Shown here: positions 1-45,304 of the stretch, one piece after another
How positions within the stretch are numbered: the first letter of the stretch is position 1
Layout of the letters: the number at the start of each line of letters is the position of its first letter
Assembly (NCBI GenBank): GCA_016869555.1
Contig: VGDY01000012.1
Span: forward strand, 1 to 45,304
Direction: 5' to 3'
From: Alphaproteobacteria bacterium
Lineage (GTDB): Bacteria; Pseudomonadota; Alphaproteobacteria; Rhizobiales; Beijerinckiaceae
Length of the DNA stretch: 45,304 bases
Notes under the pieces: generated by a model
Seen by the model: only the letters and a program-made list of their open reading frames with translations
What the model was told of the DNA's origin: nothing
Databases searched by the model: none
Position numbers and translations under genes: made by a program

Positions 1-1243
1 GGCCGATCTGCTTCGTCGTGGCGACGCCGGCTTCGTTTTCTTCGAGCAGGATGAAATCGGCGCCGGCGAGGTTTTCGTCGAGTTCTTCCGCTGTCGCCGT
101 CAGCCGTTCGCCATTCGAGGCGTCGCCGGGCCCGCGCCGGTAATGACCGAGTTCGATTCCATTGTCCGCGGTGCGCATATAGAACCAATAGTCGATTTGC
201 GGCGGACAGGGCGCGAGCGTCGCCGCCGCCAGAACCTGATGCAGAAAGCTGCCGCCAAGCGCGAGCAGGCGTGGCGCTCGCGCGCAATCGCCCTTTTCCC
301 CTGCCCTGCCGATCGCCGCCGTCGGATAAGACGCGTCGGGCCACAAGAGATTTAAGAGGTCCAGCAGGTCGCGGTCGGTGCCGAGGGCTTCGGGCGCCGG
401 CGCTGATGTAAAATCGAGCGCGCCGACGGGAGACGTTGGCGCCGCGCGCGTAACTTCGCGCATGGCGAGCGCGCCGCCGACGCTGTTCCAATGCGAGCCG
501 CCGCGCGGAAACAGCGCGATCTCCTGTCTGGATTTTTCCGCGTCAATCAGCGCCGGGCCGTCCACATAGCGCACACGCGTTTCGTCGAGCGCCGCGCGAT
601 AGGGCGCGAGCTTATCGGGCATCGATGTCGCGCGCGAAGCGCAGGGCGCGGACTTGGGCAAATCTTCCGCATAGCGCGCCGCCTTCGACGGCGAAATCAG
701 ATAGACGAAGCTCTTTCCGCGCGCCTGCGCCATCTCCTGAATCTCGCGCAACGACGAAGACCATGCGCTTAAGCGAGAAGGATCGAAACGGCCATCGCGC
801 GCGCAAAATTCGTTGATATAGATATCCTCATAGAGCTGGCCGTTGCGGCCGATCATGACGCCGGGCGCGGCCGAGCCGCCGAACAGCGAAAAGACCAGCT
901 GATTTTTCGCGCGCACCGAGATCGGAAAAACCGGCGACATACGACCGAGATTCGTCGACACCGCCTTTTGCGTTTCGCCGGAAAGAAAAGCGTCGAGTGT
1001 CCAGGGCGCGGGCTTTGGCTTGGCGACGCCGGCAAGCGGCCAGGCGCTGCGGATGCGCAGCTTCGGCCAATCGCGTTCAACGGCGAAATTCCACAAATTG
1101 GCGAGGAACAGAAAGGCGATGAAGCCGGCGCAGCCAAAGATCGGCAAGCGCGCGAAGGTGAGCGACTTGAGAAAGGCCCGCGCGAAAGGGGCCGGCGACG
1201 CCGCTCCCAATTCCGCTTGATCTTTCTCGACGCGTCTATCCAT
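1..1243 (-). CDS. AlgJ/AlgX-like SGNH-type O-acetyltransferase (3' end cut off by window)
   Basis: Open reading frame read directly on the minus strand; it starts at ATG 1243 and runs off the left edge without a stop, giving at least 414 residues. It begins MDRRVEKDQ, has one membrane segment at about residues 34-52 (LPIFGCAGFIAFLFLANLW), then a periplasmic domain. Family features: an 'LLALGGSFLHQ' stretch in place of the usual GDSF nucleophile block and 'RGGSHWNSVGGALA' matching the GTHWN/DTHW block. Members of the ALGX/ALGJ family transfer acetyl groups to exopolysaccharide in the periplasm, supplied by an MBOAT partner; that partner ends 23 bp upstream, so the two probably form an operon. 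Odd: the Asp of the catalytic Asp-x-His motif is Gly here (G-S-H-W). The polymer that is modified cannot be read from the sequence. Confidence 0.8.
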   Translation of the reverse strand, partial: MDRRVEKDQAELGAASPAPFARAFLKSLTFARLPIFGCAGFIAFLFLANLWNFAVERDWPKLRIRSAWPLAGVAKPKPAPWTLDAFLSGETQKAVSTNLGRMSPVFPISVRAKNQLVFSLFGGSAAPGVMIGRNGQLYEDIYINEFCARDGRFDPSRLSAWSSSLREIQEMAQARGKSFVYLISPSKAARYAEDLPKSAPCASRATSMPDKLAPYRAALDETRVRYVDGPALIDAEKSRQEIALFPRGGSHWNSVGGALAMREVTRAAPTSPVGALDFTSAPAPEALGTDRDLLDLLNLLWPDASYPTAAIGRAGEKGDCARAPRLLALGGSFLHQVLAAATLAPCPPQIDYWFYMRTADNGIELGHYRRGPGDASNGERLTATAEELDENLAGADFILLEENEAGVATTKQIG

Positions 1244-1266
1244 TTTGGCTTGATCGCCCTTGCGCT

Positions 1267-2802
1267 TCAAAAGCGAAAGTAGATGAACGGCTTGAAGGGA
1301 TCGGCCAGTCCCTTCGCCAGCGCCGCAAGGAAGAGCAGCGACAGCGCGCTATTCGACGCCATGGCGTAACGCTGCGCCGCGCTTCCCCAATTGAAGTCCT
1401 TGACATAAAGCGACAGCCGCTGCGCGACGCAAATCGCCGCGGCGATCAGCGCCACGACGACATATTCTTCCGGAATGGCGAGCGGCGCACTCGCTTGCGC
1501 TGTAGGATTCGCCATCAACGCCAGCAGCGCGCCCGCCTGCTCAAGAGAGGTCGCGCGAAAGAATGTCCAGCCGACGATGACGACGATCATCGTGACGATA
1601 TTGGCGCACCAATCCGGCAATCGCTGCAGGCTCTTGACCAGAAACAGCCGGTCGAGCACCAGGAACACGCCATTATAGGCGCCCCAGGCGATATAGGTCC
1701 AAGCGGCGCCGTGCCAAACGCCCGAGGCGAAGAAGCATATCCAAAGATTGAGATAGGTGCGCGCTTCGCCGCGCCGGTTTCCGCCGAGCGGAAAATACAA
1801 ATATTCGCGAATCCAGCTGGTCAGCGAAATATGCCAGCGCCGCCAGAAATCGGTGATGCTGGTCGCGACATAGGGCATGTTGAAATTTTCGAGAAGACGG
1901 AAGCCGAACATGCGCGCCAGACCGATCGCCATGTCGGAATAGCCGGAGAAATCGAAATAAATCTGGAAGGTGAAGAACAGCACGCCCGCCCAGGCTTGCG
2001 TGAAGCCGAGAGAACCGACGTCGCGCGAGAAGATCAGGTCGGCGCCGCTCGCCAGCGTATCGGCGAAGAGCAGCTTCTTCACGACGCCGAGCATGAAGCG
2101 CGAAAAGCCGATGACGAAATCATCGACGTCGGCGTGCGGCATGTCGTCGAACTGGCGCGCGATGTCGTGATATTTGATGATCGGTCCGGCGAGGAGCTTC
2201 GGGAAGAAAAAGACATAGAGCCCATAGAGCAGCGGCGCGCGCGCCGGCGCGGTGACGCCGCGATAGACGTCGACGAGATAGGTGATTTTTTCGAAGACGA
2301 TGAAGCTGACGCCGATCGGCAGCGCGATCTGGGGAATGTTGATGCCCGGCAGCGTCAGCGCCTTCAAAATCGCGTCGAGATTGAGCGCCAGAAAGCCGGT
2401 ATATTTGTAATAGACGAGGATCGCGAGATTGGCGACGACGCCAAGCGCGAGCCAGAGCTTGCGCATGTCATTCCCGGCAGGCCGCAGGCCTGACCGGGAA
2501 TCCAGAGCAATCACAGCCTCGCTCGCAGGTCTGGATTCCCGATCGCTTCGCTTAAGCGAAGCGTCGGGAATGACATTCGGATCGCCGATGGATAGAGCGG
2601 CGATCCGTTGCGCCGCATAAAGGTCGAGCGCGACCGAGGCGAAGACGAGGAAAATGAAGACCGGCTCGCTCCAGGCGTAGAAGATCACGCTGGCGGCGAA
2701 CAGGATGATCGCCCGCCGCAGGCGGACTTCTCCGAAAAACAGGTAGATAAGGTAAACCGCCGGCCCGAACAGAAACAGGAACAGCGGCTCGTAGAAAAGC
2801 AT
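1267..2802 (-). CDS. MBOAT-family membrane O-acyltransferase (AlgI-like)
   Basis: 511 residues with about ten or more hydrophobic segments. The MBOAT core is clear: 'DFWRRWHISLTSWIREYLY' (about residues 315-333) with the conserved His, and 'SGVWHGAAWTYIAWGAYNG' with the second invariant His, plus 'FQIYFDFSGYSDMAIGLARM'. AlgI-type proteins move acetyl groups across the inner membrane and hand them to an AlgJ/AlgX partner, which is the next gene downstream. Odd: after the first two or three membrane segments there is a hydrophilic, charged stretch of about 36 residues (about 76-112) encoded by a palindromic repeat element, after which the usual 'RKLWLALGVVANLAILVYYKYTGF' family sequence resumes. 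The frame stays open across the element, so the gene is probably functional. Assignment to the family is secure; substrate is not. Confidence 0.9.
   Translation of the reverse strand: MLFYEPLFLFLFGPAVYLIYLFFGEVRLRRAIILFAASVIFYAWSEPVFIFLVFASVALDLYAAQRIAALSIGDPNVIPDASLKRSDRESRPASEAVIALDSRSGLRPAGNDMRKLWLALGVVANLAILVYYKYTGFLALNLDAILKALTLPGINIPQIALPIGVSFIVFEKITYLVDVYRGVTAPARAPLLYGLYVFFFPKLLAGPIIKYHDIARQFDDMPHADVDDFVIGFSRFMLGVVKKLLFADTLASGADLIFSRDVGSLGFTQAWAGVLFFTFQIYFDFSGYSDMAIGLARMFGFRLLENFNMPYVATSITDFWRRWHISLTSWIREYLYFPLGGNRRGEARTYLNLWICFFASGVWHGAAWTYIAWGAYNGVFLVLDRLFLVKSLQRLPDWCANIVTMIVVIVGWTFFRATSLEQAGALLALMANPTAQASAPLAIPEEYVVVALIAAAICVAQRLSLYVKDFNWGSAAQRYAMASNSALSLLFLAALAKGLADPFKPFIYFRF
2467..2574. 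repeat. Palindromic repeat element inserted in frame within the MBOAT gene
   Basis: The 108-bp segment is bounded by a perfect 10-bp inverted repeat, GTCATTCCCG (2467-2476) and CGGGAATGAC (2565-2574). Inside it a second pair, CCGGGAATCCAGA (2494-2506) and TCTGGATTCCCG (2530-2541), is complementary over 12 bp, and a perfect 20-bp palindrome, CGCTTCGCTTAAGCGAAGCG, lies at 2544-2563. The layout is that of an intergenic mosaic/REP-like element. Its length is divisible by three (36 codons) and it adds a hydrophilic stretch to the acyltransferase. Confidence 0.85.
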
Positions 2803-2944
2803 GATTGTCCTGCGTTCGTCGGCGCGCCGGCGCGAGCGCTAAGGCCTGCGGCTTCTACCAAAAGCCCGGCAATGGGGCAAGAAAGCCGCCTCGACGGGAA
2901 CGGTCTCCATGAATGACCGGCGCGGCGGCGCCGCTCCGCCTTCT

Positions 2945-2999
2945 CCCGCTTTAGCGGGGCAAAGGCGCCACGAAGCGCCGGAAGCCCCCGCTTCGCGGG
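2945..2999. repeat. Three-hairpin intergenic palindromic repeat (degenerate)
   Basis: Three short hairpins in a row between the MBOAT start and the toxin gene stop: CCCGCT/AGCGGG (2945-2950, 2953-2958), GGCGC/GCGCC (2964-2968, 2975-2979) and CCCGC/GCGGG (2987-2991, 2995-2999). The wording resembles the 'CTTCTCCCGC...GCGGG' repeats frequent between Rhizobiales genes, in a worn form. There is no T-tract, so a terminator role is not obvious. Confidence 0.5.
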
Positions 3000-3020
3000 A
3001 CAGGGAGCGGGTTGCGCCGC

Positions 3021-3431
3021 TCATGAGCGTTTCGCCGTTCGCCCGCCAAGCAGCTCAACGCGGTCGAGTCGCGCGAATTTGCGGTCGAACGTCACGGTCG
3101 CCCGACACTGATGCGACCTGCCCGCTTCATGGATGATCGCATCGACGAGATCGACGTTCGAATGATTCAGGGCGGCGCGCACGGCGTTCGCCTCGTCGAC
3201 GACGATTTGCCGCGTATCGAGCAGCGCCTTGACGATCGAAACGAGGTTCGCTCTTGCGACATGATAGCAAGTCTCAAGCACCCAGACGATCTCGCAAAGA
3301 ACGATCGTCGAAATGAAGCCCGGATCGTCCGCGGTCAACCGTTCTTCGATGAAGCGCGTCGCGGTTCGAGCTTGCGCCGGATCATCCTGCGCGAGGTAGC
3401 GCACGAGCACATTCGTGTCGAGCGCAATCAC
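3021..3431 (-). CDS. vapC: PIN-domain toxin, VapC type
   Basis: 136 residues spanning one PIN ribonuclease domain. The four expected acidic metal ligands are visible: Asp5 in 'MIALDTNVLVRYL', Glu47 in 'STIVLCEIVWVL', Asp97 in 'NVDLVDAIIHEAG' and Asp116 in 'ATVTFDRKF'. VapC toxins are Mg2+-dependent RNases that cut tRNA or rRNA and are held inactive by a cognate antitoxin. The start ATG overlaps the stop of the upstream antitoxin gene by 4 nt (ATGA), which indicates translational coupling. The target RNA cannot be told from the sequence. Confidence 0.9.
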   Translation of the reverse strand: MIALDTNVLVRYLAQDDPAQARTATRFIEERLTADDPGFISTIVLCEIVWVLETCYHVARANLVSIVKALLDTRQIVVDEANAVRAALNHSNVDLVDAIIHEAGRSHQCRATVTFDRKFARLDRVELLGGRTAKRS

Positions 3432-3667
3432 GTTCGACAGGCTCGGTTTCGGATCGCCGCTTCCATCGCCTCGAGCGTGACTGAGTTCGCTGGCGCCGGC
3501 ACAATGCCCTTAAGGCGTCGTATGTCCGCGGAGGCGGCGCGGACGAGAAACGCATCGTCGGCGGTCTTTTCGAATATCAGCGTATCGCCAGCCGCCACTC
3601 TCAGGGCGCCGCGCACGTCAGCGGGCAAAGTGATCTGCCCCTTGCTGGTCAGTCTCGCCTTCGACAT
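3428..3667 (-). CDS. vapB: AbrB/MazE-fold antitoxin, VapB type
   Basis: 79 residues from ATG 3667. The N-terminal SpoVT/AbrB swapped-hairpin DNA-binding motif is plain: 'SKARLTSKGQITLPADVR', followed by 'VAAGDTLIFEKTADDAFLVR'. The C-terminal tail (about residues 45-79) should bind the toxin. A good ribosome site, GGAAGG, lies 8 nt before this ATG; a TTG two codons upstream is less likely. The gene precedes and overlaps the toxin gene, the usual antitoxin-first order. A perfect inverted repeat 26-46 bp upstream is the probable operator for autorepression. Confidence 0.88.
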   Translation of the reverse strand: MSKARLTSKGQITLPADVRGALRVAAGDTLIFEKTADDAFLVRAASADIRRLKGIVPAPANSVTLEAMEAAIRNRACRT

Positions 3668-3692
3668 TCGCAACGCCTTCCACCGATTGGAA

Positions 3693-3713
3693 CTCCTTAC
3701 TTAAGGTAAGGAG
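3693..3713. promoter_or_regulatory. Predicted operator of the VapBC locus
   Basis: CTCCTTAC (3693-3700) and GTAAGGAG (3706-3713) form a perfect 8-bp inverted repeat with a 5-nt spacer, TTAAG, about 26 bp upstream of the antitoxin start. Position and symmetry fit binding by a dimeric AbrB-fold antitoxin; this is inferred, not shown. Confidence 0.6.
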
Positions 3714-3810
3714 CGGCTCAATTTCAAGCAGATTGCGTCGTCAGAATTATTGCGCTGCGAGATCGCGATCGAGCCGCCGCCGCCTTCTCCTCCGAAACGC
3801 TCCCCCCCTT

Positions 3811-3836
3811 CGCAAACCGGGCGTTCCCGGTTTGCG
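3811..3836. terminator. Strong hairpin downstream of citrate synthase, possible terminator
   Basis: A perfect 11-bp stem, CGCAAACCGGG (3811-3821) and CCCGGTTTGCG (3826-3836), with a 4-nt loop, lies 73 bp beyond the gltA stop. There is no T-run on either side, so factor-independent termination is uncertain; 3' end protection or a repeat origin are alternatives. The remainder of 3714-3908 shows nothing else I can name. Confidence 0.4.
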
Positions 3837-3908
3837 CATCGACCCCGAACTCGGCAACCGCATACGATGAGATACTTCCGCTGTCTCAAATCACCTGACA
3901 ACGGACGG

Positions 3909-5219
3909 TCAGGAAGGAGGCAAGACCTCCGCCTCGCGGACTTCGATCGGCTTGTATTCGCGCTGCGGCTCGCCGACATAAAGCTGGCTTGGGTGGCCCA
4001 TGCGCAGCTTCGGGTCCTCGATCATCTCCTTCCATTGCGCGACCCATCCGACCGTGCGCGCGACCGCGAACAGCGCCGGGAACATGCTCGTCGGGAAGCC
4101 CATGGCCTTAAGAATGATGCCCGAATAAAAGTCGATGTTCGGGAAGAGCCTGCGCGAGACGAAATAATCGTCTGAGAGCGCAATGCGTTCGAGTTCGAGC
4201 GCGACGTCGAGCAGCGGATCGCTCGCGTTGAGTTCCGCCAAGGCTTCGCGCGCCGTGCGCTGCATGATTTTCGCGCGCGGATCGTAGTTTTTGTAGATGC
4301 GATGTCCAAAGCCCATCAGGCGGAAGGGATCCGACTTGTCCTTGGCGCGCGCCAGAAAATGCGGGATGCGGTCCGGCGAGCCGATCTCCGCCAGCATGCG
4401 CAGCACGGCCTCATTGGCGCCGCCATGCGAAGGACCCCAGAGCGACGCGACGCCCGCCGCGATGCAGGCGAAAGGATCTGCGCCGGACGAACCCGCGAGC
4501 CGCACCGTCGACGTCGACGCCACCTGCGCAAGGTCGGCGTGCAGAATGAATATGCGATCGAGCGCGCGCGAGACGATGGGATTTTGCGCATAGGGTTCGG
4601 TCGGGACCGAAAAGCACATGTGCAGAAAATTCGAAGCGTAGTCGAGATCGTTCCTCGGATAGTTGAACGGCTGCCCGATCGAATATTTGTGAGCCATCGC
4701 CGCCAGGGTCGGCGCCTTGGCGATGAGCCGCATCGACGCGATCATGCGCTGATGGGGATCGAAAATATCGGTCGAGTCGTGATAGAAGGCCGAGAGCGCG
4801 CCCACCGACGCGACCATGATCGACATCGGATGCGCGTCGCGGCGAAAGCCTTGAAAGAACCGCGTCATTTGCTCATGCACCATGGTGTGATGCGTGACGC
4901 GATCGTCGAAGTCCTGCTTTTGCGCCGCGGTCGGCAGTTCGCCGTGAAGCAGCAGATAGCAGACTTCAAGATAGTCCGAATGCTCGGCGAGCTGGTCGAT
5001 CGGATAGCCGCGATGCAGGAGCACGCCGGCGTCGCCGTCGATATAGGTGATTTTCGTCTCGCAGCTCGCGGTCGAGATGAAGCCCGGATCGAAGCTCAAC
5101 AGCCCCGTCTGCGCCTGCAGCGTGCGCATGTCGATGACATTGGCGCCAAGCGCCGCCTTTTTTATGGGAAGCTCGACCGTCTTGCCGTCGACTTCAACGC
5201 GGCTGATTGTCTGCTCCAT
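3909..5219 (-). CDS. gltA: Citrate synthase, type II
   Basis: 436 residues, the usual length for the hexameric, NADH-sensitive proteobacterial enzyme. It condenses acetyl-CoA with oxaloacetate at entry to the TCA cycle in the cytoplasm. The catalytic blocks are present: '[14 protein letters not shown]' (His of the first catalytic block), '[16 protein letters not shown]' (second His plus citrate-binding Arg) and '[13 protein letters not shown]' (catalytic Asp). The start '[12 protein letters not shown]' matches the family N-terminus. It is monocistronic in appearance: the next gene upstream on the same strand, phaZ, ends 111 bp away. Both enzymes draw on or feed acetyl-CoA, which makes the neighbourhood metabolically sensible though not proof of co-regulation. 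Confidence 0.97.
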
Positions 5220-5330
5220 CGGCCCGCCTCGTGTCGGCTTGGCGTTTGCCTGATGCGCGGGAGATGGAGCAAGATTTGCGCCAATATCATCCGGAAGCGG
5301 CGGCGGTCGCCCGCAGTCGCCACGTCTCGT

Positions 5331-6548
5331 TTATGCGCTCGAGTAAATGTGATCTCGCAGGATGGGATAGATCTGCTTGTCCCATCGCCGTCCGTTGAAC
5401 ACGCCATAATGGCCAACGTCCGGCTGGAGGTGGTGCGCCTTCATATAGGGTCGCAGGCCCGAGCATAAATCATGGGCCGCCATAGTCTGGCCCACGGCGC
5501 AAATGTCGTCCTTTTCGCCTTCTATCGTCAGTAGAAAGGTCTTTCTGATTGCCCTGGGCTCGACCAATGTCTCTCGAATAAGCAATTTGCCTTCGGGAAG
5601 GGCGTGTTTCTGGAATACGATTTCAACCGTCTCCAGAAAAAAGGCGGCGTCGAGGTCCATAATGGCGAAGTATTCCTCATAGAAAGTTCGTATCTGGTTG
5701 GCCTTCTCAAAGTCGCCTTCGACACGGCTCTTAAAGAGATCGACGAACGCCTTCGAGTGTCGATCAATGTTCATGCTCATAAACGCCGCCAGCTGCATGA
5801 ATCCGGGATAAACATGACGGCCGGCGCCGCCGAGGGAATGGGGCACGACGCCGATCAGTCTTTCCTTGAACCAGTCGAGCGGCCGCGATGTCGCAAGTTC
5901 GTTGACCTTGGTCGGCGAGATGCGCGTGTCGATCGGGCCCGCCATCAGCGTCAGGCTCGCCGGCTGGTTGGGGTCATTGTCCTGCGCAAGCATGGCGACG
6001 GCGGCAAGCGCCGCGACCACGGGTTGGCACACCGCCACGACATGGGATTGCGGACCGATGACTTTTATGAAATCGATCAGGTGCTGGACGAATTCCGCGA
6101 AGCCGAAATTGCCCCGGTCCAGAGGCACGTCTCGGGTGTTACGCCAATCGGTTACATAAACCTGATGGTGGCGCAGCAAGCTACGGATCGTGCCCCGCAA
6201 CAGCGTCGCGAAATGCCCGGACATCGGCGCGACGAGCAGGACGCGTGGATCATCCTCGCCCCCCTCTCGCGCAAAATGGAGGAGCGCGCCAAAGGGCGTC
6301 GAGAGAATTTCTCTTTCCTTCACGCTTACCGTTTCATCGGAATCCGTCGTGATCTCGGCGATTCCATAATCCGGCCGGGTGTGGGTGAAGCCGGCGAGCG
6401 CGACGATTTCGTAATATGCCGCCATGCGCCGCAAGGGCGAGGCGAATTGCATCGCGCTCCACACGGAAAAAATGCGCTCGGAGCTGGACGCGAGAATGCG
6501 GACGGAATGGCTCAGATTGGCGTAGTTCTGATAGGCGTCATACATCAT
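5331..6548 (-). CDS. phaZ: Intracellular polyhydroxybutyrate depolymerase
   Basis: 405 residues, matching the intracellular (granule-degrading) PhaZ family rather than secreted depolymerases: there is no signal peptide and the nucleophile region reads 'SHVVAVCQPVVAALAAVAM', with Cys (about residue 174) where other alpha/beta hydrolases have Ser. The N-terminus 'MMYDAYQNYANLSHSVR' and the 'YVTDWRNTRDVPL' and 'LQPDVGHYGVFNGRRW' (catalytic His near residue 385) blocks are family features. It releases 3-hydroxybutyrate from stored PHB. It is divergent from the glutathione S-transferase gene with 110 bp between starts, room for two promoters. No phasin or synthase gene is in the window. Confidence 0.95.
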   Translation of the reverse strand: MMYDAYQNYANLSHSVRILASSSERIFSVWSAMQFASPLRRMAAYYEIVALAGFTHTRPDYGIAEITTDSDETVSVKEREILSTPFGALLHFAREGGEDDPRVLLVAPMSGHFATLLRGTIRSLLRHHQVYVTDWRNTRDVPLDRGNFGFAEFVQHLIDFIKVIGPQSHVVAVCQPVVAALAAVAMLAQDNDPNQPASLTLMAGPIDTRISPTKVNELATSRPLDWFKERLIGVVPHSLGGAGRHVYPGFMQLAAFMSMNIDRHSKAFVDLFKSRVEGDFEKANQIRTFYEEYFAIMDLDAAFFLETVEIVFQKHALPEGKLLIRETLVEPRAIRKTFLLTIEGEKDDICAVGQTMAAHDLCSGLRPYMKAHHLQPDVGHYGVFNGRRWDKQIYPILRDHIYSSA

Positions 6549-6658
6549 GCCGTTGCCAAACCGATCGTTTCGTCGAACGGTCGGAGCAATGCGCGTGCCA
6601 TGCGTCGCGTAGGTGGCGCCTTGCTTGCTTTGAAGGCGTTGGGCTCAGGAAACTCGCC

Positions 6659-7312
6659 ATGCCGCGAACGACGCTTACGATCAGCAGCAGGAATTATTCT
6701 TCGTGGTCCTTGCGCGGATGGTTGATGGCGAAGCTATCAGGCGTCGATTTTGACGAAATCGCCGTCGATCCGGACGACCCCTCCGTCCGCGAGGAACTGT
6801 TGCTGCTGGCGCCGTCGATTTTGGTGCCGTGCCTCTCCTATGACGGCGTGAAGATATGGGATACTTTGGCGATCGGAGAATTTCTTCATGAAATTGCGCC
6901 CGACGCAGGGCTGCTGCCGAAGGACCGGATGAGGCGGGCGCGTTGCCGCTCAATCTGCGGCGAGATTCATTCCGGCTTTACCTCCCTGCGCTCCGCCCTC
7001 CCGATGAATATCAAAGGGCATTTTCCCAAATTCAAGGTATGGTCGAAGGCGCAGGGCGATATCGCCCGCATCTCGCAAATCTGGCGGGAATGTCTGCAGG
7101 CGCACGGCGGGCCGTTTCTCTTTGGAGATTTTTCCATGGCGGACGCCATGTATGCGCCGGTCGCGACGCGCTATCGGACCTATGACGTTGCGCTCGACGA
7201 CGTCTGCGACGCCTATTGCGATCGCATTTTGGCCTGGCCCGACATGCAGAATTGGATCGAACAGGCGCGGCTCGAAGCGGAAAGCTTTGAAGAACTGGAA
7301 GTCGAGTTTTGA
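6659..7312 (+). CDS. Glutathione S-transferase family protein
   Basis: 217 residues from ATG 6659, chosen because an AGGA ribosome site lies about 8 nt upstream and the protein then starts directly with the thioredoxin fold, 'MPRTTLTISSRNYSSWSLRGW'. The first ~80 residues form the GSH-binding domain ('SILVPCLSYDGVKIWDTLAI' holds the cis-Pro and the Asp/Glu-Ser-like GSH site in the form WDTLAI); residues ~90-217 are the all-helical C-terminal domain ('FSMADAMYAPVATRY'). The substrate is unknown; such single-copy alphaproteobacterial GSTs are usually annotated as general detoxification enzymes. An in-frame longer reading upstream lacks family sequence. Confidence 0.88.
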   Translation: MPRTTLTISSRNYSSWSLRGWLMAKLSGVDFDEIAVDPDDPSVREELLLLAPSILVPCLSYDGVKIWDTLAIGEFLHEIAPDAGLLPKDRMRRARCRSICGEIHSGFTSLRSALPMNIKGHFPKFKVWSKAQGDIARISQIWRECLQAHGGPFLFGDFSMADAMYAPVATRYRTYDVALDDVCDAYCDRILAWPDMQNWIEQARLEAESFEELEVEF

Positions 7313-7449
7313 GATTTTGTATTTTGCGCCTTTGATTGGGCATGAGGCGATCGGCCCAGCAGGCGACGCCCTTGGGTTTTGCGGCGCGCGGCGAGGAAAT
7401 GATGCGAGCGATGCGCGTCATGTGACGCTGTAATTCATCATCGTCCATT

Positions 7450-7967
7450 TCCCTGATTCAGGAACTAATCGCGCAGAGCTATACCGCGATCGGCAGAACT
7501 TACTCCGATCCCAAATATGGCGACTTCGACGTGGCGCTTTTCGCGAGCGACGCGCGCGGCGACGGCTCCACGCAGCACACCCGTTTCGATACGCAGACCA
7601 TCAACATGACGGCGCGCTGGCGCATCACGCCCAACGATCTCATCATGTTCAAGGCCCTTCATAACCAGCTCTACGCCGATCAGTCGCCGAGCCTGTCGCT
7701 CAATCAATATTTTCTCAACCCTTATCAGCAAGGCTGCGCCTTCGTGCCGACCATCGGCTCGACAACCCCGCTAGGCTATGCCAGCCGCTCGTGGTGCAGT
7801 TCGACCTCACCTATGTCGCCGCTGCAAACAATATTCAGAACCGCGCGTCGCTGCAAAACGGCGTTGTGGTCCAGAACGGTTACGCCGACCTTGCGCAACA
7901 GCAGACCGGCTCGATCTACGCCGGCACGCCGAGACTCTTTCAGGGCGGCATGAAATTCAGATTTTAG
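7450..7967 (+). pseudogene. Remnant of a TonB-dependent outer-membrane receptor
   Basis: Two pieces of one receptor beta-barrel in different frames. From about 7450 to 7780 the frame reads through 'AQSYTAIGRTYSDPKYGDF' and 'FDTQTINMTARWRITPND', alternating aromatic barrel strands. From about 7783 to the TAG at 7965-7967 another frame reads 'PLVVQFDLTYVAAANNIQN' and ends 'TPRLFQGGMKFRF', the terminal-Phe signature of outer-membrane barrels. The plug domain, TonB box, signal peptide and most of the barrel are missing, and a frameshift or deletion joins the pieces near 7775-7785. This is a decayed gene. The remaining intergenic DNA (7313-7449 and 7968-8101) holds nothing I can identify. Confidence 0.75.
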
Positions 7968-8101
7968 GCAGCCTTCTGATCTCGGCTATCCGGCGACATG
8001 ACATCAATCGCGGAAAATTCCCCTCTTCCTGCAATAAGCGTCCGATGACGCGCATCGCTCGCAACGCCGTTCCCGCCGCGGCTGGCTATCCAAGAAACGC
8101 T

Positions 8102-8126
8102 GCAAAGCCCGCGAAGCGGGCTTTGC
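8102..8126. terminator. Hairpin between receptor remnant and HigBA locus
   Basis: A perfect 11-bp stem, GCAAAGCCCGC (8102-8112) and GCGGGCTTTGC (8116-8126), with a GAA loop. It sits between convergent units and could end transcripts from either side; the following T-tract is weak (TT). Confidence 0.5.
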
Positions 8127-8143
8127 TTAACTGGGTGTCAAAC

Positions 8144-8446
8144 TCAAGGATTGAACCGCTTCACGTCGATTTCCCCGGCGCGCTGGCGCATGGCGTAGCT
8201 GTCGTGCCACGCCTGCATGCGCAGCAGCGTGTCCATGCTGACGCCGAAAGCCTTCTCGACGCGCAAGGCCATTTCCGGCGACAAGGCCGCTTTTTCGTTC
8301 AAAAGATCGGACAGGGTGGCGCGGCGCACGCCCAGCACGTCGGCGGCGCGGGCCACGGACAGACCGAGTTCGTTCAAGACTTCCTCGCGGATGAATTCGC
8401 CGGGATGCGAGGGCTTCATGCCGATTTTCGCGGGCGCGTCGCGCAT
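8144..8446 (-). CDS. higA: HigA-type antitoxin (HTH, VapI family)
   Basis: 100 residues from ATG 8446. 'MKPSHPGEFIREEVLNELGLSVARAADVLGV' with 'RRATLSDLLNEKAALSPEMALRVEKAFGVS' is the typical HigA/VapI XRE-type helix-turn-helix. It neutralises the HigB toxin and represses the operon. Its start overlaps the toxin stop (TGATG), so the order is toxin first, antitoxin second, the hallmark of higBA. An internal ATG at 8419 (MKPSHPGEF) is a possible alternative start; the upstream one is favoured by coupling to the toxin stop. Confidence 0.9.
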   Translation of the reverse strand: MRDAPAKIGMKPSHPGEFIREEVLNELGLSVARAADVLGVRRATLSDLLNEKAALSPEMALRVEKAFGVSMDTLLRMQAWHDSYAMRQRAGEIDVKRFNP

Positions 8447-8730
8447 CAATGGTAATCCTCCAGATTCAGGTTTGCGATTTCTCCGTCTTCGAGCGTGAAA
8501 GTGATCCGCCAATTGCCGGAAACCGAAATGCTCCACGTTCCGGCGCGGTCGCCAGTGAGCTGGTGAACGCGCCAGCCGGGCGGTCCCTCCACCCCGGTTA
8601 TATCCGGGGCGGCGATCAGGACGGTCAAGATGCGGCGCACCCTGTTGACGAGATCGCGCCGGATTTCACGGTCGTCATCGTCCTCAATGAAGCGTTTCAA
8701 ACCCCTGTGGCGGACGCTCCGTATTCTCAT
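8446..8730 (-). CDS. higB: HigB/RelE-type mRNA interferase toxin
   Basis: 94 residues from ATG 8730. Family features: 'IRSVRHRGLKRFIEDDD' (the F.....LKRLYE.GD-type N-terminus), 'GPPGWRVHQLTGDRAGTWSI' and 'VSGNWRITFTLEDGEIANLNLEDYH', the conserved end of plasmid-maintenance killer proteins. HigB cleaves mRNA on the translating ribosome. I prefer this start to one 36 nt upstream because the upstream start would place the inverted-repeat operator almost at the initiation codon and add residues unlike the family. Confidence 0.9.
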   Translation of the reverse strand: MRIRSVRHRGLKRFIEDDDDREIRRDLVNRVRRILTVLIAAPDITGVEGPPGWRVHQLTGDRAGTWSISVSGNWRITFTLEDGEIANLNLEDYH

Positions 8731-8740
8731 GCCATCCAAG

Positions 8741-8759
8741 TGTACGGCAAAACCGTACA
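8741..8759. promoter_or_regulatory. Predicted operator of the HigBA locus
   Basis: TGTACGG (8741-8747) and CCGTACA (8753-8759) form a perfect 7-bp inverted repeat with a 5-nt spacer (CAAAA), 10 bp upstream of the toxin start. This is where HigA dimers usually bind; function is inferred. Confidence 0.65.
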
Positions 8760-8870
8760 GACGCAAGAGGTTCGGTGACCATTACGGCGACATGACGCCA
8801 ATTCCCTTATCCCAGCGCCGGCCCCTCCCCCGCCTTGCGCGGCCGGCGCGCAGCGCCTATCACCCGGCTC

Positions 8871-10139
8871 ATGACTTCCGCCAGCGAATTCACGCCAAAA
8901 TCCGACTTCCTGCGCGCGCTGATCGAGCGCGGCTTCGTCCATCAATGTTCGGATTTCGCGGGCCTCGACGAGAAGGCGCGCTCCGGGACGCTTGCCGCCT
9001 ATATCGGCTTCGACTGCACGGCGCCCTCGCTTCATGTCGGCTCGCTGCTGCCGATCATGATGCTCGCCTGGCTGCAGCGCACGGGCGGCAAGCCGCTGCC
9101 GCTGATGGGCGGCGGCACCACGCGGGTCGGCGATCCTTCCGGCAAGGACGAGAGCCGCAAGCTGCTCACCGTCGAGCAGATCGACGCGAATAAAGCCTCG
9201 ATCAAAACCGTCTTCGAGCGCTTCCTCACATTCGGCGACGGCGCGACGGATGCGCTGATGCTCGACAATGCCGACTGGCTCGCCGGGCTGAACTATATCG
9301 ATTTCCTGCGCGACGTCGGCCGCCATTTCTCCGTCAACCGCATGCTGACGATGGATTCGGTGAAGCTGCGGCTCGAGCGCGAGCATGAGCTCTCCTTCAT
9401 CGAGTTCAACTACATGTGCCTGCAGGCATACGACTTCGTCGAGATCAACCGGCGCCATGGCGCGCTGCTGCAGATGGGCGGCTCCGACCAATGGGGCAAT
9501 ATCGTCACCGGCCTCGATCTCGGGCGGCGCATGGGCTGCCCGCAGCTTTACGCGCTCACCTCGCCGCTGCTGACCACGGCATCGGGCGCCAAGATGGGCA
9601 AGACCGCCGCCGGCGCCGTCTGGCTCAACGCCGACATGCTGTCGCCCTATGACTACTGGCAATATTGGCGCAATACCGAAGACGCCGACGTCGAACGCTT
9701 TCTCAAACTCTTCACCTTCCTGCCGATGGCGGAGATCGCCCGCCTCGCGGCGCTGCAGGGCGCCGAGATCAACGAGGCGAAGAAGACGCTCGCGACGGAG
9801 GCGACGGCGCTCATTCATGGCCGCCCGGCTGCTGAGCAAGCGGCGGAAACCGCGCGCACGACTTTCGAGGAAGGCGCGCTCGCGCTGTCGCTGCCAAAGG
9901 TCGCCGTTTCGGCCGAAGAAGTCGCCGCCGGCCTCGGCGTGCTGACGGCCTTCGTCAAAGCGGGGCTCGTCGCCTCGACCGGCGAAGCGCGGCGCCAGAT
10001 CAAATCCGGCGGGCTGCGCGTCAATGACGCGCCGGTGACGGACGAACGCGGAATCATCGGCGAAGCTGCGTTTGCGAGCGACGGCGTCGTCAAACTCTCG
10101 CTCGGCAAGAAGAAGCATGTGCTGCTCGAGCGCGCCTGA
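8871..10139 (+). CDS. tyrS: Tyrosyl-tRNA synthetase
   Basis: 422 residues, class I aminoacyl-tRNA synthetase that charges tRNA-Tyr with tyrosine. The HIGH-like motif is in '[17 protein letters not shown]', the tyrosine pocket in '[11 protein letters not shown]' and '[17 protein letters not shown]', and the KMSKS-like loop is KMGKT ('[16 protein letters not shown]'). The C-terminal ~70 residues form an S4-like RNA-binding domain ('[20 protein letters not shown]'). The ATG at 8871 gives the standard N-terminus [17 protein letters not shown]; an upstream in-frame start adds 12 unrelated residues. It converges on the AsmA-like gene with only 15 bp between stops. Confidence 0.97.
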
Positions 10140-10154
10140 CGTCGCGCGCCAATC

Positions 10155-13100
10155 CTACCGCTGCTGCGGCATGCGCGCGGTGCCGTCGATCACGCCCATG
10201 ATCTTGCGCATCAGGCCGGGCGCGATCGCCGACAGCGGATTGACGTTGATCGACGGCGACGACAGCGCGCCGTAAAGGCGATAGCTCAGGCCGAAGACGC
10301 CCTCATGCTGCCCGCCGGCGAGCACCACGCCGACGACCGGAATGTTCGACAGAAGGCTGTTCAGCGCATAGGCGGGAACATAAGTGCCGACGAGATCGAG
10401 CTTCTCGCGCTGGAAGTCGATATAGCCGTCGAAGGTGAGGCCGATCTCGGGACCAGACAGCACGCCGTCGCGCACGGCGAGCTGGCCGCCGGACCAGCCG
10501 AACTCGCTCTCCAGTCTGCCGACGCGCACAAGATCTGGGTCGAAGCGGTAATTGCCGCGATCGTCGGTTCGCGCCGTTCCGCTTTGCGCCATCAGCTGGC
10601 GCACGGTCGGCTCGCCGCGCACATAGAAGTCGCGAATGCGCAAGGCGCCGTCGGCGCGATTCTGGCCAAGCTGCACGGTGGCGTTCAGCGCGCCGCTGTC
10701 CATCTTTCGATAAATGTCGAGGAAGGAGAGAAGCGAGCCGCCGTCATTCGTCGAAATTTCCAACTGCGGCTGGCCGTTTGCGCTGCGATCCATGCTTGCC
10801 GTCAACTGTTCGCGGCCGAAGGCGCCGGTCAGCGTCACCGCGCGCGGCTTGCCGCCGCGCCGCTCCATTTTCAGTTCGACGTTGGAGAGAATTTGCTTGT
10901 TATGGCCGGTGACGATCGGCGACTTGAAATCGAGATCGAGGTCGTCGATCGTTCCCTTGCCGCCGCGGTCGGCGCGCAGCAGACCCTGCAACATCGGCCG
11001 CGCGTCGAAGTTGGCGCCGCGCGCGACGATTTTCACGGTCTCGCCGCTGCGCTGGACGTCGATGCGCATGTCGTCTCCCGGCGAGAGCCGCGCCTGCGTG
11101 AGATGTACTGCGCGGAAGGCGCCGTCGCGGGCGAATTCGATGACGCCCTGCGCCTGCGTCGGCCCCGCGTCGAAGACGAATTGTTCGAGCGCCATCGCCT
11201 CGCCGCGGCGTGTCATATTGAACGAGGCTTTCGCCGGCTTGCCCGCCGGCTTCACCAGGCCGGGGAGCGGATTGTCGAAATTGGCGCGGGAAAGATCGAG
11301 TTCGATCTGCGTCTCGACGTTCTCGACCGGGATCGGCGTGCGTATCGTCGCCAGGATCGGGCCGCTGACGCCGGCGATGGCGTAGCCGGCGCGCTGGCGG
11401 GCCGCGTCGTCGAAAGTGAAGGCGACATGCGCCTGGGCGGCGCCTTTGTCGCCAAAACCGCGGCGCAGCTCGAGGGTCGCCGGCGCGTTGAAGATGCGGC
11501 CGGTTCCGCTGACGCGTAATCCGGCCCGATCGGCGACGACGCGCAGCGCGCCGCCTTCGAGTTTCTCCTTGCCGATCAGATTGTCGACAACCAGATTCGT
11601 CGTCGTCGCATCGATCGTGAAAGTCGTCGCTTCGTCACGGGCGGCGGCGCCCGTCTCGAAATCGACGCGCAGCCGTCCTTCGAGCCTCCCTTTCAGCGCG
11701 CCCGGCGCAACCGGAATCGACGCATGTTCGGTGATCGCCGGCAATGTCAGAAGATCTGCCACGGCTTCAACATCGCCGCCCACATCGACCTCGACCATCG
11801 CTGGGGTCGGGCGCAACGCGCTGTCGGCGATGTGGAAGCGACCCGAGGAAAGCGCAAGCCGCCGGTTCGGCCCCGTCTCCATCACGCCTGACGTCGCGGC
11901 GAAAGACACCGTCCGCCCGGTGACGCGCAGGCTTCCGTTGATGCCGTTGAGGGGCGCCATGCCCGGCAGAATGTCGGTGACGGCGCCTTCGACAATGTCG
12001 CCTTCGGCAAGCAGCGACTCATCCGGAGGCGCCTGTTCGTAGCGCATCGCCGTCAACGCCGCGCCATCGAAGTCGGCGGCGTATTGCGCCCGCCTCACTA
12101 CGCCCGTCGGCACATGGTCGACAAACCAGGTGCGCACGGACGGCGCGACATGTGTCGGCCACAGACGCGACAGCGCGCGTATCTGCGTTTCCTCGACACC
12201 CATTTTGAGCGTGATGCGAATGTCGTCGCGCCAGCTCAACGCGCCGCTGAGATCGATATGCGCGTCCGGACCGGCGAAGGCGAATTTGTCGAAAACGATT
12301 TGGCGCTCGTCGCGAAAGAGCCGCGCGTCGAGCAATCCGCCGTCGATCCGAATGGTCTTCTCGCCCGCGCGTTCAGGCGCGACCAGCGTCGGCGCTTTCA
12401 GCTTAAGCCCGATCGTCCATGGCCCGTCGAGGCGCGCCGCATCGGCGATGGTCGTCGCCCCTGCTGGCGGGCGCGCTTCGCCGACGACCGCCATGTCGAA
12501 GCCGCCGGCTTTGAACACGAATGGCGCGATCACCAGCTTCCGCGCAGCTCTGTCCCAGGTCGCGACGCCGGCGACCTTCTCGATCATCACCGGCTCATGA
12601 TCCGGTTCGTCGAAGCGGAAATAGCCCCGGCCGATCTCCGCCTGGCCCGACGCTTCGAGAACTTCATCGCCCGCGCCAAGCGCGAATCGCAGATCGAACG
12701 AGAACGGCGCGTCGGTGTCGAAGCGGGCGGTGCGGAAGCCGCCGGCAAGCGCGATTTCGTCGATCGACAAATCGCGAAACTGCGCGTGGAACTCGCGCCG
12801 TCCGCCCGGCGCGCCCGTTGCGACGGCGGTCGCCGTCCAACGCCCGGCGGGACCGTTGGCCGCCGCCGAGAAGCGCATGCCATTGCCGCCCTTGTCGAGA
12901 CTGAGCGTTACGTCTTCATAGCGAATGGCGCGATCGATGGTGCGATCGTCGATGGTGAGCCGGCCATGCGCGACGCCCAGTCGATCAAGCGCGCCAACTG
13001 GACTGTTCGGACTGGTGGCGAGGTCCATCAGCGCCCGCAAAGCCCCGGCGGCGTCGCGCCGCAACGTCGCGCGCCGCGTCCCCGCCTGTGACGGCGTAAT

Positions 13101-13646
13101 TGTCGGCCCCGGCGCCGGGACGGGATGAGCGCCGGCGGATATCGCGACGGCGCCGTCCCGATCGACCGAGAGCCGCAGATCCAGATCGAGCACCTCCAGC
13201 CGTCGCAGTTTTACACGACCGATCAACAAAGAATTCAGGTCGAGTGACAGCTCCGCTCGCGGCGCCGCGACGATCGGAATGCCGTCCATCTTGACGACGA
13301 AATTGTCGACAGACAGCGTCGGGCCATGCTCGCCATTGCCGATCGAGGCAGTGGCCAACGAAAATTCATAGCGTCCGCCAGCGAGTTCATCGAGCGATCT
13401 GACGATATGCGGCGCGAGCCAGGAGAAAGTAATCGAACCTTGCGAGAGAAACAGGAAGAAGCCGCCGAGCGTCACAGCGCAAAGCAGCGCAACGGCAAGT
13501 CCGCTCAACATGATGAGGCGGAGAAGTCCGCTGCGCGGCGCCGAAAAACGCCACCGCCACGCTGCGCGACAGGCCCGCAGCATCGCGCGCTGCGCCATGT
13601 CGACGACGGCGTCGCCGCTCGGCTTGCGCCCCGTCCTGTCGGTCAA
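10155..13646 (-). CDS. Large AsmA-like/DUF3971 protein (YhdP-like)
   Basis: 1163 residues. After a basic cytoplasmic N-terminus there is one membrane anchor at about residues 42-68 (LLRLIMLSGLAVALLCAVTL), then a very long periplasmic region of repeated beta-rich segments. The pattern near the end, 'GFSYRLYGALSSP'-type sequence followed by 'INVNPLSAIAPGLMRKIMG', is typical of the AsmA-like C-terminal region of DUF3971 proteins. Such YhdP/TamB/AsmA-clan proteins are thought to form hydrophobic grooves that carry phospholipid between inner and outer membrane. It is divergent from the bcp gene with 122 bp between the starts. The family is clear; the exact role in this organism is inferred. Confidence 0.85.
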   Translation of the reverse strand: MTDRTGRKPSGDAVVDMAQRAMLRACRAAWRWRFSAPRSGLLRLIMLSGLAVALLCAVTLGGFFLFLSQGSITFSWLAPHIVRSLDELAGGRYEFSLATASIGNGEHGPTLSVDNFVVKMDGIPIVAAPRAELSLDLNSLLIGRVKLRRLEVLDLDLRLSVDRDGAVAISAGAHPVPAPGPTITPSQAGTRRATLRRDAAGALRALMDLATSPNSPVGALDRLGVAHGRLTIDDRTIDRAIRYEDVTLSLDKGGNGMRFSAAANGPAGRWTATAVATGAPGGRREFHAQFRDLSIDEIALAGGFRTARFDTDAPFSFDLRFALGAGDEVLEASGQAEIGRGYFRFDEPDHEPVMIEKVAGVATWDRAARKLVIAPFVFKAGGFDMAVVGEARPPAGATTIADAARLDGPWTIGLKLKAPTLVAPERAGEKTIRIDGGLLDARLFRDERQIVFDKFAFAGPDAHIDLSGALSWRDDIRITLKMGVEETQIRALSRLWPTHVAPSVRTWFVDHVPTGVVRRAQYAADFDGAALTAMRYEQAPPDESLLAEGDIVEGAVTDILPGMAPLNGINGSLRVTGRTVSFAATSGVMETGPNRRLALSSGRFHIADSALRPTPAMVEVDVGGDVEAVADLLTLPAITEHASIPVAPGALKGRLEGRLRVDFETGAAARDEATTFTIDATTTNLVVDNLIGKEKLEGGALRVVADRAGLRVSGTGRIFNAPATLELRRGFGDKGAAQAHVAFTFDDAARQRAGYAIAGVSGPILATIRTPIPVENVETQIELDLSRANFDNPLPGLVKPAGKPAKASFNMTRRGEAMALEQFVFDAGPTQAQGVIEFARDGAFRAVHLTQARLSPGDDMRIDVQRSGETVKIVARGANFDARPMLQGLLRADRGGKGTIDDLDLDFKSPIVTGHNKQILSNVELKMERRGGKPRAVTLTGAFGREQLTASMDRSANGQPQLEISTNDGGSLLSFLDIYRKMDSGALNATVQLGQNRADGALRIRDFYVRGEPTVRQLMAQSGTARTDDRGNYRFDPDLVRVGRLESEFGWSGGQLAVRDGVLSGPEIGLTFDGYIDFQREKLDLVGTYVPAYALNSLLSNIPVVGVVLAGGQHEGVFGLSYRLYGALSSPSINVNPLSAIAPGLMRKIMGVIDGTARMPQQR

Positions 13647-13768
13647 TTGGCCTCGCTCTCGGCTCTCTGCAGCTTGGGCGCAGAAAATGGAGCCGGTCTT
13701 GCCGGTTGGCGCGCAGTCTGCATTCTAGGGGCTGATTTTAGCTGCGGATGCGACGAAAGGAAGGCGCC

Positions 13769-14275
13769 ATGAGCACGACCGTCGGGAAGGCGGACGCTAA
13801 ACCTAAGCAGGCGGGTCTGAAAGAGGGCGATCCGGCGCCCGCCTTCGATCTCCCGGGCGCTGGCGGGGAAAAGCTCTCGCTCGCCGCGCTCAAGGGCAAG
13901 AAAGTCGCGCTTTATTTCTATCCCAAGGACGACACCTCGGGCTGCACCAAGGAAGCCATTGATTTCAATTCGTTACGCGACAAGTTCGCGAAGGCGAAGA
14001 CAATCGTCGTCGGCGTGTCGCCGGACCCGGTCAAGAGCCACGACAAGTTTCGCACAAAGTATGAATTGTCGCTGCCGCTTGCGTCTGACGAGAACAAGGA
14101 GACGCTCGGCGCCTATGGGGTCTGGGTCGAAAAGAGCATGTATGGCCGCAAATATATGGGCGTCGAACGCACGACGGTGCTAATTGGCGCCGACGGCCGC
14201 ATCGCCAAAATCTGGCGCAAAGTGAAGGTGCCGGGCCATGCCGAGGAGGTCCTGGCGGCGGCCAAGGCGCTGTAG
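13769..14275 (+). CDS. bcp: Peroxiredoxin, Bcp/PrxQ family, single-cysteine form
   Basis: 168 residues from ATG 13769, preceded by AAGGAAGG. It reduces hydrogen and organic peroxides. The thioredoxin-fold core has 'ALYFYPKDDTSGCTKEAIDF' with the peroxidatic Cys in SGCTKEA. The family usually shows a resolving Cys five residues later (CTxEACDF); here that position is Ile, and no other Cys exists in the protein, so it should act as a 1-Cys enzyme that needs an external thiol. The extension 'MSTTVGKADAKPKQAGLKEG' precedes the domain. It converges on the TPR gene, 35 bp apart. Confidence 0.92.
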   Translation: MSTTVGKADAKPKQAGLKEGDPAPAFDLPGAGGEKLSLAALKGKKVALYFYPKDDTSGCTKEAIDFNSLRDKFAKAKTIVVGVSPDPVKSHDKFRTKYELSLPLASDENKETLGAYGVWVEKSMYGRKYMGVERTTVLIGADGRIAKIWRKVKVPGHAEEVLAAAKAL

Positions 14276-14310
14276 CGCGCCTTTCGCCGCCCGGGACTTT
14301 ACCTGGGACT

Positions 14311-15255
14311 TTAGTTGTGGTCGTGCTCGGCGGCGGGCGCCGCGTCGGCCGGCGTAGACGCGCCGGAAGCCTTTTTGGCGATGAGCCGCGCCATGTCCTC
14401 CGACCCCTTCTTCGCCGAGACAAGATCCGGCCTTGCCGCCAGCGCCGCGTCATAATCGGCCTTGGCGCGGGCGAAGTCCTTCTTGGCGCGCCAGGCGTTG
14501 GCGCGATTGACCAGGGCGCCGGCAAATTTGGCGTCGATTTTCAACGCGGCGTCGAAATCGGCGATCGCCTTGTCGAATTCCCCCTTCGCGTAGTGACAGG
14601 CGCCGCGTCCGTTGCGGGCCGCAGCGAGTTTCGAATCGCGCTTGGCCGCCTCGGAAAAAGCGGCAATGGCGCGGTCGTGGTCGCCCTTCCCATGGTGCAG
14701 AGCGCCGGCCGTGACGAGCGGCGCCGTCGATTTTGGGTCGGCTTTGGCCGCCTCCTCAAGATCGGCGAGCGCCTTTTCGACATCGCCCTTGGCGCGCCAG
14801 ATATGGGCGCGCGCCAGAAGCGCCGAGGCGTTTTTCTTGTCGAGCGCGATCGCCTGATCATAGTCGGCAAGCGCGCCGTCGAGATCGCCCTTGGCGTGAT
14901 TCGCGGCGCCGCGCGCGGCAAAAATCACCGACGATTTGGGATCAATTTGCAGCGCCTTGCCGAAATCCTCGAAGGCGTGGGCGAAATCCCCCTTGGCCTG
15001 ATAGGCGCCGGCGCGATTGACATAGGCCGCCGCCTGTCCGTGCGGGGTCTCCTTGTCTATCTCCTGAATGACCTGCGAGCATCCAGCGATGCGGGCGTCG
15101 GGATCGGGGGCGCGGCATTGGTCCCAGGCCGGGCTGACGCCGCCCTTATGCGCGGCTAGGGCCGGCGCGCCGATCAGCGCCGAGGAGAGGATCAGGGCCG
15201 CCGAAAACCGCGTCCGCGCAGCCGCTCGCGCAGCGGAATTGAGAGTTTCATACAT
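14311..15255 (-). CDS. Secreted TPR-repeat protein
   Basis: 314 residues from ATG 15255, which places a signal peptide at the N-terminus ('ARTRFSAALILSSALIGAP' followed by ALAA). A longer frame starting upstream has no export signal at its end and is less likely. From about residue 45 there are six or seven tetratricopeptide repeats of 34 residues, each with the pattern A..NRA.A...KGD...A..D...AL..DPK. The tail is Ala/Pro-rich and ends His-Asp-His-Asn. TPR arrays bind partner proteins; the periplasmic partner is unknown. Divergent from rnd, with about 220 bp between the starts. Confidence 0.85.
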   Translation of the reverse strand: MYETLNSAARAAARTRFSAALILSSALIGAPALAAHKGGVSPAWDQCRAPDPDARIAGCSQVIQEIDKETPHGQAAAYVNRAGAYQAKGDFAHAFEDFGKALQIDPKSSVIFAARGAANHAKGDLDGALADYDQAIALDKKNASALLARAHIWRAKGDVEKALADLEEAAKADPKSTAPLVTAGALHHGKGDHDRAIAAFSEAAKRDSKLAAARNGRGACHYAKGEFDKAIADFDAALKIDAKFAGALVNRANAWRAKKDFARAKADYDAALAARPDLVSAKKGSEDMARLIAKKASGASTPADAAPAAEHDHN

Positions 15256-15474
15256 GTGTTGGACGTGGCTCCCCGATAGAGTGGCGGCGTATGCTAGCGT
15301 AAGAGGCGCCGCCCGCAACCCGGAAATTTCTGTGACGGTCCAGGCCGCGCCGCAGTTCAAAATCACAATTTGCATCCTGTCGACGCGCCTCGAACGGGGC
15401 CGAAGTCGCCAAAACGAGGAAGTGACGCCTTAGGACTTCAGGCCGGGGAGAAAAACGTTTAAAATAAATCTCAA

Positions 15475-16647
15475 ATGAGTCTCCTCACCACAAATGCGGA
15501 ACTGGTTGCGGTCTGCGACCGCTTCGCGCAGCATCCTTTCGTCACCGTCGACACCGAATTCCTTCGGGAAACAACGTTCTGGCCGAGGGTCTGCGTCATC
15601 CAACTCGCGTCGCCCGAAGAGGCCGTGGCGATTGACGCCCTCGCCGACGACCTTGATCTTTCGCCCTTCTTCCAGCTGATGGCCAATCCGGACATCGTCA
15701 AGGTGTTTCACGCCGCGCGTCAGGATATCGAGATCATCTGGCGTCTCGCCCGTCTCATTCCGGCGCCGCTGTTCGACACGCAGGTCGCGGCCATGGTCTG
15801 CGGATTCGGCGAGCAAGCCTCCTATCTTGAGCTGGTGAAAGCGATCACGCGCGCCAGTCTCGACAAATCCTCGCGTTTCACCGACTGGTCGCGCCGGCCG
15901 CTGTCGGACGCCCAGATCGAATACGCCATCGCCGACGTCACCCATCTTCGCGACATCTACGCGGCCTTGCGGGAGCGGCTTGAACGTTCGAACCGCCTCG
16001 AATGGCTCGCGGACGAAATGGAGACGCTCACCTCGCCAGCGACCTATGAGCAGCATCCGGAAAACGCCTGGGAGCGCCTGCGCCACCGGGCGCGCAAGCC
16101 GCGTGACCTCGCGGTCCTGATGGAGCTCGCCGCCTGGCGCGAACTTGAGGCGCAGATGCGCGACGTGCCGCGCTCCCGGGTGCTGAAGGACGATGTGCTG
16201 ATCGAAGTCGCGGTCGCCGCGCCGCGCTCGATCGAGGCGCTCGGCAATCTGCGCTCATTTCCAAGGGGCATGGAACGCTCCCGCGCGGGCGCGGACATTG
16301 TCGCCGCGGTCGAGCGCGGAATCGCCCGCGATCCCGCCGCGCTGCCGCGCATCGAGCGCGACCGGCGCAATTCGAACGGCGCCACGGTCGAGTTGCTGAA
16401 GGTGCTGCTGCGTCAGGTGGCGGAGGAAACGGGCGTCGCCGCCAAGATGATCGCAACCGTCGACGACCTCGAAGCCATCGCGCATGACGATCGCGCCGAT
16501 GTCCAGGCGCTGAGAGGCTGGCGCCATGCGATTTTCGGCGAGAAGGCGCTGGAGCTGAAGCGCGGCCGGCTCGCGCTTGCGGTTGAAAACGGCCGGGTTG
16601 TGACTTTCGACTGGCAAGAGGCCGCTCAGCCGGCAACCGCCGAATAG
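15475..16647 (+). CDS. rnd: Ribonuclease D
   Basis: 390 residues, a 3'-5' exoribonuclease that trims tRNA 3' ends. The DEDDy exonuclease motifs are in order: '[11 protein letters not shown]' (Exo I, Asp-x-Glu), '[15 protein letters not shown]' (Exo II, Asp) and '[16 protein letters not shown]' (Exo III, Tyr and Asp). The HRDC domain follows at about residues 205-290 ('[20 protein letters not shown]'). The start is ATG 15475; only a weak A-rich ribosome site precedes it. Confidence 0.95.
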
Positions 16648-16689
16648 TAGGGGACTTTTCTACCGCAACGCGAAATAATTTGTCACGGC

Positions 16690-16790
16690 GAGCGGCGCGG
16701 CAACAGCGCTGACTAAAAATTGAGCAGGCGAAAAAATAGATATATTTCATGTAATTATAGCACATAAATTATGTTTAATCGTACCCCGCC
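16690..16790. other. AT-rich intergenic stretch
   Basis: Between rnd and the small secreted protein, about 100 bp is strikingly A/T-rich (runs such as AAAAAATAGATATATTTC and TAATTATAGCACATAAATTA) in otherwise G+C-rich DNA. It may hold the promoter of the downstream gene: TTGAGC and TATTTC are 17 bp apart near 16719-16747. No coding sequence is evident. The promoter reading is weak. Confidence 0.3.
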
Positions 16791-16889
16791 ATTGCTTGGG
16801 TGCATTGCAATATCTACCTCCAGTTCGAGCAGGGCGCACTATCGCCAGGCGCGATCGCGCGTCTTGCTTCGAAGATGGAAGGAAAAGAC

Positions 16890-17279
16890 ATGACCACAGG
16901 AAATCGAATTGTCGCGGCGGCGTTCGGCGGAGCGCTGTGCCTTGCAGCAAGCTCGGGCCTGTCCGCCGCCGACGCGTCATTGACGATGAAGCCGCTCATG
17001 GCGGCAAGTTTTGACGCCGGATCGAAGCATGTCGTGAGCTATTTCGCCTCCGGCGAGAATGGCTGCCGTCTGACGATGATGGTGATCGACGCGTCGCTGG
17101 ACGAGGAGCCGACGCCCGCAACTCAGGCGACGCGTCTGGTCGTCACTGTCGCCGACGGCAAGGCCGCGCATTTCGACTCGGCGGTTGGCTCGTCCCTGCG
17201 CTTCAGCTGCGCGCAGGGCGCCGACTCCATGCGCGTCGACAAGATCGATCGCATCGCGACGCATCCCGCGGCTGAATAA
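16890..17279 (+). CDS. Small secreted protein of unknown function
   Basis: 129 residues from ATG 16890, preceded by GGAAGGAAAAG. The N-terminus is a clear signal peptide: 'MTTGNRIVAAAFGGALCLAA' ending near SGLSAADA. The mature part, about 105 residues, has two Cys ('ENGCRLTMMVID' and 'LRFSCAQGADSM') that may form one disulfide, and looks beta-rich. I do not recognise the family. It precedes the truncated haemoglobin gene by 143 bp with a strong hairpin between, so it is probably a separate transcript. Confidence 0.7.
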   Translation: MTTGNRIVAAAFGGALCLAASSGLSAADASLTMKPLMAASFDAGSKHVVSYFASGENGCRLTMMVIDASLDEEPTPATQATRLVVTVADGKAAHFDSAVGSSLRFSCAQGADSMRVDKIDRIATHPAAE

Positions 17280-17290
17280 CATCCCCTGGA

Positions 17291-17316
17291 GCGGCGGCGC
17301 CTGGTTGCGCCGCCGC
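17291..17316 (+). terminator. Hairpin after the small secreted protein gene
   Basis: GCGGCGGCGC (17291-17300) and GCGCCGCCGC (17307-17316) form a perfect 10-bp all-G/C stem with a 6-nt loop, 12 bp beyond the stop codon. No T-tract follows, so it may stop or protect the transcript rather than act as a classical intrinsic terminator. Confidence 0.45.
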
Positions 17317-17422
17317 ATGGTGGCTCCATCGAAACCCTGGAATCGTCGGCTGCTGGACCTTGCGTATGCCATGACGGCTCGCGACTATCGTTGCGAATAA
17401 GACCAATTCCAGGGAGGAGAAA

Positions 17423-17788
17423 ATGTCCAGCCTATATGAGCGCCTGGGCGGCGAAGGCGCAGTCAACGCGGCGGTCGAGCTGTTCTATCGAAAAGTGCTC
17501 GCAGACGGCCGGATCGCGCATTTCTTCGACGACGTCGACATGGACAGCCAGATCGCCAAGCAGAAGGCGTTTCTCACCATGGCGTTCGGCGGACCCAACA
17601 ATTACACCGGCGCCGACATGCGCAATGCGCATAAGCGGCTTGTCGACAAGGGACTGAACGATTCGCATGTCGACGCGGTGATCGAAAATCTCAACTACAC
17701 GCTGCGCGATCTCGGCGTTCCCGATACGGAGGTGAAAGAAGTCGCCGCGCTCGCCAATTCCGTGCGCGACGACGTGCTCAATCGCTAA
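17423..17788 (+). CDS. Truncated haemoglobin, group I (trHbN-like)
   Basis: 121 residues, the usual size for the two-over-two globin fold. The B-helix Tyr is Tyr22 in 'AAVELFYRKVLAD', the Phe pair 'IAHFFDDVDM' closes the CD region, and the proximal haem ligand is His70 in 'DMRNAHKRLVDKGL'. Group I truncated haemoglobins commonly act as NO dioxygenases or oxygen carriers. AGGGAGGAG lies just before ATG 17423. The reductase gene begins 5 bp after this stop, so the two are very likely co-transcribed and the reductase probably re-reduces the haem iron. Confidence 0.92.
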   Translation: MSSLYERLGGEGAVNAAVELFYRKVLADGRIAHFFDDVDMDSQIAKQKAFLTMAFGGPNNYTGADMRNAHKRLVDKGLNDSHVDAVIENLNYTLRDLGVPDTEVKEVAALANSVRDDVLNR

Positions 17789-17793
17789 CGCGC

Positions 17794-18750
17794 GTGACGC
17801 AGGTCACATACGAGGGTCGCACGGTCGACATCGCGCCGGGCGAAACCGTTCTCGAAGCGCTGCTGCGCGCCGGCATCGATGCGCCGCATTCGTGCCGCGC
17901 CGGCAATTGCCACAGCTGCCTGCATCGGGCGATCGACGGCGCGCCGCCGCCGGAATCGCAGTCCGGCCTGACCGACGCGCAAAGAGCGATGGGCTATTTT
18001 CTGCCCTGCATATGCCGGCCTAAGACGGCGCTGACGATTTTGCGGCCCGACGATCTTGGCGCGAGTCTCGAAGCGATCGTTCGCGCCATCGATCCGTTGA
18101 GCGAGGATATCGTCCGGCTGCGGGTCGAGGCGGAAGGATTCGCCTATCGGCCCGGACAATTTGTCGAACTTCGCGCCAGCGAAGACCTCAAGCGCCATTA
18201 TTCGCTCGCCAGCCATCCCGAGGAAGACGCTTTCCTCGAAATGCACATTCGCCTCCATCACGACGGACGCATGAGCCGTCATCTGGCGGAAGAGCTGCAG
18301 GCGGGCGACAGATTGCATGTCGCGGGGCCATCGGGCTCCTGCTTTTACGAGGGCGTCCACACCGATCAGCCGATGCTGCTGATCGGCGCGGGCACCGGCC
18401 TCGCGCCGCTCTATGGCGTGCTGCGCGACGCGCTTCGCAAAGGCCATCGCGGGACGATCCGACTCTATCACGGCGCGCGCGGCCGCAAGGGACTCTATCT
18501 CTCGGACGAACTGCAGGCGATCTCGAATTCGCGCGACAATGTCGACTATCGCCCCTGCGCCTTCGATCCGGCGGCGCCGCATGGCGGCGACGTTGCGACG
18601 ACAGCGCTCGACGCCGAGCAGAATGTCGCGCACGCCGCCATATTTCTGTGCGGCGGCGAGAATCTGGTGAAGCGCCTGAAGCGCGAATTATTCATGCGCG
18701 GCGCGAGCCTGAAAAACATCCGATCGGATGCGTTCACGCCGGCGCGGTGA
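17794..18750 (+). CDS. 2Fe-2S ferredoxin / FAD / NAD(P)H oxidoreductase
   Basis: 318 residues from GTG 17794, 5 bp after the haemoglobin stop. Domain order: plant-type 2Fe-2S ferredoxin (residues 1-85; ligands in 'SCRAGNCHSC', Cys-x4-Cys-x2-Cys, then a Cys in 'YFLPCICRP'), FAD-binding ferredoxin-reductase domain (about 95-190; 'RPGQFVELRA', 'KRHYSLASHPEED'), and NAD-binding domain (about 195-310; 'PMLLIGAGTGLAPLYGVLRD', 'AIFLCGGENLVKRLK'). This is the architecture of electron-transfer components of soluble monooxygenases and of flavohaemoglobin reductase halves. No oxygenase is nearby, so the globin is the likely partner. It converges on the Ntn-hydrolase gene with an 8-bp gap. Confidence 0.9.
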   Translation: MTQVTYEGRTVDIAPGETVLEALLRAGIDAPHSCRAGNCHSCLHRAIDGAPPPESQSGLTDAQRAMGYFLPCICRPKTALTILRPDDLGASLEAIVRAIDPLSEDIVRLRVEAEGFAYRPGQFVELRASEDLKRHYSLASHPEEDAFLEMHIRLHHDGRMSRHLAEELQAGDRLHVAGPSGSCFYEGVHTDQPMLLIGAGTGLAPLYGVLRDALRKGHRGTIRLYHGARGRKGLYLSDELQAISNSRDNVDYRPCAFDPAAPHGGDVATTALDAEQNVAHAAIFLCGGENLVKRLKRELFMRGASLKNIRSDAFTPAR

Positions 18751-18758
18751 GCGTTCGC

Positions 18759-19802
18759 CTAATGCGACAGGAATTTGAACGGCTCGGCCGGAACGAATTT
18801 GTCCGAGACCTCGCCGGAAAGAATCGGGCTTCCCGACAAATCGAGCTTCGCCGGCTTCGCGCCCGGCTCCAGTTTCAGCTTCGTCAAATCCACCCAAAAG
18901 ATCGAAGGATTGAGCGTCGGCTCGAAATAATAGAGCCGCTGCTTGATGTCGGTCACCGACCGCCATCGCGTCGAGGCGATGTTGGGCTCCTGCGGCGTAG
19001 AAATCCCGAGCGGCACCGAGACGTTGCGGATGATCGAAAAGACGCTGGCGATCGCAACGCGCTCGTCCGCGACTTTCGGCGTCGCGTTCAAGTTCCAATA
19101 GGCGCGGGCGAAGCGATCGGAGGCGCGATGCGTGCCGGGAAGAAAATTCGACCCGCCGATTTCAGTCCAGTAGGTGTTGAGCGCAAGCTGCTGATCGAAG
19201 GGCGGCGAATTTGTCATCACCGTGTATTTGGGATTGTGATGGATGACGAGTTTTCCACCGAGATATTCGAGGATGGCGCTGTCGCCCGATCCGTCGGCGA
19301 GCGCCATATGGCTCGCCGATTTGACGCCGCCAGGAAGGTCGGGCGCGACGATCGCGAAGGGCTCCTTTTGCAGCGCCTTCACCGCATCCGCGACGCTCGC
19401 ATAATTGTCGAGCACATATTGCGCCCAGCCGGCGACGGAAAGCAGCGGCTTTCTTGACGCCTTCGGGTCTCCGTAATCCGCCTCGGCGAGATAGAGAAGG
19501 CTAACCACGAGTCCCGCTTCGTTGACGCCCTCGGCCGTGGCCGCGTCATAAAAGTCGGCGGCGAGCGACCCATGTTTCGACGTCCATTTGATCGAGCCGG
19601 GACCAACGCCGCCGTCGCGCGCCATGCCGCGCGGAAAGGACCAGAGATTGGTTCGCGGATCGACGTCCCAATCCATCGTCCGGCCGACGATGTAATCCTT
19701 ATCGGCGGTCCCATAGAGCACGCGCGTGCACGCCTTTGCGCCGGCGCTCATCAATGTGAGCGCGACGCAAGCCAGAAGCCAAGCTGCGAAGAACTTTCTC
19801 AT
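18759..19802 (-). CDS. Secreted choloylglycine-hydrolase-family (Ntn) amidase
   Basis: 347 residues. A signal peptide, 'MRKFFAAWLLACVALTLMSA' to GAKA, is followed immediately by Cys25, 'CTRVLYGTADKDYIVGRTMD', so signal cleavage should expose the N-terminal nucleophile Cys of this family. Other family blocks: 'VGRTMDWD' (substrate-binding Asp), 'GVNEAGLVVSLLYL', 'MTNSPPFDQQL' (Asn) and a late Arg in 'IASTRWRSVTD'. Homologues are bile salt hydrolases, penicillin V acylases and, in Gram-negatives, acyl-homoserine-lactone acylases. A periplasmic linear-amide hydrolase, perhaps acting on quorum signals or lipids, is the reasonable reading; the substrate is not decidable. Confidence 0.88.
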   Translation of the reverse strand: MRKFFAAWLLACVALTLMSAGAKACTRVLYGTADKDYIVGRTMDWDVDPRTNLWSFPRGMARDGGVGPGSIKWTSKHGSLAADFYDAATAEGVNEAGLVVSLLYLAEADYGDPKASRKPLLSVAGWAQYVLDNYASVADAVKALQKEPFAIVAPDLPGGVKSASHMALADGSGDSAILEYLGGKLVIHHNPKYTVMTNSPPFDQQLALNTYWTEIGGSNFLPGTHRASDRFARAYWNLNATPKVADERVAIASVFSIIRNVSVPLGISTPQEPNIASTRWRSVTDIKQRLYYFEPTLNPSIFWVDLTKLKLEPGAKPAKLDLSGSPILSGEVSDKFVPAEPFKFLSH

Positions 19803-19850
19803 TCCGCATTCCTTTCAATCCAATCGTCCTGAAGTTAGGGCGCCCCGCCT

Positions 19851-21377
19851 TCATGACCCGATTTCGATGCGCGCGTCGACGCCGATGAGCTTGCCGAGCC
19901 CCTTCAATCGATTGAGCACGCGCTCGCTCGCCAGATCGGCGAAAGCCTGCGGCAGAGTGAGCGTCGCCGCGCGGTCGCAGAGCCGCAGACGGGTGCGCGG
20001 CAGCACGCCAGGCATCGACGCCGACAGCAGATAGGCGACGCGCATCAGCGCGCCGAGAATCCGCGCGCGCATGAAGAGACGCGTCGTCAACAGGGTGCGC
20101 AGATCCGAAAGCCCCTCGGCCCCGTCGAGCCCCTCGTGACGAAAGATGATGGCAAGCGACAGGAAGGCGCGGCCGGGATGATCGATGGCGACGAACGGCC
20201 CCTGCGTCACGATATTCATCGCACGCTGGGCGCGATATTCCGGATGGGCGCGCCAGGCGATGTCGGAGAGCAGACAGGCGGCATGGCGCAGCCGGCGCTC
20301 TTCCTCGGTTTCGTCGATCCCGCTGTTATCCATGAAGGCGTCGGTCCAATCGACAAGATCGTCGCCATAGCCCGGCGCGCGCGCGAATGTCTCCTCCAAT
20401 TCGCGAGTCGCCGCGAGCAAGGGATCGATGCGCCGCTCTGCTGGCGGCAGCCGTTCATACAACATGCCTTCACGCACGCCGGCGGCGGAAATGACGATCT
20501 CGCGGGGTTTGGCGCGGCGGATGATTTCATCGAGAACGATCGCGCCATAGGCGAGCAGCGGCCGACGGGCGGCCGAGACGACGTTGATGTCTTCCAGCGC
20601 TTCGCTGTCGATATGTTCGACAAGCTCGGCAAAGTCGGCGGCTTCGCTCGTCTGGATGCGGTAATGATGCATGACGCCGAGCGGATAATTGCGCTGGCGC
20701 ATGTGGAGCTTCGCGAGCGAGCGCCATGTGCCGCCCACTGCGTAAAAGGTGCGGCCCTTGAGATGTTCGAGCGGCTTGGCGTCGGCGATCGCCTTGCGGG
20801 CGATGCGCGTCGCCTCGCGCATCGAGCGCTGCGCGGCGTCCATCAGCGCCAGGCCGCCGAGCGGCAGCGTGACGCCCTTGCCGAGCGCCTCCTTGTGGAC
20901 GTCGATCAGTTCGAGCGAACCGCCGCCGAGATCGCCGACGACGCCGTCCGGCTGGTGAATCGCCGAAACGACGCCGAGCGCGGAAAGCTCCGCCTCGCGC
21001 CGTCCGGACAGCAGCGAGATGTCGCGCTGAATGGCGTCGCGCGCCGCTTCGAGAAACACCGTGCCGTTCTTGGCTTCGCGCACCGCGGCGGTGGCGATCA
21101 CCTCGATGTCGTCGACGCCCATCGTCTCGCACAGCGCGCGATAGCGCCGCAGCGCCTTCAGCGCCTTGTCGACCGCGTCGTCGGGCAGCCGGCCTGTCGT
21201 GACGACGCCCTTGCCGAGGCCGCACATCGCCTTTTCGTTGAAGATCGGCGTCAGCGCGCGCGCCAACGCCTGATAGGCGACGAGACGCACCGAATTCGAA
21301 CCGATGTCGACGATGGCGACAGGTCTCGGCTCCGAATCGGGCCGCTGCATCATCTGACGCTGCGGCGTCTCAAGCAT
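19851..21377 (-). CDS. ppx: Exopolyphosphatase, Ppx/GppA family
   Basis: About 508 residues. The ASKHA ATPase fold begins with '[18 protein letters not shown]' (phosphate 1), continues with '[18 protein letters not shown]' (phosphate 2), and carries a C-terminal HD-like domain ('[20 protein letters not shown]'). It removes terminal phosphate from inorganic polyphosphate or pppGpp. The gene overlaps the end of ppk, its functional opposite, by 8 nt if ATG 21377 is used; a GTG at 21386 in the same frame is an alternative with a 17-nt overlap. The overlap means polyphosphate synthesis and breakdown enzymes are translated from one message. Confidence 0.93.
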
Positions 21378-23607
21378 GTTGTCCACGCTTGAGCAACGAG
21401 CGCGGCCGCCAGTCCTTCAGCGACTTGCCGCGACCCGAAAGCGACGGATTGGTCATGAAATATTTATGCGCGTTGAATCGCTCCTCGCCTTCCGGCGGAA
21501 CGATGCGCATCGAAGAACCGTCGGGCAGGACGCGATAGCTTTGCTCATTGTCGATCAGATTGGCGAGCATGATCTGATCGAGCACCTGCTGATGCACCGT
21601 CGGATTGAGGATTGGCATCATCGCCTCGACCCTTCGATCGAGATTGCGCGGCATCAGATCGGCGGAAGAAATATAGACATGCGCGCGCGGATGCGGCAGC
21701 GCATGACCGCCGCCGAACGCATAGACGCGCGCATGTTCGAGGAAACGTCCGACGATCGACTTCACCCGAATATTGTCGGAAAGCCCGGGAACGCCCGGAC
21801 GCAGACAGCAGATTCCGCGCACGATGAGATCGATCGAGACGCCCGCTTGCGAGGCGGCGTAAAGAGCGTCGATGATTTCCGGATCGACGAGCGCGTTGCA
21901 TTTGGCCCAGATGACGCCGGGCTTGCCGGCCTTCACAAAGGCGATTTCCTGCTCGATATGTTCGAGAAGCTTCTTCTTGAGCGAAATCGGCGAGACCGAC
22001 ATGCGCTCCAGCCCCGCAGGCTCCGCATAGCCGGTGATGTAGTTGAAGATGCGCGAAATGTCCCTGCCGATCGCGGGATCGGCGGTGAACACCGAAATGT
22101 CGGTATAAATGCGCGCCGTCACCGGGTGATAATTGCCGGTGCCGACGTGGCAATAGGTGACGAGTCCCGCGCCTTCCCGGCGCACGACGAGCGACAGTTT
22201 GGCGTGCGTCTTGAGTTCGATGAAGCCGAAGACCACTTGCGCGCCGGCGCGTTCGAGGTCGCGCGCCCAGCGGATGTTCGCCTCCTCGTCGAATCGCGCC
22301 TTGAGTTCGACGAGGGCGGTGACGGATTTGCCGGCCTCGGCCGCCTCCACCAGCGCGCGCACGATCGGGCTGTTGTTGGAGGTGCGATAGAGCGTCTGCT
22401 TGATCGCGATGACGTTCGGGTCGCGCGCCGCCTGTTGCAGGAACTGCACCACGACGTCGAAGGATTCGTATGGGTGATGGACCGCGAGGTCCTTCTGCTT
22501 GATCGCCAGGAAACAATCGCCGCCATTGTCGCGCACGCGCTCGGGAAAGCGCGGATTATAGGGCTTGAATTTAAGTTCCGGCCGATCGAGCGCGACGAGT
22601 TCGGAGAGATCGTTGAGCGCCAGCATGCCGTCGATTTCGAAGGTCTCGGGTTCGTTGACGTCGAGCTCCTCGGCGACCAGCGCGCGCAAGCTCGCCGGCA
22701 TGTCGGCGGCGACTTCGAGCCGGATCACCGAACCGCGCCGGCGCCGCTTCAGCGCCGTCTCGAACAGCAGCACAAGATCTTCGGCTTCTTCCTCGACTTC
22801 AAGGTCGCTGTCGCGAATGACCCGGAACAGCCCCTGCCCGCGCAGCAGATAGCCGGGAAAGAGCCGCTGCGCGTTCATCGCGATCAGCGTTTCGAGCAGC
22901 ATGAAACGTTCGCGTCCGGCGCCGCTCGTCGCCGGCAAAGGAACGAAACGTTCGATCTTCGGCGGCAGCCTGACCAGCGCCTGCAGAGTCTTGCGATCGC
23001 CGGGACGCACCAGTTCGAGCGCCAGGGTGAACCCCAGATTGGGAATGAAGGGGAACGGATGCGCCGGATCGACCGCAAGCGGCGTCAGCACCGGAAAGAC
23101 GCGGCTAAGGAAATAATCCTCAAGCCACTCGCGGTCGGCCTTGGAGACATCGGCGGGCTCGACGATGACGATGCCGACGCCCTCGATCTCGGCGCGAAGC
23201 TCGCGCCAGCGCCGCAGTTGCTCGCTCGTCAGCAGCGTGACGCGCTCGGTGATCTTGGCCAGCTGCTCGGCCGGCGTCAGGCCGTCCTCGGAGCGCGCGG
23301 TCACGCCGGAGCGCACCTGCCCGCGCAGGCCGGCGACGCGCACCATGAAGAATTCATCCAGATTATTGGCCGAAATCGACAGAAACCGCAGCTGCTCGAG
23401 CAGCGGGTGATTGCGGTTGGAGGCCTCCTCCAGCACGCGACGGTTGAACTCGAGCCAGGACAATTCCCGATTGATGAAGCGCTGCGGAGAAGCCGCAAGC
23501 TTGGCGGGATCCTCGACGAGAATCTCATCGGCGCGATCCATGACGACGATATCGGCGCCGGTGCGCTCGGCGGCGAGCTGATCCTGTATGTGGGGTTTCA
23601 TGTCCAT
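21370..23607 (-). CDS. ppk: Polyphosphate kinase 1
   Basis: 745 residues, full length for PPK1, which builds polyphosphate from ATP at the membrane. The N-terminal domain starts '[20 protein letters not shown]'; the head domain and two phospholipase-D-like catalytic domains follow. The autophosphorylated His is expected in '[20 protein letters not shown]', the second conserved His in '[20 protein letters not shown]'; '[20 protein letters not shown]' is another family signature. It lies 53 bp downstream of hdaA and overlaps ppx. Confidence 0.97.
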
Positions 23608-23660
23608 TTTCCGGTCGGGCCATCATGGCACAGGCTTGCGCCGCGATGAAAGGCGCAGCG

Positions 23661-24362
23661 CTAATCCCTGATGAATTCTTCCATAACCTTGGCCGCCAGC
23701 GCCCGTGTGACAGGCCGCCCCCTCGCCAAAGCCTCGCGATCGAGCGCGGCGACGAAGGCGCGCGCCGCGTCGAGGGACCGCTCCAGCCGCAGCGCCGCGA
23801 AAGCCAGCGCCGGCGGCTCGACGATCAGCTGGCGGTCGGCGAAGAGCTTGACGAGCACGGCGCGCATCAGCTCTTCGTCCGGCGCGCCGATTTCGACCGC
23901 CGGCGCGCGGCGCAGCCGCGACAGCAGGTCGGGGAGCCGCACGCCGTCCGCCCGCGGCGCGCGCGTTGCGCTCATCAGCAGAAAGGCGTCGCTTTCGCTG
24001 ACGAAATTCAAGAGATGAAACAGCGCCGTTTCGTCCGACGCGCGATCCACGTCGTCGATCAGGATGGCGCGTGGGGCGTGCGCGACGAGCTGTTCCAGCA
24101 TCGGCAGGGCGTCGGGCGCAACCGCGCATGCGCCGGCGCGCGCCGCCCAGATCGCGCAGAGGTGGCTCTTGCCCGCGCCCTTGGGACCGATCAGGGCGAG
24201 CGCGCGATCCGGCCAGTCCGGCCAGCGTTCGATCATTTCCAGCGCCGCGCGGTTCGACGCCGCAGGGAGAAAGTCCTCGCGTCCGAACCGCGGGGTCGTC
24301 GGCAAATCGAGCGGCAACTGCCTTCCCGACCCGCGGTCGTCCAAGGCGCCGGCCTTCGTCAT
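23661..24362 (-). CDS. hdaA: DnaA-regulatory AAA+ protein Hda (HdaA)
   Basis: 233 residues, a DnaA-like AAA+ domain without the DNA-binding domain. N-terminal 'RQLPLDLPTTPRFGREDFL' contains the clamp-binding motif QLPLDL, which tethers Hda to the beta sliding clamp. Walker A is GPKGAGKS, Walker B is 'PRAILIDDVDRA', and sensor regions follow ('LLMSATRAPRAD', 'LLSRLRRAP'). With the clamp it drives DnaA-ATP hydrolysis and limits replication initiation. Its start overlaps the stop of the permease gene by 4 nt (ATGA), a pairing common in alphaproteobacteria. Confidence 0.93.
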   Translation of the reverse strand: MTKAGALDDRGSGRQLPLDLPTTPRFGREDFLPAASNRAALEMIERWPDWPDRALALIGPKGAGKSHLCAIWAARAGACAVAPDALPMLEQLVAHAPRAILIDDVDRASDETALFHLLNFVSESDAFLLMSATRAPRADGVRLPDLLSRLRRAPAVEIGAPDEELMRAVLVKLFADRQLIVEPPALAFAALRLERSLDAARAFVAALDREALARGRPVTRALAAKVMEEFIRD

Positions 24363-25576
24363 GTGCGGTCCGGAATCGGGTGCTGATAGAGCGCGCTCGC
24401 GCGATAGCGTTTCGCCAGAAAGCGCATGAAGGCGCCAAGCGCCGCCGCGACCGGCACGGCGACGATGAGGCCGGTGAATCCGAACAGCGCTCCGAAGGCG
24501 AGCAGGGCGAACATGATCCAGACCGGATGCAGGCCGACGGAGGCGCCGACCAGCCGCGGCGACAGCACATAGCCGTCCATGATCAGTCCGGTCGTCACGA
24601 TCGCCACCGCCTCGATCGGCAGATTGACATGCGGCCAGCCCTGGACGATCGCCACGATGATCGACAGCACAAAGGCGGTAATCGAGCCCACATAGGGAAT
24701 AAAGCTCAGGAAACCCGCGCTGACGCCGATGAGGAAACCGAAGTTCAGCCCGATCGCCGACAGGCCGACCGCATACCAGACGCCGAGAAACAGGCAGACG
24801 AGCGACTGTCCGCGAACGAAGCCGGCGAGCGCGCGGTCGATGTCGCGCGCGAGCGAACGGACGTCGTCGCGATGGCGCGGCGGGATCAGATTGTCGATGA
24901 TCTCGACCATATGATCCCAGTCAAGCAGCATATAGAAGGCGACGACCGGCGTGATGACGATAAGAGAGATCACATTGATGAGCGCATAGCCGCGCCACAA
25001 CAGCGATTTCGCGAAATCGCCGAGCAGGGTCGGGACCTGGCTGGTCAGATCGTTGATGTATTTTTGCGCGTCGAAATTCGCCGCGGCGCCGCCGAGGCCG
25101 AATTCCTGCAGCCAGCCGTTGATCGAATCGCTGGTGAAGCGCTCGCTCCATTGCGTGAGCAGTCCGTGCAGCGTCTGCAGATAGCCCGGCAGCGAAGTGA
25201 TGAAGCCGGCGAGCTGATGCGAGAGAATCGGAACCAGAACGACGGCCGCCGCGCCGACGACGAACAGAAAGACGACGAGCAAGAGCCCGGCCGCGCCGAG
25301 CCGCGACAGGCCGAGCCGCTGCAGGCGGTCGGCGATCGGGTCGAGCAGATAGCCAAGCGCGGTGCCGGCGACGAAGGGCGCGAGGACCGGGCTCAGAAAA
25401 TAAAGCGCGAGTCCCAGCGCCAGAAGCGTCACGCCCCAGAGCGTGAGCTGCCGTTCGGGACTCAGCCCCGCCCATTGCAACTGCCGCAGCTCGGCCTCCG
25501 CGACCGCATCGCGATCTTGCGACGGAAGGGCGGCCGATTTCGCATGATCGGAGCCGAATAGCTTTCTCTGCGACAT
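24359..25576 (-). CDS. AI-2E family transporter (PerM/TqsA-like)
   Basis: 405 residues with about seven or eight membrane segments: one near 40-75 ('LLALGLALYFLSPVLAPFVA'), another near 85-115, a soluble loop (about 120-190), then a C-terminal bundle (about 195-385). Family sequence is clear in 'LGVWYAVGLSAIGLNFGFLI' and 'LSFIPYVGSITAFVLSIIVA'. Such proteins export small molecules or act as Na+/H+ antiporters; substrate unknown. It begins 1 nt after the CDP-alcohol phosphatidyltransferase stop and overlaps hdaA, so the three are one operon. Confidence 0.9.
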   Translation of the reverse strand: MSQRKLFGSDHAKSAALPSQDRDAVAEAELRQLQWAGLSPERQLTLWGVTLLALGLALYFLSPVLAPFVAGTALGYLLDPIADRLQRLGLSRLGAAGLLLVVFLFVVGAAAVVLVPILSHQLAGFITSLPGYLQTLHGLLTQWSERFTSDSINGWLQEFGLGGAAANFDAQKYINDLTSQVPTLLGDFAKSLLWRGYALINVISLIVITPVVAFYMLLDWDHMVEIIDNLIPPRHRDDVRSLARDIDRALAGFVRGQSLVCLFLGVWYAVGLSAIGLNFGFLIGVSAGFLSFIPYVGSITAFVLSIIVAIVQGWPHVNLPIEAVAIVTTGLIMDGYVLSPRLVGASVGLHPVWIMFALLAFGALFGFTGLIVAVPVAAALGAFMRFLAKRYRASALYQHPIPDRT

Positions 25577-25577
25577 G

Positions 25578-26126
25578 TCACAGCCTCATATGCCGGACCC
25601 AGAGCCACAGATAGACGCAGGCGGAAGCGACGGTCAATGCGGCGACCAGGGCGACGAGCGTCACATTTAGGAGCGGAATGTGAACGCCATATGCCTGCGC
25701 GGCCAGGATGACGCCCGCCAGAGCCAGTTGCGTCGCCGTGGTCGCCTTGGAAGAAAAATGTGGATGCACCTTCATCGGCCGGCCCATCAGCCAGGATAGC
25801 GACACCGCGCCGGTGATCATAATGTCGCGGAACACCACCATGATGGCGAGCCAGGCCGGCAAGGCGTCGACGATGGCGAGCGTGACATACATCGAAACGA
25901 TCAGCGCCTTGTCGGCGATGGGATCGAGAATCGCGCCGAGTTCCGATTGCAGATTGTAAGTCCTTGCCATCCAGCCATCGAGCGCGTCCGAAAGACCGGC
26001 GATGGCGAAGAGCACGAAAGCGGCGCTCCATTGACGCTCGACGATCAGGGAGATCGCCGCCGGCGTCAGGACGAGACGGCCGATGGTGATGAAGTTCGGA
26101 ACAGAAGCAAACCAATTATTCGCCAT
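25578..26126 (-). CDS. CDP-alcohol phosphatidyltransferase (PgsA/cardiolipin-synthase-like)
   Basis: 182 residues with about five membrane helices. The complete catalytic signature D-x2-D-G-x2-A-R-x8-G-x3-D-x3-D is present in 'LSDALDGWMARTYNLQ' plus 'SELGAILDPIADKALI'. The enzyme moves a phosphatidyl group from CDP-diacylglycerol to an alcohol; the start 'NFITIGRLVLTPAAISLIV' is like PgsA (glycerol-3-phosphate acceptor) or the CDP-alcohol type cardiolipin synthase. Which acceptor is used cannot be told from motifs. It is the first gene of the run leading to hdaA. Confidence 0.88.
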   Translation of the reverse strand: MANNWFASVPNFITIGRLVLTPAAISLIVERQWSAAFVLFAIAGLSDALDGWMARTYNLQSELGAILDPIADKALIVSMYVTLAIVDALPAWLAIMVVFRDIMITGAVSLSWLMGRPMKVHPHFSSKATTATQLALAGVILAAQAYGVHIPLLNVTLVALVAALTVASACVYLWLWVRHMRL

Positions 26127-26166
26127 GAGTCTTATCTGGCGCGGGCGTCGCGGTTTTCAGCGCTCA

Positions 26167-26955
26167 TCATTTCCGGCTCCCGCGCCAGTACGACACGGCC
26201 GCGGCGAGTCCGAGCGCGACGGCGACGAGCGCGAGGAGCAAAGTTGAAATCGCGTTGATCTGCGGCGAGACTCCCAAACGCACCTGAGAATAAATCCGCA
26301 TCGGCAGCGTCGTCGCGCCCGGGCCGGTCGCGAAACTGGCGATGACGAGATCGTCGAGCGAGAGGGTGAACGCCAGAAGAAAGGCCGTGACGATCGCCGG
26401 CGCGATCCGCGGCAGCGCGACGCGCAGGAAAGCCTCGGGCGGCGTTGCGCCGAGATCCATCGCCGCCTCTTCGAGCGTCGGATCGCAGTCGCGCAGCGCC
26501 GCGAGAATCGCGACCGTCGTAAAGCACATGGTCAGCGTGACATGGCCGATGACCAGCGTGACGAAGCCCCGCCCGACGCCAAGCGCCACGAAACAGGTGA
26601 GCAGCGCGAGGCCGAGCACCACTTCCGGCAGAACCAGCGGCGCATGCACGGCGCCAAAAAACAGCAGGCGGGTGCGAAAGCCGCCAAAACGCGCCAAAGC
26701 GACGGCGGCGAGAAGCCCCAGCAGAGTCGCGATCGTCGCCGAAACAAACGCGGCGGCGAGGCTGATTTTCGCCGAATGCAGCAACTGCTCATTGTCGAGC
26801 AGCGCCGCATACCATTTCGTCGAAAATCCGCCCCATACGGATACAAGACGCGAGGCGTTGAAGCTCATGACCGCGAGAATGACGATCGGCGCGTAAAGAA
26901 AGACGAAGCCGGCAAAGAGCGTCGCGCGACGCGCGTAGGAGGCGGCGGCGCTCAT
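26167..26955 (-). CDS. potI: Polyamine-type ABC transporter permease (PotI/PotC-like)
   Basis: 262 residues from ATG 26955, which overlaps the potH stop by 4 nt (ATGA); a start 36 nt upstream lies inside potH. Six membrane helices are expected, with the permease EAA loop 'EEAAMDLGATPPEAFLRVAL' at about residues 160-180, and the PotC/PotI signature 'LSLDDLVIASFATGPGATTL'. It forms the channel with PotH, energised by PotG, for putrescine/spermidine-like substrates. Confidence 0.93.
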   Translation of the reverse strand: MSAAASYARRATLFAGFVFLYAPIVILAVMSFNASRLVSVWGGFSTKWYAALLDNEQLLHSAKISLAAAFVSATIATLLGLLAAVALARFGGFRTRLLFFGAVHAPLVLPEVVLGLALLTCFVALGVGRGFVTLVIGHVTLTMCFTTVAILAALRDCDPTLEEAAMDLGATPPEAFLRVALPRIAPAIVTAFLLAFTLSLDDLVIASFATGPGATTLPMRIYSQVRLGVSPQINAISTLLLALVAVALGLAAAVSYWRGSRK

Positions 26956-27863
26956 CGCCCGCCCTCTTCCTTGAGTCGCGCGCGCTCCCACAGCAGCAAC
27001 GGGACCATCAACAAAGCGACGAGGGCGATCGCCGCAGCCGACGCCGCCGGCCAGTCGTGATTGGAGAAGAAGTCATTCCACAAGGTCCGCCCGATCATCA
27101 AAGTTTCGGAGCCGCCGAGGAGATCGGGAATGACGAATTCGCCGACCGCGGGAATGAACACGAGGAGCGATCCCGCGATGACGCCCTCCCGCGAAAGCGG
27201 CAATGTCACGCGCAAGAACACCTGCGCCGGAGACGCCCCGAGGTCGGCCGCCGCCTCGCGCAGACTCGCGTCCTGACGCTCCAGCGCCGCATAGATCGGC
27301 AGCAGCATGAAGGGCAGATAGGAATAGACGATGCCGACGACGACGGCGCCGGACGTCGCATACATTTGCAGCGGCGCGGAAATGAGCCCAAGCGCCATCA
27401 GCGCATTGTTGATCAGCCCCTCATCCTTGAGCAGCGCGATCCAGGCGTAGACGCGGATAAGAAAGCTCGTCCAGAAAGGCGCGACGGCGAGGCCGATGAG
27501 AATGGGACGCAGGCGTTCCGGCGCGCGCGCCATGGCGAGCGCGAAAGGAAAAGCGACGATCAGCGTGATCAGCGTCGCGACCGCGGCGATCGTAAGCGAC
27601 GAGAGATAGGACTCGAGATAAAGCGTATCGCTGACGAGCGCGCGGTAGGAGTCGAGCGTAAAGTCCTGCGCCTTGGCCCAGAGCTCGGCGAGACTGTCGG
27701 AAAACATAAATATCGGCCGGTAGGGCGGACGCGCCAGCACCGATTGCGAGACGGAAATCTTGGCGACGAGCAGCATCGGCGCAAGAAAAAACGCGGCGAT
27801 CCAGAGATAGGGCGCGGCGATAACGAGCCGCTGGCCGAGCGAAAGCCTGCGCCGAGGGCTCAT
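26952..27863 (-). CDS. potH: Polyamine-type ABC transporter permease (PotH/PotB-like)
   Basis: 303 residues, six membrane helices. The N-terminus 'RLVIAAPYLWIAAFFLAPML' is a membrane segment; the EAA loop reads 'LREAAADLGASPAQVFLRVT' and is followed by 'FIPAVGEFVIPDLLGGSETL', the PotH signature. It is separated from potG by a 172-bp spacer filled by a palindromic repeat, so coupling to potG is looser than that of potH with potI. Confidence 0.93.
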   Translation of the reverse strand: MSPRRRLSLGQRLVIAAPYLWIAAFFLAPMLLVAKISVSQSVLARPPYRPIFMFSDSLAELWAKAQDFTLDSYRALVSDTLYLESYLSSLTIAAVATLITLIVAFPFALAMARAPERLRPILIGLAVAPFWTSFLIRVYAWIALLKDEGLINNALMALGLISAPLQMYATSGAVVVGIVYSYLPFMLLPIYAALERQDASLREAAADLGASPAQVFLRVTLPLSREGVIAGSLLVFIPAVGEFVIPDLLGGSETLMIGRTLWNDFFSNHDWPAASAAAIALVALLMVPLLLWERARLKEEGGR

Positions 27864-27884
27864 GCCACGGCGCCGCCGTAAGCG

Positions 27885-28003
27885 CCCTCATCCTGAGGAG
27901 CCTGCGCGGCAGGCGTCTCGAAGGACGAGGGCGCGGCTACTCGCGCGACTGGATGTCCTCGCCCTTCGAGACGGCCGCTTCGCGGCCTCCTCAGGGTGAG
28001 GAC
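27885..28003. repeat. Intergenic palindromic repeat between potG and potH
   Basis: Two nested inverted pairs. The outer arms are CCTCATCCTGAGGAG (27886-27900) and CTCCTCAGGGTGAGG (27987-28001), nearly perfect. The inner arms are GTCTCGAAGGACGAGG (27915-27930) and CCTCGCCCTTCGAGAC (27957-27972), complementary at 15 of 16 positions. A small hairpin GGCCGC TTC GCGGCC lies in the right half. 'CCTCATCCTGAGGAGC...GTCTCGAAGG' wording is a very common dispersed repeat in Rhizobiales genomes. A stub of the same sequence (GAGCCTCATCCTGA) overlaps the potG stop at 28031-28044. Confidence 0.85.
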
Positions 28004-28035
28004 ATCCTTCCGGCGCCGGGTTCGTCCTTGGAGCC

Positions 28036-29106
28036 TCATCCTGACGGCCCGTCCTTGAGAAGCGTTCCCGCGCCAGGCGGAAAGCTCAGCCGCACCGCAT
28101 CGCCGATCGCATAACGCTCGCCATGGCCGGCCGCTGCGCGCAGGACGACATTTTCCGCGACGCGCACCCGCAGCAGCGTGGTTTCGCCGCGAAACACGAA
28201 ATTCTCGACGACCCCCGAGATCCCTTCGCCTTCGCGCGCGACGCCGATGCGCTCCGGACGAACGCTGAGCGTCGCTTGCGCGCCCTCGGGCAGGTCGCCG
28301 GGCTCGCAGGGGATTCGTCCAAACTCGGCGATCAGCGCCGCGCCGGAGTTGCGCTCGAAGGCGCGCGTCAACCGCCCCTCGATGAAATTGGTTTCGCCGA
28401 CGAAACCCGCGACGAAACGCGTCGCCGGACGATCGTAAATCTCCGTCGGCCCCGCGACCTGCTCCACCCTGCCCGCCCGCATCACCGCGATGCGGTCGGC
28501 GAGCGCCAGCGCTTCGTCCTGATCATGGGTGACGATGACGAAACTGGTTTGCGTCAGCCGCTGGATTTCCTTGAGTTGAAACTGGGTCTCTTCGCGCAGC
28601 TTGCGGTCGAGCGCGCCGAGCGGCTCGTCGAGCAGCAGCATTTTCGGACGCGGCGCCAGCGCCCGCGCAAGCGCGACGCGCTGCTTCTGTCCCCCCGACA
28701 ATTCGTCGATTCGCCTGCGGCCGTGGTTCGAAAGCTGCGTCATCGCGAGGAGTTCGTCGACGCGCGCGTCGATCGCATCCTTTGCTTCGCCCTGCCGGCG
28801 CAGGCCGAAGGCGATGTTCTCGAACACGTCGAGATGCGGAAACAGCGCATAGGACTGGAACATCATGTTCACCGGCCGCCGAAACGGCGGCACGCCGGAA
28901 AGATCGGCGCCGTTCAGCGCGATCGCGCCGGCGTCGGGCGCTTCAAACCCGGCGATGCAGCGCATCAGCGTGGTCTTGCCGCAGCCCGATGGGCCGAGCA
29001 GCGCGAAGAATTCTCCGGCGCCGACGTGAAGCGATACGTTTTCGAGCGCGACGACCGCGCCGAATGTCTTGCTGACGTTGTTGATCGACAGCAGCGGCGC
29101 GTTCAC
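28036..29106 (-). CDS. potG: Polyamine-type ABC transporter ATPase (PotG/PotA-like)
   Basis: 356 residues from GTG 29106, chosen because this codon overlaps the methyltransferase stop (GTGA) and gives the family N-terminus 'NAPLLSINNVSKTFGAVVAL'. Walker A GPSGCGKTT, Q-loop 'MMFQSYALFPHLDVFENIAF', signature 'LSGGQKQRVALARALAPRPK', Walker B 'MLLLDEPLGALD', and H-loop 'FVIVTHDQDEALALADRI' are intact. The C-terminal ~120 residues form the TOBE regulatory domain. It powers uptake through PotH and PotI. No periplasmic binding protein (PotF) gene is next to it. Confidence 0.94.
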   Translation of the reverse strand: MNAPLLSINNVSKTFGAVVALENVSLHVGAGEFFALLGPSGCGKTTLMRCIAGFEAPDAGAIALNGADLSGVPPFRRPVNMMFQSYALFPHLDVFENIAFGLRRQGEAKDAIDARVDELLAMTQLSNHGRRRIDELSGGQKQRVALARALAPRPKMLLLDEPLGALDRKLREETQFQLKEIQRLTQTSFVIVTHDQDEALALADRIAVMRAGRVEQVAGPTEIYDRPATRFVAGFVGETNFIEGRLTRAFERNSGAALIAEFGRIPCEPGDLPEGAQATLSVRPERIGVAREGEGISGVVENFVFRGETTLLRVRVAENVVLRAAAGHGERYAIGDAVRLSFPPGAGTLLKDGPSG

Positions 29107-29951
29107 GCGCCGGCCTCGTCGCGACGAAACTCGGCGCGCCAATGGCGCGTTAGAGCGCGCTGCGAAAAAGTGGATACCGGTTTTTCGCGCGAAGCGCGCT
29201 CTAAATCACTTGAATCGATCACGTCATCTGCATTTGGGCGGCTCCGCCCAAATGCAGCGTGATCGAGATCGCCGCTCGGCGGAATATCCTCAAGCGCAAC
29301 CAGCCGAAGTCCGTCGACGGCCAACCCCTCGATGTCTTTCCTTGCGAGCGGCCATGGCGGTCCGCCAAGGTCTTCGCCATCCTCGCGCGCCCGCGAAATG
29401 ACGAGCAGCGTTCCGCCCGGCGCGACGAAGGACGCGAGCGCCCGCGCGGCGCCGGGCAGAAGCGTCTCGGGAAGCGCCTGCAGCGTATAAAGCTCATGCA
29501 CGAAATCGAAACCGCCGCGCCATTCATCCGGCGCATTGAAGAGATCGGCGACGCGATAGTCGACTTCGCTGTTTGGAAAACGCGCGCGCGCCCATTGCAC
29601 GGCGCGCTCCACGAGATCGAAGCCGACAACGCGCGCGCCGGCGCGCGCCAGCGCTTCGGCGTTGTCGCCAAGCCCGCAGCCGACGTCGAGCGCGCGAAGT
29701 CCGGCGATCGGACGGGCGGCGAGCCACTCCTGAAGAAGCGGACGCGGTTGCAGATCCGCCCAGGGCACGCCGGCCGGATCGTCTTTTGCGAGCGCATAGA
29801 CCGCCTCGAACCATTCCTGGCGCCTGGGATCGGCCTCGATCCCGCCGGGAAGCTTGTGCGGATCGAGCGCGTCGAGCCTTTCGCGCGCCCGCGCCCGGCG
29901 CTCCGCGAAATCCTCATTCAAGACTTCGGTTCGCGCGCCTTCTCTTCCCAT
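29103..29951 (-). CDS. SAM-dependent class I methyltransferase with repeat-encoded insertion near its C-terminus
   Basis: 282 residues. The SAM-binding motif I is 'LRALDVGCGLGDNAEALARA', followed by 'VVGFDLVERAVQWARARF' (motif II) and 'DYRVADLFNAP'; 'FDFVHELYTLQALP' is the post-motif. The N-terminal ~70 residues are helical and charged. Acceptor unknown. Close to the end, after 'ALEDIPPSGD', a hydrophilic segment of about 40 residues is encoded by a palindromic repeat, and then the expected final strand 'TRHWRAEFRRDEAGA' resumes. The gene overlaps holC upstream by 34 nt (or 4 nt if a TTG at 29921 is the true start) and potG downstream by 4 nt, so it is translated within an operon linking all three. 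Confidence 0.88.
   Translation of the reverse strand: MGREGARTEVLNEDFAERRARARERLDALDPHKLPGGIEADPRRQEWFEAVYALAKDDPAGVPWADLQPRPLLQEWLAARPIAGLRALDVGCGLGDNAEALARAGARVVGFDLVERAVQWARARFPNSEVDYRVADLFNAPDEWRGGFDFVHELYTLQALPETLLPGAARALASFVAPGGTLLVISRAREDGEDLGGPPWPLARKDIEGLAVDGLRLVALEDIPPSGDLDHAAFGRSRPNADDVIDSSDLERASREKPVSTFSQRALTRHWRAEFRRDEAGA
29150..29265. repeat. Palindromic repeat element in frame within the methyltransferase gene
   Basis: Two adjoining inverted units. Left unit: TTAGAGCGCGCT (29150-29161) and AGCGCGCTCTAA (29193-29204), a perfect 12-bp pair, with GCGAAAAA/TTTTTCGC nested inside. Right unit: CGATCACG (29216-29223) and CGTGATCG (29258-29265) enclosing a perfect 14-bp stem, CTGCATTTGGGCGG/CCGCCCAAATGCAG (29228-29241, 29244-29257). 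'TAGAGC...GCGAAAAAGTGG...' is a well-known style of dispersed repeat in Rhizobiales intergenic DNA; here it is inside a coding frame. Confidence 0.85.
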
Positions 29952-30397
29952 CCGCCGCCCTCGCTCTGCTGGTGATAGACGAGGCTATAGCCCAGATCGC
30001 GCAGTTCTTTCCATTGCGCGCGCGCGTCGGCAAGCTCCGCCTCGTCATGCCCGTCGAACAGCAGCGCGGCGCGTTGGCGCGGCGCGCCGGCGCCGGCGAG
30101 CGCGGGCGCCATTTGCGCGCCTTCGATGAAGAAGCGCACGTCGGCGTCGTTTGGATTGTCGTTCTCGCAAGTCAGATAGATCGGCTGCGCCTCCGGCGCG
30201 CCGTCGGCCTTCGTCCCGTGCGGGAGGAAGCTCTCGGGGCGGTACGACCACAAATCCTCGTCGAGTCTGGCGAGGCGCGCTTCGCTCGTCGCCTGCACGA
30301 TCGCGCGCCAGCCGCGCGCCCGCGAGCGCTCCAGCAGGGTCGGCAGCGTCCGCGCCACCGTCGATCGGGTCAGATGATAGAAGGCGATTTCGGGCAT
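29918..30397 (-). CDS. holC: DNA polymerase III chi subunit
   Basis: 159 residues from ATG 30397 (an ATG at 30412 in frame is an alternative). The family start 'PEIAFYHLTRSTVARTLPTL' and 'YRPESFLPHGT' followed by 'AQPIYLTCENDNPNDADV' are characteristic of HolC, as is 'RAALLFDGHDEAELADARAQ' near the end. Chi links the clamp loader to single-strand-binding protein during replication. Its stop overlaps the methyltransferase start region, making it first in a holC-methyltransferase-potG run. In many alphaproteobacteria holC instead follows pepA; here pepA is 2 kb away on the same strand, with small genes between. Confidence 0.93.
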   Translation of the reverse strand: MPEIAFYHLTRSTVARTLPTLLERSRARGWRAIVQATSEARLARLDEDLWSYRPESFLPHGTKADGAPEAQPIYLTCENDNPNDADVRFFIEGAQMAPALAGAGAPRQRAALLFDGHDEAELADARAQWKELRDLGYSLVYHQQSEGGGWEEKAREPKS

Positions 30398-30515
30398 GGC
30401 GCTCGGGGGCATCTTCGCACGACCGCCCCTATGTCGAAACTCCCGACTTTGCGCAACTTCGAGCGCGGAGAATCCAGGCTTTGAGTCCAGGCTTACGAGG
30501 CCCCATCTCACCGCG

Positions 30516-30650
30516 TCATGGCCGCGCTTGTCGCGGCCATCCACGAGACGACGCGCTGCAAATGTGAGGACATGAGCCAAACACATCGTTTCTGCGCAAA
30601 GCGTTTCGCGATGTCCCGGCGTGGATGGCCGGGACAAGCCCGGCCAAGAC
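30516..30650. repeat. Long imperfect inverted repeat upstream of holC
   Basis: The gap 30398-30703 has no gene. It holds two hairpins, ATGGCCGCG/CGCGGCCAT (30518-30526, 30532-30540) and TGGCCGGG/CCCGGCCA (30626-30633, 30639-30646). Their 31-bp surroundings (30516-30546 and 30620-30650) are inverted copies of each other, differing at about three positions. 'CATGGCCGGGCTTGTCCCGGCCATCCACG' style elements are common dispersed repeats in Rhizobiales. Confidence 0.8.
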
Positions 30651-30703
30651 GGCTGAAAGTGAGCTGAAATTCATCCGAGTTAGGGGCCTGGCGGGCGCCC
30701 TCC

Positions 30704-31009
30704 TCACCCCGGCGTCCATGACGGCGGGTCGCTGGCGGGGAAGGACTCCACCCCGGCCTCGTAGACTTCGTCCTTTGGCGCCTCCCAAACGACGCTGATC
30801 TCGAGCGCATTTTTCACTTTGATGAAGGACGATGCGGTGGCGGCGGCGTATTCCGCCTCCATCCATTCGCCCGCCGAGGCGACGGAGCCCTTGAGCACGA
30901 CCTCGCCGCCCTGGAAGTCGATCGAGATCGACTTGGGATCGGCCACGCCGCTTTTATCCAGCGCCTCGCGGACCGCGTCGCGAATCCATAGTTTCTCTAC
31001 TCCAGTCAT
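30704..31009 (-). CDS. BON-domain-like small protein
   Basis: 101 residues, no signal peptide. Residues ~8-75 resemble a BON domain: 'DAVREALDKSGVADPKSISI' then 'GGEVVLKGSVASAGEWMEAE' and 'SSFIKVKNALEISVVW', the V.L.G.V...... V.N.L.V pattern. The tail 'VESFPASDPPSWTPG' is a short motif found at the end of many small alphaproteobacterial stress-associated proteins. BON domains bind phospholipid or peptidoglycan-linked surfaces; here without export signal the role is unclear. 56 bp lie between it and the DUF4383 gene upstream. Confidence 0.7.
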   Translation of the reverse strand: MTGVEKLWIRDAVREALDKSGVADPKSISIDFQGGEVVLKGSVASAGEWMEAEYAAATASSFIKVKNALEISVVWEAPKDEVYEAGVESFPASDPPSWTPG

Positions 31010-31065
31010 CGCCGCCTCGATCCGAATCGCCGCAGCCCCGACGGCCGCGGCGCGCGCTTTGCAGC

Positions 31066-31461
31066 TTACATATGGGCCGTGGTGACGGATCGTTCCATGG
31101 GCTTCGTAAAGCCGATCGCGAGCAGGACGACCGCGAGAACCGCATGCAGCCAGTGGTCGGCGTGATTCATCGCGATCGCGCCGTCGAGAGAGGCGACGTC
31201 GGGCGCGATAAAGCCCATGACGGCGACCGCTGAATAAACGATGGCCAGGGCGCGAATCGCAAGAACCGGGAGCCCGACATAGGGGCTGAGCAGCAAGAGC
31301 GCGCCAGTGATCAGGTGCACGAAATTATGCGCGGCGTTCACCTGGAAGTAGCCGACATCGGAGACGAGCGGATTGGGAATGAACCCCAAGAGGCCGACGG
31401 CCACGAAGACGACGCCGAGAATGGTCGCGATGAAGTCGGCATTCCATCGGGTTTCAATCAT
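31066..31461 (-). CDS. DUF4383 small membrane protein
   Basis: 131 residues from ATG 31461, preceded by AAGGAA at proper distance; an in-frame start 33 nt upstream is less likely. Four membrane segments are apparent: 'FIATILGVVFVAVGLLGFI', 'NFVHLITGALLLLSPYVGLP', 'AIRALAIVYSAVAVMGFIA' and 'WLHAVLAVVLLAIGFTKP'. The His residues before segments two and four ('AAHNFVHL', 'NHADHWLHA') are typical of DUF4383. No function is established for the family. Confidence 0.82.
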   Translation of the reverse strand: MIETRWNADFIATILGVVFVAVGLLGFIPNPLVSDVGYFQVNAAHNFVHLITGALLLLSPYVGLPVLAIRALAIVYSAVAVMGFIAPDVASLDGAIAMNHADHWLHAVLAVVLLAIGFTKPMERSVTTAHM

Positions 31462-31705
31462 GATGCGTTCCTTTCGATCCAGAACGAATGTCATTGGGCA
31501 TCAGATCGGGCGGCGGATAGGCTTTTCAAATTAAGAAATGGAAATAATGAAGAACCGCTACGTTATAGCGAAGAATAGAATCGCAAAGCTATAGCAAGCT
31601 GAAATCCTATAATCGTTGCTGTCTCAAAGCGGCTTGACGGCGTAAGCGAAGCGGTTGAGCCTTGAAAGCTGATATGTTCTGTAGGCTGCGGAGGAGGATG
31701 TCACG

Positions 31706-32461
31706 TTGACGGACCAAATGCGGCCCATAGAGACCGGCGACAGCGCCGACATCGAGCCGCTTTGGGCGGTTCGCGCGAACGCCAAGCTGTATGCCTTTCG
31801 ATGGCCTAATATTGTGCTGAGCGGAATAAGCTGCTCGTGGCTGTTTTATGCAATGTCGGGAGGACCGACAGCAGATCTAATAGGGCTGGCGGGGGTTGCA
31901 GCGATATCCTACCCTATCTTGTTGCTGGGACATTACTATATGAAGGGCAAACGCCTCATCTACGTTGGAAGTCGTCGTGGCATATCTACGTGTTATTGCG
32001 TTCAGGAAAGCTGTAATGTTCTTTTTATTAAATATTCTTTGGAGAGCTATGACTATGACATTGCTACGTCTGTTAAAATATTTGAGTTCAATAGTGGCTT
32101 CGCGATATCGTTTGGGCGGTCTTTCGCTGCATCATCTTCAGGGGGTGGGGCGAGCCTTTTTAAGCCTGTTCCGGCTAGCCCTCTATCAATCGACAAGAAT
32201 CCATATTACAGTTTTGTCTTTGAGCTCGATAAAACGGGCGTGTGGATAAATAACTCCCATAAACAATGTCAGGATATGAGCATTGACAAGAACATCGTTA
32301 GGCATTTTATTTCAATGAAAGCAAAGCGCATACGCTATATGCCTATATTGTTTCTGAACGACGCGATTTTTTGCGACAAAGAACATGCGGAGATGATCGT
32401 TGGAAGCATTTTGAGTTCCGATCGATTCGTTGAACTGCAAAAGGCCGGAACAGCGCTATAA
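31706..32461 (+). CDS. AT-rich orphan membrane-anchored protein
   Basis: 251 residues. Start TTG 31706 is supported by a strong GGAGGA site 8 nt upstream (31692-31697); an ATG at 31718 lies 20 nt from it. An ATG at 31698 would stop after three codons. Two membrane segments near residues 33-52 ('NIVLSGISCSWLFYAMSG') and 56-76 ('LIGLAGVAAISYPILLLGHY') precede a soluble domain rich in Tyr, Ser, Ile and Asn. Codon use (ATA, TTA, AAT, TAT) and base composition are unlike every neighbour, a sign of recent transfer. I recognise no family. It converges on pepA. The upstream 240 bp is also A/T-rich and has no other gene. Confidence 0.65.
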   Translation: MTDQMRPIETGDSADIEPLWAVRANAKLYAFRWPNIVLSGISCSWLFYAMSGGPTADLIGLAGVAAISYPILLLGHYYMKGKRLIYVGSRRGISTCYCVQESCNVLFIKYSLESYDYDIATSVKIFEFNSGFAISFGRSFAASSSGGGASLFKPVPASPLSIDKNPYYSFVFELDKTGVWINNSHKQCQDMSIDKNIVRHFISMKAKRIRYMPILFLNDAIFCDKEHAEMIVGSILSSDRFVELQKAGTAL

Positions 32462-32483
32462 CAATATTTTGGGGCGCTCGCCG

Positions 32484-32506
32484 GAGGCGGCGACAATCGC
32501 CGTCTC
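32484..32506. terminator. Hairpin between convergent orphan gene and pepA
   Basis: GAGGCGGCGA (32484-32493) pairs with TCGCCGTCTC (32497-32506), nine Watson-Crick pairs and one G-T, loop CAA, in the 70-bp gap between two converging genes. No T-run follows on either strand, so terminator function is only plausible. Confidence 0.35.
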
Positions 32507-32531
32507 TAGACGCGTCGCAGGCCTCGGACCG

Positions 32532-34088
32532 CTACCCCTCATAATAGTCGCGCACCAGCCGGTCCAGGAGCCGCACGCCCCAGCCGGCGCCCCAGCTCTG
32601 GTTGGTGTCGCTGGTCGGCGAGCCCATGCCGGTGCCGGCGATGTCGAGATGCGCCCAGGGCGTCTTGCCGACGAAGCGTTGCAGGAAATGCGCGGCGGTG
32701 ATCGAGCCGGCGTGGCGTCCGCCGGTATTCTTCATGTCGGCGAATTTCGAGTCGATCATCTTGTCGTAGGCGGGGCCCATCGGCAGGCGCCACAGCTTCT
32801 CGCCGATGTGGCTCCCGGCCTTGGTCAGGCGGTCGGCGAGTTCGTCATTGTTGGAGAACAGCCCGCCATATTCCTGTCCCAGGGCGACGAGAATGGCGCC
32901 GGTGAGCGTCGCCAGATCGACGATCGCCGCGGGATTGTGCTTCTCGATGACGTAAGTCAGCGCGTCGGCGAGGACGAGCCGCCCCTCGGCGTCGGTGTTG
33001 ATGATTTCGATCGTCTGGCCCGACATCGACTTGACGATGTCGCCCGGCCGCTGCGCCTTGCCGTCCGGCATGTTCTCGACGAGTCCGAGCACGCCGACGA
33101 CATTGGCCTTGGCCTTACGGGCGGCGATCGCATACATCGCCCCGGTCACGGCGGCGGCGCCGGCCATATCGCCCTTCATGTCCTCCATCGAGGCGGCGGG
33201 CTTGATCGAAATGCCGCCGGAATCGAACACGACGCCCTTGCCGACGAAGGCGATCGGCGCGGCCCCTGACGCGCCGCCGCTCCAGCGCAGCACGACGAGC
33301 CGGCTGTCCGCCTCGGATCCCTGGCCGACGCCGAGCAGCGCCCGCATGCCAAGTTCGGCCATGGCCTTTTCGTCGAGGACCTCGACCTCGACGCCGAGCT
33401 TCATCAGCTCCGACGCCCGGCGGGCGAATTCCTGTGGAGTCAGCACATTCGCCGGCTCATTGACCAGGGTTCGGGCGAGGATTACGGCTTCCGCCAGATG
33501 GCTGGCTTCAGCGACCGCGGCGCCGACGCCGTCGGGCTCGGCCACGGCGACGACGACCTCCATCGGACCCTCGCGATCCGCCTCGTCTTTCTTCTTGGTC
33601 TTGTACTGGTCGAATTTATAGGCGCGCAGCCAGCCGCCGAGGGCGAATTGCGCGACCGAGTCCTGCGCGGCGGGCGTCCCCGCCGGCAGGTCGAACAGGA
33701 TCACCGCGTGCGCGCCGGGCCCGATTTTGCCGGCGGCCTGTCCGCCGAGCGCGAAGAAATCGTCGAACGGCTTGGCGGCTTCGTCGCCCTCTCCCTCGGA
33801 CTCGTCCGCCTTGCCGACGCCCATGAGAATGAGCCGGCTCGCCGGCGCGCCGGGCGCGGCGAGAATCTCGATCGACGTTCCTGATTTACCCTTGAACTTG
33901 GCCGCCGCCGCGGCGCGCGCCAGATGCGGGGCAGCGTCTTTGAGCGCGCTCGCGGCGCGCTCGCCCATGGCGAGATCGCGGCCGACGAAAGCCACCAGCG
34001 TGCGGGGCCGTCCCTCTTCTTCCGGATGGCGCAGCAGCGCTTCGGCGGCGTCGAACGGCTGGAGTTCGAATTTGGCGTTGACGAGCAT
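32532..34088 (-). CDS. pepA: Leucyl (cytosol) aminopeptidase, M17
   Basis: 518 residues from ATG 34088, with AAGGAGG 12 nt upstream; the frame continues open upstream but without family sequence. The di-metal active site is intact: '[20 protein letters not shown]' (Lys, Asp) , '[12 protein letters not shown]' and the signature [14 protein letters not shown] (Asp, Glu, Arg). The N-terminal ~180 residues are the regulatory macro-like domain. It removes N-terminal amino acids from peptides as a cytoplasmic hexamer. It is divergent from lptG, the arrangement seen with lptFG in many Gram-negatives. Confidence 0.96.
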
Positions 34089-34496
34089 CAGGGCCTCATG
34101 CCTCCTTGACCGAAGCGGCCGCCATTCCCTCGCGAATGCGTCGGTTTTTTTGAGAAAGTTAGCGCCGGCGGCGCGCCAGGCGCGCAATTTGGCTGGATTG
34201 GCGCGCACTATCTTCCGGCGGGCGACCGGGGTCAATCGCGCCGGCCGTCTTTGGAGCCATTTTCGGCGCCAGCTTCCCGCCGTGGAATCGCCGCGATCGT
34301 TGCGCAGAAATCCTTCCGTGGCGCAAAAGCAACGCTCGCGAATTGAATGTGTTGGCGCGGCTCTCGGGCGCCGCGTAACGCTTGCGCGCGAAGGCGCCAA
34401 CGTCTAGCGATCGAGTTCGAAGCGTCAACTGTTCGCGCGTGGAGCGGTTCCCTCCTGGGGCGGCGCGCCAAGACAAGAAGGAGGAAGGCCGCAGCC
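34089..34496. other. 408-bp divergent intergenic region, pepA/lptG
   Basis: No convincing gene, RNA or repeat. It should hold promoters for pepA (left) and lptG-lptD (right). Only a T7 tract at 34144-34150 and the two ribosome sites (CCTCCTT complement at 34101-34107; AAGGAGGAAGG before 34497) stand out. No fragment of lptF, the gene usually found here, is recognisable. Confidence 0.4.
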
Positions 34497-35582
34497 ATGA
34501 TCGGGGCGACGATCACGCGTTATTTCGCGCTGCGGTTTACGCGCACGATTCTGGCGATCTTCTTCACGATTTTCTGCCTGATGTTTGTCGTCGTTTTCGT
34601 CGAGATGCTGCGGCGCGCGAGCGACAATCCTCAGGCCGGGGCCGCGACCGTCGCCTTGATGACGGCGATGCGGGTGCCGGCGGCCGCCGAGATGATCCTG
34701 CCCTTCGCCGTTCTCTTCGGGTCCATGGCGACCTTCGTCGATCTCACCAGAAAGCTCGAACTGGTCGTCGCCCGCGCCGCCGGCATGTCGGTCTGGCAGT
34801 TCATCGCGCCGCCGGCGCTCGCCGCCCTGCTCATCGGCATTGTTTCCGTCGCGATCTACAACCCGCTGTCGGCGTCGATGAAGCAGCGCTCCGAACAAAT
34901 GGAGTGGGATCTGTTCGGCGTGCCCGGCAGTCTGCGCATCGATCACGGCGTCTGGCTGCGCCAGCACGGCGTTGACGGACTCGCCATCATGCATGCGATG
35001 AACTCGGCGAAAGGCGGCACGGAGCTGACGCATGTCAGCGTCAATATCTATGCGCCGAAGGGCGGCTTCCTCGAGCGCATTGAAGCCGAGCGCGCGCGAC
35101 TGGAGCCGGGCGTTTGGGCGCTCGATAACGCACAGGTCAGCGCGCCGGGAGAAGCGGCGCGCAGCGTCGGCTCCTATATGCTGGCCACCGAACTGACGCC
35201 GGAGCAGGTGGCGGCGGCGACGACCCCTCCGCAGGGCACGCCTTTCTGGTCGCTGCCGGAAATGGCCGCGCGCACCGCCTCGGCCGGCCTCGACGCCACC
35301 GGCTACCAATTGCAGTTTCAGTCGCTTCTTGCGCGACCGCTGCTGCTCGTCGCGATGGTTCTCGTCGCCGCTTCCTTTTCATTAAGATTCTTTCGATTTG
35401 GCGGCGTCGCCAAAACCCTTTCGGGTGGCGTGGCCGCGGGCTTCGTGCTTTATATCGTGACCAAAGTCCTCTCGGATCTCGGCGGCGCGGGCATGATCAG
35501 CCCTGTCGTGGCCGCTTGGTCGCCTGCGCTTGTCGGGAGCATGTTGGGCACGGTGATCTTGCTCTATTCGGAGGACGGCTGA
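34497..35582 (+). CDS. lptG: LPS export permease LptG
   Basis: 361 residues from ATG 34497, preceded by AAGGAGGAAGG. Architecture is that of YjgP/YjgQ permeases: three N-terminal membrane helices (about 15-37, 55-85, 97-122), a periplasmic jelly-roll domain (about 140-265), three C-terminal helices. 'ITRYFALRFTRTILAIFF' and 'LVVARAAGMSVWQFIAPPAL' identify the LptG branch (the coupling-helix region contacting LptB). With LptF and LptB it extracts lipopolysaccharide from the inner membrane. Its stop overlaps the lptD start (TGATG). The usual lptF partner gene is absent upstream. Confidence 0.92.
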   Translation: MIGATITRYFALRFTRTILAIFFTIFCLMFVVVFVEMLRRASDNPQAGAATVALMTAMRVPAAAEMILPFAVLFGSMATFVDLTRKLELVVARAAGMSVWQFIAPPALAALLIGIVSVAIYNPLSASMKQRSEQMEWDLFGVPGSLRIDHGVWLRQHGVDGLAIMHAMNSAKGGTELTHVSVNIYAPKGGFLERIEAERARLEPGVWALDNAQVSAPGEAARSVGSYMLATELTPEQVAAATTPPQGTPFWSLPEMAARTASAGLDATGYQLQFQSLLARPLLLVAMVLVAASFSLRFFRFGGVAKTLSGGVAAGFVLYIVTKVLSDLGGAGMISPVVAAWSPALVGSMLGTVILLYSEDG

Positions 35583-38155
35583 TGGCGTGTGCCCGACCCC
35601 TCCGGCGTCTCCCTCTTCCCTTCGCCGCGCTCGCTCTCGTTGCGGCGTCCTTCGCGAATTTTTCCGCGGCGGCGCAGCCCGCGCCCGCGGCCGGCGAGCG
35701 CATGGTCGTCGAGGCCAAGGAACTCGTCTACGACGAGAAAAAGAACACGGTCACGGCGCGCGGCGACGTCCAGATTTACTACAAGGGCCGGCTGCTCGAA
35801 GCGGACCGCGTCACCTATGACCGCAATACGTCGCGCGTGTTCGCCGAAGGCCACGCCAAGCTGACCGAAAAGGACGGCTCGATCGCGCGCGCCGAGCGTT
35901 TTGACCTCACCGACGACTTCAAGCACGGATTCATCGACAGCCTGCAGGTCGACACGGTCAACAACACGCATTTCACCTCGCCGCGGGCCGAGCGGGCGGG
36001 CGAGACGACGACTTTCGAAATGGGCAGCTACACCGCCTGCGAGGCCTGTCGCGACGATCCTACGAAGCCGCGCACGTGGCAGATCCACGCCAAGCGGATC
36101 ATCCACGACAATGTCGAGAAGATGGTCTATTACGAGGACGCGTCCTTCGATTTGCTCGGCGTGCCGATCGCCTATGTGCCGTTCTGGTCGTCGCCGGATC
36201 CGTCGATCAAGCGCAAGTCCGGCTACCTGTCGCCGGTGTTCGTGTATCGCTCGCAGCTCGGGGCCGGCGTCGGCGTGCCCTACTTCTGGGCGATCGCGCC
36301 GAATTACGACCTCACCGTCACGCCGATCTATTTTTCGCGGCAGGGTCCGTTCGTGACCGCGGAATTCCGTCAGCGCTTTGATGCCGGATCTTACTCGATC
36401 CGCGCCGAAGGGACCCATGTGGGGGACACGGGCGCCTTCGCGGCGGCCCCGCTCGGCGCCGGCGGCAAACAGTGGCGCGGCGCGATTCAGTCCACCGGCG
36501 ATTTCTGGCTCAATGACCGCTGGCGCGCCGGCTGGGACATCACGGCCCTCTCGGATCGCTATTTCTTTCAGGACTACAAGCAATATAACTATCTTCTGCA
36601 AAACTACTTCTTCCGCGAATCATCGTCAACGATCTATCTGACCGGCCAGGGACCGCGCAGCTATTTCGACATGCGCGGATATTATTTCCAGCTCCTGTCG
36701 CCCAACGACGTGCAGGCGCAACAGCCCGTCGTTCATCCGGTCATCGACTATAACCGCGTCTTCGACATCGACCCGGCGGCGACGGCCGGCGTGGGCGGCC
36801 AGATTGAAGTCGACGGCAATGTGACGAGCACTTCCGCCAATCTCGCAAATTACGAGTCGATCAATCCGCGCAGACTGGACAGCATTTACGGACTTTACAA
36901 TGTCTGCTCGGTCTATGCGCGCGACGTCGTGCCTCAGCGCAGCACCTGCTTGCTTCGCGGCGTCGGCGGCGACTATCAACACGCGACGATCAGCGGCGCG
37001 TGGAAGCGCAAATTCATCGATCCCATCGGCGGCGTATGGACCCCCTTCGCCTTCACGCGCCTCGTCGGCAGCTATCTCGATTACGACCGCCAGGGATTGT
37101 TCCCGATCTATAATCAGTTCGGGCAGCCGATTCCCAACAGCGCGCAAGGTCTGTTCTTCGATGGCGCCGACAATCGGTTCCGCGGCCAGGCGCTGCCCGG
37201 CATCGGCGCCGAATGGCGCTATCCGATCCTCGCCAGGAGCGTTATCGGCGACATCGTATTCGAGCCGATCGCGCAGGTCGTCGCGCGCTCCAATCAGACC
37301 TCGATTCCGTCGCTCGTTAACATCGACGCGCAAAGCCTCGTTTTCGACGATTCGACCCTGTTCGAATGGAGCAAATTCTCCGGCTATGATCGCTTCGAGA
37401 CGGGCACGCGCCTCAACTATGGCGGCCAGGCCACGATGTCGCTGCCCAATGGCGGCTTCATCAATACGATGATCGGCCAATCGCGCCAGATCGCCGGCGC
37501 CAACTCCTACGCGCAGGCGGACGCGGCGAATGTCGGCCTCGATTCCGGCCTGAATTCGCGCGCCTCGGACATCGTCGGGCGATTCGCTTTTGCGCCCTCC
37601 TCGCTCCTCAGCTTCGTCGCCAAGGGCCGGTTCGACAAGGGCAGCCTGCGCGCGCGCCGTCTGGACATTTTCGCCACAATGAACCTGGATCCAATCTCGC
37701 TCCAGCTTCAATATGCGAATTACGCGTCGCAGCAGGCCATCGGCTTCGACATTCGTCGGCAAGGCCTGTCGGCCTCCGGACAATATAATATTACAAAAAA
37801 CTACTTCATGACCGGCACCGTCACCTTCGACATGAGCCGCTATCTCTATAATTCCCTGACCGATCCGACGCTCGCTCCCTTCACGACGACGCTGACCGGC
37901 ATCAATCTCACCGGCTCGGCGCCGCTGTTCTCGGTGGCGACGCTCGGCGCCGGCTTCGGCTACCATGACGAATGCGCAACCCTGTCGGTCAATTATACGC
38001 AAATCTATCAGCCGCAATCCTACACTGGACTGCCTGCCCGCAATCAGACGGTGATGGTGACGCTCCAGTTGCGCACCTTGGGCGAGGCGAAGTTTAACTA
38101 CGGCGTCGGTTCGGTGCTGGTGAATGACGGCGTGCGCTCCAACGTGACGCACTGA
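35582..38155 (+). CDS. lptD: LPS-assembly outer-membrane protein LptD
   Basis: 857 residues from ATG 35582, overlapping lptG by one base. Signal peptide 'RLPLPFAALALVAASFANFS' to AAAQ. The OstA-type jelly roll follows ('ELVYDEKKNTVTARGDVQI', 'LEADRVTYDRNTSRVFAEG', residues ~45-150), then the large beta-barrel (about 220-857) with family blocks such as 'VPIAYVPFWSSPDPSIKRKS' and 'RSVIGDIVFEPIAQVVARSN'. It inserts LPS in the outer leaflet. Cys residues in 'YTACEACRDDP' and 'NVCSVYARDVVPQRSTCLL' could form disulfides; the next gene encodes a DsbA-family oxidoreductase, a reasonable helper. No surA/pdxA/ksgA follow, unlike the common order. Confidence 0.95.
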   Translation: MACARPLRRLPLPFAALALVAASFANFSAAAQPAPAAGERMVVEAKELVYDEKKNTVTARGDVQIYYKGRLLEADRVTYDRNTSRVFAEGHAKLTEKDGSIARAERFDLTDDFKHGFIDSLQVDTVNNTHFTSPRAERAGETTTFEMGSYTACEACRDDPTKPRTWQIHAKRIIHDNVEKMVYYEDASFDLLGVPIAYVPFWSSPDPSIKRKSGYLSPVFVYRSQLGAGVGVPYFWAIAPNYDLTVTPIYFSRQGPFVTAEFRQRFDAGSYSIRAEGTHVGDTGAFAAAPLGAGGKQWRGAIQSTGDFWLNDRWRAGWDITALSDRYFFQDYKQYNYLLQNYFFRESSSTIYLTGQGPRSYFDMRGYYFQLLSPNDVQAQQPVVHPVIDYNRVFDIDPAATAGVGGQIEVDGNVTSTSANLANYESINPRRLDSIYGLYNVCSVYARDVVPQRSTCLLRGVGGDYQHATISGAWKRKFIDPIGGVWTPFAFTRLVGSYLDYDRQGLFPIYNQFGQPIPNSAQGLFFDGADNRFRGQALPGIGAEWRYPILARSVIGDIVFEPIAQVVARSNQTSIPSLVNIDAQSLVFDDSTLFEWSKFSGYDRFETGTRLNYGGQATMSLPNGGFINTMIGQSRQIAGANSYAQADAANVGLDSGLNSRASDIVGRFAFAPSSLLSFVAKGRFDKGSLRARRLDIFATMNLDPISLQLQYANYASQQAIGFDIRRQGLSASGQYNITKNYFMTGTVTFDMSRYLYNSLTDPTLAPFTTTLTGINLTGSAPLFSVATLGAGFGYHDECATLSVNYTQIYQPQSYTGLPARNQTVMVTLQLRTLGEAKFNYGVGSVLVNDGVRSNVTH

Positions 38156-38325
38156 GCGGCTCCATTTGCTGAACCGCCCTAATTACATGTCGGATTCGCC
38201 TGCCGGGAGGACGCCCGCCGCCCCTCGTGCTAAAAGCGCCGCGATCCGCGCCCCTCGGGACGCGCCTCGGCCGCCAAGCGCGGATACGCCCGGCACAGAC
38301 GCGCTGTCGCGCAAAGGAGAATGCA

Positions 38326-39087
38326 ATGAGGTTTTTTGTTCCGCTCGCCGCCGGCGCGCTTCTCGCGATCTGGCCGACGGCGCAGCTTCTCGCAGAAGGA
38401 TTTTCAGGCCAGCAGAAGGTCGAAATCGAGAAAGTCGTGCATGACTATCTCCTCACCAATCCGGAAGTCATCAAGGACGCGATCGACGAACTCGGAAAGC
38501 GCGAGAAGGTCGCCGAGGCCGCGACGCGAGAAAAGGCCGTCAGCCAGCATGGCGACAAGATTGTAAATTCGTCCAACCAGGCGGTTGTGGGAAATCCTAG
38601 CGGCGATGTGACGCTGGTCGAATTCTTCGATTACAATTGCGGTTACTGCAAGCAGTCGCTCACTTCCATCGCCAAGCTGATCGAAGCGGATCCCAAGCTT
38701 CGCGTGGTGCTTAAGGATTTCCCGGTCCTCGGGCCGGACTCGGTGGAGGCGGCCCAGGTCGCGACCGCCGCGCGGATGCAGCTCGACAGCCAGAAATTCT
38801 GGGACTTCCATCGCAAGCTGCTGATGACGCGCGGCCACATCGGCAAGCAACAGGCTTTGGCGGCGGCGAAGGAAGTCGGCGCCGACATGCCTCGGATCGA
38901 GAAGGACATGGCGAGCGCGGAGACGAAGGCCGCATTGAAGGAAGTGGCGTCGTTGGCGGATGAGCTGCGGTTCGACGGGACGCCGGCCTGGGTGATCGGC
39001 AAAGAGGCGATCATCGGCGGGCTGCCCTACGCTCAATTGAAAGCCAAAATCGACAACATGCGCAAATGCGGCAAGACCGTATGCTGA
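38326..39087 (+). CDS. DsbA-family thiol oxidoreductase (Com1/ScsC-like)
   Basis: 253 residues from ATG 38326, preceded by AAAGGAGA. Signal peptide 'RFFVPLAAGALLAIWPTAQ' to LLAEG. An N-terminal helical extension ('VVHDYLLTNPEVIKDAIDEL', residues 37-75) resembles the oligomerisation region of ScsC/Com1-type proteins. The thioredoxin-fold active site is Cys105-Gly-Tyr-Cys108 in 'LVEFFDYNCGYCKQSL', and the cis-Pro loop is 'FDGTPAWVIGKEAIIGG'. It oxidises or isomerises periplasmic disulfides. Odd: the last seven residues, KCGKTVC, add a second Cys pair. LptD just upstream is a probable client. Confidence 0.93.
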   Translation: MRFFVPLAAGALLAIWPTAQLLAEGFSGQQKVEIEKVVHDYLLTNPEVIKDAIDELGKREKVAEAATREKAVSQHGDKIVNSSNQAVVGNPSGDVTLVEFFDYNCGYCKQSLTSIAKLIEADPKLRVVLKDFPVLGPDSVEAAQVATAARMQLDSQKFWDFHRKLLMTRGHIGKQQALAAAKEVGADMPRIEKDMASAETKAALKEVASLADELRFDGTPAWVIGKEAIIGGLPYAQLKAKIDNMRKCGKTVC

Positions 39088-39176
39088 CCGGCAGGCGGGC
39101 TTCCTTTGCGGCGGCAATGAGGCTAAGAGAGACGGCCTGCCGCCCTTGAGATTTTCGGGAACGTTTCGGAAGCGCT

Positions 39177-39620
39177 ATGTCAGCCGTCCATGTGCTTAAC
39201 GGTCCCAATCTCAATCTTCTCGGCAGGCGCGAGCCGGCGATATATGGAACGGCGACTCTCGACGACATCCGCGCAATGCTGGAGCAGCGTTGCGCCGATC
39301 GCGGCGTCTCGCTCGTCTTTCGGCAGTCCAACCATGAAGGCGACCTCGTCGACTGGATTCACGAGGCGGGCGGCGCTGGCGCGCCGGTCATCCTGAACGC
39401 CGGCGCGCTGACGCACACGTCGATCGCCCTTTATGACGCGATCAAGGGCGCGGACGCCTTCGTCATCGAAGTGCATCTGTCGAACGTGCATGCGCGCGAG
39501 AGCTTTCGCAGCCGCTCCTTCATCTCGCCGGCGGCGCGCGGCGTGATCGCGGGGTTTGGACCGCTGTCCTACATTCTTGCTCTCGAAGCTGTCTTTGAAA
39601 ACGAACCGAGAAAGAGCTGA
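39177..39620 (+). CDS. aroQ: 3-dehydroquinate dehydratase, type II
   Basis: 147 residues, the standard size of the dodecameric type II enzyme of the shikimate pathway. The active-site lid '[20 protein letters not shown]' holds the catalytic Tyr and Arg; '[17 protein letters not shown]' and '[19 protein letters not shown]' (His) and '[18 protein letters not shown]' complete the site. It is followed after 7 bp by accB; aroQ-accB-accC is a conserved order in alphaproteobacteria and other bacteria. Confidence 0.97.
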
Positions 39621-39627
39621 AACTCTT

Positions 39628-40161
39628 ATGGCGCGCAAAGCTCAACCGCCTCGCATCGCTTCCTCCCGCAGGCCGGCGCCGGCAAACGCGCCCGCGATCG
39701 ACGCGGACCTTCTGCGCACGATCGCCGAACTTGTCACCGGCAGCGATCTGACCGAATTCGAGGTGGAAAAGGGCGATCTGCGCATCCGCGCGGCGCGCAT
39801 GCCCGCCGCCGTCGCGAGCGTGGTCGCCGCGCCGCCGCCGATTCAACCCTTGCATGCGGCTTCGGCGCCGACGCCAAAGTCGGCGGCCGCGCCTGCCTCG
39901 GCCCCAGCGGAGCCCGCCGCCGAATTCGTCGACGCGGTGAAATCGCCCATGGTCGGCACCGCCTACCTGCGGCCCAATCCCGACGCCAAGCCCTTCATCG
40001 AAATCGGCGCGCGCGTTTCGGTCGGCGATAAGCTGTTGTTGATCGAGGCGATGAAGACGTTCAACGACATCGTCGCCACCAAGTCTGGCGTGGTGACCGC
40101 CATACTGATCGAGGACGGCCAGCCTGTCGAATATGGCGAACCTCTCCTGGTGATCGAGTAG
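39628..40161 (+). CDS. accB: Acetyl-CoA carboxylase biotin carboxyl carrier protein
   Basis: 177 residues from ATG 39628, just after the aroQ stop. An N-terminal region ('[20 protein letters not shown]', '[12 protein letters not shown]') contacts the carboxylase, a long Ala/Pro linker (about 65-100) follows, then the biotinyl domain with the target Lys in '[20 protein letters not shown]' (the EAMK motif). A thumb is visible in '[17 protein letters not shown]'. It carries CO2 between AccC and AccAD for malonyl-CoA synthesis. accC begins 12 bp downstream. Confidence 0.97.
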
Positions 40162-40173
40162 GCGGCGTCAGGA

Positions 40174-41532
40174 ATGTTCGACAAAATCCTCATCGCCAAC
40201 CGCGGCGAAATTGCGCTGCGCATCCTGCGGGCGGCTAAGGAATTGGGCGTTGCGACGGTCGCCGTCCATTCGACAGCCGACGCCGACGCCATGCACGTCA
40301 AGCTGGCGGATGAGTCGGTCTGCATCGGACCGGCGCCGGCGCGCGATTCCTATCTCAATATCCCCGCCCTGCTCTCCGCCTGCGAGATCACCGGCGCCGA
40401 CGCCGTACATCCGGGCTACGGCTTTCTTTCGGAGAACGCCCGCTTCGCCGAGATTCTCGAAGAGCACAACATCACCTTCATCGGTCCGAAGTCCGAGCAC
40501 ATCCGTCTGATGGGCGACAAGATCGAGGCCAAGGCGACCGCCAGGAAGCTCGGCATCCCCTGCGTGCCGGGGTCGGACGGGCCGATCCTCAGCGAGAAGG
40601 AAGCCTTGAGGGTCGCCGAAAAGATCGGCTTTCCGGTTCTGGTGAAGGCGGCGTCCGGCGGCGGCGGACGCGGCATGAAGGTCGCGCACAATCCGCACGA
40701 CCTTTCGATCGCCATCGCCACCGCGCGCACCGAGGCCAAGGCCGCCTTCGGCGACGATACGGTTTATCTTGAAAAATTTCTCGATAAGCCCCGTCATATC
40801 GAGATACAAATCTTCGGCGACGGCAAGGGTCAGGCCGTGCACCTCGGGGAACGAGACTGCTCGCTGCAGCGCCGTCACCAGAAGGTCTGGGAAGAAAGCC
40901 CGTCGCCGGCGCTCAATGACGCGCAGCGCATGGAGATCGGCGAAATCTGCGCACGCGCCATGCGCGACATGCAATACGCCGGCGCCGGCACAATCGAGTT
41001 TCTCTATGAGAACGGCGAATTCTATTTCATCGAAATGAATACGCGCATTCAGGTCGAGCATCCGGTGACCGAGTCGATCACCGGCGTCGATCTCGTCTGC
41101 GAACAGATCAGGGTGGCGGCCGGCTCTCCGCTCTCGTTGCGCCAGGAAGACATTTGGTTCTACGGCCACGCCATCGAGTGCCGGGTGAACGCCGAACACC
41201 CCGTCAGCTTCCGGCCGTCGCCCGGGCGCATCGCCTATTATCATCCGCCGGGCGGCGTCGGGGTGCGCGTCGATTCGGCGGTCTATCAGGGCTATGTGAT
41301 CCCGCCGAATTACGACTCGCTCATCGGCAAGCTCATCGTTCATGGGCGCAATCGAACCGAGGCGCTGATGCGCCTGCGTCGCGCGCTCGACGAATTCATC
41401 GTCGACGGCATCGACACCACGCTGCCGCTGTTTCGAACGCTGGTGCGCAACGCCGACGTCCAGAACGGCATCTACGACATTCACTGGCTGGAGCATTTTC
41501 TGGCGACGGGCGGCATCGAGCCCGGCTTCTGA
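40174..41532 (+). CDS. accC: Acetyl-CoA carboxylase biotin carboxylase subunit
   Basis: 452 residues, full length. N-terminal pre-ATP-grasp domain '[20 protein letters not shown]'; ATP-grasp with the Gly-rich loop '[16 protein letters not shown]', '[20 protein letters not shown]' and the active-site '[20 protein letters not shown]'; the C-terminal domain includes '[13 protein letters not shown]'. It carboxylates the biotin on AccB using ATP and bicarbonate, the first step of fatty-acid synthesis. It lies 12 bp after accB and should be co-translated with it in fixed ratio. Confidence 0.98.
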
Positions 41533-41625
41533 ACGGCGACGGCGAACGACCGAAAATACGACTTTTCGAAAGAAAGTCCGCGCGCCGGGGTGGCGCGAAC
41601 GCCGCGCGCCGCTATCCTTGAAGGG

Positions 41626-42294
41626 ATGTCGCGCCTCAACGCACCCTACGCGATCACCCCGCATCTTCTGCTTCGCGCCTATTCCATCGGACTTTTTCCG
41701 ATGGCGGAAAGCGCCGAGGAGGATCAGCTCTACTGGGTCGATCCGGAGCGGCGCGCGATTTTTCCGCTCGACCGCTTCGACCTGTCGCGTTCCCTGGCCA
41801 AGACCGTGAGGTCCGACCGTTTTGACGTCGATGTTGACCGCGACTTCGACGCGGTGATCGACGCCTGCGCCGCGCCGGCCTTCCGCCGCGAGCGGACCTG
41901 GATCAACGCCGAAATCCGCCGGCTCTATCGCGAATTGTTCGATCTCGGATTCGCCCACACGATCGAGTGCCGCCGCGAGGGCCGTCTGGTTGGGGGACTA
42001 TATGGCGTCGCTTTGGGGAGCGCCTTTTTCGGGGAAAGCATGTTCCATCTCGAGCGGGACGCCTCGAAGGTGGCGCTCGTCCACCTTGTCGCCCGGTTGA
42101 GGGCGGGCGGATTCCAACTGCTCGATACGCAATTCATCACGCCGCATCTCGCCTCGCTCGGCGCGATCGAGATTTCGCGCGACGAATATCACAGCGCGCT
42201 CGAACGCGCGTTGGCGGCGAAAGCCGACTTCCTCGTCTGGCCGAAGGCCGCGCGCGTGACGGGGACGAGGGCCCTGGCCGCGCTCAAGAGCTAG
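41626..42294 (+). CDS. aat: Leucyl/phenylalanyl-tRNA-protein transferase
   Basis: 222 residues from ATG 41626; a GTG 36 nt upstream is an alternative. Family blocks: 'ITPHLLLRAYSIGLFPMAES' at the start, 'YWVDPERRAIFPLDRF', 'RTWINAEIRRLYRELFDLGF', 'EGRLVGGLYGVALGSAFFGE' and 'GFQLLDTQFITPHLASLGAI'. The enzyme adds Leu or Phe to N-terminal Arg/Lys of proteins, marking them for ClpS/ClpAP degradation (N-degron pathway). Its stop overlaps the stop of the convergent DUF2155 gene in the tetranucleotide CTAG. Confidence 0.95.
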   Translation: MSRLNAPYAITPHLLLRAYSIGLFPMAESAEEDQLYWVDPERRAIFPLDRFDLSRSLAKTVRSDRFDVDVDRDFDAVIDACAAPAFRRERTWINAEIRRLYRELFDLGFAHTIECRREGRLVGGLYGVALGSAFFGESMFHLERDASKVALVHLVARLRAGGFQLLDTQFITPHLASLGAIEISRDEYHSALERALAAKADFLVWPKAARVTGTRALAALKS

Positions 42295-43025
42295 TACGGC
42301 ACATTCGCCGGCGGCACGGGGGGAGCGGCCTGGTCGCCGCGCCGCTTCTTCTTTCGCGACGGCGCAGCCGGCGCCGGCTCCGGCGGCGCCTCGCCGGCCT
42401 CGGGATCGACGGGCGCCGGCGCAGCCTGATCGGCGGGTCCGATCGGCTGGTTTTCCATCGGCGGCGGCGCCGTCGGCTCGACCCGGCGCGAGCGGCGCTT
42501 CCTGCCTTCGGGAGGAGTCGTCGCCTCTGCCTCGGCGGCCGGGGCTGCAGGCGCAGGCGCCGTTGTCGCCTCCGCGGGCGGCGCCGCGGTCTCCTTGCCG
42601 CCTTTGCAGTCGACGAGCCAGACGTCGTAGACGGGGTGCTCGACGCCATGGAGGCCGGGACTTGCCGCGAACATCCAACCCGAGAAGATTCGCTTGGCGT
42701 CCTGCTTCGCGTCGGTCTTGGCGGCTTCCGGCTTCGGATCGGCCCCGCGCTCGGACTTGAGCAGCAGCTCGTCGACCTCGACGAAGGCCGTCGTTTGCGG
42801 CGTCTCGGTCTGCGGCCTTGTGTTGCAGACCTTCGGCGTCACCTGAAGCGCGCCGAACTGAACGGTTTCGTCGATGGCGACGTCGAAATTGATGATGCGG
42901 CCGGTGGTCTTGTCGAGCCCGGCGAAAACCGCGGTCGGATGCCGGATCGGATCGGCTGACGCGCCGGCCGAAAAAAGCGCCCACGCGCCGAGGGCCGCTG
43001 GCGCCAGGGACAGGGGCAATTTCAT
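42291..43025 (-). CDS. DUF2155 secreted protein with Pro/Ala-rich tail
   Basis: 244 residues from ATG 43025, giving a signal peptide ('LPLSLAPAALGAWALFSAGA' ending ASADP). DUF2155 core at about residues 27-145: 'TAVFAGLDKTTGRIINFDVA', 'FGALQVTPKVCNTRP', 'SGWMFAASPGLHGVEHPVYD' and 'VWLVDCKGG', with two Cys that can pair. The last ~95 residues are low-complexity Ala/Pro/Glu with basic clusters (GRKRRSRR, SRKKKRRG). The family is confined mainly to alphaproteobacteria, often beside aat and the NDUFA12 gene as here; its function is not established. Confidence 0.88.
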   Translation of the reverse strand: MKLPLSLAPAALGAWALFSAGASADPIRHPTAVFAGLDKTTGRIINFDVAIDETVQFGALQVTPKVCNTRPQTETPQTTAFVEVDELLLKSERGADPKPEAAKTDAKQDAKRIFSGWMFAASPGLHGVEHPVYDVWLVDCKGGKETAAPPAEATTAPAPAAPAAEAEATTPPEGRKRRSRRVEPTAPPPMENQPIGPADQAAPAPVDPEAGEAPPEPAPAAPSRKKKRRGDQAAPPVPPANVPY

Positions 43026-43113
43026 CCGTTCACCGCATGATTCTCCGCCGGCCCGGACAACAGGGGGGCGACCAGAACAGGCAACAAAGGCGTTTCCATG
43101 GAAACCGCGCCGC

Positions 43114-43521
43114 TCAGCCTTCAGGCCGCCAGGGGGCGTAGTCGCCGCCGGCGGGCGGACGCTCGCCCAATGCAAGCTGAGAGCCCGGCGGACGATAGGC
43201 CTGCGGCGTTCCGGTCAGATTTTCCTGATACGGCAGCTCCCATGCGCGCGCCCGATATGTTTCCTCGGTCGGCGGCGTATCCACCGTATGGTGCAGCCAG
43301 CCATACCAGCCGGGCGGCGTCGCCGAGCCTTCGCAATAGCCCTTGTAGATCACCCAGCGTCGTTCGAAGCCGAGCGCCTTGTCGATCTTGCCGCCGCGCC
43401 GGCGGTAATAGACATTGCCGAATTCGTCTTCGCCGACCCGCTCGCCGTAAAGCAGCGTCCAAAGGCCGGTGCTGAGCGTGGCCTGGTTCCACCAGGTGAA
43501 GAAGCGAATGATGTAGGACAT
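43114..43521 (-). CDS. NADH:ubiquinone oxidoreductase NDUFA12-like subunit
   Basis: 135 residues from ATG 43521. The start 'SYIIRFFTWWNQATLSTGLW' and 'GERVGEDEFGNVYYRRRGG' and 'RRWVIYKGYCEGSATPPGWY' with 'GWLHHTVDTPPTEE' are the hallmarks of the mitochondrial B17.2/NDUFA12 family, an accessory complex I subunit shared by alphaproteobacteria and mitochondria. It attaches to the matrix/cytoplasmic arm. DUF2155 follows 88 bp downstream on the same strand. Upstream of it (43522-43698) nothing is recognisable and the core synteny ends. Confidence 0.95.
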   Translation of the reverse strand: MSYIIRFFTWWNQATLSTGLWTLLYGERVGEDEFGNVYYRRRGGKIDKALGFERRWVIYKGYCEGSATPPGWYGWLHHTVDTPPTEETYRARAWELPYQENLTGTPQAYRPPGSQLALGERPPAGGDYAPWRPEG

Positions 43522-43698
43522 GCAGGGGAGTCCTCGAATTTCGAGGCCCCTTATTGCGTCTGCCGGCGTCAATGTCCAGCCTTGCGGCGCGCGCAAGGCG
43601 GGTCAGTCGGAATTTCCGCTTTGCGCCATTTCCAGACCTTCGTCGAGCTCCATGTGCCGTATGCGATCGCCGTGAGGTAATCGGAGCGGTCCCCGCTT

Positions 43699-44154
43699 TC
43701 AGAGGGATGTAGGCTCCGTTATGTCCGGCGCAGCCTGCACAAGCTCGTACTCGAAATGGAAAACATTTGGCACTTTCACGCGCGAAAACTGGACCTCCAT
43801 CCGGTAGGTAGGTCCTGTTGGCGGCGGGTGCGGTTCTACCGCCACGACTGTCCCAATTTCGTCGGCTTCGATTTCGTAGCTGAAACGCACACGCGTTTGG
43901 GCTCGGAATCGAACGCGATCGCCGACCTGAAATCTCCTCAACATCACGCCTGCGGCCTCCCCGTTCTCTTCGATGAAGATCACACCCGCGGATTCAAGAG
44001 CACGTTTGACAGCAGCAAGCTTATCGGGATCGCCGTCATATTTACGCGTCTCAAAATTGGAGATGGTGTTTCTGTGAACGCCCGACGCCTCTGCCAGCCG
44101 TTCAAGGGACCAATTCAGAGTCGCGCGCGCAGCTCGCATTTGTTCGGGTTGCAT
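43699..44154 (-). CDS. XRE-type regulator fused to a beta-rich C-terminal domain
   Basis: 151 residues from ATG 44154; a start 81 nt upstream would put the probable operator inside the gene and adds odd sequence. Residues ~3-60 are a Cro/C1-type helix-turn-helix, 'ARATLNWSLERLAEASGVHR' with 'NTISNFETRKYDGDPDKLAA', and 'ALESAGVIFIEENGEAAGVM', the usual end of a large family of small regulators. Instead of stopping there, it continues with about 75 residues, 'RRFQVGDRVRFRAQTRVRFS' and 'ADEIGTVVAVEPHPPPTG', that look like an SH3-like small barrel. I know of no standard family with this fusion. Divergent from the protease gene; G+C and codon use are lower than in the core genes. Confidence 0.8.
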   Translation of the reverse strand: MQPEQMRAARATLNWSLERLAEASGVHRNTISNFETRKYDGDPDKLAAVKRALESAGVIFIEENGEAAGVMLRRFQVGDRVRFRAQTRVRFSYEIEADEIGTVVAVEPHPPPTGPTYRMEVQFSRVKVPNVFHFEYELVQAAPDITEPTSL

Positions 44155-44175
44155 GGCCGCTCGTATTGTGTAGTT

Positions 44176-44197
44176 TTCACTTGTGAAATTGTCACAA
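44176..44197. promoter_or_regulatory. Predicted operator between the HTH regulator and protease genes
   Basis: TTGTGA (44181-44186) and TCACAA (44192-44197) form a perfect 6-bp inverted repeat with a 5-nt spacer (AATTG), overlapped by TTCAC/GTGAA (44176-44180, 44183-44187). It lies 22 bp before the regulator start and 77 bp before the protease start, so one site could control both. Confidence 0.6.
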
Positions 44198-44273
44198 CTT
44201 AGGCCTTTGTCAATTGGGCACACCTCTGATGTCAAAATTCAGGAAATTAGTTCCATGTGGAAAGGGATAATGT

Positions 44274-45044
44274 ATGTCTCTCGACCGATTATCGCTTTCG
44301 ACCGTTCCGATAATTCCATTCTTCAATGACCGCCAGCTCGCAGGAGCAACCGGGTTTATTTGGAAGCGTCGCGAACGATTTTATCTCATCACCAACTGGC
44401 ACGTCGTATCGGCTTTAGACCTCTTTACCGAGAGACCTCTAGCGGAGGGTGCTGCTCGGCCAAACAAATTGCGCTGCCATTTCCTCATCCGTGTCGGGCA
44501 GTACGAGCGCGAGTTGATTGACGTTCCGATCCGTGACGAGGACGACCAACCTTTATGGTTGATTCATCCTGCGCAGGAGAGGCGGGCCATCGATGTTGTT
44601 GCACTGCCCCTCGACGGCGAGGCCTTGAGGACAAAGGTCACATTGCTTCCGGTGAACGAACTAGCTCCGGGCAGATTAGCCATCATGATAGGCATGGATG
44701 TTTTCATTCTCGGATATCCATTCGGCTCGAAACCTCCTGCGTTCCCTGTCTGGAAACGGGGTAGCATCGCGTCTGAACCGGATTTGGTGCGCCTCTCCAC
44801 TGGTTACTACCTGGTGGATACCGCCTCACGTCCCGGCATGTCCGGCTCGCCGGTTATACTTCGCAGTTGGTCAAACCACATCCTTGAATCCAATTTGTGG
44901 ACGACCAACAACGATCAGCTTCCAATTGATAGGGTGATCGGCGTGTATTCTGGAAGGTTGAAACCCGAAGAGGCCCAGGTCGGAATCGTATGGCACGTAG
45001 AATACATCGACGAAATCATTGACGCCGGGAAACTTGATACTTAG
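44274..45044 (+). CDS. Cytoplasmic trypsin-like serine protease
   Basis: 256 residues from ATG 44274, after GAAAGGG. The chymotrypsin-fold triad is visible: His43 in 'YLITNWHVVSAL', Asp107 in 'ERRAIDVVALPL' and Ser190 in 'ASRPGMSGSPVIL'. There is no signal peptide, membrane segment or PDZ domain, so it differs from DegP-type periplasmic proteases and should act in the cytoplasm. Solitary intracellular trypsin-like domains occur in bacterial conflict and effector systems, but that role is inference. Its partner is the divergent HTH regulator. Composition is less G+C-rich than the core genes, and a transposase begins 208 bp downstream; 45045-45252 holds no other gene. Confidence 0.85.
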   Translation: MSLDRLSLSTVPIIPFFNDRQLAGATGFIWKRRERFYLITNWHVVSALDLFTERPLAEGAARPNKLRCHFLIRVGQYERELIDVPIRDEDDQPLWLIHPAQERRAIDVVALPLDGEALRTKVTLLPVNELAPGRLAIMIGMDVFILGYPFGSKPPAFPVWKRGSIASEPDLVRLSTGYYLVDTASRPGMSGSPVILRSWSNHILESNLWTTNNDQLPIDRVIGVYSGRLKPEEAQVGIVWHVEYIDEIIDAGKLDT

Positions 45045-45252
45045 GCCATCGCAGTGTGCAAAAATCAAGAATTTCGCAACAATCGCCGACCCCTCGTATG
45101 CAGAGGCTTCCGCCATGCAATAGTCTGGTGCAAGAGTTCGGCGGCATTTCATCCGAGATGGCGGCCGTAGGGATGACCTAGTGGCCCCCGTCATTGCTTT
45201 TGACGGCGAGTTCTGAATCTCTGTCGCTGCACAGCAGCGATGGAGATGATTC

Positions 45253-45304
45253 GTGGCCGGGAAGGAGATCGCCGTCAAGAAGTATGTGGTTCGGTTGAGC
45301 GCGG
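45253..45304 (+). mobile_element. 5' end of an IS630-type transposase (cut by window)
   Basis: From GTG 45253 the frame reads MAGKEIAVKKYVVRLSA to the right edge, which matches the start of one IS630-family transposase group ('KKYVVRLS.EER' opening). GGAAGGAG-like sequence is internal rather than upstream, so the start is uncertain. Only 17 codons are visible and no terminal inverted repeat can be confirmed. It indicates an insertion sequence next to the protease locus. Confidence 0.6.

Follow-up and report, generated by a model that had tools for sequence, protein, structure and literature searches.

In-frame repeats resembling CGTC-tagged REP dimers in an MBOAT gene and a few further conserved genes of Methylocystis

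Palindromic repeats situated in frame within protein-coding genes are known from Rickettsia, Wolbachia, enterobacteria, Neisseria, Coxiella and other bacteria, according to the accounts in PMC3767692, PMC2229807, PMC10969869, PMC5896051 and PMC3733652. Rickettsia palindromic elements (RPEs) are described as being about 105–146 bp long, and a translated insert has been reported for the Rickettsia gmk gene (PMC2229807). The groups RPE-4, RPE-6 and RPE-7 have the motif ATGAC in common, and the Rickettsia japonica paper did not decide whether gene sites that hold different RPE groups are hotspots of insertion or represent one old insert that has diverged (PMC3767692). In-frame fusions have also been described for MITE-like repeats, namely ERIC, YPAL/RU-2, RU-3 and the 107-bp form of Correia (PMC2229807), as well as QMITE (PMC5896051).

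A second group of relevance is the CGTC-tagged REPs, which are described as occurring mainly in alphaproteobacteria, mostly free-living ones, with REPs lying inside genes in some of several species studied (Di Nocera et al. 2013, PMC3733652). According to the same source, the CGTC/TGTC-tagged superfamily includes Rickettsia RPE-4 and RPE-6, and its CGTC-1 type is said to include Neisseria dRS3 together with RPE-6. The traits given for the superfamily are an unpaired CGTC tag (often TGTC or CCTC), a stem of 8–9 bp beginning with A-T pairs, a CCA tail and a loop of 4–5 nt (Table 1 of that paper, with exceptions reported); head-to-head dimers with a spacer of 20–100 bp predominate. In the recB gene of Xanthomonas, different REPs are described at about one site (PMC3733652).

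A repeat in frame within an MBOAT gene

The DNA analysed, referred to as the window, is a stretch of 45,304 nt (contig VGDY01000012.1, positions 1 to 45,304) from a Methylocystis assembly of 3.95 Mb (GCA_016869555.1; source genome G000), the genus being assigned from named relatives. The first-pass annotation, made from the sequence letters, had pointed to a 108-bp element with perfect 10-bp terminal inverted repeats, placed in frame and without stop codons in an MBOAT acyltransferase gene. This description was borne out: the element is open in its frame within a minus-strand ORF, and the terminal repeat GTCATTCCCG/CGGGAATGAC, perfect at 10 bp, extends to 12 bp (2465–2476 and 2565–2576; Table 1). 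Pfam MBOAT matches the ORF with E = 5.4e-31 at residues 195–412, which lie downstream of the insert, while the residues upstream of it were identified as MBOAT by alignment with homologues; the NCBIfam DltB model also matched, with a score under its cut-off.

Folded as single-stranded DNA, the 108-bp element forms an outer stem and three inner hairpins (−39.4 kcal/mol; z = −8.27, none of 200 shuffles being equally stable). This z value, together with the 35 genome copies described below, rules out a chance palindrome. Rfam gave no match anywhere in the window at gathering scores.

Table 1. Features of the repeat and its host gene (window positions)
Feature	Position	Strand	Basis
MBOAT-family acyltransferase CDS, 511 aa, with the repeat inside in frame	1267..2802	-	ORF, Pfam MBOAT, alignment with 57 other distinct homologues
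Entire repeat, including 12-bp perfect terminal inverted repeats ATGTCATTCCCG / CGGGAATGACAT	2465..2576	-	inverted-repeat and fold analysis
Family A repeat core, 108 bp, in-frame translation VIPDASLKRSDRESRPASEAVIALDSRSGLRPAGND	2467..2574	-	missing in 51/58 distinct homologues
Half-unit 1 (gene sense): GTC tag, stem ATTCCCGA..TCGGGAAT, inner hairpin CGCTTCGCTT/AAGCGAAGCG, CCAG tail	2531..2574	-	
Spacer separating the half-units, 25 nt (27 nt in 22/35 copies)	2506..2530	-	
Half-unit 2, opposite orientation, GTCATTCCCGGCAGGCCGCAGGCCTGACCGGGAATCCAG	2467..2505	+	

Two further repeat-like pieces were seen in the window. At 2985–3008, upstream of the MBOAT start and outside the gene, there is a piece resembling a CCCTCTCCC-type repeat (family C, see below). 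At 27125–27158, two GTCATTCCCG-like 10-mers lie in the same orientation, 24 bp apart, and the CTGGATTCCCG half was not found there.

Among 58 distinct MBOAT homologues (78 loci less 20 duplicates), the insert is present in seven, six of them full-length and one partial, and absent from 51, which include close relatives, as the first-pass annotation had led one to look for. All carriers are Methylocystis genomes (L057 from the source genome, L058, L088, L060, L087, L097 and the partial L112). That annotation had also allowed for the same peptide turning up in unrelated genera; it is found in none of the aligned MBOAT homologues outside Methylocystis. An assembly error or contamination might be suspected, as the source genome is in 295 contigs with 8.61% contamination and repeats break contigs in it, but the MBOAT insert recurs in other assemblies, among them G022, a single contig of 3.77 Mb, and the named isolate Methylocystis silviterrae FS (L087), which makes the chance of such an artefact practically negligible.

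Insert-free close relatives have proteins of 473 aa (476 in L093). Compared with these, five full-length sequences, the window protein among them, are longer by a net 38 codons (108 + 6 bp) and L097 by 36 codons. The first-pass figure of 36 added residues thus holds exactly for a relative (G017) but not for the window protein. Similarly, family sequence resumes near the edge of the element, as had been stated, but not directly after it, since the adjoining codons of filled alleles (IGDPN before and M after, or similar) differ from the EQKP, or similar, of several empty ones. With a net gain of 36 or 38 codons and altered flanks, no target-site duplication was definable.

In the MBOAT gene tree, filled and empty alleles are intermixed, the filled G017 being the sister of the empty G005 with a support of 99 (our gene trees were built on 23, 25 and 25 sequences). 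This speaks against a single vertical insertion. Taken with the differing flanks, no single clean insertion event is visible, and from these sequence relationships it is likely that species have exchanged alleles or that there was more than one event. Other expansions occupy the same site in L101, L073, L074 and L103.

In L102, a more distant Methylocystis MBOAT (68% identical), the DNA at this site resembles the first half of a decayed family A repeat, and this locus may hold a decayed copy.

In an AlphaFold2 model of the window protein (mean pLDDT 86.3), residues 75–109 have values below 50 and are situated between helices 47–69 and 112–148. The insert is thus predicted to be a disordered loop.

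Dispersal of the repeat in the genome and the genus

The first-pass annotation had also considered that the element might have no second copy in its genome. A DNA search of the source genome gave 78 matches, counting both strands and partial ones, and a half-element pattern gave 40, with none for the reversed-pattern control. Full-length copies of the repeat, here called family A, were extracted by a pattern that demanded two outer tags and so passes over single halves; of 37 rows obtained, two were dropped (a chance match in L022 and a shorter second reading of the L056 copy), leaving 35 copies with the window copy included. Each has two oppositely oriented hairpins around a spacer of mostly 27 nt, composed of an outer GTC, a stem ATTCCCG/CGGGAAT and an inner CCAG, with point differences between copies. 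GTC is preceded by T at 48 and by C at 18 of the 70 ends (41 and 6 of 50 if the ten copies abutting an insertion sequence are set aside). Lengths are mostly 107 bp (15 copies) or 103 bp (8 copies), and only five of the 35 are multiples of three. Both copies borne by genes in this genome, those in MBOAT and rsmA, have such a length, as compared with 3 of the remaining 33.

The half-element pattern was detected in 21 of 39 Methylocystis genomes (control 0), with a maximum of 230 matches in G061 and 144 in G002, and in 37 of 385 sampled alphaproteobacterial genomes; outside Methylocystis the half-unit has mostly a short form of 26–30 nt among the matches listed. In plasmids, a similar copy exists in 2 of 72,556 records, both from Methylocystis iwaonis. 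Judged by these counts, the repeat is dispersed in the genome. An old, ordinary coding insertion that is palindromic by chance or convergence would fit the open reading frame and the presence of the insert in several species. We consider it extremely unlikely in view of a DNA unit that occurs 35 times in one genome with its palindrome conserved, of the 30 copies whose length is not a multiple of three, of the spread of the half-unit within the genus and of the fold statistics.

Some family A copies of the source genome resemble each other beyond the 12-bp repeats, with a GAACGGCTCGG-like sequence on the left (13/35), a CCAAGCGAACGGATC-like sequence on the right (11/35) or both (6/35). The element may exist as a longer unit.

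At ten of the 35 copies (L003, L006, L007, L011, L012, L015, L016, L024, L025, L028), a terminus of the repeat directly adjoins an insertion sequence, whose end reads GGGGTGGACGGCCCCGCCTCAACGG, and the contig mostly ends about 120 bp into the latter. Its first 120 bp match 29 plasmid records at 60–90% identity, 26 of them from Bradyrhizobium and many annotated as IS110 family transposase. REPs have reportedly been seen before as targets of such insertion sequences.

As a candidate mobiliser we considered a RAYT. Y1_Tnp matches occur in 9 of the 39 Methylocystis genomes and are absent from G002 despite its many half-elements; of 13 Y1 loci checked, five have one GTCATTCCCG-like 10-mer (at most one mismatch) and none is flanked by repeat ends on both sides, so that this candidate is unsupported. 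The search, which covered Y1_Tnp, found no transposase matching the repeat.

Sites filled by different repeats

Frames that span a repeat were scanned for domains. In the source genome the scan covered the frames across eight of the 35 family A copies, and two lie in real genes (MBOAT by alignment, RsmA by profile); L019 and L048 have a domain on one side only and four have none. Around family A matches in the genus there are at least 40 long open frames; of the 21 covered, 10 are rsmA or cobB, 10 have no Pfam match (including L184), and in one (L196) the sole domain lies downstream of the repeat. Families B and C have 33 spanning frames, of which 20 were scanned: four are supported on both sides (a C5 DNA methylase, CobB and HrpB twice), L298, L316, L324 and L333 have a domain downstream only, and 12 have none. 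The idea that many more genes carry a repeat in frame was dropped, as few of the scanned frames have support on both sides. Apart from MBOAT, the genes with profile support on both sides of the insert are thus rsmA, cobB, hrpB and the C5 DNA methylase gene, the last (L294, source genome) with a family B copy inside the Pfam match. In MBOAT, rsmA and cobB alike, family A is read from one strand and in a single frame (VIPDA..).

The second in-frame family A copy of the source genome is in rsmA/ksgA (L021). At 30 rsmA loci, drawn from 38 matches in 37 of the 39 genomes, we found family A in 13, family B (GTCATTGCGAG..CGCAATGAC) in 6 and no insert in 11. Family B is clear in L224–L226 and decayed in L227, L228 and L234, and inserts of this gene that have decayed, with broken hairpins, stay in frame; three of the 13 family A inserts are shortened by 12 residues. 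The two families begin in different codon phases (0 for A, 2 for B), which favours separate insertions. In the structure 4jxj, a solved relative, the matching gap is four residues long.

The cobB site lies between the CbiA and GATase_3 domains. Of 30 loci, nine have family A, six family C (including the source genome, L254), two family D and one a short remnant, while 12 are insert-free; repeats other than family A therefore occur at eight loci. In L255 and L256 a further hairpin pair is found inside the insert. For hrpB, 31 sequences were aligned: family C is clear in 15 and divergent in five, one has another repeat-like insert, three have short forms and seven are insert-free. The repeats in rsmA, cobB and hrpB were assigned to families by visual inspection of alignments and DNA, those in hrpB mostly by the peptide, with DNA inspected at three loci. 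Taken at the level of these alignments, in-frame placement, empty and filled orthologues, and different repeats at matching sites are all present.

Two observations concern individual family C loci. L317 (contig C151) and L320 (contig C123) are two hrpB copies with 87% identical proteins, each with a family C insert, and given the contamination of the assembly one of them may stem from another strain. In L316, a family C copy either immediately precedes a ccmH gene or coincides with its N-terminus.

Selection was compared by Nei-Gojobori dN/dS, summed over pairs that are not independent in small samples (6, 4, 3 and 8 sequences); the partial L112 was omitted, only equal-length inserts were used for rsmA, and 8 of the 9 family A loci for cobB. 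The insert in MBOAT has a dN/dS of 0.35 (6 sequences), compared with 0.14 downstream and 0.18 upstream. For rsmA the inserts gave 0.84 (4 sequences) and 2.14 (3 sequences) against 0.10–0.14 outside, and for cobB 1.08 (8 sequences) against 0.22 in the downstream segment, the only flank used. Synonymous change was lower in inserts (0.05–0.13) than in flanks (0.22–0.35). This lowering is not predicted by simple neutrality; a constraint on the DNA (the palindrome), conversion or a younger age are possible. Within the limits of such small samples, the ratios indicate that inserts evolve under relaxed amino-acid constraint with the frame kept.

These data bear on two other explanations. The insert peptide, taken over from the repeat, might have been selected as a functional addition such as a regulatory loop or one that binds a partner. 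All seven MBOAT carriers preserve the frame, with a length of 108 bp in the six full-length ones measured, and the MBOAT ratio is below 1 and under those of the rsmA and cobB inserts, as such a role would have it. The ratios near or above 1 in rsmA and cobB, the loss of 12 residues from three rsmA inserts, the unrelated repeats at the same sites, the close relatives without any insert and the low pLDDT of the modelled loop all argue against a selected peptide, which we regard as quite unlikely.

Also unlikely is a role of the repeat mainly as DNA or RNA, in which mRNA hairpins that slow transcription or translation, or an internal start after the element, would regulate the gene and the peptide would be a by-product. 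The very stable fold and the low synonymous change are in keeping with this, as is an ATG directly after the element in five of the seven insert-bearing MBOAT genes. That codon is, however, ACG in L058 and AAG in L088, so that the ATG for an internal restart is not conserved across carriers; moreover, the residues preceding the insert are conserved in close homologues, and the decayed rsmA inserts have kept their frame with broken hairpins.

We favour, and consider highly probable, near-neutral copies of a dispersed, REP-like heterodimer that lie in frame and lengthen linkers at permissive sites. The repeat would consist of two unlike CGTC/TGTC-tagged, REP-like hairpins that face each other across a short spacer, with copies spread through the genome and presumably mobilised in trans by an enzyme outside the repeat. 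One copy would have landed in a codon position of MBOAT between two helices, or have arrived there by interspecies recombination. As this copy has a length divisible by three and no stop in the frame concerned, ribosomes should translate across it and produce a polar, probably disordered loop of 36 residues that the enzyme would tolerate. A few permissive positions in other conserved genes would be filled likewise, by different repeat families per species; frame-shifting insertions and those in the protein core would be removed by natural selection, and the remainder would drift and decay in frame.

A further-reaching proposal is that unrelated Methylocystis repeat families repeatedly enter the same few sites in frame (the rsmA and MBOAT loops, the cobB and hrpB linkers), sometimes with further hairpins inside. 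These would be true hotspots rather than one diverged old insert, and interspersed repeats would continually supply housekeeping enzymes of free-living bacteria with new linker sequence. To this we give an even chance. Methylocystis comprises free-living species, some available as isolates, in which the same sites are found empty, filled, filled in another way or decayed, which makes the question of hotspot versus divergence testable, together with the cost of the loop to an enzyme. Annotators should note that a peptide like DSRSGLRPxGND or SGLLRSARND within a protein can mark an inserted repeat and not a conserved domain.

Comparison with known repeat systems

The expectation of RPE-like behaviour, raised in the first-pass annotation, agrees with our results, as a dispersed palindromic repeat is in frame in a protein gene and further genes are alike. 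The habit had also been thought undescribed for this kind of alphaproteobacterium; this does not stand, since genic REPs of free-living alphaproteobacteria have already been published (PMC3733652), and the habit is therefore not new. Methylocystis is not mentioned in that paper (the string 'methylo' is absent). We encountered no description of these repeats in the literature on Methylocystis palindromic or REP repeats, which is not proof of absence, and a literature search with DNA words of the element gave no relevant paper among the matches listed. No description that we encountered covers this genus, a heterodimer with long loops, or several gene sites filled repeatedly by repeats unrelated to each other; near-parallels in the published accounts are Xanthomonas recB (PMC3733652) and the RPE-4/6/7 sites (PMC3767692).

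ERIC, YPAL/RU-2, RU-3, Correia and QMITE are, like the present repeat, described as short inverted-repeat elements that add residues to proteins. They differ in sequence and host, and several have target-site duplications, which were not found here.

Rickettsia palindromic elements are similar in size, in being palindromic, in their in-frame position in conserved genes and in the ATGAC at the end, a likeness drawn from their published description. As described for RPEs, orthologous sites hold different groups, and copies in genes (MBOAT and RsmA, CobB in relatives) exist beside copies without gene-family support on both sides. In contrast to Rickettsia, the host is a free-living methanotroph with a genome of about 4 Mb, and some Methylocystis repeats at one site (the CCCTCTCCC type) look plainly unrelated to others.

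As far as the published description goes, CGTC-tagged REPs have in common with the element the outer TGTC/CGTC tags, an AT-starting stem, the CCA tail and the spacer size; in the Methylocystis repeat, the stems ATTCCCGA/TCGGGAAT and ATTCCCGG/CCGGGAAT are followed by CCAG. Also shared are an alphaproteobacterial host, some intragenic copies, the lack of any dedicated transposase found, and the head-to-head dimer with tags outside, the arrangement of all 35 extracted Methylocystis copies. The differences are the loops, which in Methylocystis have about 18–24 nt between 8-bp stems and contain a GC-rich stem of their own, as against 4–5 nt, and the two halves of the dimer, which are usually unlike each other. 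The element thus looks like a head-to-head dimer of CGTC/TGTC-tagged REPs in a long-loop Methylocystis variant.
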